From the NCBI GenBank assembly GCA_030834965.1, contig JAUQWW010000046.1, positions 1 to 64,000 of the forward strand: 64,000 nucleotides of DNA, written 5' to 3'. Below, one piece after another: positions 1 through 64,000 of the stretch. How positions within the stretch are numbered: the first letter of the stretch is position 1; the number at the start of each line of letters is the position of its first letter. Both the position numbers and the translations under genes were made by a program. Source of the DNA: Gallionellaceae bacterium. GTDB taxonomy: Bacteria; Pseudomonadota; Gammaproteobacteria; Burkholderiales; Gallionellaceae. Below the pieces are notes generated by a model that worked only from the letters and a program-made list of their open reading frames with translations, had not been told where the DNA came from and ran no database searches.

Positions 1-983
1 AGCAACTGCCATGCGAGGTCGCGCTGCTTGCACAGCCGCCCGGTTGGCGCGACCAGGTCGTTGATGCTCTGATAGCCGCCCAATGCAGTCTGGATGGCAA
101 ACTGTCCCGGCACGTTGGAACACAGGCGCATCGAGGCAAGGATATTGAGGCCGTCGATGTAATCCTGCGCATGCTTTTTCTCGCCCGACACCATCATCCA
201 TCCAGCTCGATAACCGCACGCGCGGTAGTTCTTGGACAGGCCGTTGAAGGTGACGAACAGCACATCGTCCGCCAGCGAAGCAATCGAAGTATGCGTTTCA
301 CCGTCGTACAACACCTTGTCGTAAATCTCGTCGGCGAACACGATGAGCTGGTTCTGGCGCGCGATTTCGATGATCTCCTGCAACAATGGAACCGGATACA
401 GTGCGCCGGTGGGGTTGTTCGGATTGATCAGCACGATGGCGCGGGTATTTCTCGTGATCTTGCTGCGGATGTCGGCCAGATCAGGCAGCCAGCCGGACTG
501 TTCGTCGCACAGATAATGGCGCGGTGCGCCGCCTGCGAGAGTGACGGCCGCCGTCCACAACGGATAGTCCGGCGCCGGCACCAGCACCTCATCACCGGTA
601 TTGAGCAGCCCCTGCATCGACATCACGATCAGTTCGGAGGCGCCATTGCCGATAAAAATATCCTCCAGGCCGACCCCGGCAATGTTCTTTTGCTGCGCGT
701 AGTGCATGATCGCCTTGCGCGCGGCGAACAGGCCTTTCGAATCGGAATAGCCGGAGGCATCGGCCAGGTTGTGTATGACATCCTGCTGGATTTCTTCCGG
801 CACCTCAAAGCCGAACGGCGCAAGATTGCCGATGTTCAGCTTGATGATGCGGTGTCCGTCCTCTTCCATCTGCTTGGCGCGCGCCATCACCGGGCCGCGA
901 ATGTCATAGCACACATTGGCGAGCTTGGTGGATTTCAGCACGGGGCGCACGGCGGCCATTTCGGTTGCGTCAGGTCGTTTCAA
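1..983 (-). CDS. alaA: alanine/aspartate-type aminotransferase AlaA (3' end outside window)
   Basis: Pyridoxal-phosphate aminotransferase, most like AlaA, which makes alanine from pyruvate and glutamate. My reading of the minus strand gives KLANVCYDIRGPVMARAKQ near the N-terminus, then SGYSDSKGL, INPNNPTGALYPV, FADEIYDKVLYD and the PLP-lysine segment FNGLSKNYRACGYRAGW; all are hallmarks of the AlaA branch of class I/II aminotransferases. The C-terminus lies beyond the left edge. The start is uncertain: a TTG at 981-983 has GAGAGA five bases upstream, while the ATG at 957-959 gives a length closer to known AlaA proteins but lacks a ribosome site. One oddity is GNLAPFGF where relatives usually have GNPAPFGF. 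It is divergent from the gene at 1135. Confidence 0.9.
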   Translation of the reverse strand, partial: MKRPDATEMAAVRPVLKSTKLANVCYDIRGPVMARAKQMEEDGHRIIKLNIGNLAPFGFEVPEEIQQDVIHNLADASGYSDSKGLFAARKAIMHYAQQKNIAGVGLEDIFIGNGASELIVMSMQGLLNTGDEVLVPAPDYPLWTAAVTLAGGAPRHYLCDEQSGWLPDLADIRSKITRNTRAIVLINPNNPTGALYPVPLLQEIIEIARQNQLIVFADEIYDKVLYDGETHTSIASLADDVLFVTFNGLSKNYRACGYRAGWMMVSGEKKHAQDYIDGLNILASMRLCSNVPGQFAIQTALGGYQSINDLVAPTGRLCKQRDLAWQL

Positions 984-1134
984 AATGTTCTCTCAATCTG
1001 CCCTCTCAAGCGCGGGCGAATCCGGTAAAATCCTTCGCCAGCAGCCCCCTTGAAAGCACGTGCTGCAAAGGGCGCAATTCTATCCGAGCACGCCCTTTGC
1101 GGCAAATGGCCCCATCAGAAAATGGAGACTCCGC

Positions 1135-1503
1135 TTGAAACTGCATCTTTTCAGCAGCGCCAGCAAGAACATATTTACCGGCCACGGCCTGGACTATGTC
1201 TCCGTCAACAATCAGCGATTTGAGCAAGCCCTCGTGGTCACGCCGGAACAGGTATTGCTCGACTGGCCGGCGCAGCATTTCGAAACCCTTGCCGAGGGGG
1301 ATTTCAGCTATTTCCTGGCGCTCCAGCCAGATGTGTTGCTGCTCGGTACCGGCCGCCAGCATCGTTTTGCACATCCCAAGCTGTACCGTGCACTGACCGA
1401 TGCGGGCGTCGGCGTGGAGTTCATGGATACCGCCGCCGCCTGCCGCACTTACAACATCCTGGTAGCGGAGGACCGCAAGGTCGTCGCCGCAATTCTTTTG
1501 TGA
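1135..1503 (+). CDS. Mth938-like (DUF498/NDUFAF3-type) domain protein
   Basis: A 122-residue protein of the Mth938-like fold (DUF498; eukaryotic relatives include NDUFAF3). Bacterial members have no settled function. Visible family features are the opening KLHLFSSASKNIFTGHG, the central PDVLLLGTGRQHRF and the closing CRTYNILVAEDRKVVAAIL. The start is taken at TTG 1135 because GGAG lies at 1124-1127, seven bases upstream, and homologues begin at this point; an ATG-free extension to 1060 adds residues unlike the family. The moxR-like gene follows after seven bases, so the two may be cotranscribed. Confidence 0.85.
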   Translation: MKLHLFSSASKNIFTGHGLDYVSVNNQRFEQALVVTPEQVLLDWPAQHFETLAEGDFSYFLALQPDVLLLGTGRQHRFAHPKLYRALTDAGVGVEFMDTAAACRTYNILVAEDRKVVAAILL

Positions 1504-1510
1504 AGGTCTT

Positions 1511-2428
1511 ATGAATAGTCCGCTGCACAACGTCATCCGCCAGGCCGAGCAGGTCATCCTCGGCAAGCCGCACCAGATCAGGCTCGCGCTGGCCTGCCTG
1601 CTGGCGCGCGGACACCTGCTGATCGAAGACCTGCCCGGCGTGGGCAAGACTACGCTGGCGCATGTGCTGGCACGCTCGCTCGGCCTGCAGTTCCAGCGCA
1701 TCCAGTTCACCAGCGACATGCTGCCCGCCGACATCCTCGGCGTATCGGTTTACCATCGCAATAACGGCGAATTCATCTTTCATCCGGGCCCGATCTTCGC
1801 GCAGATGGTGCTGGCCGATGAAGTGAACCGCGCCATGCCCAAGACACAGAGCGCGTTGCTGGAGGCCATGGAAGAACAGCAGGCCACCGTCGAGGGCGCC
1901 ACCCGGCCGCTGCCTGCACCGTTCTTCGTCATCGCCACGCAGAACCCCGCCCATCAGATCGGCACTTTCCCGCTGCCGGAATCGCAGCTCGACCGCTTCC
2001 TGATGCGCATCCAGCTCGGCTACCCCGATGCGCAGGCAGAGCGCGGCCTGCTTGCCGGGGTGGATCGGCGCGAAATCGTGGCAGGGCTCACGCCACAGAT
2101 GGAAGCATCCGAACTGATGGCCCTGCAACAGCAGGTAAAACAAGTATTCGTCTCCCCCTCCCTGCTCGATTACGTGCAGGCCATCCTGCGCCACACACGC
2201 GAATCGGCACGCTATGTGCACGGCCTCTCCCCCCGCGCTGGGCTGTCGCTACTCGCTGCGGCGCGCGCCTGGGCGCTGCTGGACGGACGCAGCGCAGTCA
2301 TTCCGGAAGACGTACAGGCAGTACTACCGGGCGTGGCCACCCACCGCCTGCAAAGCGTGCAGGATGTGCAGATATCGGATGGCGACAAGCTGGCGCGCGA
2401 ACTGGTTGAGGCGGTAGCCATTCCCTGA
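1511..2428 (+). CDS. MoxR-family AAA+ ATPase
   Basis: AAA+ chaperone-like ATPase of the MoxR family, 305 residues. Walker A GVGKTT lies at residues 43-48 and Walker B VLADEVNRA at about 100-108, followed by sensor-1 ATQNPAHQIGTFPLPESQLDRF and the MoxR C-terminal lid segment (SPRAGLSLLAAARAWALLDGR). MoxR proteins typically act with DUF58 and transglutaminase-like partners in assembling or maturing envelope proteins or complexes; the substrate here is unknown. The DUF58 gene begins one base after the stop codon, so this is the first gene of a conserved three-gene operon. Confidence 0.95.
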   Translation: MNSPLHNVIRQAEQVILGKPHQIRLALACLLARGHLLIEDLPGVGKTTLAHVLARSLGLQFQRIQFTSDMLPADILGVSVYHRNNGEFIFHPGPIFAQMVLADEVNRAMPKTQSALLEAMEEQQATVEGATRPLPAPFFVIATQNPAHQIGTFPLPESQLDRFLMRIQLGYPDAQAERGLLAGVDRREIVAGLTPQMEASELMALQQQVKQVFVSPSLLDYVQAILRHTRESARYVHGLSPRAGLSLLAAARAWALLDGRSAVIPEDVQAVLPGVATHRLQSVQDVQISDGDKLARELVEAVAIP

Positions 2429-2429
2429 C

Positions 2430-3443
2430 GTGCTCACCGCACTCCAACAACAATTCCGCACCTGGCTGTTCCGCCCGAAGATCGAGAGCGGCACGGTCAC
2501 GCTCAGCCAGCGCCGCATCTTCATCCTGCCCACGAAGCAGGGTTGGGGTTTTGCCGGCGTGCTGCTGCTGATGCTGCTCGGCGACATTAACTACAACCTG
2601 AGCCTGGGTTATGCGCTGACCTTTCTGCTCGCCACTGCCGGCGCAATGACCATGCTGCATGCCTTCCGCAACATGGCGCAACTGGAAGTGCGCGCAGGGC
2701 GCACCGATGCGGTGTTCGCCGGGGACGACGCGCAGTTTGTGTTCCATTTCCACAACAACGGCCGGCTGCCGCGCTACCACCTCACGTTGCGGGACGGCAG
2801 CGGAAACAGCAGCACTTTCGATTTACCCCAACAGCACAGCACCGAGGTGCGGCTTGCCATTCCCGCCGTGCGGCGCGGCTGGCTGGGCACCGGGCGGCTG
2901 ACCTTGTCCACGGAATTCCCGCTCGGCTTGTTCCATGCCTGGTCATATCTGGAATTCGACACGCGCTGCCTGACCTACCCCCGGCCCGCTGCCCACGTGC
3001 CGCCGCCCGCCAGCCAGGCACAAGGCGGCACCGGCGCGCTCCATGCGGAAGGTGACGAGGATTTCGCCGGGCTGCGCAGCTACGCGGCGGGCGATTCATT
3101 CCAGCGTATCGCGTGGAAAGTGCTGGCACGGGAACAGGGCTTGCAGGTCAAACAGTTCAGCGCGCAGCAGGGGCGCGAGCTATGGCTGGACTGGAAGCTG
3201 CTCCCCGCACTGGATACCGAGCGCAAGCTGGAGATCCTGACACGCTGGGTGCTGGATGCCGATGCACAGGCCATCCATTACGGCCTGCGCCTGCCCGGCA
3301 TCGACCTGCCGCCGGAGCGTGGTGCGCAGCATCGCGCCGCATGTCTGCGCGCGCTGGCGTTGTTCGCGCTGAATGATGAGCCCCCTCTCTCCAACCTCTC
3401 TCCCATGCAGGCGAAAGGGGCTGCAAAAGCCACAAGAAAATGA
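2430..3443 (+). CDS. DUF58 domain protein
   Basis: A 337-residue DUF58 protein starting with GTG. Two hydrophobic segments at about residues 36-75 anchor it in the membrane. The DUF58 core motif is visible as FAGLRSYAAGDSFQRIAWK followed by QVKQFSAQQG. It sits between the MoxR ATPase and the transglutaminase protein, the standard arrangement for this module, and is presumed to be their membrane partner. The last residues (PPLSNLSPMQAKGAAKATRK) look unlike the family. They are encoded by a CT-rich, partly palindromic stretch at 3379-3425 resembling the dispersed repeats elsewhere in the window, so the natural C-terminus may have been extended by a repeat. Overlaps the next gene by four bases (ATGA). 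Confidence 0.92.
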   Translation: MLTALQQQFRTWLFRPKIESGTVTLSQRRIFILPTKQGWGFAGVLLLMLLGDINYNLSLGYALTFLLATAGAMTMLHAFRNMAQLEVRAGRTDAVFAGDDAQFVFHFHNNGRLPRYHLTLRDGSGNSSTFDLPQQHSTEVRLAIPAVRRGWLGTGRLTLSTEFPLGLFHAWSYLEFDTRCLTYPRPAAHVPPPASQAQGGTGALHAEGDEDFAGLRSYAAGDSFQRIAWKVLAREQGLQVKQFSAQQGRELWLDWKLLPALDTERKLEILTRWVLDADAQAIHYGLRLPGIDLPPERGAQHRAACLRALALFALNDEPPLSNLSPMQAKGAAKATRK

Positions 3444-5437
3444 AACTCTCCGCCCCCATCATCTACGGCCTGCTGCTCAGCATCCTGATGGTCAGCGCAC
3501 CGCATGCCGACCACCTGCCGCTGTGGGTCAGCGCGCTGGCCGCGATGCTGCTAGGCTGGCGCGCCTATCTGGCATACAGCGGCAACCCGCTGCCCGCACG
3601 CTGGCTGTTGATCACCCTTACGCTCGGCAGCGTGGGCGCGATCCTTGCCAGCTTCCACACGCTGTTCGGGCGCGAGGCGGGGGTCACGCTGCTGATCCTG
3701 CTTGCCACACTCAAGCTGCTGGAGCTGCGCACCGTGCGCGATGCAATGGTGCTCATCTACCTTGCTTGCTTCATCATCATCACCAATTTTTTCTACTCGC
3801 AAAGCATCCCCACGGCGCTGTTCATGCTCGCCACGCTGTTGGCCATCCTGACGGCCTGGATACGTCTGCAAACCGGTACGCTGCCATTCAAGCCTCGGCT
3901 GCGCGAAGGTAACGGCGAAGCCGTTGGTTACCTCGCGGCGTCCCCCTTGTGGGGGCTGCGCATTGCCAGCGTGCTGCTGCTGCAGGCGATCCCGCTCACG
4001 CTGATCCTGTTCGTATTGTTCCCGCGCGTGCAAGGGCCGCTGTGGGGTCTGCCGCAGGATGCCTATGCCAGCAGCGGCCTCGACGACAAGATGTCGCCCG
4101 GTTCACTGAGCAAACTTTCGCTGTCCGATGCGGTGGCGTTTCGCGTGACCTTCACCGACAAGGCGCCGCTGCGCGAACAGATGTACTGGCGCGGGCCGGT
4201 GCTGTGGGAATTCGACGGGCGCACCTGGACGCCGGGAAAAATCCTGCGTACCGCTCCACCTCGGCTGGACGGGCTCAGCAGCCCGATTGATTACACAGTC
4301 ACGCTGGAACCGCACAACAGAACATGGCTGTTCGCGCTGGAGATGCCCACGCAGATTTCGGTTCCGGCCGGTTTGACTTACGACTTTCAGGTGCATGGCA
4401 AATCAAATGTCACCGCGCGCCTGCGCTATACCGCACACTCCCAGTTGGGCTACCGCGCCAACGCAGAGGAAAATTCGCTCCAGTTGCAGCGGGCGCAGGT
4501 CATCCCGCGGCAATTCAATCCACGCGCACAACAACTCGCTACAGAGTGGCGCACTTCTCTGCAAAGTGATGAAGAAGTGATGCGCGCGGCACTCGGCTAT
4601 TTCAACCGCGAAGGTTTTCAGTACACCCTGGAGCCGCCTCTGCTCGGCATGCATACGGTGGACGATTTTCTGTTCGAAACACGCAAGGGGTTCTGTGAAC
4701 ATTATGCCTCCAGCTTCGTGTTCCTGATGCGCGCGGCAGGCATCCCGGCGCGCGTGGTGACCGGCTATCAGGGAGGCGCATACAACGGCCTCGGCAATTA
4801 CTACATCGTACGCCAGTCCGATGCCCATGCCTGGGCCGAGGTGTGGCTGCGCGGGCGCGGCTGGGTGCGTGTCGACCCGACTGCCGTCATCGCCCCGGCG
4901 CGAGTGCAGAGCGGCCTGGCCGCTTCCGTGCCTGCGAGCGACAGCGCCGCACTGCCCTTCCTGGCGCGCACTCAATCCCCGTGGTTGCTCAAGCTGCGCC
5001 TCAACCTGGATCTGCTGGCCAACCAGTGGAACCAGTGGGTGCTGGGCTATAACCCGGAACGGCAATTCGCTTTCCTCACCCGGATGGGTATGGAAGAAAT
5101 CACCTGGCAGAAAATGGCGTTCACCATGATGGGTGGCGTGGGGGTGCTGGTTGGTCTGTTCGCGCTGCTCATGCTGCGCCGTCTGCAAGCGCAGCATGCA
5201 GACAAAGTACAGACAGCCTGGCTCAGGCTCTGCAAAAAACTGGCCAAATCCGGCCTGCCGCGCGCGCCCCACGAAGGACCGGAAGACTACTCGGTGCGTG
5301 TCGCGCGTGCCCGCCCGCATCTTGCTGCGGGACTGCAGGAATTGAGCCGCCGCTACATCGCACTGCGTTATGGAAAACGACACAACGTGCAGGCGCTGCG
5401 TGAATTTGAAAGCATGGTCGGTGCATTTAAACCCTGA
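3440..5437 (+). CDS. TgpA-like membrane transglutaminase (DUF3488/transglutaminase core)
   Basis: A 665-residue inner-membrane protein with about six N-terminal transmembrane helices (DUF3488 region, residues 1-200), a periplasmic transglutaminase-like core, one more helix near residue 560 and a cytoplasmic tail (DUF4129-like). The papain-like triad is intact: Cys419 in KGFCEHYASS, His463 in DAHAWAEV and Asp479 in RVDPTA. Relatives such as Pseudomonas TgpA are essential or important for envelope integrity; whether they cross-link or cleave is unsettled. Third gene of the MoxR operon, translationally coupled to the DUF58 gene. Confidence 0.93.
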   Translation: MKLSAPIIYGLLLSILMVSAPHADHLPLWVSALAAMLLGWRAYLAYSGNPLPARWLLITLTLGSVGAILASFHTLFGREAGVTLLILLATLKLLELRTVRDAMVLIYLACFIIITNFFYSQSIPTALFMLATLLAILTAWIRLQTGTLPFKPRLREGNGEAVGYLAASPLWGLRIASVLLLQAIPLTLILFVLFPRVQGPLWGLPQDAYASSGLDDKMSPGSLSKLSLSDAVAFRVTFTDKAPLREQMYWRGPVLWEFDGRTWTPGKILRTAPPRLDGLSSPIDYTVTLEPHNRTWLFALEMPTQISVPAGLTYDFQVHGKSNVTARLRYTAHSQLGYRANAEENSLQLQRAQVIPRQFNPRAQQLATEWRTSLQSDEEVMRAALGYFNREGFQYTLEPPLLGMHTVDDFLFETRKGFCEHYASSFVFLMRAAGIPARVVTGYQGGAYNGLGNYYIVRQSDAHAWAEVWLRGRGWVRVDPTAVIAPARVQSGLAASVPASDSAALPFLARTQSPWLLKLRLNLDLLANQWNQWVLGYNPERQFAFLTRMGMEEITWQKMAFTMMGGVGVLVGLFALLMLRRLQAQHADKVQTAWLRLCKKLAKSGLPRAPHEGPEDYSVRVARARPHLAAGLQELSRRYIALRYGKRHNVQALREFESMVGAFKP

Positions 5438-5486
5438 CGCGGACCAATGATATACTCCGCGTACATATAAAACCCGCCCACACACC

Positions 5487-5933
5487 ATGCAGATCACGCG
5501 AAGACTGGAATTTGATGCCGGCCACCGCATCCCCAACCATGCCAGCCAATGCCGGCACTTGCACGGTCACCGTTACGCGATCGAGATCACCCTGTCCGGC
5601 GAGATCATCACCTCTGAGGGCATCTCCGAACAAGGCATGGTGATGGATTACTCCGAAGTAAAACGCATCGCCAAGGAAGAGCTGGTGGATGCGTGGGATC
5701 ATGCCTTTCTGGTCTACCGGAATGACCGCGAAGTGCTGGATTTTTTGAACTCACTGATGGGACACAAGACCGTGGTGCTGGACGTTCCGCCGACCGCGGA
5801 AAACCTCGCCATGCTCGCGTTCAGGCAGCTCGACAGCGCCTACCGTGACACCTACGGCAACCACCTGCGACTCGAACGCGTGCGCATTTATGAAACGCCC
5901 AACAATTGGGCAGATTGTATGGGGATGCAATAA
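5487..5933 (+). CDS. queD: 6-carboxytetrahydropterin synthase QueD
   Basis: A 148-residue member of the 6-pyruvoyl-tetrahydropterin synthase superfamily. It converts dihydroneopterin triphosphate to 6-carboxytetrahydropterin, the second step of queuosine (7-deazaguanine) synthesis. Zinc ligands His13, His26 and His28 and the catalytic Cys22 are seen in DAGHRI and CRHLHGH; the CxxxHGH spacing favours QueD over eukaryotic-type PTPS. The rest of the queuosine pathway is not in the window. The short upstream gap (5438-5486) contains TATA-rich hexamers that could be its own promoter. Confidence 0.92.
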   Translation: MQITRRLEFDAGHRIPNHASQCRHLHGHRYAIEITLSGEIITSEGISEQGMVMDYSEVKRIAKEELVDAWDHAFLVYRNDREVLDFLNSLMGHKTVVLDVPPTAENLAMLAFRQLDSAYRDTYGNHLRLERVRIYETPNNWADCMGMQ

Positions 5934-5954
5934 ACCATTAGGGAGAAGCATTAG

Positions 5955-6908
5955 ATGACCAACGCTTTCAAAATTCTTGATCTGCTGCTGGAATCGCCAT
6001 TGTTCCATGATGTGCAGCGCGACGTCCTCAGCCGCCACCTCTCCATGGTTAACTGTCGCAGCCTGAAAAAAGGCGAAATCCTGCTTACCCCAAGGCAATA
6101 TAACGACCTGATTTACGTCATTCTGTCCGGCCGGCTCAGCGTCCATAACGGCCAGCCTGACAACGAGCCCATCGCGCTATTCGGGCAGGGGGAATGCGTC
6201 GGTGAAATGTCGATGCTGGACGACGGCGAGGTTTCTGTGTACGTCGTCGCCGACACTGATTGTGATTTGCTGACCATCGACCACTTGTCGGTATGGGCCC
6301 TCATCAACGATTCACACCGGGCGGCACTCAACATGTTGAGCATTCTGACAAGGCGTACACACGTCAGTGACCAGCTGACTGTTGACAGCATGGAGCAACA
6401 ACTGGGTTATGAGAAAAGCAACCTCATCGATGACCTGACCGGCCTGTATAACCAGCACTGGGTAAACGAGGCGTTCCGCAAGCAGACACGGCGCAGCTCC
6501 ATGAACAACAAGCACTGCACACTCATTCTGCTGGATATCGATGACTTCAATCAGTTCAATGTGCAGTACGGTGATCTGGGCGGGGACCAGGCATTGCGGA
6601 CCATCGCACAGACCATGCTGGACTGCATGCGTCCGAATGACATGGCAGCGCGATACCACGCCGCAAGATTCGCAATCCTCCTCCCGAACACTCCCCTGAC
6701 GGAAGGCAGCATCGCGGCAGAACGCCTGCGGACAAATATAAGCCAGAAAAATGTCGCGGTTCCCAGCGGGGACGTACTGCCTGCTGTTACCATTTCACTT
6801 GGCTTGAGTGAAACCTGTGCGAATGACACGCTGGAACAGTTGATTGCGCGTGCGGAATCGGCATTGTTGCAGGCAAAAGCGGCCGGCGGCAATTGCGTAA
6901 AGTTCTGA
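5955..6908 (+). CDS. cyclic-nucleotide-binding domain plus degenerate GGDEF domain protein
   Basis: A 317-residue cytoplasmic protein. Residues 15-130 form a cNMP-binding (CAP effector) fold with the GECVGEMSMLDDGEVS phosphate-binding-cassette-like segment. Residues 158-317 form a GGDEF fold recognised by DDLTGLYN, ILLDIDDFNQFN and ARY followed by FAILLPN. At the active-site signature, where GGDEF or GGEEF is required, the sequence reads HAARF (residues 235-239), so diguanylate cyclase activity is very unlikely. The GGD at 209-211 belongs to the upstream GHxxGD motif and is not the catalytic loop. It may serve as a nucleotide sensor or binding protein. It lies 21 bases after queD. Confidence 0.9.
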   Translation: MTNAFKILDLLLESPLFHDVQRDVLSRHLSMVNCRSLKKGEILLTPRQYNDLIYVILSGRLSVHNGQPDNEPIALFGQGECVGEMSMLDDGEVSVYVVADTDCDLLTIDHLSVWALINDSHRAALNMLSILTRRTHVSDQLTVDSMEQQLGYEKSNLIDDLTGLYNQHWVNEAFRKQTRRSSMNNKHCTLILLDIDDFNQFNVQYGDLGGDQALRTIAQTMLDCMRPNDMAARYHAARFAILLPNTPLTEGSIAAERLRTNISQKNVAVPSGDVLPAVTISLGLSETCANDTLEQLIARAESALLQAKAAGGNCVKF

Positions 6909-6925
6909 GTAATCCCTGATCCCAC

Positions 6926-6957
6926 AAAAAAAAAGACCCTCCAGCTCGTGAAGGGTC
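6926..6957 (-). terminator. rho-independent terminator
   Basis: On the minus strand GACCCT pairs with AGGGTC (6952-6957 with 6935-6940) and is followed by nine T residues. It sits 37 bases past the stop of the small secreted protein gene at 6995-7258 and would end its transcript. Confidence 0.8.
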
Positions 6958-6994
6958 CTGATCAGCATTTCTGGCCAGACGAAATAGCGGCTGG

Positions 6995-7258
6995 TTATTC
7001 ATACCCACCGCTGCTGCTGCCGCTCTTACTTTCCGTCTTTTCCATGCTTTCCTTACTCATTTCCTGTTTGGCTGCGGACGCATCGCCTTTCATCTCACGG
7101 TGTTTCTTCATTGCCTTCTTCTTGTCATGAAGCTTTCCTTGCTTGGCACCCGACTCTTTCTTGGCCGCTTCCGTGTCAGCCCCCGGTTCTTTGTCAGCCG
7201 CGTAGGTGGATGCAGGCACGGCCATGGCCAGCAGAACGGAAAAAATAAACTTGCGCAT
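6995..7258 (-). CDS. small lysine-rich secreted protein, unknown function
   Basis: An 87-residue protein with a clear signal peptide (MRKFIFSVLLAMAVPASTYA, cleaved before ADKEP). The mature part is highly charged and low in complexity (many Lys, Glu, Ser, Ala), ends in SGSSSGGYE and has no Cys. ATG 7258 is chosen over the longer frame because GAGGAGGAAG lies just upstream and the signal peptide then starts cleanly. It forms a single-gene unit with its own terminator. I do not recognise a family; a periplasmic disordered protein is all that can be inferred. Confidence 0.75.
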   Translation of the reverse strand: MRKFIFSVLLAMAVPASTYAADKEPGADTEAAKKESGAKQGKLHDKKKAMKKHREMKGDASAAKQEMSKESMEKTESKSGSSSGGYE

Positions 7259-7423
7259 ATCTTCCTCCTCTTTCAATGAATTGATGAACAACCAATTCGA
7301 GGCCGACTTCAAACACAGACCCGGCCCCTGTTGCGGCGTTAAAGTCTATGCCTGTTCGAAAAAAAGTAAACCCGGCAAATTGCCTAATTTTTACAGTTGA
7401 GTGTGCATCATAAAGTGCAGTCT

Positions 7424-10400
7424 TTATTTCGCTGGTTGCTCAGCGTTTTCGAGCTTGAGCGGCCCGCTGCCCGAAAAGCGGTCGAGATAAAGATAGATCA
7501 CTGGCGTAATGAATAGGGTGATCACCTGCGAGAACAGCAGCCCGCCCACCACGGCGAGGCCGAGCGGCTGGCGCAGTTCGGCGCCTGCGCCGAGGCCCAT
7601 GGCAATGGGCAGCGAGCCCATCAGTGCCGCCGAGGTGGTCATCATGATCGGCCTGAAACGCAGCAGGCATGCGGTGCGGATTGCATCAAACGGCTTCATG
7701 CCGCCATTGCGTTGGGCATCGAGCGCAAAGTCGATCATCATGATGGCGTTTTTCTTGACGATGCCGATCAGCATCAGGATGCCGATCATGGCGATGATAG
7801 ACAGATCCATATTGAACAGCCACAGCATCACCAGTGCGCCGACCGCTGCCGATGGCAAGCCGGAAAGTATTGTGAGCGGATGGGTATAACTCTCATACAG
7901 GACGCCGAGCAGCACGTAAATGACCAGCAGTGCGGCGGCAATCAGCACGACCTGGCTGGTCTGCGAAGACTGGAATGCCGCAGCGTCGCCGCCGTAGCTG
8001 GTGAGTATGCTGGGCGGCAAATTCAACTCGCGCTTGAATTGGTCAATGCGCTTGGAAGCATCACCCAGCGCCGCGCCGGGTGCCAGATTGAAGGATATCG
8101 TCAGCGCCGCAAGCTGCCCGGCGTGATTGATCGCGACCGGCCCGACTTCGCGCTCGACTGTCGCAACGCTGGCCAACGGGACCAGCATTCCATTCCGGGC
8201 GCGCACGTGGATTTTGTTGAAGGCGCTCTCGTCGGTGCGATCCTCATCGGCGACCTGCATGATGACCTGGAAGCTGTCGCTTGAAGTGTAGATGGTTGAA
8301 ACCTGGCGCTCGCCGAACGCGCTGTATAGCGCGGAGCGGATATCCGCAATCTGCACACCCAGCAGGTTGGCCTTGTCACGATTGACATTGAGCCGCGCCT
8401 GCAGGCCCTTCAGTCGTGAATCGCTGGTGACATCGCGAAAAATCGCTTCCTTGCGCATGCGTCCCATCAGGCTGTCTGCCGCCAGACGCAGCTCTTCGGC
8501 GCGCACGCTGCGCATGACGTATTGATAGCGGCTCTTGCTGATGCGGCCGCCAAGCCTGAGATTCTGGATCGGATTCATGAAGACATTAACGCCGGGGATG
8601 ACGCTCACTTCACGGCGCAGCTCTTCGATCACCTTGTCGATGGGCGGCCGCTCGTTACGTGGTTTGAGGGTCATGAACAAGCGCCCGCTATTGCTGCTGT
8701 CAGCGTTGACGATGAGTGTTTCGACGGCGGGATTGGCACGAATCACCTCACCCGTGCGCTGCAACAGTTCTGCCATGGCGGGGAAGGAAATATCTTCGGC
8801 GGCCTCCACCGTGATCAGCGCCTGGCCGATATCCTCGCTGGGGAAGAATCCCTTGGGCAAGGCCAGAAAAAGCGCAACGGTGGCAACGAAGGTGCCCACC
8901 GCGACACCCAGCACCACGCGGTTGTGGCATAACGCCCAGTCAAGCGCGCACTCGTATAAACGCAGCACCGACTTGAATCCGCGCTCAAACCAGGCGGTCA
9001 ATCTCATGCCGCGCCCTTCGCTCTGATGTTGTGCGCTGCTTTCCTGTTCTGATAGATAGCGGCTGGCCAGCATCGGGATCAGTGTGAGCGATACCACCGC
9101 CGACACCAGCACCGCAATTCCCACCACGGCGGCGAATTCGTGAAACATGAGCCCGATCACACCGGGCATGAAGAATATCGGGATGAAAACCGCGACCAGC
9201 GAGATGGAAATGGAGAGGATGGTGAAACTCATTTCCTTCGACCCCTGCAACGCGGCCTGCAGCCGCGGCATGCCGTTTTCAACGTGGCGTGCAATGTTCT
9301 CCAGCATCACGATGGCGTCGTCCACCACCAGCCCGACGGCAAGGGTGATCGCGAGCAGTGAAATATTGTCCAGGCTGTAGCCAAAAACGCGCATCAGCGC
9401 CACCGTGCCCAGCAGTGATATCGGCAGCGACAGGGCCGGAATCAGGGTGGCGGATGCCTTGCGCAGGAACAGGAATATCACCAGCACGACCAGCGCAATG
9501 GTGATCGCCAGCGTAACCTGCACATCGTGGATCGCGTTGCGGATTGATACCGAGCGGTCGTTGCGCAGCTTGAGCTGGACGGACGATGGCATCTGGGCAA
9601 TGAGGCCGGGTATGGCCGCCTTGATCGCATCCACTGTCGCAACGGTGTTGGCGCCCGGCTGACGCTGCACAGAAAGCGTGATGGCGCGTTCGCCGTTGGC
9701 CCAGCTGGCCGTCTTGACCGACTCCACGCTGTCCTCCACCGCTGCCACATCGGAGAGCCGCACCGGGCTGCCGCCCGGCGTTGCCGCGACAATCAGGTCC
9801 GCAAAAGCAGCGGCGTTTCTGAGCTGGCGGTTGGCCTGGATGGTAAGCGTCTGGCGCGGACCTTCAAGTGTGCCGATCGGAGAATTGGCGTTGGCGCTGC
9901 GCAATGCACTTGCAATGTCATCAATGGTGAGATTGCGCGCCGTCAGCGCTTCCGGGTTGACACGCACGCGCACGGCGTATTTCTTTTGCCCGTTGATGTT
10001 GACCTGCGCCACGCCGGGCAGCGTGGAAAGCACCGGCGAGATGAGATTGTCGGCATAGCTGTTCAAATCCGACAGCGGCATCGAAGGCGACAGCAGGGAG
10101 AGAAAAATGATCGGTGAATCGGCGGGGTTGACCTTGCGATAGGACGGCGGTGTCGTCATTTCCACCGGCAGCGCGCGCTGGGCACGCAGCAACGCGGCCT
10201 GCACATCAATGGAGGCGCTGTCGATGTCGCGATCCTGATCGAATTCCAGCGTGATCGCGGTGTTGCCCAGCGTGCTCGTCGAGCTGATCACGGCAAGGCC
10301 GGAAATGGTGGAAAACTGCCGCTCCAGCTGCGTGGCCACCGAAGAAGCCATGGTTTCCGGGCTCGCGCCGGGAAGCGTTGCGCTGACCGAAATGGTGGGG

Positions 10401-10525
10401 GTATCGTAGCTGGGCAGTGCAGCAATCGGTATGCCGCCGTAGGCAATGACCCCGGCCAGCACGGCGGCAGCCGACAGCAACACGGTCATGACCGGGCGGC
10501 GGATGCACAGCTCGGAGAGGTTCAT
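7424..10525 (-). CDS. RND efflux pump inner-membrane subunit (MdtB/MuxB-like)
   Basis: A 1033-residue proton-driven RND transporter subunit with the usual 12 membrane helices and two large periplasmic loops. The N-terminus NLSELCIRRPVMTVLLS and the relay-aspartate helix LAVGLVVDDAIVMLENIAR are seen; the style is closer to MdtB/MdtC/MuxB than to AcrB. It forms a trimer with the adaptor encoded immediately upstream (four-base ATGA overlap). No outer-membrane channel gene follows, so the pump presumably borrows one, possibly the product of 13892-15325. Confidence 0.95.
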   Translation of the reverse strand: MNLSELCIRRPVMTVLLSAAAVLAGVIAYGGIPIAALPSYDTPTISVSATLPGASPETMASSVATQLERQFSTISGLAVISSTSTLGNTAITLEFDQDRDIDSASIDVQAALLRAQRALPVEMTTPPSYRKVNPADSPIIFLSLLSPSMPLSDLNSYADNLISPVLSTLPGVAQVNINGQKKYAVRVRVNPEALTARNLTIDDIASALRSANANSPIGTLEGPRQTLTIQANRQLRNAAAFADLIVAATPGGSPVRLSDVAAVEDSVESVKTASWANGERAITLSVQRQPGANTVATVDAIKAAIPGLIAQMPSSVQLKLRNDRSVSIRNAIHDVQVTLAITIALVVLVIFLFLRKASATLIPALSLPISLLGTVALMRVFGYSLDNISLLAITLAVGLVVDDAIVMLENIARHVENGMPRLQAALQGSKEMSFTILSISISLVAVFIPIFFMPGVIGLMFHEFAAVVGIAVLVSAVVSLTLIPMLASRYLSEQESSAQHQSEGRGMRLTAWFERGFKSVLRLYECALDWALCHNRVVLGVAVGTFVATVALFLALPKGFFPSEDIGQALITVEAAEDISFPAMAELLQRTGEVIRANPAVETLIVNADSSNSGRLFMTLKPRNERPPIDKVIEELRREVSVIPGVNVFMNPIQNLRLGGRISKSRYQYVMRSVRAEELRLAADSLMGRMRKEAIFRDVTSDSRLKGLQARLNVNRDKANLLGVQIADIRSALYSAFGERQVSTIYTSSDSFQVIMQVADEDRTDESAFNKIHVRARNGMLVPLASVATVEREVGPVAINHAGQLAALTISFNLAPGAALGDASKRIDQFKRELNLPPSILTSYGGDAAAFQSSQTSQVVLIAAALLVIYVLLGVLYESYTHPLTILSGLPSAAVGALVMLWLFNMDLSIIAMIGILMLIGIVKKNAIMMIDFALDAQRNGGMKPFDAIRTACLLRFRPIMMTTSAALMGSLPIAMGLGAGAELRQPLGLAVVGGLLFSQVITLFITPVIYLYLDRFSGSGPLKLENAEQPAK

Positions 10526-11787
10526 TGCCTGCTCGCGCTACTGGGTTGCGAGGCCGGGATGCTGGCCGGTTCGGCATGCAGATCCGCCGACTTGTCGGCT
10601 TTTTTCCCTGCTCCCTCACCTGTGCTGGTTTCAGCCACCACACTGCCCGGCCGGATGTTTTGTGCACCTTCCATGACCACGCGCATGCCCGGGACCACCG
10701 GCGTGCCCGGCGCGGCGCCCTCGATCACCGCAACACCGCCCTGAATCAGGATGACTTTGACGGGCAACAATGTCACCTTGCGGTCTTCGCCGATCACGTA
10801 AAGAAATTGTTTTTCGGGTCCGGTCTGCACTGCCTGCACCGGCACGGTAAGGACGCCGGAAAGAATACGTGGCACAAGCGCCGCCGTGACAAACATGCCC
10901 GGCCAGAGACGATTGCCGGTATTGGAAAATTCTGCCTTGAGGCGGATGGTTCCGCTCGCCATATCCACCGCATTGTCGATGAACACCAGCCTTCCGTTCA
11001 GAGGCTGCTGGCCGTCCAGCCCCTGCTCTGCACTGACGGGCACTGCACCTTTGGCAAACGCCTGCTGCAGAGCCGCAAGCTCGCGCTCCGGCAGCGTGAA
11101 ACTGACGTTGATCGGATCGATCTGCGTGACCGTCACCAGCGCGGACCCGCTCGGCTGCACCAGGCTTCCCGGATAAACCGCGATGGCGCCCGTGCGCCCG
11201 GCAATGGGCGCGGTGATCTCGCTATAGCTGCGTGTCACCCGGCTTGCCTGTGCGGCAGCCTGATTGGCCGCAAGCTGGCTGCGCAAGCCGTCGACCTGGT
11301 TCTGCGCCGTATCAAGCGCCGCCTTCGAAACAAATTTCTGCTGGAAGAGCTCGCGCTGGCGCTCCAGGTTGCGCTCGGCGTTCTCCAGGTCGGCACGATC
11401 CCTGACCAGCTGGGCCTCGGCTTTGCTGAGATTGGCCTCTTCAGTACGTGCATCCAGTGTGAACAGCCGCTCGCCCTTGCCCACGAACTGCCCTTCCCTG
11501 ATGTGCACAGCCTTGATCGCAGCGCTGATCTGGGGCCGCACCTCCACTGTCTGAATTGCGGATACGGTGCCGTTGGCGGTGAGCCTGACCGGTACATCAC
11601 GCCGTGCAACGGCGGCGCTCACCACCTGAACCGCTTCTGCCGCCTTTTGCATGGGATTTTCCGCGGCGCTCTGGGTGCGCCAGACCCGGGTGCCGGCAAT
11701 CAGCGCAACGAGAAGAATACTTGCCATGACTATCAAGGTGAGATGCCTGCCGCGCGTTACCGGTTTTGCTTGAGAAACATCGGCCAT
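10522..11787 (-). CDS. RND efflux periplasmic adaptor (membrane fusion protein, MdtA-like)
   Basis: A 421-residue membrane fusion protein linking the RND pump at 7424-10525 to an outer-membrane channel. It has an N-terminal anchor helix (about residues 16-36), a lipoyl/barrel-sandwich half (VEVRPQISAAIKAVHIREG), an alpha-hairpin rich in Ala/Gln/Arg and the second half-motif (SYSEITAPIAGRTGAIAVYPG). ATG 11787 is chosen because GAGGA lies about seven bases upstream; a TTG codon directly before it is the alternative. The C-terminus is a low-complexity, charged tail. First gene of a two-gene unit. Confidence 0.93.
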   Translation of the reverse strand: MADVSQAKPVTRGRHLTLIVMASILLVALIAGTRVWRTQSAAENPMQKAAEAVQVVSAAVARRDVPVRLTANGTVSAIQTVEVRPQISAAIKAVHIREGQFVGKGERLFTLDARTEEANLSKAEAQLVRDRADLENAERNLERQRELFQQKFVSKAALDTAQNQVDGLRSQLAANQAAAQASRVTRSYSEITAPIAGRTGAIAVYPGSLVQPSGSALVTVTQIDPINVSFTLPERELAALQQAFAKGAVPVSAEQGLDGQQPLNGRLVFIDNAVDMASGTIRLKAEFSNTGNRLWPGMFVTAALVPRILSGVLTVPVQAVQTGPEKQFLYVIGEDRKVTLLPVKVILIQGGVAVIEGAAPGTPVVPGMRVVMEGAQNIRPGSVVAETSTGEGAGKKADKSADLHAEPASIPASQPSSASRQ

Positions 11788-12101
11788 CAAGGGTCCTCGA
11801 CTGTATGGTTTAGTGAACTGGGATTGGGGAAGCGTGCATTATCCCGCAAAGTGGATGCTCGCCTCAATCATTGATAAACCCGGAAATGAACCTGCCAACA
11901 AGGTCACAGACAAAAAAGAGACTGCCGATGGTGTGCTTCTCCACTTAACGAGAACATCACGTAGCGGTCCCTCGTCACGCCTCCCGCTAGGGGAGAGCGG
12001 GACAGATAACCGGCCACTTGGCAATCGTATTTTTGATTGCTTAGTGGCAGTGCTAGTGATTCGATCAGCGAACGGGGACGGTCTAGATAGGCAACCCGGG
12101 T
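11788..12101. other. intergenic stretch with an interrupted inverted repeat
   Basis: About 310 bases between the adaptor gene and cytochrome b561, with no convincing gene. It contains GCCACT...CAATC and GATTG...AGTGGC as a two-part inverted repeat at about 12013-12048, without a T tract, and a short palindrome-like CCCGCT/AGCGGG at about 11988-12002. Presumably it holds the adaptor promoter; I could not assign -35/-10 boxes. Confidence 0.5.
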
Positions 12102-12737
12102 TCACGCATGCAGCTGCTCTGCCTCCCGGTGAACGCTGTGGCGCGAATTGCGGTTTTCAGACTGAACCACGCCCTGCTCTTCTGCACGGTCCCGGCTGGG
12201 AAGCATGCGCACGAGCGTGTTATCACGCTTGATGTAGTGATGAAACAACGCAGCCACGGCATGCAGGCCGATGAGAAAATAACCCGCCGTCCCGACGACT
12301 TCGTGTATCTCCTTAATCTGCTTTGCTAGGCCTTTATTCTCGCCGATTAACGCCGGCAATTGCAGCCCAAAGAACGGGATCGGCTTTCCGGCTGCGCTCA
12401 GGGTGAGCCAGCCGGCAATAGGCAAGCCGATCATCAGCACGTAGAGGGCAATGTGCATCAGATGGGCTGATTGCTTCTGCCAGCTTCCCGACTCCGGCTC
12501 AATGCGGGGTGTTGGCCCGGACAGGCGTACTCCCAGACGCAATAAGGCAAAGCCAAGTACGGACAGACCGAGCATGAAGTGCAATGCCTTCAGCGCATCA
12601 CGAGGATCGCTCCCCTTGGGGAAAAACTCGCGCAGCTCGATGGTTGCATACACGGCAACCAGTAAAATCAACATCAGCCAGTGCAGTCCGATGGATAAAG
12701 CTCCGTAGCGGTATTCTGTGTTCTTCCAGCTCATCAT
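12102..12737 (-). CDS. cytochrome b561 family protein
   Basis: A 211-residue di-haem membrane cytochrome of the bacterial cytochrome b561 family. It moves electrons between quinol and periplasmic partners; in E. coli CybB acts as a superoxide:ubiquinone oxidoreductase. Four transmembrane helices are evident, with candidate haem histidines in GLHWLML, KALHFMLG, HLMHIALY and GLHAVAALFHHY. AAGGAG is correctly spaced from ATG 12737; ATG 12734 is equally possible. The last 30 residues are hydrophilic and unlike the family core. It stands between the two RND systems on the same strand but with its own upstream gap. Confidence 0.9.
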   Translation of the reverse strand: MMSWKNTEYRYGALSIGLHWLMLILLVAVYATIELREFFPKGSDPRDALKALHFMLGLSVLGFALLRLGVRLSGPTPRIEPESGSWQKQSAHLMHIALYVLMIGLPIAGWLTLSAAGKPIPFFGLQLPALIGENKGLAKQIKEIHEVVGTAGYFLIGLHAVAALFHHYIKRDNTLVRMLPSRDRAEEQGVVQSENRNSRHSVHREAEQLHA

Positions 12738-12980
12738 TGCTCTCCTTGAAACATGTCCGGCAGCAGGCCGACATCAGGCATGGCGGAGCTTACCGTGAAT
12801 TATTACAGTTACACGGTACTTCACCAATCTTAAGGCGCACTTAACAGATGCAAAGTTTTTCATATATTTTATGCGCGCGCCCCCCGCTCGAACAATCAGC
12901 ATGGGGGACGCCACGGAATATCATAGGGAATTTCACGCCGCCACAGCCAAGATCATGCCAAGGAATCCGATCCGGACATA

Positions 12981-13565
12981 TCAGAACTTGACGCTGTATC
13001 GCAGGCTGACAACCACGTCAGACCTGTCTGAGCCAGAGCCGGGATTCAGCCTGTAGGTGATGGTGGAGTCGAACCTGCTATATCTGTCCGCCCTCATAGA
13101 ATACGCAAATTCAGCGTTGATTTGCCGTCTGGCGGCAAACGACAGAACCTGGGCCATGTTGACCAGGGAATCATTCAGTCGGGATTGCGTAACATACCCC
13201 GCGAGAGAGAGTGCACCATTTACAGACTGCATCGGCGCATAGACCGAGAAGGAAGCACGATCATTGCTCATGACGACCCCCGTGAGAGGGATCTTCATAC
13301 TCAAAACATTGGTACGGATGCTCGTGGCATTCCACAGGGCTTTTTCCGCCTCCCAGAATGCAGAGATTTGCCTTACAGAAACCTCTCCCACCGCCATCGT
13401 ATCAGTTACGCCATTTCTGTATATCAACGTCGGGATGGGCTGCGCTCCCGGATCGGGGGTATCCGCCAGCGCGGTGGCAAGGGTAAGTTCCGATGATTGA
13501 GCTAACGAGGATACTGCTGAAAGTGTGGTCAGAATGACGATGGTGTTCGGCTTTATTGCATGCAT
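12981..13565 (-). CDS. secreted protein with outer-membrane-barrel-like C-terminus, unknown
   Basis: A 194-residue protein with a signal peptide (MHAIKPNTIVILTTLSAVSSLAQS). The second ATG (13565) is chosen because the first (13577) lies inside a GGAGGT ribosome site. The mature protein shows alternating polar/hydrophobic stretches (RFDSTITYRLNP, DVVVSLRYSVKF) and ends in Phe, the classical BAM-recognition end of outer-membrane barrels. At this size an 8-strand barrel or a small autoassembled porin-like protein is possible. No family recognised. No Cys in the mature part. Confidence 0.7.
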   Translation of the reverse strand: MHAIKPNTIVILTTLSAVSSLAQSSELTLATALADTPDPGAQPIPTLIYRNGVTDTMAVGEVSVRQISAFWEAEKALWNATSIRTNVLSMKIPLTGVVMSNDRASFSVYAPMQSVNGALSLAGYVTQSRLNDSLVNMAQVLSFAARRQINAEFAYSMRADRYSRFDSTITYRLNPGSGSDRSDVVVSLRYSVKF

Positions 13566-13891
13566 GATAACCTCCATATGCAGGTTTTCATGGTAGCCCC
13601 GCTGTCTTTCCGGATGGTTAAGACCGGTTGCTTTGTGTCGCCTGATTTCTCAGGTTTTGCCTCCATGTTTTACAACAATGTTTGTTTCCCTGCGCGACTC
13701 GCTCCTCCTTGATCACTATTTCAGCCACCGGCCGACAAACCTGAATTTGCTTATGAATTCAATGCCGCATTAATAGCAGCTTGGGCAGTGAAATGAAAGA
13801 AAAATACGACCAGTGGCAGCAGCATCCGACAGCCGGCATCGCCATGAAAAGTGCCCGCCGAATTTCTTGCTTGATACGGTTTTCACGTTAA
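13566..13891. other. intergenic stretch, nothing assigned
   Basis: About 325 bases between the barrel-like protein gene and the outer-membrane channel gene. I see the ribosome site of the former at 13570-13575 but no gene, terminator or recognisable repeat. It should contain the promoter of 12981-13565. Confidence 0.4.
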
Positions 13892-15325
13892 TCAGTGCCG
13901 CGCAACCGGCTCGGCTGCGGCAGGTGACCAGCCGCCACCCAGCGCCTTCATCAGGTCCACGCTGTACACCAGTTGCAGCGCACGGTTCTGAACCAGCGCC
14001 TGCTCGGCCAGATTGGCTGTACGCTGCGCATCGAGCACTTCGAGATACCCGCTGTAGCCTGCATCGTAGCGCAGGCGTGACAGGCGCAGCGTATTGCGTG
14101 CGGCATCGGCCCTGATCTTAAGATCAGCCGCCGAGGCACTGATGTACTGCACGTTGGTGAGTGCGTCAGCGACTTCCCGGAACGCGGTCTCGACAGTCTT
14201 CTGATAATCCGCCAGCGCCTGGTGCTGGCGCGCTTCCGCCTGTCGCGTGCGCGCTGCATATTTGCCCGAATCCAGAATTGGCATGGTTGCCGCCAAACCG
14301 AGCGACCAGATGCGCGCGCCATCCTTGAGCAGGTCGCTCAGGGCTTCGCTTTGCCCGCCATAGTTGCCGGTCAGTGAAAATGCGGGCAATTGCGCAGCCT
14401 TGGCCACGCCGATCTGGGCGTTAGCCGAAACGAGCCTTTGTTCCGCCACCTGCACATCGGGGCGACGTTCGATCAGCGCCGATGGCAGGCCGACAGGTGG
14501 CAGGGCCGGTGTCGGCAGGTTCATCAAATTCCCGGCAAGTATCGTCAGGCCCGGCTTGCCGCTCAGGTTGCCGAGCTGGTGCTCGACCAGCGCACGTTGC
14601 CGCTGCAAATCGCGCAACTGCACCGAGGCATCGGCGCGCGCGCCCTCGGCCTGATTCAGATCCAGGTCTGAAGCGAGGCCTCCGGCAGCACGGTTTTTCG
14701 CCACAGACAGCGACTCTTCACGCGACGCGAGCGTTTCCCCGGTTACTGCAATCTGCGCATCCAGCGAACGCAAGCTGAAGTAGGACTGCGCGGTGACGCC
14801 GGCAAGCGTCAGCGCGGCCACATCCCTGCCGTAGCGCGTGCCCAGCGCCTGGGCGCGCGCGGCTTCGGAAGCGCGGCGCAGCCTGCCCCAGAAGTCGAGC
14901 TCGAACGATGTGGAGAGCGCAAGCCGGTTTGACTTGGCGACGATCGGCGTACCCGACGGAAGGCGTTGCGCGTTCAGGGTGCTGGAGCGCGACTTGCTTG
15001 AAGAAGCGCCGAGATCGATTTGCGGAAAAAGGTTGGCGCTGACCTCGGATAGCGCCGCTTCAGCCTCCTCGATCTGCGCCATGGCTTTCAGCATGTCGGT
15101 ATTATTTTTCAGCGCGGCTGCAACCAGCTCATTGAGCGTCGCATCACCATAGAGCGTCCACCAGTCGGCAGCCAGCGCATTCCCGCCTGAGTTTTGCGAT
15201 GCCGCATCAGCATACCCAGCGGGAAGATCAACGACAGGGCGCTGATAGTCAGGGCCGACGGCCTTGCAGCCCGCCACCCCCGCGGCCAGGATCAGGCATA
15301 GCAGTGCTGTTCGGGGCGTCTTCAT
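13892..15325 (-). CDS. outer-membrane efflux lipoprotein, NodT/OprM family
   Basis: A 477-residue TolC-like channel of the OprM/NodT lipoprotein type. It has a lipoprotein signal with the lipobox AGVAGC (Cys20), then KAVGPDYQRPVVDLP, the typical OprM start, and two OEP repeats (GDATLNELVAAALKNNTDM; RPDVQVAEQRLVSANAQIG). It forms the trimeric exit duct for the RND pump encoded upstream, whose stop codon overlaps its ATG (ATGA). It may also serve the channel-less pump at 7424-11787. Confidence 0.95.
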   Translation of the reverse strand: MKTPRTALLCLILAAGVAGCKAVGPDYQRPVVDLPAGYADAASQNSGGNALAADWWTLYGDATLNELVAAALKNNTDMLKAMAQIEEAEAALSEVSANLFPQIDLGASSSKSRSSTLNAQRLPSGTPIVAKSNRLALSTSFELDFWGRLRRASEAARAQALGTRYGRDVAALTLAGVTAQSYFSLRSLDAQIAVTGETLASREESLSVAKNRAAGGLASDLDLNQAEGARADASVQLRDLQRQRALVEHQLGNLSGKPGLTILAGNLMNLPTPALPPVGLPSALIERRPDVQVAEQRLVSANAQIGVAKAAQLPAFSLTGNYGGQSEALSDLLKDGARIWSLGLAATMPILDSGKYAARTRQAEARQHQALADYQKTVETAFREVADALTNVQYISASAADLKIRADAARNTLRLSRLRYDAGYSGYLEVLDAQRTANLAEQALVQNRALQLVYSVDLMKALGGGWSPAAAEPVARH

Positions 15326-18300
15326 GCTTTATCCTCCTGCGTGGCGGCATGATGCGAATCGTAATGCGGCTCCTCATGCTTGTGCGATGGCCGCGGTTTG
15401 CGCGCCAACAGTGTGAAGAACAGCGGGATGAAAATCGGCGCGATGAAGGTCGCGATGATCATGCCGCCGAATACGCCAGTGCCCATAGCCTGACGTGCCG
15501 CTGCTCCCGCGCCGCTCGCGAACACCAGCGGCACCACGCCGAACACAAAGGCGAGCGAGGTCATGATGATGGGACGGAAGCGCAACCGCGCGGCTTCTAT
15601 CGCCGCCTCTGCGGCGCTCTTGCCCTGCTCCATCCCCTGCATGGCAAACTCCGCGATCAGAATCGCATTCTTCGCCGCGAGCCCGATTAGCACGACGAGG
15701 CCGATCTGAAAGTAGATGTTGTTCTCCATGCCGCGCATGAACACGAAGCCGAGCGCACCCAGCAGCGCAAACGGCACGGCGAGCAGCACTGCGACAGGCA
15801 CGCCCCAACGTTCATAAAGCGCCGACAGGATCAAGTAAACCATGATGAGCGCGAAGCCGAAGGCAAACACGGAGGCGCTGCCGGCACGCTTTTCCTGGAA
15901 GGCCTGTCCGGTCCATTCGATGTCGTAGCCCTTGGGCAGGGTGTCACGCGCGACCTGCTCGACTGCTGCGATCGCCTCCCCCGAGCTGTATCCGGCCTTG
16001 GCGTTGCCCAGCACTTTGGCGGCGATGTAACCGTTATAGCGCTCGACTTGCTCGGGACCGATCACGTTCTTGACTGTGATCAGCGCCTTGAGCGGGATCA
16101 TCTCGCCCGTCATGTTTGAACGTACGTGGATGTTGCCGAGATCCTCCGGTTTTGAACGATACTGGGCGTCAGCCTGGACAGTGACGCGGTAGGTGCGGCC
16201 GGCCTTGTTGAAATCATTGACATAAAGCGAACCCATTTGCGCCTGCAGTGCGGCGAATACGTCGTTGACCGGGACACCCAGCGCCAGCGCCTTTTCGCGG
16301 TCAGCTTCGACGAGCAGTTGCGGGACAGTGGGACGATAAAGCGTGCGCAGCCCCTCCGCCATTGCCGGATGCTTGCCAAGCGCCGCAATGAACTCGTTGG
16401 TCACCTGCGCAAGGCGATGCGGATCCGCATCGCCGCGCCCGCGCACGAACACCTCGAAGCCGCCCGCGGCCCCCAGGCCGCGGATGGACGGAGGATTGAA
16501 TGCAAATGCAATGCCGTCCGACAACATGAATCCCTTGCCGCTCACCTCGCCTGCCAACTGGAATGCAGTCTGCTTACGCTTTTCCCACAGCCTCATCGGC
16601 ATGAAAATCGTTGCGGAACTGCTCTTGCTGCTGCCGCTGATGAGATCGAATCCGTTGACGATGAAGATATTTTCGATCGCTTCGTTCTTGCCCAGCATGA
16701 CGCGCAATTGCTCCGTGGTCTTCATGGTGCGCTCAAGTGTGGCGCCATCCGGCAACTGAACGACCGTGATAATGAAGCCCTGGTCTTCAGGCGGCACGAA
16801 GCTGCCGGGAACGCGCCAGAACAGGAGTGCCGTGATACCCAGCACCACTGCGAATACCGATAGCGATGCGATGCGCCATCTCAGCACGACATTGACCGCA
16901 CCCAGAAAATGTTGCGTCAACCAATGGAACGACCGGTTGAAGGGGGCGAATAATTTATCCATTTTGCCGCCGGTATGTTCCCCTGGCTTCAGCAGCACGG
17001 CGCATAGAGTCGGCGTCAGCGTGAGTGCGACAACGCCCGACAGCACTACGGCGACAGCCACCGTCACCGCGAACTGGCGGTAAAGCTGGCCGGCGATGCC
17101 GCCGAGGAATGCGACCGGGATGAACACCGCAACCAGCGACAGCACGATGCCGATTATGGCGTTCTGCACCTCGCGCATCGCCTCCACGGCAGCGTCGAAA
17201 GGCTTCATCATTTCTTCACGGATCAGGCGCTCGACGTTCTCCAGCACCACGATCGCATCATCCACGACTATGCCCACTGCCAACACCATCGCGAACAGAG
17301 TGAGCGTATTGATCGAGAAACCGAACAGCCAGAGTCCCGCAAAGGTGCCGACGAGCGAGACCGGCACCGCGATCATCGGGATCAGGGTGGCGCGCCAGGA
17401 TTGCAGGAACACGAACACCACCAGCAGCACGAGGATGGCTGCTTCGATCAGGGTATGGATGACCGCCTTGATCGAAGCGGAGACGAAACGCGTGGTGTCG
17501 TAAGGAATGAGGTAATCGACGTCCTGCGGAAACTGGTTTTTCTTGAGTTCCTCCATCTTGGCGCGCACGGCATCGGCGAGATCAAGCGCATTCGCGCCGG
17601 ACTGCAGGAACACCGCGACCGCGATAGCGGGCTTGCCGTTGACGCTGTTAGCCTGGTCATAACTTTGCGCGCCAAGTTCAATGCGCGCCACATCCTTGAG
17701 CCTCAGCACGCCCGTCGGGCCGCTCGAGCGCAATATGATGTCACCGAATTGTTCGGCATCGATCATGCGTCCGCGTGCGGTGACCGTATACACCAGCTGC
17801 TGTCCCTTGGGCGCAGGCTCAGCCCCTATCTTGCCGGCGGCAAACTGTACGTTCTGCGTATTGATGGCGCTGGTGACGTCACCGACGGTCAGGCCAAGCT
17901 GCGCCATGCGATCCGGTTTGAGCCAGATGCGCATCGAATAGTCGCGTGCGCCAAAAACAATGACGTCTGCCGCGCCGGGCAAGCGCTTAAGTTCATCGAC
18001 GACATTCTGGGTCGCATAATTGGACAGATAGAGCATGTCGTACGTGCTCTTGGGCGAATTCAGCGCCGCCACCAGCAGGATGTTCTGCGAACGCTTGGCG
18101 ACGGTCACGCCATTGCGCCGCACCTCGTCCGGCAGACGCGGGGATGCAAGCTGGACACGATTGTTGACATTGAAGGTTGCCTTGTCGACGTCTGTACCGA
18201 CTTCGAAGGTCGCGGTGATCGAGACCTGGCCGTTCGACGCCGCGATCGAGTTGTAATAGAGCAGGTTCTCCACGCCGGAGAGCTGCTCTTCGATCGGCCC

Positions 18301-18486
18301 CGCGACAGTCTTGGCCAGCGTTTCTGCGGAAGCCCCAGGGTAGCTTGCCGTGATGGTGACGGTGGGCGGTGCAATCTCGGGGTATTGTGCAACGGGCAAA
18401 ATATTTGCAGCAGCCAGCCCGGCCAATACGATGATGATGGCCAGCACGCTTGCGAAAATGGGACGATCAATAAAAAACCTGGACAT
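15322..18486 (-). CDS. RND efflux pump inner-membrane subunit, AcrB/MexB (HAE-1) type
   Basis: A 1054-residue hydrophobe/amphiphile RND transporter. The start is placed at ATG 18486, giving MSRFFIDRPIFASVLAII, the near-universal AcrB/MexB opening; the longer frame to 18672 adds non-family residues. The proton-relay helix LAVGIVVDDAIVVLENVER and the HAE-1 motif GLAAKNAILIAEFA are present. It exports drugs, dyes or solvents with the adaptor upstream (49-base gap) and the OprM-like channel downstream (four-base overlap), so the tripartite operon is complete. No TetR-type repressor gene adjoins it. Confidence 0.96.
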   Translation of the reverse strand: MSRFFIDRPIFASVLAIIIVLAGLAAANILPVAQYPEIAPPTVTITASYPGASAETLAKTVAGPIEEQLSGVENLLYYNSIAASNGQVSITATFEVGTDVDKATFNVNNRVQLASPRLPDEVRRNGVTVAKRSQNILLVAALNSPKSTYDMLYLSNYATQNVVDELKRLPGAADVIVFGARDYSMRIWLKPDRMAQLGLTVGDVTSAINTQNVQFAAGKIGAEPAPKGQQLVYTVTARGRMIDAEQFGDIILRSSGPTGVLRLKDVARIELGAQSYDQANSVNGKPAIAVAVFLQSGANALDLADAVRAKMEELKKNQFPQDVDYLIPYDTTRFVSASIKAVIHTLIEAAILVLLVVFVFLQSWRATLIPMIAVPVSLVGTFAGLWLFGFSINTLTLFAMVLAVGIVVDDAIVVLENVERLIREEMMKPFDAAVEAMREVQNAIIGIVLSLVAVFIPVAFLGGIAGQLYRQFAVTVAVAVVLSGVVALTLTPTLCAVLLKPGEHTGGKMDKLFAPFNRSFHWLTQHFLGAVNVVLRWRIASLSVFAVVLGITALLFWRVPGSFVPPEDQGFIITVVQLPDGATLERTMKTTEQLRVMLGKNEAIENIFIVNGFDLISGSSKSSSATIFMPMRLWEKRKQTAFQLAGEVSGKGFMLSDGIAFAFNPPSIRGLGAAGGFEVFVRGRGDADPHRLAQVTNEFIAALGKHPAMAEGLRTLYRPTVPQLLVEADREKALALGVPVNDVFAALQAQMGSLYVNDFNKAGRTYRVTVQADAQYRSKPEDLGNIHVRSNMTGEMIPLKALITVKNVIGPEQVERYNGYIAAKVLGNAKAGYSSGEAIAAVEQVARDTLPKGYDIEWTGQAFQEKRAGSASVFAFGFALIMVYLILSALYERWGVPVAVLLAVPFALLGALGFVFMRGMENNIYFQIGLVVLIGLAAKNAILIAEFAMQGMEQGKSAAEAAIEAARLRFRPIIMTSLAFVFGVVPLVFASGAGAAARQAMGTGVFGGMIIATFIAPIFIPLFFTLLARKPRPSHKHEEPHYDSHHAATQEDKA

Positions 18487-18535
18487 GAATGAGTTCCCGC
18501 TCTGTTGCCGAACCGATGGATGGAATTTGATTTGC

Positions 18536-19819
18536 TTACTGCTTCGCCGAACTGCCGGCGTCAGTCTTGGCGCCAGGTTTGGAATCGGTCGCGCGAGCTT
18601 CGGGTGCTTTGCTCGCATCCTTGGCCGGTTCACCGCCTGATCCTGGGCCACCTGGGCCTTGTCCGGGCGCATGCGGAGCCACCGCCGCGCCGGGCCGAAG
18701 CTTCATCAGATTGTCGATGATGACCTTGTCGCCGCTGGCGAGGCCTTGAGTCACGACCCAGTCGCGCCCCAGCCAGCCGGCCGTCTCGACCGGGCGCGGC
18801 GCAACCTTGTTATCCGGCGTAACCGTAAACAGCAGCTTGCCCTGATCGCCCTGAACCAGCGCGGACTGAGGCACCAGATAGGCTTCGCGTTCGCCGGTCT
18901 TGACCTGGACATTCACAAACTGGCCCGGCAATAACACAAGGTTGGGATTGGGAAATTCCGCACGCAATGCCACGGTGCCAGTCTTCTTGTCGACCGTCGA
19001 AGCGGCGAAATTAAGCTTGCCGATCGACCCATAGGCGGTGCCGTCAGACAGCACCAATTTCACCTCGGCTTTGCGGGCCGCCTTGCGCAGCTTGAGCGCT
19101 TCGCTTTCGGAAAAGGAGAAGCGCACCCAGATCGGATCGTTGACGCTCACGGTCGTCAGCAGTCCGCTATCGTTGCCGGGCGTGACCAGGCTGCCTTCGG
19201 AGCGTAGCGCACGCCCGGTCACGCCGCTGATCGGCGCGGTTACGCTGGTGTACGACAAGTTCAGTTCTGCATCGCGCACCCTTGCCGTGCTCGCCAGCAC
19301 CGACGCTTCGGAGGTTTTAAGCGTCGTGCTGGCGTCATCAAACTCCTTCTGGCTGATGGCCTTCTGTTCGGCCAGCGGCTTCAGGCGCGCGGCCTCGCGC
19401 TGTGCCTTTTCCACGTTGGCTTTGTCCTGCGCCAAGGCAGCACGCGCCTGCGCAAGTGCATTTTCGTAAGGGACGCGATCTATCGTGAACAGCGTGGCGC
19501 CGGCCGTGACGGTGTCACCTTCGCTATAGAGTTGTTTGGCCAGGATGCCGGCTGCACGAGCGCGCACTTCGACTTCCTTCGATCCCTCGGTCTGGCCGAC
19601 TGCCTCAACAATAACCGGCACACGCTGCAGCCTGGCCTCGATAACCGTAACCGGCATTGCCATCTTCCCCGGGCTGCCGGGCGCTTCGCCAGTTTGGGTC
19701 GTTTTGCCACAGCCACCGAGCAAACTCATTATCACCATTGCGTACACCGCAAGGCGCCAAGGCCGGCCAAGGTGTTGTTCGGATATAGCCGGAAAACCCG
19801 AGAATTGAAAGATATTCAT
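18536..19819 (-). CDS. RND efflux periplasmic adaptor, AcrA/MexA type
   Basis: Adaptor subunit of about 427 residues and first gene of the complete efflux operon. It carries a lipoprotein signal with the box SLLGGC, the AcrA-type segments VIEARLQRVPVIVEAVGQ and SYTSVTAPISGVTGRALRSEG, and a disordered Gly/Pro/Ala/Lys tail. The N-terminus is uncertain. ATG 19819 gives a 35-residue lead before the hydrophobic signal and lacks a ribosome site. A start at an inner Met nearer the signal is also possible, and the frame is open upstream to 19885. Confidence 0.92.
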   Translation of the reverse strand: MNIFQFSGFPAISEQHLGRPWRLAVYAMVIMSLLGGCGKTTQTGEAPGSPGKMAMPVTVIEARLQRVPVIVEAVGQTEGSKEVEVRARAAGILAKQLYSEGDTVTAGATLFTIDRVPYENALAQARAALAQDKANVEKAQREAARLKPLAEQKAISQKEFDDASTTLKTSEASVLASTARVRDAELNLSYTSVTAPISGVTGRALRSEGSLVTPGNDSGLLTTVSVNDPIWVRFSFSESEALKLRKAARKAEVKLVLSDGTAYGSIGKLNFAASTVDKKTGTVALRAEFPNPNLVLLPGQFVNVQVKTGEREAYLVPQSALVQGDQGKLLFTVTPDNKVAPRPVETAGWLGRDWVVTQGLASGDKVIIDNLMKLRPGAAVAPHAPGQGPGGPGSGGEPAKDASKAPEARATDSKPGAKTDAGSSAKQ

Positions 19820-20288
19820 GGAACCAATCCGTCTTGAAAACGGAGATTCTATCTTATTTAGCTTCATGTAAAACGGCGATTCCAATAGGTATATTCTTTA
19901 TAGTCCAGCCTTCGCCCCCTGCACTTTCAGCTTGGAAAACCGCCCGCTCCGCATCACATTTTTATGCGCAGCTGCCTCTCCCAGATGTGAACGCAAGTGC
20001 TGGGAGGGCACTCTGCGCGGCTTCTTTCGGGCCAACTCCAAAGCTTGTCCAAAAATTTCGTTCACTGGCATTTGCATGTTGTTAATTGTGAACAATCACA
20101 CCGTTCACTGCGAACAACACCAGCGCCGTGAAAAATATAATACATATATATCAATATATTAACTTATGGCACGGTTAGTGCTTATGTTAGGGCAAGCACC
20201 TGTGATTCAGAAATATGTTTTGCAGGCCAATACATCCTCCCTCGAGCACAGGGAAATTAAACGATTCATAACTTAAAGGAGCTTCATC
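19820..20288. other. divergent intergenic region with operator-like inverted repeat
   Basis: About 470 bases separating the efflux operon (minus) from the small secreted protein genes (plus). GTGAAC at 20088-20093 and GTTCAC at 20103-20108 form an inverted repeat beside a second CGTTCACTG copy at about 20059-20067. A strongly AT-rich tract at 20138-20165 could hold the plus-strand promoter. The AAGGAG at 20276-20281 is the ribosome site for the gene at 20289. No gene seen. Confidence 0.45.
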
Positions 20289-20585
20289 ATGAAAACACGT
20301 ATCTTCGCAGGCATCATCGTTGCAGCAGTTTTGGCATCTTCGGCAGCTCAGGCCGGCACTGAGATTTCGATCGAGGAGCGGTATTCTGGTACGTTGCCCA
20401 GCGTAACCCGCGATGACTATGGTCTGGGCAGCTACTATGTCGAGAGCAAGCCGCAACCTGCATGCACTCAGTACGATCTGAATCCATTGAGCATTGTTTA
20501 CCCCGAGCCGCGTGACAGCGTGAGCTTCTATCTGGTCCCACAGTCCTCTCATGTTGTGTGCATTCGAAGCTCTACACATGGCTAA
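20289..20585 (+). CDS. small secreted protein, paralogue 1, unknown function
   Basis: A 98-residue protein with a signal peptide (MKTRIFAGIIVAAVLASSAA, cleaved after QA). The mature domain is about 76 residues with two cysteines (Cys59, Cys91), probably a disulfide. The motif DLNPLSIVY recalls DPLD motifs in the protein at 24661-25056. AAGGAG lies eight bases upstream of ATG. It is followed by a paralogue of identical length, 70 of 98 positions the same by my count, with a 19-residue block identical at residues 41-59. The two probably share one transcript ending at the terminator at 21001. No family recognised. Confidence 0.8.
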   Translation: MKTRIFAGIIVAAVLASSAAQAGTEISIEERYSGTLPSVTRDDYGLGSYYVESKPQPACTQYDLNPLSIVYPEPRDSVSFYLVPQSSHVVCIRSSTHG

Positions 20586-20646
20586 TAGCGGCCGGAAATA
20601 CCCAGATAGAAAATAATTTACCAATTTAAATTTAATGAGTTACGCC

Positions 20647-20943
20647 ATGAAAACACGCATTATCGCAAGCATCATCTTCACCGCAGCCTTGGCATCTTCG
20701 GCAGCACAGGCGGCTGTTGGGCTTTCCATCGAGGAAACGTATTCCGGAGCATTACCCAGCATAATTCGCGATGATTATGGCCTGGGCAGCTACTATGTTG
20801 AGAGCAAACCTCAACCCGCATGCAGCCGGTACGATCTTGATCCGTTGAGCGTCATTTATCGAGAGCAACGTGATAGCGTGAGTGATTATCTCGTTCCGCA
20901 ATCCGCTTATGTCGTGTGCTTGCGAGACGCCTCCCGCGGATAA
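20647..20943 (+). CDS. small secreted protein, paralogue 2, unknown function
   Basis: A 98-residue tandem paralogue of the preceding gene, without insertions or deletions between them. It has a signal peptide MKTRIIASIIFTAALASSAA, conserved cysteines at 59 and 91, and the motif DLDPLSVIY. ATG 20647 is chosen because it aligns exactly with the paralogue's start; an in-frame ATG 12 bases earlier exists and the ribosome site is weak. Loop positions differ most (residues 23-26, 72-80 and 94-97) while the central block is fixed, which suggests a maintained structural role. Confidence 0.8.
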   Translation: MKTRIIASIIFTAALASSAAQAAVGLSIEETYSGALPSIIRDDYGLGSYYVESKPQPACSRYDLDPLSVIYREQRDSVSDYLVPQSAYVVCLRDASRG

Positions 20944-21000
20944 ATATGCACACCTCATGGCACATTTATCCCCGGATATAAAACATACGCTTAAACACAT

Positions 21001-21052
21001 TTCCTATCCCTGTCGGATGCAGCAGAGGCGTCCGCAGGATAGGAAATATTTT
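21001..21052 (+). terminator. terminator after the paired secreted-protein genes
   Basis: TTCCTATCC at 21001 pairs with GGATAGGAA ending at 21045. The stem continues inward with one bulge and one or two mismatches (CGGATGC with GCGTCCG) around a loop of about seven bases, and ATATTTTT follows. Position and T tract fit a rho-independent terminator 57 bases after the stop of the second paralogue. Confidence 0.7.
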
Positions 21053-21743
21053 TGGGAGCATATCAGCAAACTTAGCCATTTGCTTCACGGTAGCTAACGC
21101 GTTGCTGCTAAACTCAATCACGCGCCAGCAGACAACTTTCATTCTAATCGCAGAGATCACTGATCTGTTCAGCCTCGCGGCGTATCGGGCTGATTTCGGC
21201 GAATCGATGCCGGCGCCCCGCGCTCGTGTGATCGACGCGATCATCGATTGCGCAGCGCTGCCTGTGGTTCGCCCTGTATCAGTGCGAGGACCGCGGCGAG
21301 CGGGTTGGAACGGACGGCTAATCATGGCCTGACCCGGGAGGTTTTGCCCACACTGTGGCGGGACACTAATGTTCTGTAGTATTGCCACGCCCCCTGGACA
21401 CTAGGGGCTTGTTGCGCACGAAGGTCGCCAAGAGTAGGCCACCCCGGGCAAATGAGGTTTGCCGGCCTTGCTAGATGCCCACCGCCTGCCGTCCTATTTG
21501 CCCGTTCCTTGCGCTCGCCCTTCGGCTGTTTTTGTGGAAGGCACTGGGTGCTTTCGCTCTTCGCTTTGAAAATGTATTGCGCAGGATTGAGACGACTCTT
21601 CGAGTCGTGTCTGTCCTTGATGTCTGTTATTGCTTCAATAATCCGATATCGGCTGGAACTTGAAGCGTTCATGCGGAAAATAGTGGCTTTCCCGCATGGT
21701 ACGAAGGCTCAAATATGCCAATCAAAATAGGGTGGTTAATAAG
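21053..21743. other. gene-poor region, possible degraded element
   Basis: Nearly 700 bases with only short unsupported frames on both strands. They lack ribosome sites, signal sequences or recognisable motifs. Composition changes along it (GC-rich at about 21180-21560, AT-rich after 21560). There are several hairpins, for example ATGCGG at 21671-21676 with CCGCAT at 21692-21697 and a C/G-rich cluster at about 21330-21450. It could be remains of a mobile element or a structured RNA; nothing decides this by eye. Confidence 0.4.
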
Positions 21744-21783
21744 GTTACAAAGAATTAACCTAGGTTACAGCGAGTTAACTTTT
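21744..21783 (+). promoter_or_regulatory. operator array A: four 10-bp repeats upstream of the two-component operon
   Basis: Four consecutive decamers: GTTACAAAGA, ATTAACCTAG, GTTACAGCGA, GTTAACTTTT. Each has TTA at the same place, so half-sites recur every 10 bases (one helical turn), the pattern bound by tandem OmpR/PhoB-family dimers. A near copy (35 of 40 bases identical) lies at 24435-24474. A -10-like TGGAAT lies about 30 bases downstream, which would put the last decamer next to the -35 region as for a class II activator. The likely binder is the response regulator encoded at 22219 (autoregulation). Confidence 0.75.
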
Positions 21784-21922
21784 GTATCCCTGTATCGAGT
21801 GATGGAATGTTTTCCAGCAACTGCCTTACGGGACTTTTTTCACAGTGGAGGCTGGTAGTAAGCCCTCCGCGATGCTAGTTGTGTTTACTTAATCCGTTTA
21901 ATCGTAAGGAGGAAGAAATATT

Positions 21923-22215
21923 ATGCGTAAAAACACAAAAGTTGCAGCAGCTATCAGTCTTGGGTTGTTGGCGGACAGTGTCGGAATGGTGGGCGAAGCT
22001 GCATAATGTGTTTAATGGATCAATCGGTGCGGGATACAGATATGCCAGGTGGTCCGGCTGGGGTTTCCATGGATCAGCGCCAGAAGTCTTCCGAACGGGG
22101 CGCCCCGCAGCGGGAGGTCTCGGCTTACCTCAGCTATGGTTTTAGCAAGAACTGGAATCTGCTACTTTGGATAGCAGCGTCGCTCAAAGAGCATGGCAAT
22201 TTTGGAGAGCCATAA
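21923..22215 (+). pseudogene. broken leader gene of the two-component operon (frameshifted small secreted protein?)
   Basis: Behind a strong ribosome site (AAGGAGGAAG) ATG 21923 opens a signal-peptide-like frame, MRKNTKVAAAISLGLL, that stops at 22004-22006 after 27 residues. A second frame of 69 residues starts at ATG 22006, overlapping that stop, and ends at 22215, three bases before the response regulator ATG. A single base change would fuse them into a secreted protein of about 96 residues, which is why I read it as a frameshifted gene. Two coupled short peptides, or a leader for translational control of the regulator, remain possible. No family recognised. Confidence 0.45.
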
Positions 22216-22218
22216 ATA

Positions 22219-22902
22219 ATGAAATTTCTAATCGTTGAAGACAATAAGTTAGCGGCCGAACTCCTGAAGGAATCGCTGGCAACCTTCGGCTATGAGTCCG
22301 ATATTGCCTATGATGGCGAGCAGGGTCTCGAAATGGCGCACAGTCATTCTTATGGGCTATGGGTAATCGATATTATGCTGCCAAAAATAAATGGCTTGGA
22401 ACTGCTCAAGTCCTTGCGCAGTGAAGGCGCAGAGACGCCGGCGCTATTTCTCAGCGCGCGAGGAAGAACGGATGACCGGGTGCAAGGACTGCAAGCCGGC
22501 GGCGATGATTACATTGTAAAACCCTACGCACTTCCTGAACTGCAAGCCAGAATTGAAGCGTTGCTGCGGCGGACGCGCAATGTTCAAGCCACGCCCCAAG
22601 CAGAGCTGGAAGTGGACGGCCTGCGCCTGGATCCTGTTAAGCGCAGCGTGATCAGGGATGGCCAGATAATTCCCTTGCATCCGGTCGAATTTCGCCTGCT
22701 CGAATATTTCATGCGCCATCCTGGCCAAGTCATTACTCGTTCCATGCTACTCGAGAACGTATGGAACATGTACTTTGACCCGCAGACTAAACTTGTGGAA
22801 GTGCATATCAGTCGCCTGCGCACCAAAATAGACAAGCCATTCCCCAATTCCTTACTTCATACCATTCGTGGCACTGGCTACATCTTTCGGCCACATGAAT
22901 AA
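22219..22902 (+). CDS. OmpR-family two-component response regulator
   Basis: A 227-residue response regulator. The receiver domain (residues 1-120) has acidic pocket Glu7-Asp8, phospho-acceptor Asp51 in VIDIMLP, a switch Ser in LFLSARG and Lys in VKPYALPEL. The winged-helix DNA-binding domain (about 128-225) contains LHPVEFRLLEYFMRHP, RSMLLENVW and VHISRLRTKID...IRGTGYIF. It is closest in style to QseB/PmrA/TctD-type regulators. It overlaps the sensor gene by eight bases. Operator arrays at 21744 and 24435 are its probable targets. Confidence 0.93.
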   Translation: MKFLIVEDNKLAAELLKESLATFGYESDIAYDGEQGLEMAHSHSYGLWVIDIMLPKINGLELLKSLRSEGAETPALFLSARGRTDDRVQGLQAGGDDYIVKPYALPELQARIEALLRRTRNVQATPQAELEVDGLRLDPVKRSVIRDGQIIPLHPVEFRLLEYFMRHPGQVITRSMLLENVWNMYFDPQTKLVEVHISRLRTKIDKPFPNSLLHTIRGTGYIFRPHE

Positions 22903-24283
22903 ACTTCGTCTGAACACTCCAGTTCGCCTGACGCTGGGTTTTATATTCCTGTACATACTGGGTTCAATGCTCATTTTCAGCTACTGGAATCATCATGTTC
23001 TGGGCGGTGCAATAGAGGATATCGACCGGCAATTGTTAGGCCAGCGCGACATGATTTTGCATGAGGAGAGCGAGCACGGTTTGCAAGGAGTGCAAAGCCT
23101 AATCTCTGAGGAAATCAGGCGCTATGGCGAAACAGAACATTTCTACCGAATTGTTGATGGGCAGGGAAACGTAGTATTGGAGAGTAAGCAACTAGTATTA
23201 CCTAAGCTCAGTCCGAACAGTTCGATCAGGGAAATCGAGGCGGTATCAGTTTCAAATGCAGGAAACGAAAAAGTCAGCATACGCGTCATCGACTTTAACC
23301 TGAGTGGCAGGTCAAATGCCACCGTGTTTTTAGGAATCAGCATGGATGACAGGGGGCGTCTGCAGCACGATTTTTGGCAGGCATTTACTAAAATTGATGC
23401 TTTGCTGGTGGTGCTTGGATTGCTGCTTGGATTTGGACTTGCGCGGCGATTCAGCCGCCAGATCGGGTTAATAAACCAATTGTCAGTTGAGATTGTAGAA
23501 TCCGGCGATTTGTCCCAGCGCATCCCTGTCAGCGGAACCGACGAATTTTCAGTATTGGCGGAAAACTTGAATTCCATGTTGGCGCGAATTGAGAAGCTGG
23601 TGAAGGACATCCGGGAAGCAGGGGACAACATTGCCCATGACTTGCGCACACCGTTGACGCGTTTGCGCACCGAGGTTGACTTGGCGTTAATGAAGAATAG
23701 CTCTGAGGCCACCCGGGCTTCGCTGCTGCAAATACTCACCGAGGTGGAAGGGATGCAGGCTACTTTTAATGCCATCTTGGAGCTTGCACAAGCAGAGGCA
23801 GGCGGCACTACCATGCAGTTGTCGACCCTGAACATTACCACCCTGCTCAATGAACTGCTTGAGTTGTACGAAGCGAGTGCTGAGGAGTCTGGTCTGCAAC
23901 TGGAGAATTCTATTTCAGCAGGCCTATATGTATATGGAGACAGGCAGCTGTTGCTTCAGGCAGTTGCCAACCTGCTGGACAACGCCATTAAATATGTTCC
24001 GTCAGGAGGGAAGATTCGGGTCTCTGCGAGGCCCCAAGGAACAAGCATTGAAATTATAGTCGAGGATAGCGGGCCAGGAATTCCTGAACAAATGAGGGGC
24101 AAGATATTCGAGCGCTTCACTAAGCTTGAAAAAAGCCGCACCAAAGCCGGAGCGGGCTTGGGGTTGGCACTGGTCAAGGCTTTTATCAAGCTGCACCAAG
24201 GGAATATTAGTGTTGCACAAAGCAGTCTCGGTGGAGCTGCTTTCAAGATAGTGCTGCCAGCATTTATGCCTAAAAATATCTAA
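22895..24283 (+). CDS. two-component sensor histidine kinase
   Basis: A 462-residue membrane kinase, partner of the regulator upstream. TM1 spans residues 11-31, a periplasmic sensor region about 32-165, TM2 about 166-184 and HAMP about 185-237. The H box DNIAHDLRTPLTRLR carries His248. The N box is NLLDNAIKYV, G1 is EDSGPGIPEQ, the F box is IFERFTKLEKSRT and G2 is GAGLGLALVKAF. The periplasmic part (about 135 residues) has no Cys and no recognised ligand fold. ATG 22895 is chosen by homology to the usual MNKLRL-type start; no ribosome site is visible because the start lies inside the upstream gene, implying coupled translation. Confidence 0.93.
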   Translation: MNKLRLNTPVRLTLGFIFLYILGSMLIFSYWNHHVLGGAIEDIDRQLLGQRDMILHEESEHGLQGVQSLISEEIRRYGETEHFYRIVDGQGNVVLESKQLVLPKLSPNSSIREIEAVSVSNAGNEKVSIRVIDFNLSGRSNATVFLGISMDDRGRLQHDFWQAFTKIDALLVVLGLLLGFGLARRFSRQIGLINQLSVEIVESGDLSQRIPVSGTDEFSVLAENLNSMLARIEKLVKDIREAGDNIAHDLRTPLTRLRTEVDLALMKNSSEATRASLLQILTEVEGMQATFNAILELAQAEAGGTTMQLSTLNITTLLNELLELYEASAEESGLQLENSISAGLYVYGDRQLLLQAVANLLDNAIKYVPSGGKIRVSARPQGTSIEIIVEDSGPGIPEQMRGKIFERFTKLEKSRTKAGAGLGLALVKAFIKLHQGNISVAQSSLGGAAFKIVLPAFMPKNI

Positions 24284-24339
24284 ACGTATAAAAAGCTGTT
24301 GGCAGAAAATATTATGCTGCGTCAAGGTGCAGGGTCGAT

Positions 24340-24389
24340 GTGGAAGGTGCGAATAGATTTTCACCTTCCACCCCGCTAACTATTTTTTT
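24340..24389 (+). terminator. terminator after the two-component operon
   Basis: GTGGAAGGTG (24340-24349) and CACCTTCCAC (24362-24371) form a perfect 10-bp stem with a 12-base loop, followed after about 10 bases by TATTTTTTTA. It lies 57 bases past the kinase stop. The gap between stem and T run is longer than ideal. Confidence 0.6.
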
Positions 24390-24434
24390 AGGACAACCTT
24401 AGAACCTCAGCCTGGACAGAGGCGATTCAGCAAG

Positions 24435-24474
24435 GTTACAGAAAATTAACCTTAGTTACAGCTAGTTAACTTTT
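24435..24474 (+). promoter_or_regulatory. operator array B: four 10-bp repeats upstream of the repeat-containing secreted protein
   Basis: Decamers GTTACAGAAA, ATTAACCTTA, GTTACAGCTA, GTTAACTTTT, in the same order and spacing as array A at 21744-21783 and differing at five of 40 positions. A -10-like TAGATA lies about 30 bases further on, close to the offset of the TGGAAT in array A. This strongly suggests control of the gene at 24661 by the adjacent OmpR-type regulator. Confidence 0.75.
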
Positions 24475-24660
24475 ATTTTTCCGTACTGCATGGTTAGATA
24501 CTTGCAGCAGTTCCGACCGTAGTCGCTGTTATATCGCAAGCGGGAGCAGGTTGGCCGGTTTGACTGATACAACGCGTTTACGGGAAATTATGGTTACTGC
24601 TTTTATATTGCGCAGGTGATGAACAATACATCACACTCAATCACTGAAAGGGGTATTAAC

Positions 24661-25056
24661 ATGAAACTACGTAACCTTGCTTTGGCTCTTGCCACAACAG
24701 TTTTGTTGCCACCGTTTGCCTATGCCGATGATAACATTGATGCGATCCGCGCCAGCTTTGACCGCGATTTCAACCGTGAATTTGCGGTCAGGTATGAACC
24801 AGCCACAGGGGCGGACGCCGATCCTCTGGATGCAATAAACATCGCTTTACGCACAGAATCTGATCAAACAGATGAAAGTACAGAGCGTAATATTTGCCGT
24901 AAACCTGCGGCATTCAGAACTGCCGCAGCTAGCGGGGAGGCCGATCCGCTGGATGTAATCTATGTCGTTTTGCGCTGTAAAAAAACCGACATGACCAACT
25001 CCAACCTTAAGCACAGCCTAAATCAATGCAAACCCATCTATTGTTCGGTTTCGTGA
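24661..25056 (+). CDS. small secreted protein with internal ADPLD repeat, unknown function
   Basis: A 131-residue protein with a signal peptide (MKLRNLALALATTVLLPPFA, cleaved after YA-D). The mature part contains two related units, ADADPLDAINIALR and GEADPLDVIYVVLR, separated by about 40 residues, and ends in a Cys-containing tail (NQCKPIYCSVS); four Cys in all. The DPL motif echoes NPLSIVY and DPLSVIY in the two secreted paralogues at 20.3-20.9 kb. ATG 24661 is preceded by AAAGGGG; an upstream in-frame ATG at 24616 would hide the signal peptide. It is probably controlled through operator array B. No family recognised. Confidence 0.75.
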   Translation: MKLRNLALALATTVLLPPFAYADDNIDAIRASFDRDFNREFAVRYEPATGADADPLDAINIALRTESDQTDESTERNICRKPAAFRTAAASGEADPLDVIYVVLRCKKTDMTNSNLKHSLNQCKPIYCSVS

Positions 25057-25188
25057 CGCTTTCCGTATTGTTAATCATCCCTTGGACCTATCAGCGTTCA
25101 GGGGGTGAGTAAACACAAAGCGGATGAGCCGGAACCCATAATCATGCAGTCACAAATGGGAAGCTGGTAGTGCAGACACAGTCGCCCA

Positions 25189-25278
25189 TCAATGCGCTGG
25201 ATAGAAAACAACGCCCAGCAAGCCGAGAACCAATACGATCACAATGAAAGCCAGGATGCTGCGCCATATGCTGCTCAT
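25189..25278 (-). CDS. 29-residue single-pass membrane peptide
   Basis: On the minus strand ATG 25278 opens a 29-residue frame beginning MSSIWRSILAFIVIVL and ending VVFYPAH: a positively tipped N-terminus, one hydrophobic helix of about 20 residues and a short tail. AAGGGG is placed seven bases upstream of the ATG. It follows the AmrS gene on the same strand by 54 bases and may be the last gene of the AmmeMemoRadiSam operon. It is very short, so a chance frame cannot be excluded, but ribosome site and membrane pattern together are suggestive. Confidence 0.5.
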   Translation of the reverse strand: MSSIWRSILAFIVIVLVLGLLGVVFYPAH

Positions 25279-25332
25279 GATTTTCCCCTTGGCGGCAAAG
25301 AGCGTCGGGTTGCGATATGCAGACATGCACAG

Positions 25333-26427
25333 TTATGCCCTTTTCATAATGACGGGAATGCGCTGCCGCCCGAATTGTCCCTCGAATTTGCCGTATCTCC
25401 CGGCCAGCTTTGTGCCGCACTGCGGACAGGCGCCGCTCTCCGTCAGCGCGTAGTCGCGGATCACGTGCCAGTCGCGCACGATCAGTTGCTTCTTGCATGA
25501 CGTGCAATGCGTGGTGCCGCCGGCCAGGTCGCGCACGTTGCCCGTGTAGACATGCTGCAACCCTGCGGCGTGGGCGATGCGGCGCGCGCGCGTTAATGTC
25601 TCAGGCGGGGTGGCTTGCAGGCCGGTCATCTTGTAGTCGGGGTGGAACGCGGTGAAGTGCAGCGGTATATCGGTGCCCAGGTCGCGTGCGATCCACTCGC
25701 ACATCCTGCCGATCTCGTGATCGGAGTCGTTATGACCGGGAATGAGCAGGGTGGTAATTTCAAACCACACGTTCGTTTCATGCTTCAGATACACCAGGGT
25801 GTCCAGTATGGGCTGCAAATGCGCGCCGGTGAGCTTGACATAGAACTCGTCGGTGAATGCCTTCAGGTCGACATTTGCCGCGTCCATCTTGGCGTAGAAG
25901 TCACGGCGCGGCTGGTCATGCATGTAACCCGCCGTCACCGCAACCGCGTTGATGCCGTAAGCGTGGCAGGCGTCGGCCACATCCATCGCATATTCGGCGA
26001 AAATAACCGGGTCGTTGTAAGTGAAGGCCACGCTCTTGCAGCCCAGTTCCTGTGCGGTGCGCGCGATGGCTTCCGGGCTGGCCTGGTCGGCCAGCTTGTC
26101 GAAATCACGCGACTTGGAGATATCCCAGTTCTGGCAGAATTTGCAGGCAAGGTTGCAGCCCGCCGTGCCGAAGGAGAGGATGCTGGAACCGGGATAGAAA
26201 TGGTTGAGCGGTTTTTTCTCGATCGGGTCTACGCAGAAGCCGGAGCTGCGGCCATAGGTGGTGAGCACCATTCCATCGCCGACGCGCGCGCGCACGAAGC
26301 ATGCGCCGCGCTGGCCTCTGGCGAGCTTGCAGTCGCGCGGACACAGGTCGCACTGGATGCGTCCATCCTCGATGAAATGCCAGTATTTGGCAGGGGTGTG
26401 TTCGCTAATATCCAGCACTTCATTCAT
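25333..26427 (-). CDS. amrS: AmmeMemoRadiSam system radical SAM enzyme (AmrS)
   Basis: A 364-residue radical SAM protein of the AmrS family. The [4Fe-4S]-SAM motif is Cys91, Cys95, Cys98 in GCNLACKFCQNW. An N-terminal Cys cluster (Cys26, 29, 33, 43 in CDLCPRDCKLARGQRGAC) and a C-terminal zinc-ribbon-like CTSCKK...CPQCG are typical of the family. It occurs with MEMO and AMMECR1 proteins across bacteria and archaea; the reaction is unknown, with proposed roles in nucleotide, protein or metabolite modification. Its ATG overlaps the AMMECR1 stop by eight bases. Confidence 0.93.
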   Translation of the reverse strand: MNEVLDISEHTPAKYWHFIEDGRIQCDLCPRDCKLARGQRGACFVRARVGDGMVLTTYGRSSGFCVDPIEKKPLNHFYPGSSILSFGTAGCNLACKFCQNWDISKSRDFDKLADQASPEAIARTAQELGCKSVAFTYNDPVIFAEYAMDVADACHAYGINAVAVTAGYMHDQPRRDFYAKMDAANVDLKAFTDEFYVKLTGAHLQPILDTLVYLKHETNVWFEITTLLIPGHNDSDHEIGRMCEWIARDLGTDIPLHFTAFHPDYKMTGLQATPPETLTRARRIAHAAGLQHVYTGNVRDLAGGTTHCTSCKKQLIVRDWHVIRDYALTESGACPQCGTKLAGRYGKFEGQFGRQRIPVIMKRA

Positions 26428-26998
26428 GTTGCTTTCCCGTGAGGTACGCGAACTCGGACTCGCGCCATTTGGTTACGGTATAGCGCGAAAGTTTCACCTC
26501 ATCCGACCAGAAGTTGCTCGAAAGCCCGGCCTTGCGCTTGAGCTGCGCGAGGAAATGGTGTGGTTCAGACAGTTGTTCCCACACCTGGGGCAGGAACGTG
26601 CTGCGATAGGAGCTGTATTCAAATATCACGCCATCTATGCCGGGGCGGAGTTGCGCCAGCGCGTCGGCTTCGTCCTGAATTTCCATGGGCTGGGTGGACG
26701 ACAACAGGGAGATTTCGACCTCAGTAACGTCGAGTTCATCCGCACGCAGCGGTTCAAAACGCGGATCGTACAGGGCAGCAGCTACCGCATTGCCTTTGAC
26801 ATCGGCGAGCAGCGGACGGTGCGCCTGCAGCGTACCGATGCAGCCGCGCAGCTCGCCGCGCTGGGTGAGGGTAACAAAGCACGCGCCATGCTCGGCCAAC
26901 CAAGGAGCGGTTTCATCCGCTGCGTGCGGCAGATTGAGTATGCTCGATATCGCGGCGCGAGCAATCGGGAGCAAGACCTTGCCTCGTTCAGCTGACAT
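26420..26998 (-). CDS. amrA: AmmeMemoRadiSam system protein A (AMMECR1 domain)
   Basis: A 192-residue AMMECR1-domain protein. The family motif LRGCIGTLQAHRPLLADVKGNA is present (LRGCIG is invariant), then DPRFEPLRADELDVTEVEISLLS and the YRSTFLPQVWEQL segment. Start at ATG 26998, giving MSAERGKVLLPIARAAI as in relatives; longer starts to 27061 fall inside the MEMO gene. Molecular function is unknown; in humans the homologue is linked to the AMME syndrome. It overlaps the MEMO gene by 11 bases and the AmrS gene by eight, so the three are surely cotranslated. Confidence 0.92.
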   Translation of the reverse strand: MSAERGKVLLPIARAAISSILNLPHAADETAPWLAEHGACFVTLTQRGELRGCIGTLQAHRPLLADVKGNAVAAALYDPRFEPLRADELDVTEVEISLLSSTQPMEIQDEADALAQLRPGIDGVIFEYSSYRSTFLPQVWEQLSEPHHFLAQLKRKAGLSSNFWSDEVKLSRYTVTKWRESEFAYLTGKQHE

Positions 26999-27821
26999 GT
27001 GCGGCTCTTTCCGGATGATCAACGGCTGGATTATCGGTCGGCGTAAAGGCAAAGGCGGCATAGCCCACCACGCCGTCGCGTGAACCGGCAGTGTCGCCGG
27101 AATTGCGCAGGTCGAGCAGGTGCGGCGCGAGATGGTGGCGTTGCGCAGCCAGAATCAGGCCGTTGATCGGCGTGCTGCCGCAGGCCTGCTCGTGCGAGGT
27201 GAGTGGCTTCAGATCGAGAATGCTTTGCGCAGTGGCGGCATCCACACGCCTGGCAACCTCATAGGGCAGGTAGTGGGAAAGGTCGGAGCTGACCACGATC
27301 AGCGTTTCATCTCCGCCCCACAGCAACTCCAGTACCTCGGCCACTTCCTCAGGCGAGGCCATGCCCACGGCCAGAGGCAGCAGCTTGAAATCGTGCAGCA
27401 CCGTCTGCAAAAAGGGCAGCTGCACTTCCAGCGAGTGCTCCAGCGCATGTGCCTGCGGGCTGACCATTACCTGCGGCAAATGCGCGATGGCTTGTGCTGC
27501 CTCCAGATCCACCTGAACGGAACCGAGCGGCGTGGCAAACGCATCTGCACCCGGCAGCGCTAGCCCGGGTACCGCCACGCGGTGTGCAGGGCCAAGCAGC
27601 ACCACGCGCCGGATGCGTTGTGCGATATTGTTCAGGGCTGCGTAAGCGTTGGCGGCAACCGCTCCGGAATAGACATAGCCTGCATGCGGCGCAATGATCG
27701 CTTTTGGGCTCAGTCCGGAAGGACGCGCCGCAACCAGAAATATGCGCACATTCTCCATCAGTGCATTGGCTGCGCCTGGGTAAAACGAGCCGGCAACGGC
27801 CGGGGAGCGGGTGTTTTGCAT
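26988..27821 (-). CDS. amrB: AmmeMemoRadiSam system protein B (MEMO1 family)
   Basis: A 277-residue MEMO-family protein, related in fold to class III dioxygenases (LigB). The visible family signature is SPAVAGSFYPGAANALMENV at the start, IAPHAGYVYSGAVAANAY, VVLLGPAHRV and VVSSDLSHYLPYEVAR, which supply the candidate metal-binding histidines. ATG 27821 is chosen because homologues begin there and GAGAAC precedes it; TTG 27839 and ATG 27836 extend the frame. First gene of the AmmeMemoRadiSam operon. Confidence 0.93.
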   Translation of the reverse strand: MQNTRSPAVAGSFYPGAANALMENVRIFLVAARPSGLSPKAIIAPHAGYVYSGAVAANAYAALNNIAQRIRRVVLLGPAHRVAVPGLALPGADAFATPLGSVQVDLEAAQAIAHLPQVMVSPQAHALEHSLEVQLPFLQTVLHDFKLLPLAVGMASPEEVAEVLELLWGGDETLIVVSSDLSHYLPYEVARRVDAATAQSILDLKPLTSHEQACGSTPINGLILAAQRHHLAPHLLDLRNSGDTAGSRDGVVGYAAFAFTPTDNPAVDHPERAAHVS

Positions 27822-27946
27822 GACATGTTCTCGCATCAAATATCGTTGTTTGACATGGGGGCGGAAAGGCCAAAATCAAGCCCGAGTAAGCGTGAGTTTG
27901 ACAATGGGACGGGCAGCATGGTTTCGTATTACTAAGGTTTGCACAA

Positions 27947-28198
27947 ATGACGACAGCGCCTTCCCTCATTCCCACCCTTCTCCCGGAGGGAGAAGGACTT
28001 ATCGTCCCTCTCACCTCTGGAGAGGGATCGAGGGCGAGGGGAAATTCCAAGAAAGACGAACTTACTCTCGCCATTAAGACGCTGGCCGACACCGCCAAAC
28101 AATTCGTCACCGTCTATGCCAGCCAGCAGGCCCAGATTGTCAGACTAGCCAAGCGCGTTGAAGAACCGGAGAAGGCGAATAAAATAAGTAGTAATTAG
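27947..28198 (+). CDS. short hypothetical protein containing a dispersed repeat
   Basis: An 83-residue open frame. Its first half is encoded by a CT/GA-rich palindromic repeat (27974-28042), and only the second half (KKDELTLAIKTLADTAKQF onward) looks protein-like: an amphipathic, possibly coiled helix rich in Lys, Ala and Gln. It lacks a good ribosome site. It may be a small gene invaded by the repeat, or non-coding. No family recognised. Confidence 0.3.
   Translation: MTTAPSLIPTLLPEGEGLIVPLTSGEGSRARGNSKKDELTLAIKTLADTAKQFVTVYASQQAQIVRLAKRVEEPEKANKISSN
27974..28042. repeat. CT/GA-rich palindromic dispersed repeat
   Basis: Contains CCTTCTCC/GGAGGGAGAAGG and CCCTCTCACC/TCTGGAGAGGG inverted pairs ending in GAGGGCGAGGGGA. 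Similar stretches occur at 3379-3425 (end of the DUF58 gene) and 56237-56275 (between copA and copZ), indicating a dispersed family. Confidence 0.55.
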
Positions 28199-28199
28199 C

Positions 28200-28457
28200 A
28201 GGCAGAATGATGAATGTCAGCGCCTGGGGCAGGATGCCTCAGCCTGTATGGAAGCATACCCAGTCTTGTTCAACGCACATATTGATGAAAAGGTGGTGGG
28301 GCCGATACGCAGCGCCACGAATGGCAACTATGCGTTGGGCAATGAGCGGTTTCAGCGGGAAGTTGAGGTAGTGTTGGGTCGGCGGGTGAAACGCGGACAA
28401 TCGGGCAGGCCTCGCAAGAGTCAGGCCAAGGATAAAACGCAGGGAGAGCTGCTTTGA
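28200..28457 (+). pseudogene. C-terminal fragment of a REP-associated tyrosine transposase (RAYT)
   Basis: The frame running into MEAYPVLFNAHIDEKVVGPI and ending GQSGRPRKSQAKDK matches what I know of RAYT (IS200-like, TnpA-REP) C-termini. These have the pattern AYRxLF...hLDExxxxxIRxATNxNxALGNxRFxxExExxLGRRVxxGxxGRPRK. Reading upstream in the same frame, RQNDECQRLGQDASACMEAY extends the similarity to about 28200. The N-terminal two thirds, including the HUH and catalytic Tyr, are missing, so this is a relic. RAYTs mobilise REP palindromes, which fits the palindromic repeats seen in the window. Confidence 0.75.
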
Positions 28458-28548
28458 TGGCTGTCGGAGGTATTGCCTGCCGGGGGTTGCCATGCCCGGA
28501 GGTCTCGCATAAGATTGGGGAACACTCAGTTTTTTGCCGGACATATCT

Positions 28549-29259
28549 ATGCATAACTTGCGCCAGCTTGTCGTTCTAATTGCCTTTTTCTGTCTGGCAG
28601 CAGCTGCCGATAAAGGGGTTTTTCCCGATGTGCAGGCAGCGGAACAAGCGGTTCCACAGAATAAGGTGAGATCAGTAAACTTGGCGGTTTCAACGAGCCT
28701 GACAAGCCCAGCAACTAACGCGAGTCCAGACAGTCCGGCGAATCCGGTGATTGCAGCGAGCACTGCAAGCCCTGCGGGTAAAGCCCCCGCGACGCGCCCT
28801 GCCACCGCGCTGCCGGGTCAGGACGAATATTACGACCCCGCGAATCCTGACTATCATAGATTGCAGAAAGCCAACGAATCGCTGGCAGGCTTTAAGCTCG
28901 ACAAGAAGCAATATGTAAACTGGATGGATGTGCTGCGGGAAAAATTAATCAATCCGCGGGCTGACCTGACCGGCAAGGCAACCATGGAAGTGCTGGATAT
29001 GGACATCATCATGAAGAACACGAAGGCGATGCCCTACGTGAAATTCCCCCACAAATCCCACACGATGTGGCTCGCGTGTTCCAACTGCCATGACCAGATT
29101 TTCGTGCCCAAGGCGGGAGCGAACAAGATTGATATGGCAAAGATATTCCGCGGGCAGTATTGCGGGGTCTGCCACGACAAGGTGGCTTTCAGCATGTTCT
29201 TCAGCTGCGAGACCTGCCACAGCGTTCCCATCGCCGAGGGCAAGCCATGGTGGAACTGA
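28549..29259 (+). CDS. periplasmic triheme c-type cytochrome (c7-like)
   Basis: A 236-residue protein with an N-terminal signal (LRQLVVLIAFFCLAAAA), a low-complexity Ser/Ala/Pro/Thr linker (about residues 45-90) and a C-terminal haem domain with three CxxCH sites: CSNCH (177-181), CGVCH (205-209) and CETCH (220-224). FPHKSH before the first site supplies the distal His. This matches the c7-type triheme cytochrome family, found in metal- and sulfur-cycling bacteria as a periplasmic electron carrier. ATG 28549 is preferred to TTG 28534. No redox partner gene adjoins it. Confidence 0.88.
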   Translation: MHNLRQLVVLIAFFCLAAAADKGVFPDVQAAEQAVPQNKVRSVNLAVSTSLTSPATNASPDSPANPVIAASTASPAGKAPATRPATALPGQDEYYDPANPDYHRLQKANESLAGFKLDKKQYVNWMDVLREKLINPRADLTGKATMEVLDMDIIMKNTKAMPYVKFPHKSHTMWLACSNCHDQIFVPKAGANKIDMAKIFRGQYCGVCHDKVAFSMFFSCETCHSVPIAEGKPWWN

Positions 29260-29571
29260 GGAAGTAGGGGCGGCTCGCGCTCTTTACGGAGAGGAAGTTA
29301 CGCCACGCTTGTCTGCAATGCGCGGCCGCGCCGAAGCGCTTTGCGATGAAGAAATTGCAGTGCGCCAGAAATTGCCCCCCACCGAACGCGGAGTTGCCGT
29401 TCGACACCATCCGCTCTTTTTCGACGCGGCTTGAATCAAGTCGAAGTGTCTGTATAAAACCGTGAAAAGTAATTGAATTCGCAGTTGTATTTAGCTGGCT
29501 CAGGAAATACATAAGCCCTCACGCCTGGTGTGGTAGAATGCGCGCCCTTTGTCTCTAGCCAGGTAGTAAAC
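29260..29571. other. intergenic region upstream of typA
   Basis: About 310 bases. An open frame crosses 29260-29434 on the plus strand but lacks a start or ribosome site. Closer to typA, GGTAGAAT (TAGAAT at 29534-29539) could be the -10 of the typA promoter; no good -35 is visible. The ribosome site AGGT lies at about 29561-29564. Confidence 0.4.
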
Positions 29572-31380
29572 ATGTCTCGCGCACTCCGTAATATCGCCAT
29601 CATCGCCCACGTTGACCACGGCAAGACCACTTTGGTGGACAAGCTGCTTTCCCAGACCGCCACTTTCGCTTCCCATCAGCACGTTGCCGAACGCGTGATG
29701 GACAGCAACGACCTGGAAAAGGAGCGCGGCATCACCATTCTGGCGAAGAACTGCGCGGTGGAATATGAAGGCGTGCACATCAATATCGTGGATACGCCGG
29801 GACACGCCGATTTCGGCGGCGAAGTGGAGCGTGTGCTGTCCATGGTGGACGGCGTGCTGCTGCTGGTGGATGCAGTGGAAGGCCCGATGCCGCAAACCCG
29901 TTTCGTCACGCGCAAGGCGCTGGCTTTGGGGTTGCGTCCCATCGTGGTAATCAACAAGGTGGACAGACCGGGCGCGCGGCCTGATTGGGTGGTGGATCAT
30001 ACTTTTGATCTGTTCGACAAGCTGGGCGCGACCGACGAGCAACTGGATTTCCCCGTCGTGTATGCCTCCGCGCTGAACGGTTATGCCATGCTGGACTTGG
30101 CCAAGCCAAGCACGGATATGCACGCGTTGTTTGACACCGTTCTGAAACACGTTCCCGCACCCGTGGGTGACAGCGATGCGCCATTGCAATTGCAGATTGC
30201 TGCGCTGGATTATTCCAGTTTCGTTGGCCGCATCGGTGTGGGTCGCGTGACACGCGGCCGCATCAAGCCAGGGCAGGAAGTCATGGTGATGGCGGGCGAC
30301 AAACAGATGAAGAAAGGGCGCATCAATCAGGTGCTGGGTTTTCGTGGCGTGGATCGGGTGCTGCTGGATGAGGCTACGGTCGGCGACATCGTGCTGATCA
30401 ACGGCATCGATGAAATCGGGATTGGCGTCACGCTGGCTGACGTGAACCAGCCGGAAGGGCTCCCGATGCCCAAGGTGGACGAGCCTACCTTGGCGATGAA
30501 CTTCCAGGTGAATACCTCGCCTTTGGTTGGGCAGGAAGGCAAGCTCATCACCAGCCGCCAGATCCGCGAGCGTTTGAACAAGGAGTTGCTGGTCAACGTT
30601 GCCTTGCGCGTGGAAGACACGGCAGACACCGATTCATTCCTGGTGTCGGGTCGCGGCGAATTGCACCTGACCATCCTGCTGGAAAACATGCGCCGCGAAG
30701 GCTTCGAGCTGGCTGTGTCCAAGCCACGCGTGGTATACCGCGAAATCAACGGCGAGAAATGCGAACCGTATGAATTGCTCACCGTGGACGTGGAAGAAAG
30801 CAACCAGGGCGCGGTGATGGAAGAGCTGGGACGCCGTCGCGGCGATTTGCAGGACATGCAGTCGGACGGCAAAGGCCGGGTGCGTCTGGAATACCGCATT
30901 CCAGCCCGCGCGCTGATTGGCTTTCAGGGCGAATTCCTGACCATGACGCGCGGCTCCGGCCTGATCTCGCACGTGTTCGACGACTACGGTCCGATCAAAC
31001 CCGACATGCCCGGACGTCACAACGGCGTGCTGATTTCGCAGGATGCCGGAGAAGCCGTGGCATATGCGTTGTGGAAGCTGGAAGACCGTGGCCGCATGAT
31101 CGTTGCTCCCGGCGATAAAGTGTACGAAGGCATGATTATCGGCATCCATAGCCGTGATAACGATCTGGTGGTGAACCCGATCAAGGGCAAGCAACTGACC
31201 AACGTGCGTGCCTCAGGTACGGACGAGGCCGTGCGCCTGACTCCGCCGATCAAGCTCTCGTTGGAAGCTGCTGTGGAATTTATCGATGATGATGAATTGG
31301 TGGAAATTACGCCGCAGTCCATCCGCGTACGCAAACGCTACCTGACAGAAAACGAGCGCAAGCGCGCATCGCGTTCGTAA
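29572..31380 (+). CDS. typA: ribosome-associated GTPase TypA/BipA
   Basis: A 602-residue translational GTPase. The G domain has P-loop [10 protein letters not shown], switch-I/II segments RGITIL and [14 protein letters not shown], and NKVD for guanine recognition. It is followed by beta-barrel, EF-G-like III/V domains and the BipA C-terminal domain ([31 protein letters not shown]). It assists 50S assembly and stress growth, especially in the cold. ATG 29572 gives the canonical [17 protein letters not shown] start. Its last 37 bases, including the stop, are duplicated 117 bases downstream. Confidence 0.97.
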
Positions 31381-31502
31381 TCAGGAAAAATCGAGGGCGC
31401 GAGTTTCGGCGTAGGCTTAACCCGCGTTAGCGAGGGTTAAGCCGCATTAAGCGGCGGCCGTAACCAAAACGAGCGCAAGCGCGCATCGCATGCGTAATCA
31501 GG
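31349..31502. repeat. 37-bp direct repeat of the typA 3' end flanking REP-like palindromes
   Basis: 31349-31385 (the end of typA) recurs at 31466-31502 with two mismatches. Between the copies lie a perfect 10-bp palindrome, GGCTTAACCC (31414-31423) with GGGTTAAGCC (31434-31443), and a second stem GCCGC/GCGGC (31441-31455). The structure resembles an inserted REP-type element that brought or generated a copy of the gene end. Confidence 0.7.
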
Positions 31503-31520
31503 GCGAGTACGGAAGCAACA

Positions 31521-31547
31521 GGGGGCGCGTTTGCGCCCCTTGTTATT
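31521..31547 (+). terminator. rho-independent terminator of typA
   Basis: GGGGCGC and GCGCCCC form a 7-bp stem with a tight GTTT loop, followed by TTGTTATTT. It lies 140 bases past the typA stop, beyond the duplicated 3' end, consistent with an insertion between gene and terminator. Confidence 0.7.
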
Positions 31548-31600
31548 TGGGCCGGCCGATTGGTTTATACTGCCTCCTCGCATTTCTTAGGGAGGATGCC

Positions 31601-32395
31601 ATGAAAAAATTTCTCTTATTCGCCGGGCTTATGCTGGCTGCCGTTTCTGCATCCCATGCTGCGGTGCAGGGCAGGGAGGTTGCATACAGTGCCAACGGCA
31701 CGACCCTGAAGGGTTATATCGCATACGACGACGCGGCCAAGGGCAAGCGTCCCGGCATTCTGGTGGTGCACGAGTGGTGGGGGCACAATGAATATGCGCG
31801 GAAGCGCGCCCGCATGCTGGCGGAACGCGGCTACACCGCATTGGCGCTGGACATGTATGGCGATGGCAAGCAGGCGCACCATCCGGATGATGCCGGCAAG
31901 TTTGCCAGCGAGGTGAGCCAGAACGCCCCGCTGGCCAAGGCGCGTTTCGAGGCTGCGCTCAATCTGATCAAGCAGGAGAAGTCGGTGGATGCCGCCAACA
32001 TCGCCGCCATCGGTTATTGCTTCGGCGGTTCGGTGGTGCTGAACATGGCGCGCGCTGGCGAGCCGCTCAAGGCGGTGGCCAGCTTCCACGGCGGCCTGAG
32101 CACGCAACAGCCGGCGGAACGCGGCAAGGTGAACGCGCGCATCGCTTCCTTTACGGGCGAGGAAGATCCGATGATTCCCGCCACGCAAGTTGCGGCATTC
32201 CGTCAGGAGATGGAGAAGGCGGGCGTAACCTACAAGGCAGTGACCTATCCCGGCGCCAAGCATGCTTTCACCAACCCGGCGGCCGACGAATTCGGCAAGA
32301 AATTCAACATGCCGCTGGCCTACAACGCGGCGGCTGACAAGGCTTCGTGGGATGAGGGGCTGGCCTTCCTTGCCGATGCGTTCAAGGCGAAATGA
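31601..32395 (+). CDS. secreted dienelactone hydrolase family protein
   Basis: A 264-residue alpha/beta hydrolase of the dienelactone hydrolase family with a signal peptide (MKKFLLFAGLMLAAVSASHA), so it is periplasmic or secreted. The nucleophile is Cys in AIGYCFGGSVVLNM, the acid Asp in GEEDPMIP and the base His in GAKHAFTNPAA; HEWWGHNEY forms the oxyanion region typical of the family. The true substrate is unknown; with no aromatic degradation genes nearby, a general esterase/lactonase role is more likely than chlorocatechol catabolism. GGAGGA precedes ATG 31601 by six bases. Confidence 0.92.
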   Translation: MKKFLLFAGLMLAAVSASHAAVQGREVAYSANGTTLKGYIAYDDAAKGKRPGILVVHEWWGHNEYARKRARMLAERGYTALALDMYGDGKQAHHPDDAGKFASEVSQNAPLAKARFEAALNLIKQEKSVDAANIAAIGYCFGGSVVLNMARAGEPLKAVASFHGGLSTQQPAERGKVNARIASFTGEEDPMIPATQVAAFRQEMEKAGVTYKAVTYPGAKHAFTNPAADEFGKKFNMPLAYNAAADKASWDEGLAFLADAFKAK

Positions 32396-32450
32396 GTGCC
32401 CCTTGCATGAATTCTGTTCTATTTTCATTTGTTTGTGCTGACCGATTCTG

Positions 32451-33701
32451 ATGCTTGAAATCCTGTTGATCCTTGCCGTATTGGTACTGGTTGTCGTGCT
32501 GCTGGCGATCCAGCTGCGGCAGCCTGCGCGCATTGCTCAGGTGCTGGAACAGCAGCACCGCGCGATGCTCACCGACCTGCATGACGGGTTGAACAAGCAG
32601 GGCGACCGGCTGATTGCGGCGCAGACCGATCAAGCAGAACGGCTGCGCACGGTGGTGAACGAGGAGCTGCGCCTCACACGCGATGCGCTGCAAGCATTGC
32701 GCAGCGAGATGCTGACGCAGACGCTGGCGAAATTGTCCGAACAGGCGCGCGCCGATCAGGAACTGATCCAGACTTCGTTCCGCAATGCCACGCAGCACCT
32801 GGCAAGCAGTGTCGAAGCATTGTCCAAGACGGTGGACGGGCGGCTGGAGCAGATCGGCGGCAAGGTGAACGAGCGTCTGGATGAGGGTTTCAAGAAGACC
32901 AACGAGACCTTCGTCAGCGTGATGGCGCGGCTGGCGACGATAGACGAGGCGCAGAAGAAAATCGACGGTCTGACCACCAACGTGGTGAGCCTGCAGGAAC
33001 TGCTCGGTGATAAGCGCTCGCGCGGCGCGTTCGGCGAGGTGCAACTGGAAGGGCTGGTGCGCAACATCATGCCGCCGCAATCCTATGCAATGCAGCACAC
33101 GCTACCCAATGGCAGTCGCGCCGATTGCGTGCTGAAGCTGCCGGAGCCGACCGGCATGGTGGCGGTTGATTCGAAGTTTCCGCTGGAGAACTACCATCGC
33201 ATGTTCGATGCGCCGAGCGATGCCGAGCGAACTCAGGCTGCGCGCCAGTTCAAGGCGGACATCAGAAAGCACGTGGACGACATCAGCAGCAAATACATCA
33301 TTCCCGACGTCACCTCGGATGGCGCGGTGATGTTCGTGCCCGCAGAGGCGGTGTTCGCAGAAATCCATGCGCACCATCCGGAGGTGGTGGATTATGCGAT
33401 GCAGCGGCGCGTGTGGGTGGTGTCGCCTACGACGCTGATGGCGGTGCTGAACACCGCGCGCGCGGTGATGAAGGATGTGGAGACACGCAAGCAGGTGCAC
33501 ATCATCAAGGATGAACTGGGCAAACTGGGCAGGGATTTCGGACGCTTCGACGAGCGCATGAAGAAACTGGCGGATCATATCCGTCAGGCAAACAAGGATG
33601 TGGAAGACGTACAAATCAGTAGCCGCAAGATCACCGAGCAGTTTGCCAAAATCGAGCGCGTGGAGCTGGATCATCCGCAGGCGTTGCCAGAGGATGTGTG
33701 A
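32451..33701 (+). CDS. rmuC: DNA recombination protein RmuC
   Basis: A 416-residue RmuC-family protein. It has an N-terminal membrane anchor (residues 1-20), a long coiled-coil region (about 20-185) and the RmuC core with KRSRGAFGEVQLEGLVRNIMP, DSKFPLENYHRM, FVPAEAVFAEIH and RRVWVVSPTTLMAVLNT. The core is nuclease-like (PD-(D/E)XK fold). E. coli rmuC mutants show raised inversion at short inverted repeats, so it limits rearrangement and may act against foreign DNA. It starts 55 bases after the hydrolase gene with no clear terminator between. Confidence 0.94.
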   Translation: MLEILLILAVLVLVVVLLAIQLRQPARIAQVLEQQHRAMLTDLHDGLNKQGDRLIAAQTDQAERLRTVVNEELRLTRDALQALRSEMLTQTLAKLSEQARADQELIQTSFRNATQHLASSVEALSKTVDGRLEQIGGKVNERLDEGFKKTNETFVSVMARLATIDEAQKKIDGLTTNVVSLQELLGDKRSRGAFGEVQLEGLVRNIMPPQSYAMQHTLPNGSRADCVLKLPEPTGMVAVDSKFPLENYHRMFDAPSDAERTQAARQFKADIRKHVDDISSKYIIPDVTSDGAVMFVPAEAVFAEIHAHHPEVVDYAMQRRVWVVSPTTLMAVLNTARAVMKDVETRKQVHIIKDELGKLGRDFGRFDERMKKLADHIRQANKDVEDVQISSRKITEQFAKIERVELDHPQALPEDV

Positions 33702-33860
33702 GGCAGGCATTCATCAGATTGTCATTTGCTTGCAAAAATGATACGTTTTCGTGGGATACGGCTGTGATTGCGGTTAAAATGCGCAACCATAATAAATGGC
33801 GCTGCAACAGCGCTGCAAACGCTCAATTGATTCGGTGTTAATTTAATGAGAGGTTTAAAA

Positions 33861-34922
33861 ATGAAAAGAAGCCTTATTGGTATGACTTTGTCTGCAGCTT
33901 TGCTGTCAGTGGCGAATGCCGGTGCAAGCGAATTTGCGGGCGCTTATGTCAGCGCAAATGTCAGCTCGGATCGCGCCAGGATGACGGGAGTGGAGTCCAA
34001 GAATGTCGGTTATCTCGGGCTGGGCGCGGGTTATAACTGGGACATCAGTAGCCTGGTTCTGGGTGTAAATGGTTTCTATGACCATCACAAGAAAGCCTAT
34101 ACCGGCCGTGATTATGGTTTTGACGGCAAGCTAGGGATGCCGTTGGGCAGCTGGATGCCCTACGCCAAGCTCGGAGTGGCTGCTTCAGATCCGGGGACGC
34201 GTGCGCATGGCGGGCTGGGTGTTGAGTATAAGTTGGCCACCAATTGGGCTGTTACGGGCGAATGGACGACGGATAGAAAAACCAAGGATGGCATTAAATA
34301 CACAAACAATAACTTTGGCATTGGTGTGAGCTACTATTTCTTCGCACCTCACGCTGCGCCCGGAAACACTGAAGCTGCTGAAGAGGCGCCGGTGGTCGCG
34401 ATCGCGCCTGCACCTGCGCCTGCGCCGGAACCCGTGCCAGCGCCTGCCCCAGCACCAGCACCAGCACCGGAGCCAGCACCTGCACCCGTGCCAGAACCTG
34501 TTGCAGTGCCCGTGCCGCAACCTGTTGAAACCATGAAGAGCATATTGGTCGAAAAGCCGTTCGTTCTGGAGGGTGCCAGCTTTGCTACTGCTTCCGACAA
34601 GCTGCTGAAAGGCGCTGACCAGAAGCTGGCCGAAGTGCTTGCCGTAGCCAAGCGCTATCCAAACGTCAAGCTGGAAGTCAGTGGTCATACCGATAGCCAA
34701 AACAAGACAGGCAGGAACCAGGTATTGTCCGAACGCCGTGCAGCTGCGGTAAAGGCATATCTGGTGAAAAATGGTATAGCAGCTGACCGTATTGTGAGTG
34801 CAGGTTATGCAGATGCAAAACCTGTTGCTGACAATAATACCGCGCAAGGCCGTGCTGCCAACCGCCGTGTTGAAGTGCGTTATGTGCTGATGGAAGAAAA
34901 ACAGGTGCCCGTGACGCAGTAA
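33861..34922 (+). CDS. OmpA-like outer-membrane protein, paralogue 1 (long Pro-Ala hinge)
   Basis: A 353-residue outer-membrane protein. Signal peptide MKRSLIGMTLSAALLSVANA; N-terminal beta-barrel (about residues 25-165: YVSANVSSDRARMTG through FGIGVSYYFF); a hinge of some 40 residues built from Pro-Ala-Pro-Glu/Val units (about 185-225); and a C-terminal OmpA peptidoglycan-binding domain with the VSGHTDSQNKTGRNQVLSER motif and NRRVEVRYV. GAGAGGT precedes ATG 33861. A terminator follows at 34942. The tandem paralogue at 35102 has the same architecture but a different hinge. Confidence 0.93.
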   Translation: MKRSLIGMTLSAALLSVANAGASEFAGAYVSANVSSDRARMTGVESKNVGYLGLGAGYNWDISSLVLGVNGFYDHHKKAYTGRDYGFDGKLGMPLGSWMPYAKLGVAASDPGTRAHGGLGVEYKLATNWAVTGEWTTDRKTKDGIKYTNNNFGIGVSYYFFAPHAAPGNTEAAEEAPVVAIAPAPAPAPEPVPAPAPAPAPAPEPAPAPVPEPVAVPVPQPVETMKSILVEKPFVLEGASFATASDKLLKGADQKLAEVLAVAKRYPNVKLEVSGHTDSQNKTGRNQVLSERRAAAVKAYLVKNGIAADRIVSAGYADAKPVADNNTAQGRAANRRVEVRYVLMEEKQVPVTQ

Positions 34923-34941
34923 TTAAGACTTACGGTTGGAC

Positions 34942-34970
34942 AAAAAAGGCGGGTATCACCCGCCTTTTTT
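34942..34970 (+). terminator. terminator after OmpA-like paralogue 1
   Basis: GGCGGGT/ACCCGCC 7-bp stem with an ATC loop, flanked by A6 and T6, so it could work in both directions. It lies 20 bases past the stop. Confidence 0.9.
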
Positions 34971-35101
34971 ATTCGCGAGGTTTTGCGTGGTGGTATTACA
35001 AAGGTTATTCAATAAGGATTTTTCTTATTCTTCAATGCGGTGCTGCATTAACGGGCAGCCTTGGATTAAGATGTCGTCGTTATCAAATGGGAGGATTTAA
35101 C

Positions 35102-36115
35102 ATGAAAAAGAGTACCGTTAGTGTCGCCCTGTTGATCGCGTTGCTGTCTATGACGAGTGCCGGCGCAAGTGATTTTGCGGGCTCGTACGTGGGTGCGAAT
35201 GTTGGCCAGAATCGTACCGAACAATCACTATCTCCGGATAAGACAGAGGAGTACGCCGGACTGGTAGCGGGGCACAACTGGGACATTGGCGGCGTGGTTC
35301 TGGGTGTGAATGGCTTCGGCGACTTCCACAAGAAAGCATACACTGGGCGGGATTATGGTATTGATGGAAAGCTGGGCATGCCAAGCGGAAAATGGATGCC
35401 CTACCTCAAGCTCGGTTGGGCCGGCACGGATCCTGGAGATCGCGCGCATGGCGGCTTGGGTATCGAATACAAGCTTTCCCGTGCCTGGGGTGTTGTCGGT
35501 GAATGGACAACGGACAAGAAAGAAGCCAACAGTATCGATTACGAGAACAACAAATTTACGATTGGTTTGAACTACTATTTCAATGCACCCAAAGCAGCAG
35601 CCATCATTCCTGTGGCGGCTGCGCCGGTTGTGGTGAAAAAGGAGCCTGAACCAGCATATGTAGCCGCACCGGTGCAAGCTCCTTCTCCACCGCCACCGCC
35701 ACCTCCACCACAACCCAAAGAGTCATGGAAAATCATCAAGGAGGCAAAGCCTGTGACGATTACGGGCGCCAACTTTGACAGCGATTCTGCCAGGTTGAAA
35801 CCGAGCGCTGATGCCAAACTGCAACCCGTGGTTGAATTCGCCACCAAGTATCCGGATGCAGACCTCGATGTCATCGGCCATACCGATAGCACTGCCAGCG
35901 AAGCATATAACCAGAAGCTGTCAGAAAAGCGTGCAGCTTCTGTAAAAGGCTGGCTGGTGAAGCATGGTGTTTCTGCCAATCGTGTTGACACCAAGGGAAT
36001 GGGTGAGACGCAACCGATAGCAGATAACAAAACCAAAGAGGGCCGTGCAAAGAATCGTCGCGTGGAAATTCACTACACGGTTAGGGAAGAAAAGAGAATC
36101 CGCGTGATGGAATAG
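35102..36115 (+). CDS. OmpA-like outer-membrane protein, paralogue 2 (polyproline hinge)
   Basis: A 337-residue outer-membrane protein with the same order as its neighbour: signal peptide MKKSTVSVALLIALLSMTSA, beta-barrel (about 22-165), hinge and OmpA domain (VIGHTDSTASEAYNQKLSEK, KNRRVEIHYTV). The hinge is a short polyproline run (PSPPPPPPPPQPK) rather than the Pro-Ala repeats of paralogue 1. Barrel segments such as HKKAYTGRDYG and DGKLGMP are shared almost word for word, showing recent tandem duplication. GGGAGGA precedes the ATG. It is separately terminated, so each paralogue is its own transcription unit. Confidence 0.93.
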   Translation: MKKSTVSVALLIALLSMTSAGASDFAGSYVGANVGQNRTEQSLSPDKTEEYAGLVAGHNWDIGGVVLGVNGFGDFHKKAYTGRDYGIDGKLGMPSGKWMPYLKLGWAGTDPGDRAHGGLGIEYKLSRAWGVVGEWTTDKKEANSIDYENNKFTIGLNYYFNAPKAAAIIPVAAAPVVVKKEPEPAYVAAPVQAPSPPPPPPPPQPKESWKIIKEAKPVTITGANFDSDSARLKPSADAKLQPVVEFATKYPDADLDVIGHTDSTASEAYNQKLSEKRAASVKGWLVKHGVSANRVDTKGMGETQPIADNKTKEGRAKNRRVEIHYTVREEKRIRVME

Positions 36116-36136
36116 TTTCGGCGGATTCGTGAAAAG

Positions 36137-36160
36137 AAGGCGGGCGCTGCCCGCCTTTTT
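36137..36160 (+). terminator. terminator after OmpA-like paralogue 2
   Basis: AAGGCGGGC and GCCCGCCTT stem with a GCT loop followed by TTT, 21 bases past the stop. Confidence 0.9.
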
Positions 36161-36220
36161 GTTGCCTGCATAAAACATTGTTATGATGCATGCCAATCTA
36201 ACACAAGCTCTGAGTACAGC

Positions 36221-38201
<1,981 letters not shown>

Positions 38202-38273
38202 TTCCTGAATCGATAATCTGACTCTGGGTTGCACTCAATGCGCTCGCCTTGATTGAAACCTGGAATAGCCTTG

Positions 38274-38807
38274 CTACCCTCCGGATTTCAATAGCACCCA
38301 CACCGCCCCACCGCCTCCGTCATGCGCCGGCGGCTCGCAGAATGCCAGCACCTCCGCGCATTGGGTCAGCCAGTGGCGCGTGAGCGTTTTCAGGATTCCC
38401 TCTCCCCCGTCCGTGTGCCATCCCTTGCCGTGTATCACGCACACGCAGCGCAGGCTGCGCCGCGTTGCGTCGTGCAGGAATTCGAGCAGCAGCCTGCGTG
38501 CTTCGTCGGTTTTGAGGCCGTGCAGGTCAAGGCTGTCCTGCAACGGCCATTGCCCGCGCCGCAGCTTGCGCAGGGTCATGCGCGAAATACCGGAGCGCAT
38601 GAATTCGCTGAGTGGCTCATCTCCGGCGCCGTGATCGGAAAGGGTGTCGGCAATGGGCTGCGTGGGAGCGGTGTTGTGAACCGTCGGGTGGCGTGGTGGT
38701 GCGGAAGGAGAGGCGCGGTTGGAAGGCGCCAGTGGAACAACATCCTCCACAGCCTGCCGGAACAGCTCGGCGTCAACGGGCGCGAGCTGTTCTTTTTTGC
38801 GTTTCAA
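38274..38807 (-). CDS. Smr domain protein
   Basis: A 177-residue protein with a C-terminal Smr domain (about residues 90-177): LDLHGLKTDEARRLLLEFL, the central VIHGKGWHTDGGEGILK and PPAHDGGGGAVWVLLK. Smr domains of this stand-alone bacterial type are thought to be nucleases or nucleic-acid-binding modules; the LDLH and HGxG motifs are intact. The N-terminal half is disordered and Pro/Ala rich. Its start follows the trxB stop by two bases, so it is cotranscribed with trxB. Confidence 0.92.
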   Translation of the reverse strand: MKRKKEQLAPVDAELFRQAVEDVVPLAPSNRASPSAPPRHPTVHNTAPTQPIADTLSDHGAGDEPLSEFMRSGISRMTLRKLRRGQWPLQDSLDLHGLKTDEARRLLLEFLHDATRRSLRCVCVIHGKGWHTDGGEGILKTLTRHWLTQCAEVLAFCEPPAHDGGGGAVWVLLKSGG

Positions 38808-38809
38808 GG

Positions 38810-39781
<972 letters not shown>

Positions 39782-39847
39782 TCAAGTTGCGAACGAGGGC
39801 GAAATTTAACAGCGACACGCCTGCCTGTCGAGTAAAATGCACGGGCT

Positions 39848-40804
39848 ATGATATTGCGCCGGTTTTTCACTCTGTTGCTGTTGTCAGCGCCGCTGTGCGC
39901 GCATGCGGTCGAACTGCCCGGCATCCCTCGGTTTATCGACAAAATGGTGGACAAACACCAGTTCAAGCGCGATGAACTGGTGCGGATATTTCAGCAAGCG
40001 CAGCACCGACAGAAGGTACTGGACGCCATCTCTGCTCCGGCGACCGCCAAACCATGGGCGGAATACCGCGCCATCTTCGTCAACGCTCAACGCATCAGAG
40101 GCGGACTGCAATTCTGGCAGAGTCATGCGGATGCGCTGCAACGTGCGGAAGAACAATATGGTGTGCCGCAGGAGATCATCGTTGCGCTGATCGGCGTGGA
40201 AACGCTGTATGGCAGCAACGCCGGAAAATTCAATACGCTCGATGCACTGACCACACTGGCATTCGATTATCCGCGGCGCGCTGATTTTTTCCGCGGCGAG
40301 CTGGAGCAATACCTGCTGCTGGCACGCGAACAGAATTTTGATTTATTCCAGGTGCAAGGCTCTTATGCAGGCGCGCTGGGTATTCCGCAATTCATGCCGG
40401 GCAGCTATCGCAGGCACGCGGTGGATTTCAGCGGCGACGGCAAAATAGATTTGCTGCAAGACCCGCAGGATGCCATTGGCAGTATAGCGAATTACCTGAG
40501 GCACTATGGCTGGCAGAGCGGACAGCCGCTGGCAGTTCGTGCAGGCGTCAGCACGGACAAAGGCGTGGCAAGCATGGCAGAATCCAGAACGCTCGCAGAG
40601 TGGGAGCAAGCAGGCGTTAAGCAGGACGACAAGCAAATCTGGGGCGGCAAAACTGCAAGGCTGATCGCTTTCACCGTAGCGGACGGTCAGGAATTCTGGC
40701 TGGGGTTCAACAACTTCGAGGTCATCACCCGCTACAACAAGAGCGACTTTTATGCCATGACCGTCGTCCAGCTGGCTGAGGCATTGCGCGCAGCGAAGAA
40801 CTAG
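39848..40804 (+). CDS. mltB: lytic murein transglycosylase B
   Basis: A 318-residue family-3 lytic transglycosylase with a signal peptide (ILRRFFTLLLLSAPLCAHA). Catalytic Glu118 lies in ALIGVETLYGSNAG; ALGIPQFMPGSYRRHAVDFSGDGKIDL and DAIGSIANYLRHYGW are family signatures. It cleaves the MurNAc-GlcNAc bond with anhydro-ring formation. A standard lipobox is not obvious, so it may be soluble periplasmic rather than a lipoprotein. It converges with, and overlaps by four bases, the NlpC gene on the other strand. Confidence 0.94.
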   Translation: MILRRFFTLLLLSAPLCAHAVELPGIPRFIDKMVDKHQFKRDELVRIFQQAQHRQKVLDAISAPATAKPWAEYRAIFVNAQRIRGGLQFWQSHADALQRAEEQYGVPQEIIVALIGVETLYGSNAGKFNTLDALTTLAFDYPRRADFFRGELEQYLLLAREQNFDLFQVQGSYAGALGIPQFMPGSYRRHAVDFSGDGKIDLLQDPQDAIGSIANYLRHYGWQSGQPLAVRAGVSTDKGVASMAESRTLAEWEQAGVKQDDKQIWGGKTARLIAFTVADGQEFWLGFNNFEVITRYNKSDFYAMTVVQLAEALRAAKN

Positions 40805-41280
40805 CGGGGTTGCTGGATGCGGCGTGCGCCGTCATAGCGGCTCTGCCAATAATTCTCCCGCATGTTCACGATCGCAATCGCCTTGCCGCTGCTGGGCGAA
40901 TGCACAAAGCGGTCTTCCCCCACATAGATGCCGACATGCGAGAACGGCTGTCGCTGCGTGTTGAAAAACACCAGGTCGCCGGGGCGCAGCTGATCCGCCT
41001 CCAGCGGCTCTCCGGCCTGGCTCATTTCCTGGCTGGTGCGCGGCAGTGGCCACCCCAATGATTTCTGGAACACGTAGCGCACGAAGCCGCTGCAGTCGAA
41101 TCCATTCTCGGGAGAATTGCCCCCATACTGATACGGCGTATCGGACAGGCTCATTGCGTAAATCGCCACATCATTCATGGCATCATCCGGAATGGCGGCC
41201 TGGGTGGCCGGTTCCTTGCGGAGCGTGGTCGTGCATGCGCTGCAATACAGCAGCAACAGGATGAGCAGGAGTCTCTTCAT
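40801..41280 (-). CDS. NlpC/P60 family cell-wall lipoprotein
   Basis: A 159-residue lipoprotein: signal with lipobox-like YCSAC (Cys16), then an NlpC/P60 cysteine peptidase domain with Cys63 in GFDCSGFVRYVFQ, His in QPFSHVGIYVG and a further polar residue in RFVHSPSSGKAI. It resembles the MepS/Spr-type endopeptidases that cut peptide cross-links in murein. ATG 41280 gives the clean MKRLLLILLLLYC signal start. It faces mltB, another murein hydrolase, tail to tail. Confidence 0.92.
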   Translation of the reverse strand: MKRLLLILLLLYCSACTTTLRKEPATQAAIPDDAMNDVAIYAMSLSDTPYQYGGNSPENGFDCSGFVRYVFQKSLGWPLPRTSQEMSQAGEPLEADQLRPGDLVFFNTQRQPFSHVGIYVGEDRFVHSPSSGKAIAIVNMRENYWQSRYDGARRIQQPR

Positions 41281-41333
41281 GTGCCGGAATTTACGGTAGA
41301 GTAGGGCTGTTTGTAAAGACGCCTGGAGCAAAC

Positions 41334-42191
41334 ATGAAAAAAGCCATTCTGCATTTTGTGCTGATATTCATCTCTTTTCCTGCCTTGGCAGAACTGGAAG
41401 TCATTACGCTGCAGCACCGCAATGCGCAGGATGTGCTGCCCATCATCCAGCCATTGCTGGATCAGGACGATGTGGCACGCGGCATGAACAACAAGCTCAT
41501 CCTGCGCACCTCGCCCCGTAACCTGGCCGAAATCAGAAAGTTGCTGGAGCAGATTGACACTGCGCCGCGCAGTCTCAAGATTACTGTCATGCAGAATGTG
41601 GACAGCGAAACGGTGCGGCGGCTTACTGAAGTTTCCGGCAGCATCGGCCTGGGCGGTGATGCGCGCATCGGCATGCGCGGCGGTCGGGATGAAGGAGGGC
41701 TGACAGTTGAGGCAGGGCAGGGGGCTGACAGGGCGCGTGCACGCGTGTACAGCACGCGGTCACTGGATGCCGACAAGAAGACCCAGCAAATCCAGGTGCT
41801 GGAGGGCGGCCGCGCCAGGATAAGCGTGGGACAGGCTGTTCCTGTTACGCAGCGACAGGTGGTGCGGTCGCCGTGGAAAACGCGGGTGATAGAAGACACG
41901 CAATACCGCGAAGTGAGCAGCGGATTCTATGTGGTGCCGCGCCTCAACGGCGACAGGGTGACGCTGGAAATCAGCGCGCAGAACGATATGCTTTCCCCCG
42001 GCTCCGCCAACCAGCCTGCAACCAGTGTGCAGCAGATGACCACCACGGTTTCCGGGCGGCTGGGCGAATGGCTGGTTCTGGGCGAAACTTTGCAGCAGAC
42101 TGAGGGTGAGGGTTCGAGCATTTCCAGGCATAGCCTTTCCAGCGCGCATGAGCAGCGCAACGTGCTGCTGATGGTGGAAGAGATCAAATAG
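41334..42191 (+). CDS. secretin N-domain/secretin-like periplasmic protein
   Basis: A 285-residue protein with a signal peptide (KKAILHFVLIFISFPALA), a NolW-like secretin short domain (LEVITLQHRNAQDVLPIIQ...NKLILRTSPRNLAEIRKLLEQID) and a C-terminal part resembling the beginning of a secretin core (GQAVPVTQRQ, SGFYVVPRLNGDRVTLEIS, SGRLGEWLVLGE). It is much shorter than true secretins and no type II, type IV pilus or phage export genes adjoin, so a full channel is unlikely. A Gly/Arg-rich insert (about 100-130) separates the parts. Confidence 0.8.
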   Translation: MKKAILHFVLIFISFPALAELEVITLQHRNAQDVLPIIQPLLDQDDVARGMNNKLILRTSPRNLAEIRKLLEQIDTAPRSLKITVMQNVDSETVRRLTEVSGSIGLGGDARIGMRGGRDEGGLTVEAGQGADRARARVYSTRSLDADKKTQQIQVLEGGRARISVGQAVPVTQRQVVRSPWKTRVIEDTQYREVSSGFYVVPRLNGDRVTLEISAQNDMLSPGSANQPATSVQQMTTTVSGRLGEWLVLGETLQQTEGEGSSISRHSLSSAHEQRNVLLMVEEIK

Positions 42192-42200
42192 AGGCCACAT

Positions 42201-43820
42201 ATGTCTGCGCCTGCCGATCAACTGGATTATGCCAGCCAGCGCGTGCTCGTTTCCGCCTTGCTTGACCGCCGCCGCTTTCCCCATGCGGTGCGAAGCGTGC
42301 GTCTGGTTGAAACGCATATCTCGTGGGTGCTGCTGGCCGGGCGTTATGCATACAAAATCAAGAAGGCGCTGGACCTGGAATTCCTGAATTTCACTACCTT
42401 GCAAGCGCGCCAGTTTTATTGTGCCGAGGAAATCAGGCTCAACCGCCGTCTGGCGCCCAAGATTTACCTCGACGTCATTCCCATCGCTGGCACTCCGGGC
42501 CAGCCGGATCTGGGCGCGCAACCCGCCATTGAGTATGCCGTCAGAATGCGCCGCTTCCCCACGTCGAGGCAACTGGATCGTCTGCTGGCGTGCGGAAAAA
42601 TTGCCGCGCTGCACATGGATAAACTCGCGGCCACCGTGGCCGCCTTTCATCTCGGCTTGCGCGGGACAGAGGCTGACTCGGCATTCGGAACGCCGGAGGC
42701 GATCCGCGGTGCGGCCATGCAGAATTTCGAGCAGCTGCAATCTATTCTGACGGCGCAGGCTGACCGGGATGCCGTTGCAGCGCTGAGCCTGAGCAGTGAG
42801 AAAGAATTTGCCTGGTGCGAGAAATATTTCGAGCAGCGCCGTGTGCAGGGCTGGGTGCGCGAATGCCACGGCGATCTGCATCTGGGCAATATCGTGCTCA
42901 TCGGCGATGAACCGGTTCCGTTCGATGGCATCGACTTCAATGCTGCGCTGCGCTGGATCGACGTGATGGACGAAGCAGCCTTCCTCGCCATGGACCTGCT
43001 GCACAATCAGCGCGCTGATCTGGCGTACCGTTTCCTGAATGCCTGGCTGGAGCTAACGGGCGATTACGCCGGCGTGTCCGTGCTGCGTTTCTACCTTGCC
43101 TACCGCGCCGTGGTGCGCGCCAAGGTCAGTGCCATCCGCGCCTTGCAGCATGCCAGCAACCCGCGCCAGCACACGCAGGCATTGACGCTATCCCGCAGCT
43201 ATCTGGCCCTGGCGTGTGAATGTTTTGCGCGGCACCAGCCGGCATTGATCATCACCCACGGCCTGCCGGGCTCCGGCAAGAGCACTTTCGCCCAGGGCGC
43301 GCTGGAGCGGCTGCAGGCGATACGCATACGCTCCGATGTGGAGCGCAAGCGTTTGTTTGGTCTCGGGCCGCTGGAAGACAGCCACTCGCAATTCGGCACG
43401 GGCATTTACACGCCTGACGCAACCCGGCGCACTTACCAACGCCTGTGCGAAATTGCGCGCGAGTTGCTCAACGCCGGTTTTCCGGTGATTGTCGATGCGG
43501 CCTTTCCCAGGCAAGACGAACGCGCACCTTTCCAGCAACTGGCACATGACATGGGCGTGCCCTTTGCCATCGTGTCCATACAGGCAAGCAAAGCCACACT
43601 GAGCGAACGCATCACGCGGCGGCGCAACGAGGCTTGCGATGCTTCGGAAGCCGATATTGGCGTGTTGCAGGAAGTGCAAGCCGTGCAGCAGCCGTTGCTG
43701 CCGCATGAACTGGCCTGTGCCGTAGAGTTTTTTAATGACCCGGACCACAACGACATCGCGCCCGGTGCAGCAAGCTGGTACAGGCTGGAGGAATTGCTGG
43801 CTGCGCAAGCGCGATCGTGA
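42201..43820 (+). CDS. aminoglycoside-phosphotransferase-like domain fused to P-loop kinase
   Basis: A 539-residue bifunctional protein. The N-terminal half is a protein-kinase-like APH domain with the Brenner-type catalytic motif ECHGDLHLGNIVL and a DFG-like GIDFN. The C-terminal half (about 345-510) is a P-loop kinase of the zeta-toxin/gluconate-kinase type with Walker A THGLPGSGKSTFAQ and IRSDVERKRLFGL. The fusion is conserved in Proteobacteria and annotated only as AAA family ATPase; its substrate is unknown. It starts nine bases after the secretin-domain gene, suggesting cotranscription. Confidence 0.88.
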   Translation: MSAPADQLDYASQRVLVSALLDRRRFPHAVRSVRLVETHISWVLLAGRYAYKIKKALDLEFLNFTTLQARQFYCAEEIRLNRRLAPKIYLDVIPIAGTPGQPDLGAQPAIEYAVRMRRFPTSRQLDRLLACGKIAALHMDKLAATVAAFHLGLRGTEADSAFGTPEAIRGAAMQNFEQLQSILTAQADRDAVAALSLSSEKEFAWCEKYFEQRRVQGWVRECHGDLHLGNIVLIGDEPVPFDGIDFNAALRWIDVMDEAAFLAMDLLHNQRADLAYRFLNAWLELTGDYAGVSVLRFYLAYRAVVRAKVSAIRALQHASNPRQHTQALTLSRSYLALACECFARHQPALIITHGLPGSGKSTFAQGALERLQAIRIRSDVERKRLFGLGPLEDSHSQFGTGIYTPDATRRTYQRLCEIARELLNAGFPVIVDAAFPRQDERAPFQQLAHDMGVPFAIVSIQASKATLSERITRRRNEACDASEADIGVLQEVQAVQQPLLPHELACAVEFFNDPDHNDIAPGAASWYRLEELLAAQARS

Positions 43821-43846
43821 CAATCGCCTGCGGGGTGCCAGTCAGA

Positions 43847-44563
43847 TTAAAACCGCTCATACGGCAGCAAATAACGCCATGATCCAGACTGCAATTTGCC
43901 CATCGACACTCGCCCGATTCTGATCCGTTTCATGGCCAGCACCTGCAGGCCGACACTGTTACACATATGTGCGATCTGGCCGGGTTGTGCTCCCTTGAGG
44001 GCAAAGCGCAGCCGGGTTTCGTTTTGCCAGCTGACCTTGATCGGGGGCAGCTCCCTGCCATTAAAACTAAGCCCGTGGTTGAGAAGCTTGAGCCCATCGG
44101 GAGGCAATTCACCAGCGACCTCCACAACATATTCCTGCTCGAGCGTGGCGGCGTCATCGGTCAGCTTGCGCGCCACCCGCCAGTCCTGGGTAAACACCAC
44201 CAATCCGCTGGCATTCATCTCTAGCGCTGAGCCCTGCATCAGTCGCACAAAGTGTTGCCTGAGCATGTGGATGCCGGAATGGTCGTCAGTCGCCCGCGTA
44301 TCGGCGCGAAGCAGCTGCTGTAAAGAGTTGGCGTCCATGAGCGCCGCAGGCGGTTGGTGAAACAGAATGCTCACCGGTTCAACCGGAATGAGACTGGCTT
44401 CGGGGTGGAGCTCGATCTTCTGCTGCAACACCTTGAACTGCGGTTCTTCCACCACTTGCCCATCAACCGTGACCCAGCCGCCTGCGATATAAAGTTCGGC
44501 CTCCCGCCGAGAGCAGGGGACTAATTCGGCAAGGCGTTTTGCGAGACGAACGGGCTCTGTCAT
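43847..44563 (-). CDS. RsuA/RluF-type pseudouridine synthase-like protein with S4 domain, altered active site
   Basis: A 238-residue protein with an N-terminal S4 RNA-binding domain (RLAKRLAELVPCSRREAELY, GGWVTVDGQVV) and an RsuA-like catalytic fold (IRIGRVSMGKLQSGSWRYL near the end). Where RsuA/RluF enzymes have GRLDxxTxGL with the catalytic Asp, this has SALEMNASGL: Asp is replaced by Glu and the Arg is lost. I recall a related proteobacterial subfamily with a similar replacement, so it may be family-wide rather than a local mutation. ATG 44563 is chosen; the longer frame to 44827 crosses the divergent gene. Confidence 0.82.
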   Translation of the reverse strand: MTEPVRLAKRLAELVPCSRREAELYIAGGWVTVDGQVVEEPQFKVLQQKIELHPEASLIPVEPVSILFHQPPAALMDANSLQQLLRADTRATDDHSGIHMLRQHFVRLMQGSALEMNASGLVVFTQDWRVARKLTDDAATLEQEYVVEVAGELPPDGLKLLNHGLSFNGRELPPIKVSWQNETRLRFALKGAQPGQIAHMCNSVGLQVLAMKRIRIGRVSMGKLQSGSWRYLLPYERF

Positions 44564-44636
44564 GACACGTGCCACCGGAACACAAAGAGCTTCATTGTAA
44601 ACGCTTGAGTCTGGCGATCCCCTGTAAAATGGAAAC

Positions 44637-44873
44637 ATGGACTCCATAAAAAAACCAGCAAGCCCTCCAAGCCTGGACGGCATCACCCTTGAAGCGATTG
44701 TCACCCAGCTATCCGAGAGCATGGGCTGGGAAGCGATGGCTGCCGCTGTGCCAGTGCGCTGCTTTACGCACGACCCCAGCATCAAATCCAGCCTGAAATT
44801 TTTACGAAGAACACCGTGGGCGCGCAAAAAGGTGGAGCAGCTGTATTTACAACAGGCTCAAGATTGCCTTTGA
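44637..44873 (+). CDS. VF530 family (DUF2132) DNA-binding protein
   Basis: A 78-residue protein of the VF530/DUF2132 family. The diagnostic stretch is RCFTHDPSIKSSLKFLRRTP followed by WARKKVEQLYL, with the LDGITLEAIVTQLSESMGWE lead. VF530 from Vibrio fischeri has a solved small alpha/beta fold reported to bind DNA; cellular role unknown. It is divergent from the RsuA-like gene. Confidence 0.9.
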   Translation: MDSIKKPASPPSLDGITLEAIVTQLSESMGWEAMAAAVPVRCFTHDPSIKSSLKFLRRTPWARKKVEQLYLQQAQDCL

Positions 44874-45036
44874 ATACGATGCTTCACGCAGGGATGGCTG
44901 ACTATTGCGTCGGGCCGCTGTGTGCCAATAGCGGTCAACCATGGCCGCCATCAGCTTCTAGGTTGATACCATCCGCCCTTTGCGGCAAGATGCAAGAAGG
45001 ATTTTTTCTTTTAGCCTTACATCACAATTAAAACCA

Positions 45037-46212
45037 GTGAAACCTTCAGCATTGCACACTCTTATTACAGCTAAAGCGGTACTTGCCGAGGCAAAGCCTT
45101 TGATCGTGTCCGGCAATGCTCACTCGTGTTCTGCTGGACTCATTCTTCTTCAAGATTCTTTAGAGCTAATAGTTCTGGCGCTGCTGAGCGAAATAGGTGT
45201 AGATGAGAGAAAAAATCTCGAATCCAAGAGCTTTGATGAGCTTCTTGGCGAACTTAAGGCAGCGGGCATAATCATGCCTAAATTAGGAACAATTAAGGCG
45301 CTAAACAAGCAACGGGTTATCACCAAGCACTATGGACAATTAGCCGAACCTGCCACAGTTCTGAATTACTATGAATGCGCCTCCTTGTTTATTGAAGTAA
45401 CCTTAAGGCAAGTAATTAACAAATCCTTAAGTGAAATATTGCTGACCGATCTATTGCCTGAATGTGAGGCGAAAACTTTCCTAACTCATGCAATAGAACT
45501 AAAGGACAACGATAGGTTTCTTGAATGCCTTGTCGAGATTAGAAAGGCGCTATTTGTCGAGTATGAGCATGAATATGCAATTAACAAATGGATTGATGTT
45601 GATGTGAACGAAAAATCCAACTTTGGACTTTTATGGTTCAGGAGAGATGGAATTAAAGCGCCATACTGGACTAGAAATAAACAGTGGATAACTGAAAATG
45701 TAAAGAAGCCAAGCGATTTCATTCAAATCGATCATGAGAAATTACGTCTTGATGCAATGGAGTGGGGCGTTAGCACTTCAAAACTGGAAAACCTTCGGCG
45801 TTTAACACCAATCGTGTTTCGGGCAGGTTCTGAATTCGATTGGAGTGTCGAATACGATTTACTTTTTCCGCCCAATGAAGCGACAGTAGAAAACTGTAAC
45901 GAATGCCTTGATCTAGCAGTTTCTATTTTCTTGAAAAAGAAAGAACACGAAAAAATCAAGCGCTGGCCTAGAAGAGAGCAACCATTTCAAATGCCTGCCA
46001 TCTATATTGGTCATTCCCTGTACAAATCTACATCTACGAAGTCAGATGTCACTCATGTGGTTCAAGAAAGTTTTTTGTACTCGATGCATACCCTTGTCTC
46101 AGGCTTCAATCCTGAAGAAATCTATTATTTCGTCACTGCAAATGAGCCCCCTGATGAAGATAATAAATATGGTAAAAATCACGTTTCTGGCTACCTATTA
46201 AAAGTGGAATGA
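45037..46212 (+). CDS. AT-rich orphan protein with HEPN-like motif, possible defence/toxin protein
   Basis: A protein of about 391 residues from GTG 45037 (frame open from TTG 44980; no ribosome site decides). The N-terminal third is helical with LNKQRVITKHYG, an R-x4-H motif in the setting typical of HEPN domains (a ribonuclease fold common in toxin-antitoxin, Abi and CRISPR proteins). A second helical segment EIRKALFVEYEHEY follows. The C-terminal half (about 250-391) is unrecognised. Base composition is clearly AT-richer than both neighbours and codon use differs, pointing to transfer. No integrase or partner gene adjoins. Confidence 0.75.
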   Translation: MKPSALHTLITAKAVLAEAKPLIVSGNAHSCSAGLILLQDSLELIVLALLSEIGVDERKNLESKSFDELLGELKAAGIIMPKLGTIKALNKQRVITKHYGQLAEPATVLNYYECASLFIEVTLRQVINKSLSEILLTDLLPECEAKTFLTHAIELKDNDRFLECLVEIRKALFVEYEHEYAINKWIDVDVNEKSNFGLLWFRRDGIKAPYWTRNKQWITENVKKPSDFIQIDHEKLRLDAMEWGVSTSKLENLRRLTPIVFRAGSEFDWSVEYDLLFPPNEATVENCNECLDLAVSIFLKKKEHEKIKRWPRREQPFQMPAIYIGHSLYKSTSTKSDVTHVVQESFLYSMHTLVSGFNPEEIYYFVTANEPPDEDNKYGKNHVSGYLLKVE

Positions 46213-46426
46213 ACTAAGGGTGCGGAAACTTTGAATGCCTTCTTTATGGAAAAATGAAAGACGGGTATGTGTCGTTAGCGGAAGTCCGCGCAACCCGATA
46301 TCAGCCGTTGGTACTGTGGAAAACACATTCCATTCGAGATTGATGCATGCCGTCACTTGAGGCAAGATGCGTGCGGGGGATTTCCCCTCGCAGACTTTGT
46401 TAAACCAGGAGAACAAGAGAGCAGAT

Positions 46427-47128
46427 ATGGGCGCACAGTGGAAAGCCAAACACAAGGAAATTGCAGCTAATGCAAAGGGCCGCATTTTCGGCAAGCTGTC
46501 CAAGGAGATCATGGTCGCAGCACGTGCTGGCGCAGATCCGGACATGAACCCGCGCTTGCGCCTGGTGGTTGAACAAGCCAAGAAAGCATCCATGCCGCGC
46601 GAGACCCTGGAGCGCGCCATCAAGAAGGGCGCGGGCCTGCTCGACGAAGGAGCCAGCCTGGAGCGGCTGGTTTATGAGGGTTTCGCGCCGCACCGTGTGC
46701 CCGTGATCGTCGAGTGTTTGTCGGACAACATCAACCGCACGCTTTCAAGCATGCGGGTGTTGTTTCGCAAGGGGCAGCTCGGCGCATCGGGCTCGGTCTC
46801 ATGGGATTTCAACTATCAGGGCATGATCGAGGCGACTCCGAATTCCAAAGAGGCAGACGCGGAGCTTGCGGCCATTGAGGCAGGCGCACAGGATTTCGAG
46901 CCCGCCGAAAACGGCGCAACGCTATTTATCACCGATGCAACGGATCTGGATGCGGTATGCCGCGCGTTGCCAGCGCACGGGTTTACCGTGCAGTCTGCCC
47001 AGCTAGGCTATCGTCCAAAAAATTCGGTAACGCTGAACGATGCAGAGCGCGAAGAGGTCGAAGCGTTTCTGGAAGCAATTGATGCAGATGATGACGTGCA
47101 AAATGTCTATGTGGGGCTGGCCGGTTAG
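46427..47128 (+). CDS. YebC/PmpR family protein
   Basis: A 233-residue YebC family protein. Opening [23 protein letters not shown] resembles the family GHSKWxxIKHRKAxxDAKRGK start in a divergent form; [57 protein letters not shown] and [13 protein letters not shown] are diagnostic. Members act as transcriptional regulators or, as shown recently for some, as factors relieving ribosome stalling at proline stretches. The divergent N-terminus suggests the YeeN-like second paralogue rather than the ruvABC-linked YebC. ATG 46427. Confidence 0.9.
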
Positions 47129-47162
47129 CGTACGAAGGCCAAATTAACCCAAGAAAAATCGG

Positions 47163-47302
47163 TTCGCCACAGAGAACACAGAGATCACAGAGAAAAACAG
47201 GTCTACGCAGGGATCGGCAACTGGTTGCACAACTCGCAAAAACCAATGGTTTGTCTCTGTGTTTTCTGTGAACTCTGTGAACTCTGTGAACTCTGTGGCT
47301 TG
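47163..47302. mobile_element. MITE-like 140-bp element with 6-bp flanking repeats
   Basis: The ends GCCACAGAG (47166) and CTCTGTGGC (47291-47299) are inverted repeats. The arms are built from CACAGAGA-type units on the left and three ACTCTGTGA units on the right, so most of the element folds into a long hairpin. It is immediately flanked on both sides by AATCGG (47157-47162 and 47303-47308), which looks like a target-site duplication. Similar CACAGAG-rich repeats are scattered in many bacterial genomes. Confidence 0.65.
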
Positions 47303-47319
47303 AATCGGAGGTTGCAGGG

Positions 47320-47694
47320 TTAATCCGATTTCTTCTTCAGCAGTGCCTGCAGGTCAGCGAAGGGGTTGTGCGTTGCCACTGTTTGACCCTCGGCACCTCT
47401 GCCACGCACTGCCTCATCCATAACGCGCGAGTGTTCGTTGTCGTGGCAGTACAGGCAGAGCAGCTCCCAGTTGCTGCCGTCCGGCGGGTTGTTGTCGTGA
47501 TTGTGGTCCTTGTGATGCACAGTCAATTCACGCAGCCGCACTCCGGAAAACTCGCGGCCGCATCGTCCGCATATCCACGGAAATAATTTCAGTGCCCGCT
47601 CGCGGTAGCCGGCCTCACGCAATTCGCGTTGCTGACGTGCTTCGGCGACGACGCGGTCGAGTCGCGCATGATCGGGGGTGGCATGTTTCGTCAT
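47320..47694 (-). CDS. YajD-type HNH nuclease
   Basis: A 124-residue HNH protein like E. coli YajD. Zinc-binding cysteines occur in WICGRCGREF and LLCLYCHDNEH; the HNH core is LTVHHKDHNHDNNPPDGSNWELL. ATG 47694 (MTKHATPDHARLDRVV) is chosen over the longer frame. YajD-type proteins are small stand-alone HNH nucleases of unclear role. The MITE-like element ends 18 bases downstream of its stop. Confidence 0.9.
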   Translation of the reverse strand: MTKHATPDHARLDRVVAEARQQRELREAGYRERALKLFPWICGRCGREFSGVRLRELTVHHKDHNHDNNPPDGSNWELLCLYCHDNEHSRVMDEAVRGRGAEGQTVATHNPFADLQALLKKKSD

Positions 47695-47766
47695 GGCTGA
47701 TGATGGGCTGATAACTGATGCGACTATATCAGGTCGCGCCACAGCGATCTATCGATGATGGCGTGC

Positions 47767-48663
47767 CTATTTCGCGCCGTATGCCTGGTTATACGCAGCC
47801 AGGGCCTGGGCAACCTGACCCGTGGGCTTGGCTGCGTTGCCGGTGCCGAACTCGGCCTGTAATGAGGTTTTGTTGTCAGCAATGAAATGAATGGCGCGAT
47901 TCAGGTTGTCGAGCTGCTTCAGGATGAAGTTGCCGTCCGCATTGAGCAGGTTTGCCGACTTGGCAAAATTTGCGCCGAACTCCTGCAGCGCATCCACGAC
48001 ACCCTGCTTGTTGGTCGCCAACAGCGAACCCAGTTTGGTGGTGTCCAGAGATGCCAGTCTGGTATGGGGGTCAATGGTAAAGCCCAGATCACTCAGGCCA
48101 TGCACGCCATCCTTGATCCCGAAGAAACGGTTGTTAACATTCTGTTCCAGTTCGAATTGCGAAGCCCGCGCAGCCTGTGTGTCAGCCAGCAACCCGCCTG
48201 GCTGAATGTCAGCATCAAAGCGCTGAATCCAACTGTTGTATTGCCCCGCAAAGTCCTGCAGCTGTGACTGTATGCTGTCATTACAGGTGGATAACGCAAT
48301 GCCGCCCAGACGCTGCCCGGCATCCTCCATCTGGAAGACGAAGGATTTCATCTGGCTCAGTTCCGAGAACTGGGCTTTGTAGGAAACATCTTTCCTGTTG
48401 ATGACAGTCATCATCTTGTAGGCCGACTCCGGATCGGCCAGGGTCATATTGCGGCCTGCCGCGGAGAGACCTTTTATGCTGCCGTTTTGAGTGAGCAGGG
48501 AAAACGGATCTGAGGATAATGGGTCGATCTGGGCACTGTTTGATACCAGAAGCGAGAACATGCTCGTCCATGAGTCGTCACGCTTGGCGCCAATGGCCGA
48601 ACCCATCAGTGAACTGAACACCTGCAATTGCATAAGCGAAACTGAAGCGGGCGAGATATTCAT
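47767..48663 (-). CDS. orphan protein resembling the FliD C-terminal region
   Basis: A 298-residue protein without a signal peptide. The N-terminus (MNISPASVSLMQLQVFSSLM) is amphipathic. The second half (LSDLGFTIDPHTRLASLDTT, TNKQGVVDALQEFGANFAKS, LNRAIHFIADN) follows the pattern of the FliD (hook-associated protein 2) C-terminal domain: an LGI/LGF-T-D-x(n)-L-x-LD-x-x-KL block, then N-x-x-x-V-x-x-x-FG. It is well short of a full FliD and no flagellar gene is near. It may be an uncharacterised relative used outside the filament cap. Confidence 0.6.
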   Translation of the reverse strand: MNISPASVSLMQLQVFSSLMGSAIGAKRDDSWTSMFSLLVSNSAQIDPLSSDPFSLLTQNGSIKGLSAAGRNMTLADPESAYKMMTVINRKDVSYKAQFSELSQMKSFVFQMEDAGQRLGGIALSTCNDSIQSQLQDFAGQYNSWIQRFDADIQPGGLLADTQAARASQFELEQNVNNRFFGIKDGVHGLSDLGFTIDPHTRLASLDTTKLGSLLATNKQGVVDALQEFGANFAKSANLLNADGNFILKQLDNLNRAIHFIADNKTSLQAEFGTGNAAKPTGQVAQALAAYNQAYGAK

Positions 48664-48938
48664 GTGGCTTTACCCCTATGCTTGTCTTGTGGCCTGGTGG
48701 CGTGCACCCACGATGAGGCCAGTCTGGCACAAATTCGTTTTTCCTATCGAAGGGATAACAGCATTTTTAGGCGCTTGTCTTTTGTTTTGCACGAGGTAAG
48801 AAAACACGAGAGGATAGAGGAGGGGCGGAGATGACTGCTTAATCGCTCGGCAGAATGGAAAAGTGATAGCATGAAACTCACCCGCTTGAAGATGAAAAAG
48901 CCGACGGAAGCTCACGGCACGATTAATGGAAAGTAAGC

Positions 48939-51155
48939 ATGAAGCCAGGAAGAAACGACCCGTGTCTCTGCGGCAGTGGGAAAAAATACAAACACTGTTG
49001 CGAGAAGAAAGTCGAGTCCATGCCTCATTATTATTCTGCAAATGGACCTGCGCTGACCCCAGATGAACGCAACCAGCTGGTCGCATTGTTTAATGCAGGC
49101 CGTTACGGGGAACTGGAGAGCCGAACACGATTCCTGTTGGAGCGGTGCCCTGATTCCGGCTTTGCGTGGAAGACATTGGGTGCGGCCCTTCAGGTACAAG
49201 GTAAAGATAGCCTGCACGCTCTGCAAAAGGCAACTGAACTCTTGCCAGGTGATGCTCAAGCGCATTACAACCTGGGCAACACTCTCAAGGTGTTGGGGCG
49301 GCTGGACGAAGCCGGCGCAAGTTACCGGCGGGCGTTACGAATCAAGCCGGATTATGCCAGGGCGCACAGCAATCTTGGCGCCATCCTTTATGAGAAGGGT
49401 CGGCTGGACGATGCCGAAGCCTGCTACCGGCAGGCGCTGCGGATCGATCCAGGCCTCGTTGAGACCTACAACAACCTTGCCTTGCTGCTTGACGCCCAAG
49501 GGAAGTCGATGATGGCACTCAACACCATTATTCAGTCTCTTCAAATCAGGGAAGATGCAGAAGCCAGGAGCATTTTCGTCGCCTGCGTCGAGCACGTTCA
49601 CTTATCTCACGTAACCAAGCTTCTCCGGGGCACGATGCTTCGCGCCCTGGCCGAACCGTGGGATCGGCCAGGCAAAGTCGCAAGAGCCTGTGCTGATCTG
49701 GTCAAACTGGACCCGGCAATCGGGAAGTGCATCGCTCGTGCGGCTCGTGCGTGGCCACAGATGCTGCCAGCACATGAGCTGTTTGACTCCACCGGCCTTG
49801 CCGCGGCTGACGCCGACCCGCTGCTGTGCACCCTGCTCAATTCTGTACCAATCTGCGACATTGACATGGAGCGTTTCCTGACTATGGCGCGACATGCCAT
49901 GCTCGAAGCCGCCACGGCGACACTGGCTTCAGACGACGAGGTCGCCACACCCCTGAACTTCTACGGTGCCCTGGCACGCCAGTGTTTCAATAATGAATAT
50001 GTGTTTTCCTGCACCGAGGGCGAAATAAAAAAGGCAGGCGAATTGCGAGATGCGCTGGCTGCTGCGCTGGAGGACAAAACGCCAGTGCCGGCTGCTTGGC
50101 TGTTGGCGGTAGCGGCTTATTTTCCTCTCTACTCCCTCCCGTTTGCTGCTCGACTACTGGATGCTCAATGGCCACAAGAAGTTGCGGCTGTGCTGGTGCA
50201 GCAAGTTCGCGAGCCTGCGGAAGAACTGCAAGCACGCGCCACCATTCCCCGGTTAACCAACATCGAGAACGAGGTGTCGCTGCTGGTGCAGAATCAATAT
50301 GAAGAAAATCCTTATCCGCGCTGGATCAAGGCGGCGCCGGCCGGTAAGGCAATGAGTATCGACGAATATTTGAGCCATAGATTTCCTCTTGTTGCATACA
50401 AACGTCACGATATGAGTGGCAGCATTGACATTCTGGTCGCCGGCTGCGGCACCGGCCTGCATCCAATTGAAACGGCGCAGCAATTCCAGGGGGCACAGGT
50501 GCTGGCCGTCGATCTGAGCATCAGCAGTCTTGGTTACGCCAAGCGCAAGACGCGTGAACTGGGCCTGACCTCAATTGAGTATGCTCAGGCCGATCTGCAG
50601 CAGCTGGGGGCGTTGGGCCGCAGCTTTGATGTTATTGAGTCTGTCGGGGTGTTGCACCACCTGGCTGACCCGTGGGCGGGGTGGCAAGCGCTTCTGTCTC
50701 TGCTTCGCCCCGGTGGGTTCATGAAACTCGGCTTTTATAGTGAGGTAGCGCGTCGCAACATCGTTCGTGTACGGGATTTCATTGCAGAGCAGGGCGTTGG
50801 ATCGTCTGCCCATGAGATTCGGCAGTGCCGCCAGAACTTGATGGATTTGGATAAAAGCGTAGATTTTGGAAGCACACTGAAAACATCGGATTTTTTCAGC
50901 ATCAGTGCCTGCCGTGATTTGCTTTTCCACGTTCAGGAGCATCGTATGACGCTGACCAGCATTGATGCATTTCTCAACAGCAATAATTTGGCGTTTCTGG
51001 GGTTTGAAATCAACCCGCAAACCCTTCAGGCTTACAAGCGGCGTTTTCCTGATGATCGTGCCGCCACCAACTTGGCTCAGTGGCAGGTTTTCGAGAACGA
51101 AAATCCGGACACATTTTTCGGCATGTACCAGTTCTGGATTCAGAAAGCGAGTTAA
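48939..51155 (+). CDS. SEC-C / TPR / class I SAM methyltransferase fusion protein
   Basis: A 738-residue multidomain protein. Residues 1-25 carry a SEC-C zinc motif (RNDPCLCGSGKKYKHCC). About 40-200 are TPR repeats (DAQAHYNLGNTLKVLGRLDE, YARAHSNLGAILYEKGRLDD, LVETYNNLALLLDAQGKS). About 200-440 are an unassigned helical region. About 490-640 are a class I methyltransferase with motif I DILVAGCGTGLHPIE, acidic LAVDLS and DVIESVGVLHHL. Such fusions are common, uncharacterised and thought to methylate proteins or other macromolecules bound through the TPRs. GGAAAG precedes the ATG. Confidence 0.9.
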   Translation: MKPGRNDPCLCGSGKKYKHCCEKKVESMPHYYSANGPALTPDERNQLVALFNAGRYGELESRTRFLLERCPDSGFAWKTLGAALQVQGKDSLHALQKATELLPGDAQAHYNLGNTLKVLGRLDEAGASYRRALRIKPDYARAHSNLGAILYEKGRLDDAEACYRQALRIDPGLVETYNNLALLLDAQGKSMMALNTIIQSLQIREDAEARSIFVACVEHVHLSHVTKLLRGTMLRALAEPWDRPGKVARACADLVKLDPAIGKCIARAARAWPQMLPAHELFDSTGLAAADADPLLCTLLNSVPICDIDMERFLTMARHAMLEAATATLASDDEVATPLNFYGALARQCFNNEYVFSCTEGEIKKAGELRDALAAALEDKTPVPAAWLLAVAAYFPLYSLPFAARLLDAQWPQEVAAVLVQQVREPAEELQARATIPRLTNIENEVSLLVQNQYEENPYPRWIKAAPAGKAMSIDEYLSHRFPLVAYKRHDMSGSIDILVAGCGTGLHPIETAQQFQGAQVLAVDLSISSLGYAKRKTRELGLTSIEYAQADLQQLGALGRSFDVIESVGVLHHLADPWAGWQALLSLLRPGGFMKLGFYSEVARRNIVRVRDFIAEQGVGSSAHEIRQCRQNLMDLDKSVDFGSTLKTSDFFSISACRDLLFHVQEHRMTLTSIDAFLNSNNLAFLGFEINPQTLQAYKRRFPDDRAATNLAQWQVFENENPDTFFGMYQFWIQKAS

Positions 51156-51306
51156 GTGCTTGTCCGTCGCGGGGTTAACACAGTTCCGAACTCAAATCGG
51201 AGAAAAAATTGCCGGGAATGCATGGATCGTTTGAGAGTGAATGGTGTCTATAATCGGCCGCAGGGATTCATAGTCCCACGTTTTGCCTGGAGTGGATGTA
51301 GGAAAA

Positions 51307-51993
51307 ATGCATTTTTCTGGAAAGTCGCCAATGCCGTTCTCGCCGCTACGCCTGCTGCTATTCATCCTGGCCTTGGCTTTTCTTATCAGTTTCGTCCAGA
51401 TCGGGTTGATCAGTATTGCCTTCGACAAGCTGGGGCTTTCACCTGAATCGGCCTACCTGCTCCTGCTGTGCACGCTGGTCGGAAGCCTGATCAACCTTCC
51501 ATTGTTCAGCCTCACGGCCGATAGTTCGGTACCATCAAGACTGCCGCCGGAGCGGGCGCGCTGGCCGTTTTTCAACCTGCCAGCCGTCACTGGCAAAGTC
51601 ATGATTACCGCCAACGTCGGCGGTGCAGTGGTGCCGGTCGCCTTTTCGCTTTACCTGATCGCCCACAACCCGCTGAACCCGTGGCAGATCGCCATCGCGG
51701 TGGCAGCAGTTGTCATCATCGCCCACATCAGCAGCCGGCCCATTCCCGGCATCGGCATCGGCATCCCGATGCTGATCGCACCGGTTGCCGCCGCGTTGAT
51801 CGCAACCATGCTCGATCCGCAACAGCGTGCTCCGCTGGCCTATATCGGTGGTACGCTGGGTGTGCTGGTCGGCGCTGACCTGCTGCGCCTCAAGGATATC
51901 CGCAAGCTGGGCGTCCCCATCGCGTCTATTGGCGGTGCCGGCAGTTTCGATGGGGTATTTGTCACCGGCCTCCTTGCGGTATTGCTGGCGTAA
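51307..51993 (+). CDS. DUF1614 family membrane protein
   Basis: A 228-residue integral membrane protein with about six or seven helices, matching DUF1614: PLFSLTADS, NVGGAVVPVAFSLYLI, SRPIPGIGIGIPMLIAPVAAALIA, GTLGVLVGADLLRLKDI and the C-terminal SIGGAGSFDGVFVTGLLAVLLA. Function unknown. The start is set at ATG 51307 behind TAGGA; ATG 51331 and the TTG at 51283 are alternatives. Confidence 0.88.
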   Translation: MHFSGKSPMPFSPLRLLLFILALAFLISFVQIGLISIAFDKLGLSPESAYLLLLCTLVGSLINLPLFSLTADSSVPSRLPPERARWPFFNLPAVTGKVMITANVGGAVVPVAFSLYLIAHNPLNPWQIAIAVAAVVIIAHISSRPIPGIGIGIPMLIAPVAAALIATMLDPQQRAPLAYIGGTLGVLVGADLLRLKDIRKLGVPIASIGGAGSFDGVFVTGLLAVLLA

Positions 51994-52084
51994 AGGCCAT
52001 CATCCCGATGGGAGAGGTGGATAAATAATTTTGATTTCTGCGAATGTCCTGTCTAAACTCTGTTGGTAATTCTGGAGATTGAGC

Positions 52085-54283
52085 ATGAAAAATAGACTGC
52101 TATGGATACTGCTGACGTTCGCAACGGCGACACAAGCCGCTGCGCCTGAGTCATCAGCGCCTCCTTTATTGGTGCCTCATCAGCAGTATTCCCAGGCGGC
52201 AAAGCTGGGTGCGATGATTCTTACGCGTTCCCACTACAAGACCATGCCGCTGGACGACGCGATGTCGGAGAAGATTTTCGACAACTATTTTAAGGCGCTG
52301 GATCCGGACAAACTGTTTTTCGTGCAGGCAGATATTGATCAGTTTGCCAGTGCGCGCACGATGCTCGACGATGCGATTTCCAACGAAAGCCTGGACACAC
52401 CTTACGCCATTTTCAATGCATACCAACAGCGTGCTGTCGAGCGGCTGACTTATGCCCGCGAATTGCTCAAGCAAGATTTCGAGTTCGAGCAGAATGAGAG
52501 CTACCAATATGAGCGAAGCAAGGAGGCGTGGCCGAAATCCGACGAGGAAATGCGTGACGTGTGGCGCAAGCGGGTCAAAAACGACTGGCTGCTACTGAAG
52601 CTTGCCGGCAAGGATGACAAATCCATTCGCGACAGGCTCGACAAGCGCTATGATCATTCCTTGTCGCTCATTTTCAAGAACAAGAGCGAGGACGTTTTTC
52701 AGCTGTTCATGAATGCGTATGCGATGTCCATCGATCCGCATACCAACTATCTAGGCCCAAGAGCATTAGACGATTTCAATATCTCCATGAAGCTGTCGCT
52801 TGTAGGAATAGGCGCAACGCTTCAGTTAAGAGATGAATACACAACCATACGCGAGCTTGTGCCGGGCGGGCCGGCCGCGCGATCCGGCAAGTTGAATATC
52901 GGGGATCGCATTGTCGGTGTTGGGCAAGGTGAAAATAGCATCCCGACCGAGGTGATCGGCTGGCGTATCAACGATGTGGTTGCGCTGATTCGAGGCGCCA
53001 AAGACACGGTGGTGCTTCTCGATGTGCTCCCGGCAGATGCCGGCACGGACGGGGAGCATAAGGTCATTACACTTGTGCGCGACAAAGTCAGCCTCGAACA
53101 ACAGGCCGCCAAGAAAGACATCATCAAGATACAAAAAGGCGATGCAATTCGCCAGATCGGGGTAATTACCTTGCCCACGTTCTACCAGGATTTCGCCGCA
53201 CGAAATAACGGCGAAAAGGAATTCAAGAGCGCCACCCGCGATGTATCGCGCCTGTTGGGCGAACTGAAAAAAGACAAGGTGGACAGCGTGCTGATCGACT
53301 TGCGCAATAATGGCGGCGGTTCGCTGAATGAAGCGATCGAGCTGACCGGCCTGTTTATCGGCAAGGGGCCGGTGGTGCTGCAACGCAACTCGGCTGGTGA
53401 AGTGAGGGTGGAAAGTGACAACAACCCTGCCCTCGCCTGGGATGGCCCGCTTGGCGTACTGATCAACCGCGGATCGGCATCAGCATCAGAAATCTTTGCT
53501 GCTGCAATACAGGACTACGGTCGCGGCCTGATCATCGGCGAGCCAAGCTTCGGCAAAGGCACTGTGCAAACCCTGATTAATCTGGATCAACTCGCGCATA
53601 ACAAAGAACCGGCATTCGGCGAATTGAAGATGACCATCGCACAGTTTTTTCGGATCAACGGCGGCACCACCCAGCTGCGCGGCGTTACTCCGGATATCAG
53701 CTTGCCAGGCATCGCCGACATGGAGAATTTTGGCGAGTCCAGCTTCGACAATGCGTTGCCATGGGTGCAAATCAAGGCAGTGGATTTCAAGCCGGAAGGC
53801 AACTTGACCGAGTTGTTGCCGCTGCTGCAAATCCGCCATGAGGCACGCGTTGCGAAAGACAAGGATTTTCAGTATCTGCTCGAAGATATTGCCGAGGTCA
53901 AGGATAGACGCAAGAAAAACCTCTTCTCACTCAACGAAGCAGAGCGACGCAAAGAAAGGGATAGGCGGGAGGCGCGGCTAAAGTTACGCAAGGCCAGTAG
54001 CGATACTGACAAAGGTGAGCAGAGCACGAAAATTGCCGTTGAAGATACGACCATCGTGAAAAATACCGTACTGCAAGACGACGGTTTGCTAGCCAATGAA
54101 CGTGATCTCGGCGCTGATCTGGCCGCAGAAAAGGCGCAAAAAGACGCCAAAGACGTATTGTTGGACGAAGCCGTGCATATTCTCGGCGACAAAGTCGATC
54201 TCCTGAAAATCGATACCAAACTTGCTGCACGCGTATTGCCTGATTCCGCAACAACGACGAATCAGAATCAGAAGCGCGAATAG
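52085..54283 (+). CDS. prc: carboxy-terminal processing protease Prc (Tsp)
   Basis: A 732-residue periplasmic S41 protease of the Prc/Tsp type with signal peptide (KNRLLWILLTFATATQAA). It has an N-terminal helical domain with DPHTNYLGPRALDDF, a PDZ domain (GIGATLQLRDEYTTIRELVPGGPAARSGK) and the protease core with the Ser-Lys dyad: Ser in NRGSASASEIFAAAI and Lys in GEPSFGKGTVQ. A charged DUF3340 tail follows. It degrades proteins with nonpolar C-termini, including murein hydrolases such as MepS, so it could act on the NlpC lipoprotein encoded at 40801. ATG 52085. Confidence 0.95.
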   Translation: MKNRLLWILLTFATATQAAAPESSAPPLLVPHQQYSQAAKLGAMILTRSHYKTMPLDDAMSEKIFDNYFKALDPDKLFFVQADIDQFASARTMLDDAISNESLDTPYAIFNAYQQRAVERLTYARELLKQDFEFEQNESYQYERSKEAWPKSDEEMRDVWRKRVKNDWLLLKLAGKDDKSIRDRLDKRYDHSLSLIFKNKSEDVFQLFMNAYAMSIDPHTNYLGPRALDDFNISMKLSLVGIGATLQLRDEYTTIRELVPGGPAARSGKLNIGDRIVGVGQGENSIPTEVIGWRINDVVALIRGAKDTVVLLDVLPADAGTDGEHKVITLVRDKVSLEQQAAKKDIIKIQKGDAIRQIGVITLPTFYQDFAARNNGEKEFKSATRDVSRLLGELKKDKVDSVLIDLRNNGGGSLNEAIELTGLFIGKGPVVLQRNSAGEVRVESDNNPALAWDGPLGVLINRGSASASEIFAAAIQDYGRGLIIGEPSFGKGTVQTLINLDQLAHNKEPAFGELKMTIAQFFRINGGTTQLRGVTPDISLPGIADMENFGESSFDNALPWVQIKAVDFKPEGNLTELLPLLQIRHEARVAKDKDFQYLLEDIAEVKDRRKKNLFSLNEAERRKERDRREARLKLRKASSDTDKGEQSTKIAVEDTTIVKNTVLQDDGLLANERDLGADLAAEKAQKDAKDVLLDEAVHILGDKVDLLKIDTKLAARVLPDSATTTNQNQKRE

Positions 54284-54455
54284 ACTGAAAATAGCAGTTA
54301 CCTAATTTCCAGAATGGTCAGCCGAGCGTACCTCGGGTGCGAACGTCGAGTTATTTCGGCGCGATGGAGATACCTGTTTCAGCATTGTTTACGTACGGGA
54401 CCCGCGACTCTTGAAGTAAAAACAAAATCAACACAGCCTAAGGAGAGGATTTCCC

Positions 54456-55283
54456 ATGGATAACTCATTGCAGACACTCGATCAGGTGAGAGCTTCGGCT
54501 ATCGATATGGCCGTCAGGTTTGGACCGAAAGTTCTGGTTGCCACCCTCATTCTTTTCGCCGGCTACATGGTCGGGCGCTGGGCGGGCCGTGTCCTTGAGC
54601 GTTTGCTTGTGCGATTCAAGCTTGAAACGGAAGTACGCTCCTTGCTGGTGAGTATTGCGCGGATCGTGGTCTTGGGGCTCTTCGCGATAATGGCACTGCA
54701 AAACCTGGGCATAGAATTATTGCCGCTCGTCGCAGGCCTTGGTGTGGCGGGCGCGGGGATTGCGCTTGCGATGCAGGGAATCCTCGGTAATGTCGCCGCA
54801 GGTCTTACCATCATCTTCACGCGACCCTTTCATGTCGGCGAGTACATTTCCATCGTCAAGGAAGAAGGCGAGGTTCTCGACATCAGTCTGTTCAGCACAA
54901 CCTTGGGGCACCCAGACCGGTCAAAGGTTGTGATCCCAAACCGCAAAATCGTCGGCGAGATTCTTCACAATTATGGCTGGATACGGCAGCTCAACATTGC
55001 GGTGGGAGTGTCCTATGGAACCGATGTCAACGGCGCGTTGCGACTAGTCGAAGAAATTTTGCACTCAAATTCCCGCGTGCTACAGGATCCGAAGCCAGTA
55101 TTAGGGGTTGCACGGCTCGCCGAATCAGGCGTCACGATCCGAGTCTCTCCGTGGGTCAATGTGCCCGACTACGATGCTGCAGTTAGCGAGGTCAACAAGA
55201 CGATACTCGAAACATTCCGCTCACGGAACATCGCCATACCTCTGCCGCAATGTGAAGTCACAATGCTTGGAAGCAGGGCATAA
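54456..55283 (+). CDS. mscS: small-conductance mechanosensitive channel MscS
   Basis: A 275-residue MscS channel. Three transmembrane helices: about residues 22-45, 62-85 and the Gly/Ala-rich pore helix TM3 (LVAGLGVAGAGIALAMQGILGNVAAG). A cytoplasmic beta domain follows with TRPFHVGEYISI, VVIPNRKIVGEIL and a C-terminal alpha/beta domain. It opens under hypo-osmotic tension to release solutes. AAGGAGAGG is well placed before the ATG. Confidence 0.95.
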   Translation: MDNSLQTLDQVRASAIDMAVRFGPKVLVATLILFAGYMVGRWAGRVLERLLVRFKLETEVRSLLVSIARIVVLGLFAIMALQNLGIELLPLVAGLGVAGAGIALAMQGILGNVAAGLTIIFTRPFHVGEYISIVKEEGEVLDISLFSTTLGHPDRSKVVIPNRKIVGEILHNYGWIRQLNIAVGVSYGTDVNGALRLVEEILHSNSRVLQDPKPVLGVARLAESGVTIRVSPWVNVPDYDAAVSEVNKTILETFRSRNIAIPLPQCEVTMLGSRA

Positions 55284-55475
55284 GGTCTTTGGGATCTGAG
55301 ATACGTTCGGTTTGCACCACTTAAGTCAGCTGCTGAGCAGCCGGTTTGGGGGTCACCATGTTTGCTTGGGTCTGATTAAGCCGCGTGCCTGGAAATCGCA
55401 GAAGTGCAACAGCAGAAAGTCACGTTCTGACATTTTCTGGCAGTTCAAATAGGTGCTCCTTCCGGTCATCCCGGT

Positions 55476-55934
55476 TTAGTGTGAAACGCGGGTGACGCCG
55501 CCGCGGTCCAATATGCGCACTCTGTCGCCAGGTTTGAATTCTTCCTTGCCTGTCTGTACGACCGAGATAACCCGCCCGCTGTCATTAAGCCTAACCATAA
55601 TTTCCATCCCGTCCTCGCGGGTAATGCCTTCTTCTGCAGCAGCACCCGCCATGCCCCCCGCTACCGCGCCGAGGACTGATGCAACGGCGCTGGTCTTGCC
55701 CCCGCCCCCGACTCCGCTGCCGGCAATGCCGCCAACGATAGTGCCAGCACCCGCGCCGATGGCGGTCTTAGTCCCTTCAATCTTGACCGGGCGCACCGTT
55801 TCCACGACGCCGGTCTGGACAGACTGCACCCGGCGCGCTTCATCGCGGCTATACGTGTCGCCAGCGTTGCTGGTGGCACAACCCCCTATGGCAACTGCAA
55901 TGCCGAGTATCAACAAGGTATTAATGTGTTTCAT
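55476..55934 (-). CDS. glycine-zipper outer-membrane lipoprotein (SlyB/Pcp-like)
   Basis: A 152-residue lipoprotein with lipobox IGGC (Cys19 in AVAIGGCATS). The central glycine-zipper 2TM region is TAIGAGAGTIVGGIAGSGVG...SVLGAVAGGMAGAAAEEG. The C-terminal small beta domain is MEIMVRLNDSGRVISVVQTG followed by KPGDRVRILD. SlyB/Pcp relatives stabilise outer-membrane proteins under envelope stress. It is on the same strand as copA and copZ but 42 bases after copZ, so membership of that operon is uncertain. Confidence 0.9.
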   Translation of the reverse strand: MKHINTLLILGIAVAIGGCATSNAGDTYSRDEARRVQSVQTGVVETVRPVKIEGTKTAIGAGAGTIVGGIAGSGVGGGGKTSAVASVLGAVAGGMAGAAAEEGITREDGMEIMVRLNDSGRVISVVQTGKEEFKPGDRVRILDRGGVTRVSH

Positions 55935-55976
55935 GACGGTGGCTCCTGAGTAATGTTTTTGCCTGGCAATAGTAAA

Positions 55977-56183
55977 TCAAACCACATCGAATCCGGCATC
56001 CTCGATGGCGGCCTTGAATTGTGCAACTTTGGCCTGCTCCGGATTGTAGATTACCGTGGCTCGATTTTGTTCCAGCGAAACGTCCACGCTGGATACACCG
56101 GGGATTTTCTGCAGCACGCCTTTGACGCTGTTTACGCAGCCGCCGCAGGTCATGCCTTTGATGTTGAGTTGCAGGGTTTCCAT
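55977..56183 (-). CDS. copZ: CopZ-like copper chaperone (HMA domain)
   Basis: A 68-residue heavy-metal-associated domain with the Cu(I) motif GMTCGGC (Cys13, Cys16) and ferredoxin-like betas (VSSVDVSLEQNRATVIYNPE; FKAAIEDAGFDVV). GGAGGAAACAG precedes ATG 56183, which rules out the longer frame to 56294. It probably hands copper to the P-type ATPase encoded just upstream. Confidence 0.93.
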   Translation of the reverse strand: METLQLNIKGMTCGGCVNSVKGVLQKIPGVSSVDVSLEQNRATVIYNPEQAKVAQFKAAIEDAGFDVV

Positions 56184-56236
56184 GCTGTTTCCTCCGTTAA
56201 TGTTGTTTAACGTAAAACCCGCGTAGCGAATCCTTG

Positions 56237-56321
56237 TCTCCCTCGCCCTCGGGGAGAGGGCTGGGGAGAGGGAAACGGGCATGGCGGGTTTCATTGTCAG
56301 GCTGCATCTTTGCCATGCCCG
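56237..56321. repeat. CT/GA-rich dispersed repeat and inverted repeat between copA and copZ
   Basis: 56237-56275 is a CCCTCGCCCTC/GAGAGGGCTGGGGAGAGGG repeat of the type also at 3379 and 27974. Next to it CGGGCATGGC (56276-56285) pairs with GCCATGCCCG (56312-56321), a 10-bp stem with a 26-base loop that may attenuate copA-copZ read-through. Confidence 0.6.
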
Positions 56322-56327
56322 TTATTA

Positions 56328-58586
56328 TTAAGGCCGCCACCGCCTGAATTTTTCATTGTAAGGCCGCCAGCGCTTGAGCAGCAGCGCATTGCTGACCACC
56401 GATACCGAGCTCATCGCCATCGCTGCGCCTGCGATCACCGGATTGAGCATGCCTGCGGCTGCAAGCGGGATGCCCAGCACATTGTAGGCAAACGCGAAAA
56501 ACAGGTTCTGGCGAATTTTGCTCAGCGTTGTGCGCGACAGGTCGATGGCGTCTGCCACGCTCATCAGGTCGTTGCGCATCAGCGTAATGTCGGCGGCTTC
56601 GATGGCGATGTCGCTGCCGCTCTTCATGGCAAAGCTCACGTCTGCCGCAGCCAGCGCAGGCGCATCGTTGATGCCATCGCCCACCATGCCGACCAGTTTC
56701 CCTTCTGACTTCAATGACTGCACTTGGCCGGCTTTGTCCTGCGGCAGCACTTCGGCGCGGAATTCGCCGATGTTTGCCTGTCTGGCAATGGCCTGTGCGG
56801 TGGCGGCGTTGTCTCCGCTCAGCATTACCACGTGGATGCCCATTCCGGATAAGCGCGCCACTGCACCGGCGCTGCTGTCACGTAATGTGTCGGCAAAGGA
56901 GATGCAGCCGAGCAGGGTGTTTCCCTGCGCCAAGGCGATGACGGTCTTGCCCTGTTGCTGCAAGGCCAGTATCTGCGCCTCATCCAGCGCGGCACCTGAT
57001 TGCATGATGAAAGCAGGGGATCCGAGCAGGTAAGCTATGCCGCCAATCTCGGCGCGCAGGCCGCTGCCCGAAAGTTCATTGAGGCTGTCGGTTCGTGCGG
57101 GTGTCACGCGCCGCGCCTGAGCGTATTCCAGCAGTGCGCGCGACAGCGGATGGGTGGAGCCTTGCGCCATGCTGGCGGCAATGCGCAGCAATTGTTTTTC
57201 ATCGCTGCCCGGTGCGGGCAGCAGATCGGTGACCTTGGGTTTGCCCTCGGTAAGCGTGCCCGTTTTATCCACGACCAGGACGGCGAGTTTGTGCGCATGT
57301 TCCAGTGCCGTGGCATCTTTCACCAGGATGCCCGCTTGCGCCGCGCGTCCGGAGGCGACTACCACGGCGGTCGGTGTGGCCAGCCCGAGCGCGCAGGGGC
57401 AGGCGATGACCAGCACCGACACCGCATTGATCAGTGCTGTGGCGAAGCCGCTGCCGAGCGCCCACCACGCGATGAAGGTCAACACGGCGATGACCAGCAC
57501 CACCGGAACGAAGATGCCGGCAATTTTGTCAGCCAGTTTCTGGATCGGTGCTTTTGATCCTTGTGCCTGTTCCACCAGGCGGATGATGGCGGCGAGCTGG
57601 GTCTGTGCGCCCACTGCCACGGCCAGGCACTTGAGCAGGCCATGCTGGTTAAGCGTGGCGGTATAGACCTTGTCGCCCTCATGTTTGGCCTGTGGCAGGC
57701 TTTCCCCGGTGAGCATGGCCTCGTCCAGGCTGGATGTGCCTTCCAGCACCAGGCCGTCCACCGGCACGCTCTCGCCGGGCCGCACCAGATAGATGTCACC
57801 GGGTTTGACCTGCGCTACCGGCACGTCCATCCTGATGCCGTCGCGCTCCACATGCGCCAGCTTGGGCTGCAAATTCATCAGGGCTTCCAGCGCAGCGGAA
57901 GCCTTGCCCTTGGCGCGCGCTTCCAGCAGCTTGCCCAGCAGCACCAGCGTGATGATGGTCGCGCTGGCCTCGAAATACACGGGTATATCCAGATTGAGAA
58001 GCAACACCGCACAGCTCAGCAGATAGGCTGCGCTGGTGCCGAGCGCGATCAGCACGTCCATGTTCGCACCGCCGCCACGCAGGCTGTGCCACGCGCCGCG
58101 GTAAAAGCGCCTGCCTATCCAGAATTGCACCGGCGTGGCGAGCAGCCATTGCAGCCACACGGGGAGCAGGCCATGAGCACCGTGAGCGCCCCGGGTAAAC
58201 AGCATCACCGCCATTTCCAGCAGCAGCGGAGCGGTGAGCAGCAACGAGATGATGAACCGCATGCGCTCGTGGCGGTAGGCTTCTGCGCGCTCCTGTTTTT
58301 CTGCCGCAAAATCGCGCATCGGGTGGGCATCGAAGCCGGCGCGTTGCACGGCTGCGATCAATGCCGTGAGATCGGTATTTTGCTGGTTGAACTCGATGCG
58401 GGCTTTTTCCGTGGCGAAATTCACCGTGGCAGAGACTTCCGGCATGCGGTTGAGCACCTTTTCGATGCGCGCGGCACAGGCCACGCAAGTCATGCCGGTG
58501 ATCTGCAATTCGGTGACAGCGCCGTGCGATCCGCCAGGTACCGGAGCAGGCGCGGGAGGGGCAGTTTGGTCGCGGATTTCAGGCAT
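56328..58586 (-). CDS. copA: copper-translocating P-type ATPase CopA
   Basis: A 752-residue P1B-type ATPase. A single N-terminal HMA domain has Cys34/Cys37 in [10 protein letters not shown]. Eight predicted membrane helices follow, with the metal-binding CPC in [13 protein letters not shown], phosphorylation motif [15 protein letters not shown]-type STHPLSRAL and hinge [19 protein letters not shown]. The CPC plus the nearby copZ indicate Cu(I)/Ag(I) export from the cytoplasm. No CueR-type regulator or recognisable palindrome precedes it in the short gap to ackA. Confidence 0.95.
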
Positions 58587-58679
58587 GGCGATCGTGCAAG
58601 AAAGTGGGAAAAATTTGCCGGTTGGGTCAGAGAAACACAGGATAACAAACCGCTGGGCAGGTGTCTCTAAGGATATTTC

Positions 58680-59759
58680 TTATCCCCGACTACTGGAATG
58701 GCCATCCAAATAATTCATGCAAAAATCGCGGATGATTTCTTCCTCATTGGCAGGAATGATCAGGATGGGTTTTGAACCTGCACGCGCAATTTTCGCCTGG
58801 CCGGACTGGTTGGCTGCACTATCCAGTTCGAAGCCGAGAAATGCCAGCGAGCCGCAGATTCCTGCACGAATTTCCGGGGAATGTTCGCCGATCCCGCCCG
58901 AGAAAACGAGTGCGTCCATGCCACCCGCCTTGGCTGCGAAGCCACCGATTGCGGCGCGCACCTGGCGGCAGAAATAATCGATGGCGAATTTTGCAGGTGC
59001 GCTGTTGCTGGAAACAAGGTCCTTCATTTCGGAGCTTTCACCATCGGACAGCGCGATCAACCCCATCTTGTGAAACACCATGTCGCTCAATTGTGCAGGC
59101 GCAAAGCGCTGCGCCAGTTCCAGCATCACGCCGGGATCGAGGTCGCCGCTTCGGGTGCCCATCGGAATGCCGCCCGCAGGGGTATAGCCCATCGTGGTGT
59201 CCACGGATTTCAGGTTCTCCAGCAGGCACAGGCTTGCGCCGCTACCCAGATGGGCGACGACAATTTTTCCATGGGCGGCGCCACCCAAAATTCCGGGCAG
59301 GACTTTGGCGATGTATGCGTAGTTGAGGCCGTGAAAGCCGAAGCGGCGCAGGCCGAGCTCATTCGGGATGGGGAGGCGTCTGGACAGTTCGGGCAGAGTG
59401 GTGTGGAACGCCGTATCGAAACACGCGATTTGCGGCGCCTTGAAACGTTGCGCGCACAGATCAATGCCGAGCAGGTTGCCCGGCAAATGCAGTGGCGCAA
59501 GAGGAATCAGGTCATTCAGCCGCGTCCGCTCGGCAGCATCAATCAGCCGTGCTGCATCGGCGATGTCTCCGCCATGAACGAAGCGGTGGCCGATGACAGC
59601 AGGAATATCGCTTCCCAAATCCTTCAGCAACCGGTCGAATGCCTGCTGCGGTTTGCGCGCATGCTCATAATGGAAGCTGCGCCGCGAGCCGTCGGTGTGA
59701 AACAGGCTCGCTTTCAAGGATGACGAGCCGCAGTTGATGGTGAGGATATTTGATGTCAT
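58680..59759 (-). CDS. ackA: acetate kinase
   Basis: A 359-residue acetate kinase (family members are usually near 400). LTINCGSSSLKASLF opens the protein; RFVHGG, CFDTAFHTTLP, VVAHLGSGASLC, DTTMGYTPAGGIPMGTRSGD and FSGGIGEHSPEIR are signature segments. It converts acetyl phosphate and ADP to acetate and ATP. It is the third gene of the phosphoketolase-transaldolase-ackA series. The ATG lies within the left copy of a 7-bp target duplication (59753-59759) of a MITE-like element, so its present upstream region is transposon sequence with only a weak TAGG ribosome site. Confidence 0.93.
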   Translation of the reverse strand: MTSNILTINCGSSSLKASLFHTDGSRRSFHYEHARKPQQAFDRLLKDLGSDIPAVIGHRFVHGGDIADAARLIDAAERTRLNDLIPLAPLHLPGNLLGIDLCAQRFKAPQIACFDTAFHTTLPELSRRLPIPNELGLRRFGFHGLNYAYIAKVLPGILGGAAHGKIVVAHLGSGASLCLLENLKSVDTTMGYTPAGGIPMGTRSGDLDPGVMLELAQRFAPAQLSDMVFHKMGLIALSDGESSEMKDLVSSNSAPAKFAIDYFCRQVRAAIGGFAAKAGGMDALVFSGGIGEHSPEIRAGICGSLAFLGFELDSAANQSGQAKIARAGSKPILIIPANEEEIIRDFCMNYLDGHSSSRG

Positions 59760-59930
59760 ACCAAATAGCCTATTAGGCCGTCATTCCCGCGCAGGCGGGA
59801 ATCCAGCAAGGACAAACATCCCGTGAAGCGGACAAAACCGCGATATTGTCCCGCTTCGCGGGAGATTTATTAATCATCTGGATTCCCGCCTGCGCGGGAA
59901 TGACGTAGCTGCGTGCTAATAGACTATTTA
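59760..59930. mobile_element. 171-bp MITE-like element with 7-bp target-site duplication
   Basis: The arms 59763-59806 and 59878-59929 are imperfect inverted repeats sharing AAATAG-CTATTAG and the common proteobacterial repeat GTCATTCCCGCGCAGGCGGG. A nested pair (CCCGTGAAGCGG with CCGCTTCGCGGG) fills the centre. ATGTCAT occurs directly on both sides (59753-59759 and 59931-59937). No reading frame inside; it would need a transposase in trans. Confidence 0.8.
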
Positions 59931-59933
59931 ATG

Positions 59934-61016
59934 TCATGTCCTCACCAGTGCCAGCAGCTTATCGAAAGATTCCGCGAACAGCTTGATTCCATCGTACTGC
60001 AGTTGCTCGCCTGCCTCGTTCAGATCAATGCCCAGTGCAGCCAGGGCGGCAGAATGCTGCAGTGCCTCTTCTACCCCGGCGTCCAGCGTGCGGGCAACCT
60101 TGCCGTGATCGCGGAACGCCGCCAGTGTCGCGTCAGGCATCGTGTTAACCGTTTCCGGACCGATCAGCGGTTCGATGTAGAGCACGTCGCTGTAGGCGGG
60201 ATTCTTGGTGCCGGTGCTGGCCCACAGCGGAAACTGGAGACGCACGCCAGCGCGGGCCAGTTCAGCGAAAGTCGGCCCGTGGAACAGTTCCCGATAACGC
60301 CGGTAGGCCAGCTTGGCCATCGCTACCGCGCTCTTGCCGCGCAGCGCGAGCGCTTCAGGCGAGCCGCAGGCGTCCAGTTTCTTGTCCACCAGCGTATCCA
60401 CCCGGCTCAGGAAAATGCTCGCGACAGATTTCAGCCGCCGCGGGTCGCCGCCGCTTTCCACCCATTTGCGTGCGCCACGTGTGTAGGCATGCGCCACCGC
60501 ATCTTCGTGAGCCACGGAGAACATCAGCGTGACATTGACATTCAGTCCCTCCGCAGTGAGGCGCTCGAAGGCGCGGATACCCGCCGGGGTGGCGGGCAAT
60601 TTGACCAGAAGGTTGTCGCGTCCCACTAATGTCTTGAGGCGGCGGGCTGTGGCCACGCTGCCTTCTTCGTCTGCGGAAAGATGGGGGGAGACTTCCAGGC
60701 TGACATAACCGGCGTCGCCCGCCGTGGCCTTGTAAATCGGCAGAAACAGGTCGCAGGCATCGCGGATGTCGGGTATCACGAGGGCCTCATAACGTGCCTC
60801 GGCAGGCAGGCTACCGGCTTTCAGGCGCGCCAGTTCGTCTTTGTAATAGGGGCTGTCGGACACCGCCTTGTGGAAGATGGAGGGGTTGGACGTGACACCA
60901 TCTACGCCGTCCTCGGCGATGAGGCGCTGGAGCCCGCCCTCACGCAGCAAGGTGCGGGACAGGTTGTCCAGCCAGATGTGCTGGCCATGCTGCCTGATGG
61001 CGAGGAGAGGGTTCAT
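59934..61016 (-). CDS. tal: transaldolase
   Basis: A 360-residue transaldolase of the TalB-like/actinobacterial long form, the type often fused to or paired with glucose-6-phosphate isomerase. GVDGVTSNPSIFHKAV lies near the start, NLLVKLPATPAGIRAFE supplies a core strand and the Schiff-base Lys is probably in WASTGTKNPAYSDVLYIEPL. It shuttles dihydroxyacetone units between sugar phosphates, here feeding or rebalancing fructose-6-P and xylulose-5-P for the phosphoketolase 12 bases upstream. Stop codon TGA lies inside the right target-duplication copy of the MITE-like element. Confidence 0.94.
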   Translation of the reverse strand: MNPLLAIRQHGQHIWLDNLSRTLLREGGLQRLIAEDGVDGVTSNPSIFHKAVSDSPYYKDELARLKAGSLPAEARYEALVIPDIRDACDLFLPIYKATAGDAGYVSLEVSPHLSADEEGSVATARRLKTLVGRDNLLVKLPATPAGIRAFERLTAEGLNVNVTLMFSVAHEDAVAHAYTRGARKWVESGGDPRRLKSVASIFLSRVDTLVDKKLDACGSPEALALRGKSAVAMAKLAYRRYRELFHGPTFAELARAGVRLQFPLWASTGTKNPAYSDVLYIEPLIGPETVNTMPDATLAAFRDHGKVARTLDAGVEEALQHSAALAALGIDLNEAGEQLQYDGIKLFAESFDKLLALVRT

Positions 61017-61028
61017 GGTTTTTTTCCT

Positions 61029-63401
61029 TCAATAAGGCCATGTCCAGCCATCCGCCTCGGGCAGATCGACGCCGTGCTCATGGGCATAGGTGCGGCATTC
61101 GATCTGTTTATCGCGCAGCCGCTGCTTGACGTGGGCGCCGGCCACGCTCAGCGCAGGGATGCGGTCGATCACGTCGATGGCCAGGCTGAAGCGGTCGATC
61201 TCGTTCTCGATCGCCAGTTCCAGCGGCGTGTTGATGCTGCCCTTTTCCTTGTAGCCGCGCACGTGCAGGTTTTTGTGGTTGGCGCGGCGGTAGGCGAGGC
61301 GGTGGATCAGCCAGGGATAGCCGTGGAAGTTGAAGATGATCGGCTTGTCGAGCGTGAACAGGCTGTCGAAATCCTTGTCGGACAATCCGTGCGGATGCTC
61401 GCTGCTTGGCGTGAGCGTATACAGATCGATGACGTTGACGAAGCGTATCTTCAGCTGCGGAAAGTTTTCGCGCAGCAGCACCACTGCCGCCAGCGCTTCC
61501 CTGGTGGGTACGTCGCCTGCGCTGGCCATCACCAGATCCGGCTCGGCGCCGTCGTCATTGCTCGCCCATTCCCAGATGCCGATGCCCTTGGTGCAGTGTG
61601 AGATCGCCGCTTCCTTGTCGAGATACTGCAAATGCTTCTGCTTGTCGCAGACGATGACATTGATGTGGTCCGTGCTTTCCAGGCATTGCGCGGAAACGGC
61701 CAACAGCGTGTTGACGTCGGGCGGCAGGTAGATGTGCGTGACGTCGGGGCTCTTGTTCAGCACCACGTCGAGGAAGCCCGGGTCCTGATGGGTGAAGCCG
61801 TTGTGATCCTGGCGCCAAACGGTGGAGGTGATCAGCAGGTTGAGCGAGGACACGGGTTCGCGCCAAGGGAGTTTCCGCGACATGGTGAGCCACTTGGCGT
61901 GCTGGTTGAACATCGAGTCGATGACATGGACGAAGGCTTCGTAAGTGGAGAAGAAGCCGTGGCGGCCGGTGAGCAGATAGCCTTCCAGCCAGCCTTCCAG
62001 CGTATGCTCGGAGAGCATCTCCATCACCCGTCCGTCCGGCGACAGCTCGCCGCCGTCGGCGTCCTCCGGCAGAAAATCGGCGAGCCAGGTTTTCTTGCTG
62101 GCCGCGTAGATGTCGTCGAGCTTGTTCGAAGAATTTTCGTCCGGGCCGAACACGCGGAAATTGTGCATGTTGGCGCGCATGATGTCGCGCAAAAATTTGC
62201 CCAGCGGGCGCGTATTCTCGGCCGTGATCTTGCCCGGCCCCGGCAGTTCGATGGTGTAGTCGCGGTAATCCGGCATTCTCAGCACCTTGCGCAGCAGCCC
62301 GCCGTTCGCGTGCGGATTCGCGCTCATGCGGCGCGGCCCCCTGGGTGCGAGGGCCTTCAGTTCGGGCAGCAGCTTGCCGGATGCATCGAACAACTCCTCC
62401 GGCCGGTAGCTGCGCAGCCATGCTTCCAGTTGCGCGAGATGGGCGGGGTTGTCGTGCAGCTTGCCGAGCGGCACCTGGTGTGCGCGCCAGTAGCCTTCCA
62501 CCTTGTGGCCGTCCACTTCCTTGGGACCGGTCCAGCCCTTGGGGCTGCGCAGTACGATCATCGGCCAGCGCGGTCGCAGCGGGTTGCCGCTGCTGCGGGC
62601 CTGCTGCTGGATGCGGCGGATTTCCAGCACGCACTGCTCCATCGTCGCGGCCATTTCCTGATGCATGGTCATGGGGTCGGAGCCTTCAACAAAATAAGGC
62701 GTCCAGCCGTAGCCCTTGAACAGGTTTTCCAGCTCATCGTGCGAGATGCGCGACAGCAGGGTTGGGTTGTTGATCTTGTAACCGTTGAGATGCAGGATGG
62801 GCAGCACCGCGCCGTCGCGGATCGGGTTGAGAAATTTGTTGGAGTGCCAGGAAGTGGCCAGCGGCCCCGTCTCGGCCTCGCCGTCGCCTACCATCACCGC
62901 CACCAGCAGATCGGGATTGTCGAAGGCCGCGCCGAAGGCGTGCGAAATGCTGTAGCCGAGCTCGCCGCCCTCGTGGATCGAACCCGGTGTCTCCGGCGTG
63001 CAGTGGCTGCCGATGCCGCCGGGAAAGGAAAACTCCCGGAACAGCTGGCGCATGCCTTCCTCGTCTTCGCTCTTGTTCGAATAGATTTCGCTGTAGGTGC
63101 CTTCCAGATACACCGGCGCCAGCACGCCGGGCGCGCCATGGCCGGGGCCGGCCAGGAAAATGGCATTGAGGTCAAACTTGTTGATCAGGCGGTTGAGGTG
63201 GATGTAGGTGAAGCTCAATCCGGGGCTCGACCCCCAGTGGCCGAGCAGGCGCTGTTTGATGTGCCCGGGGCTGAGCGGCTCGCGCAGCAGCGGATTGTCG
63301 CGCAGATAGATCATGCCGGCCGCGAGATAATTGCAGGCACGCCAGTAGGCGTTCATCCTGTCGATTTCTAGCTGGGGCAGCGTCATATGGCTTGGGCTCA
63401 T
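61029..63401 (-). CDS. xfp: xylulose-5-phosphate/fructose-6-phosphate phosphoketolase
   Basis: A 790-residue thiamine-diphosphate enzyme. TPP-binding stretch [20 protein letters not shown]...HLNGYKI; further family blocks [53 protein letters not shown]-like [16 protein letters not shown], and [17 protein letters not shown]. It cleaves xylulose-5-P (and perhaps fructose-6-P) with phosphate to acetyl phosphate plus a triose or tetrose phosphate. With Tal and AckA downstream it forms a carbon-conserving route from sugar phosphates to acetate and ATP. Confidence 0.96.
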
Positions 63402-63510
63402 GCAGCCTCCTGTATCAATAGGTGTTCAGGGCGGAGCAGACCATTCCGGTTAAATGCAGTTCGGCGTGGCATGCCGGCGATGCAATGCCACGCAGAATTT
63501 ACCACGTTTG

Positions 63511-64000
63511 TTACATCGCCCGCTTGATGCTCGTTGCGCCGCGAATCTGGCCGGGTGCGTAGCCGGTGGCTTTGTCGTGCGGGTAGTCTTCTGCCAGGCG
63601 CGCTTTCACATTGGCGGGGATCTGTTCGGCGCTGCCGTGGCAGCTTACGCAGCCGGGTTGCAGCCCAATCGCCTTCATGTAGCGGAAATAGGTGCCTGCC
63701 GGTTCATTGACCACTTCGGCAAATTCCATCGCTTCCGGTTTTTCACCTTTGGCTGCGCGCGCTTCAAACTCCTGCAATACTTTTTGTTCCCATGCGTCAG
63801 GCGTTCCGAGCAACGGGTTGCGCACTTTGAGCGAAACGCGGGTCAGTTTCCAGCCCTGCTTGCGCGAGATGTCGCCGGACATTTTGGGTGCGATTTCCTT
63901 GCACACACGGATGGCCGACTCGGGACCGCCTTCGGCAATGGCTTTCTGATTTTCAGCGGCAAGCTGTTTCATGAACGGCATGGCCACGGCGCGACTTTCC
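63511..64000 (-). CDS. DUF3365 (Tll0287-like) c-type haem protein, N-terminus outside window
   Basis: The frame runs off the right edge; at least 162 residues are seen. It matches DUF3365: FMKQLAAENQKAIAEGGPES, VCKEIAP, TRVSLKVRNPLLGTPDAWE, TYFRYMKAIGLQPGCVSCHG with one CxxCH haem site, and the closing GYAPGQIRGATSIKR. Members are periplasmic single-haem proteins with a PAS-like fold, thought to sense or carry electrons. It lies upstream of, and on the same strand as, the phosphoketolase gene with a 109-base gap. Confidence 0.9.
   Translation of the reverse strand, partial: ESRAVAMPFMKQLAAENQKAIAEGGPESAIRVCKEIAPKMSGDISRKQGWKLTRVSLKVRNPLLGTPDAWEQKVLQEFEARAAKGEKPEAMEFAEVVNEPAGTYFRYMKAIGLQPGCVSCHGSAEQIPANVKARLAEDYPHDKATGYAPGQIRGATSIKRAM

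Follow-up and report, generated by a model that had tools for sequence, protein, structure and literature searches.

A putative IS1380-type MITE between tal and ackA, and the recurrence of related elements at ATGA stop-start overlaps

How can a mobile element lie between two genes of an operon and leave both reading frames intact? The question arises at the tal-ackA junction of a Gallionellaceae bacterium, within a stretch of 64,000 nt (contig JAUQWW010000046.1) that is called the window here. On its minus strand, the genes for phosphoketolase (xfp, 61029-63401; Pfam XFP_N, XFP and XFP_C), transaldolase (tal, 59934-61016; PF00923, E = 1e-79) and acetate kinase (ackA, 58680-59759; PF00871, E = 8.4e-77) follow each other, with xfp as the upstream gene. 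A first-pass annotation had described the heptamer ATGTCAT on both sides of 171 bp between tal and ackA, and the coordinates bear this out: one copy occupies 59753-59759, the other 59931-59937, and the distance between them is 171 bp. The ackA start codon ATG (59759-59757, minus strand) lies inside the left copy, and the tal stop codon TGA (59936-59934, minus strand) inside the right one. Despite the element, the frames of tal and ackA are both intact, and the N-terminus of the predicted acetate kinase, MTSNILTIN, resembles the starts of homologues, e.g., MTKTVLTIN in locus L031. The same genome has a second, divergent transaldolase gene at another place (G000:C71:18192-19226), whose product shows 43% identity.

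The edges of the element were defined with the aid of 126 copies, namely 17 from the own genome, 29 loci from a search of the family and 80 regions fetched among the matches listed, which were taken from the top of the list downward, with some near contig starts skipped. A copy was regarded as two-ended when both 17-bp terminal repeats reached a score of at least 12/17. This was the case for 53 of the 126 copies; the consensus of their terminal repeats is CCCRRATWRTCCATTAG, and 50 of the 53 have a length of 170-175 bp. Exact direct repeats of 5 bp abut the consensus edges in 30 two-ended copies, whereas 500 random re-pairings of the flanks gave 3.5 on average and never more than 9, and exact repeats of 6 bp or 7 bp at these edges occur in none of the 53. 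Because the 17-bp repeats of the other copies could be aligned, the right end of the window copy was placed at 59932, which yields an element of 173 bp (59760-59932) bounded by the left terminal inverted repeat ACCAAATAGCCTATTAG (59760-59776, plus strand) and the right terminal inverted repeat ATTAAATAGTCTATTAG (59916-59932, minus strand). The target-site duplication is thus GTCAT on the plus strand, or ATGAC on the minus strand; copy 1 (59755-59759) contains the ackA start ATG and copy 2 (59933-59937) the tal stop TGA. The 7-bp duplication ATGTCAT proposed at first was consequently rejected. A 7-bp match is obtained by shortening the element by 2 bp, and since this works in only 3 of the 53 copies, the window copy included, the additional AT is a chance match. 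The matching flanks and the intact stop and start in the right and left copy thus held as annotated, and the length of the duplication was corrected to 5 bp; 7-bp duplications are absent from 50 of the 53 copies, and 30 have duplications of 5 bp, from which an identical empty site follows for the window copy.

All 30 exact duplications conform to the pattern NTNAN, in which the second base is T and the fourth is A and which fits 4.3% of the positions in the flanking background. Among the 23 two-ended copies without an exact duplication, the pattern is still found in 16 left and 17 right flanks. Of the eight two-ended copies in the own genome, three are flanked by an exact duplication. The element as query yielded 75 matches in this genome, although a good part of these were short hits to REPs or one and the same copy read in reverse, and it matched 145 of 158 family genomes, in many cases to the REP core alone. 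A plasmid search with the element retrieved four records, none of which was covered to more than 24%, and the matches comprised the REP core only. The annotation of the element as a MITE is upheld by its small size, the lack of coding capacity, the inverted repeats at both ends, the target duplication, the dispersed copies in the own genome and the family, and the predicted RNA fold. A 74-bp two-ended deletion derivative with the duplication TTCAA was found at L174 (G000:C97), at a site that a predicted open reading frame would span.

The terminal repeats connect the element with a transposon family. Matches to PF13701 (IS1380) were found in 37 of the 158 family genomes, in 28 of them above the curated cut-off. 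The own genome has no PF13701 match, and therefore a mobilizing transposase is either absent from it or unassembled. In 4 of the 30 IS1380 loci that were fetched (L308, L311, L312 and L316), repeats of the form CCCRRATWRTCCATTAG lie on both sides of the PF13701 gene. Three of these genes also pass the cut-off of the NCBIfam IS1380 equivalog NF033539; the fourth, in L316, is partial and does not. Since its terminal repeats are shared with IS1380 elements of related genomes, where they enclose the transposase gene, the window element was classified as an IS1380-type MITE. A hand count showed that 7 of the 8 flanks of the four bracketed genes fit NTNAN; an exact 5-bp duplication was found in none of the four. 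Terminal-repeat matches with a score of at least 14 numbered 19 in 102.5 kb of IS1380 loci versus 7 in 229.7 kb of control loci, and four of these seven fall in elements of the MITE kind in L032 and L046. The 5-bp duplication observed in 30 of the 53 MITE copies is also what is listed for IS1247 of the IS1380 family in PMC3281130. In contrast to IS1380 elements, the window MITE has no transposase gene, is 173 bp long and has a pair of REPs as its core. The family genomes G125, G138, G154, G158 and G041 each contain dozens of matches to the flank-plus-repeat pattern at up to two mismatches (115 in G125 and 127 in G158), which suggests bursts of elements with these ends.

The REP core offers a different candidate for mobilization. 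Its first unit (59779-59805, plus strand) consists of the tag CGTC, an 8-bp stem, a 4-nt loop and a CCA tail, and the second, inverted unit (59879-59905, minus strand) completes the dimer; the corresponding REP-like matches lie 142 and 43 nt upstream of ackA. If a REP-associated tyrosine transposase (RAYT/IS200 type) recognized these REPs, the outer repeats would be passive, and the own genome does contain one partial Y1_Tnp match, on another contig. However, transposition of the IS200/RAYT type is not known to generate target duplications, and the MITE family has duplications of 5 bp. The same duplications accompany elements with terminal inverted repeats but without a recognized REP core (L389, L421 and L432), and the tag of the window REPs is CGTC and not the GTAG of RAYT-mobilized REPs. 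Furthermore, REPs of the CGTC type are reported by Di Nocera et al. 2013 (PMC3733652) to have no dedicated transposase. Mobilization by a RAYT is thus highly improbable. In tag, stem, loop, tail and inverted arrangement, as read from the sequence and compared with the description in PMC3733652, the core corresponds to the CGTC-1 type, which includes dRS3 of Neisseria. In contrast to the CGTC REPs described there, the window dimer resides inside an element with terminal repeats and a target duplication of its own; the nearest case in that text is H. neapolitanus, in which all CGTC-1 dimers lie within a 41-bp palindrome. Because several elements with terminal inverted repeats have no recognized REP core, the REPs look like cargo rather than mobile ends, and travel inside IS1380-type elements is a possible route for CGTC REPs. 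In six own-genome loci (L005, L007, L009, L010, L016 and L019), however, CGTC-1 REPs form inverted pairs, about 125-132 bp long, that end at the CGTC tags without recognizable outer repeats, so that carriage by IS1380-type elements cannot be all there is to the REPs in this genome. The window MITE resembles Correia elements (CREE) and QMITE1, which are likewise short, have inverted repeats and strong secondary structure and lie beside genes, but its 5-bp duplication differs from the mostly TA duplication of CREE and from the 2-3 nt of QMITE1 that are given in PMC9330008 and PMC5896051, respectively.

Next, the site before the insertion was reconstructed. Joining the flanks and keeping one copy of the duplication results in ...GTGAGGACATGACATCAAATATC..., in which the tal stop TGA and the ackA start ATG share ATGA; the end of tal reads GTG AGG ACA TGA and is overlapped by ATG ACA TCA of ackA. 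The empty site is identical for a 5-bp and a 7-bp duplication, and the ATGA overlap predicted by the first-pass annotation is indeed rebuilt by removal of the element. Likewise, ATGA couplings elsewhere in the window, to which that annotation had likened the junction, were found at three positions between called genes (3440 on the plus strand, 10525 and 15325 on the minus strand). On the minus strand, the stop of tal and the start of ackA both fall within the duplication ATGAC, and therefore neither gene lost its end. The arrangement is very probably the result of the insertion of a non-autonomous IS1380-type element into a tal-ackA ATGA overlap. An IS1380 transposase acting in trans would have cut the target 5 bases apart in the register ATGAN, and gap repair would have copied these five bases, so that tal kept its TGA and ackA its ATG. 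As a consequence, a hairpin spacer of 173 nt would have taken the place of direct stop-start coupling, and the Shine-Dalgarno match in front of ackA would be weaker than before.

The same gene order was sought in relatives. Among the genomes searched, the genus is represented by the own genome alone. An ackA search covered 100 genomes including the own, of which 57 had a match, and 30 loci were listed, 29 of them from other genomes. The tal searches covered 158 family genomes (30 loci listed), 399 genomes of the order (best 30 loci) and a contig scan (79 loci). ackA lies beside tal in 2 of the 109 tal loci listed from the family search and the contig scan, i.e., in the own genome and in L060, and in 1 of 28 tal loci among the best of the order search (L332, on the same contig as L060). 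The genome concerned, SKS4.bin89, has the only other xfp-tal-ackA operon among the loci listed, with a 41-nt spacer between tal and ackA and no element. It belongs to another family, its tal and ackA share 69% and 66% identity with those of the own genome, and hence its spacer says little about the ancestor of the lineage. This sole match, with its longer spacer and no element, counts against a universal tal-ackA overlap, and the comparison does not confirm that the overlap is ancestral, as had been annotated, although evidence from a different family is weak. No element-free tal-ackA orthologue with an ATGA junction was present among the loci listed.

The SKS4.bin89 spacer is compatible with a different history, in which tal and ackA were already separated by a longer spacer when the element entered, and the gene ends came to lie at its edges through subsequent deletions or by chance. 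Gaps also separate many xfp-ackA neighbors: in 25 of the 29 ackA loci from other genomes, the end of xfp is within 200 nt of ackA on the upstream side and tal is not in between, and 21 of the 25 measured gaps are positive, although gaps of 2-5 nt include ATGA overlaps. However, overlapping ends of xfp and ackA do exist in relatives, as ATGA overlaps in L045, L048, L049 and L053, as longer overlaps in L044 and L055, and as further negative gaps in L052 and L057. In addition, the window element has the same 5-mer on its two sides, each copy directly adjoins an inverted repeat, and the 5-mer follows NTNAN; deletions would have had to leave all of this on both sides. Entry into a longer spacer is therefore unlikely, and direct insertion into the overlap remains the preferred explanation. 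Elements with the terminal repeats of this family were found upstream of ackA in three of the 30 loci, the window copy included. In L032 (G035:C436, about 1320-1490), a REP MITE copy with an eroded right repeat lies between the xfp stop and ackA, and its left flank TTAAA contains the xfp stop. In L046 (G093:C32, 2554-2727), a repeat-bounded element without recognized REPs immediately precedes ackA, and TTAAA is found at either end of it. One REP-like match is present upstream of ackA in L038.

Quantification of further cases showed that the window copy is not a single instance. The duplication reads ATGAN/NTCAT in 8 of the 30 copies with an exact duplication, which had not been selected by target, and four of these eight separate two open frames, i.e., the window copy (L001), L281, L252 (identical to L423) and L295 (identical to L428). 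As ATGAN is a register in which ATGA conforms to NTNAN, the family was searched for this pentamer followed by the terminal repeat. Without mismatches, 47 sites in 31 of the 158 genomes were found. For 29 of them a partner repeat with a matching flank exists, over 5 bp in 27 cases and over 4 bp in two, and the other 18, with no partner repeat next to the same 4-mer, were left out. The window copy and L281 do not fit the mismatch-free pattern and are thus outside the 29; L386 and L437 have a right flank in common and may represent a single site. At 9 of the 29 sites, the frames to the left and to the right each stay open for 75 codons or more. When a usable start in the left frame was also required, seven sites split two ORFs of at least 75 aa (L389, L415, L417, L421, L423, L428 and L432). 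L390 was dropped from the split pairs for want of a usable start in the left frame, L360 was dropped because of its 64 aa, and L397 and L400 were set aside on the same grounds of start or length. L390 (G026:C24) and L400 (G101:C9) belong to two genera but look like one junction; the duplication is ATGAA in both, the elements differ in length (198 and 147 bp), and a shared or transferred insertion is suggested.

Pfam matches above the curated cut-off were found on both sides at four of the 29 sites, where a hydrolase/methyltransferase pair (L389), a glucokinase/6-phosphogluconolactonase-type pair (L421), a GT10/GT2 pair (L423) and a PPIase/Sel1 pair (L432) are split at ATGA. L415 and L428 have Pfam support on one side and L417 on neither. 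With the window copy and L281, a GDPD/FAD-oxidoreductase pair, the well-supported split pairs number six, and as the split gene pairs differ, they represent separate insertions. The seven of 29 sites exceed the 48 of 2494 ATGA sites in the flanking DNA that passed the same test (Fisher p = 1.7e-6), and they also exceed an estimate of permissible, non-intragenic sites (p = 0.004), a rough control scaled by the inside-gene fraction of the window (398/551). For the four Pfam-supported sites, p was 0.013 against 3 of 153 sites in the window and 0.15 against the scaled control. Genes were called with a home-made program; its 47 genes cover 78% of the window, and it overlooked others, e.g., one side of L252 and of L295. 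In summary, recurrent splitting of ATGA overlaps in related bacteria is well supported by the sequence comparisons, and enrichment beyond target preference and selection against gene disruption is moderately supported and depends on the control. No description of MITEs that split ATGA overlaps was found in the titles or abstract openings of the open-access papers listed, nor was a recurring fit to such overlaps seen there for bacterial MITEs such as Correia/CREE or QMITE1.

The consequences for ackA were approached by computation. The calculated duplex energy with the anti-SD before ackA changes from -5.8 kcal/mol at the empty site to -2.4 kcal/mol at present, and 12 of the 47 called genes, among them ackA, have a value this weak or weaker. 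The GAGG that the first-pass annotation took for the old ribosome site of ackA is a putative one, as it ends only 2 nt before the ATG. The element RNA folded alone has a predicted energy of -108.3 kcal/mol (z = -13.3). The tal stop and the ackA start are 175 nt apart in sequence and four steps apart in the predicted fold; in ten folded split pairs, L392 included, this distance is at most 6 steps in six cases and 33-41 steps in four. No sigma-70-like site was found in 59600-61200. Four terminator-like sites compare with a mean of 1.3 (sd 1.2) in shuffles, a weak excess, and two weak sites lie inside the element, one of them on the transcribed minus strand at 59779-59767. Three Rfam matches were all below the gathering score (the best, a sucA motif, had 28.1 bits versus 40) and were ignored. 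The coupling of tal and ackA may have been weakened and is perhaps partly kept by the hairpin.

In the register ATGAN, an ATGA overlap always conforms to NTNAN and is duplicated in full, so that insertions at such sites would be tolerated. We hypothesized that IS1380-type MITEs act as "operon-junction-safe" mobile spacers, for which every ATGA overlap would be a legal target in the only register that duplicates both signals. The palindromic RNA would bring the stop beside the start, and a ribosome that terminates at the tal stop would melt the base of the stem and make the ackA start accessible, so that coupling would be retuned and not lost. This proposal, based on predicted folds, is speculative and rather doubtful. 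The chances are about even that the ATGA splits simply reflect an AT-rich target rule together with the loss of gene-disrupting insertions and have no functional effect on the operons. NTNAN in 30 of 30 exact duplications, the expected purging of intragenic insertions and the moderate enrichment over permissible sites agree with this simpler account, and nothing decisive speaks against it. It concerns the consequence alone and is compatible with the insertion of an IS1380-type element into the tal-ackA overlap.

Taken together, the results point to a simple rule, written in the target sequence, that allows a transposon to insert between tightly overlapping operon genes with neither gene broken, as was seen in several gene pairs. 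The element may also be a carrier for REPs of the CGTC type, which are described as having no dedicated transposase. The split pairs represent natural designs with and without the overlap, which bear on how much an ATGA overlap matters for coupled translation.
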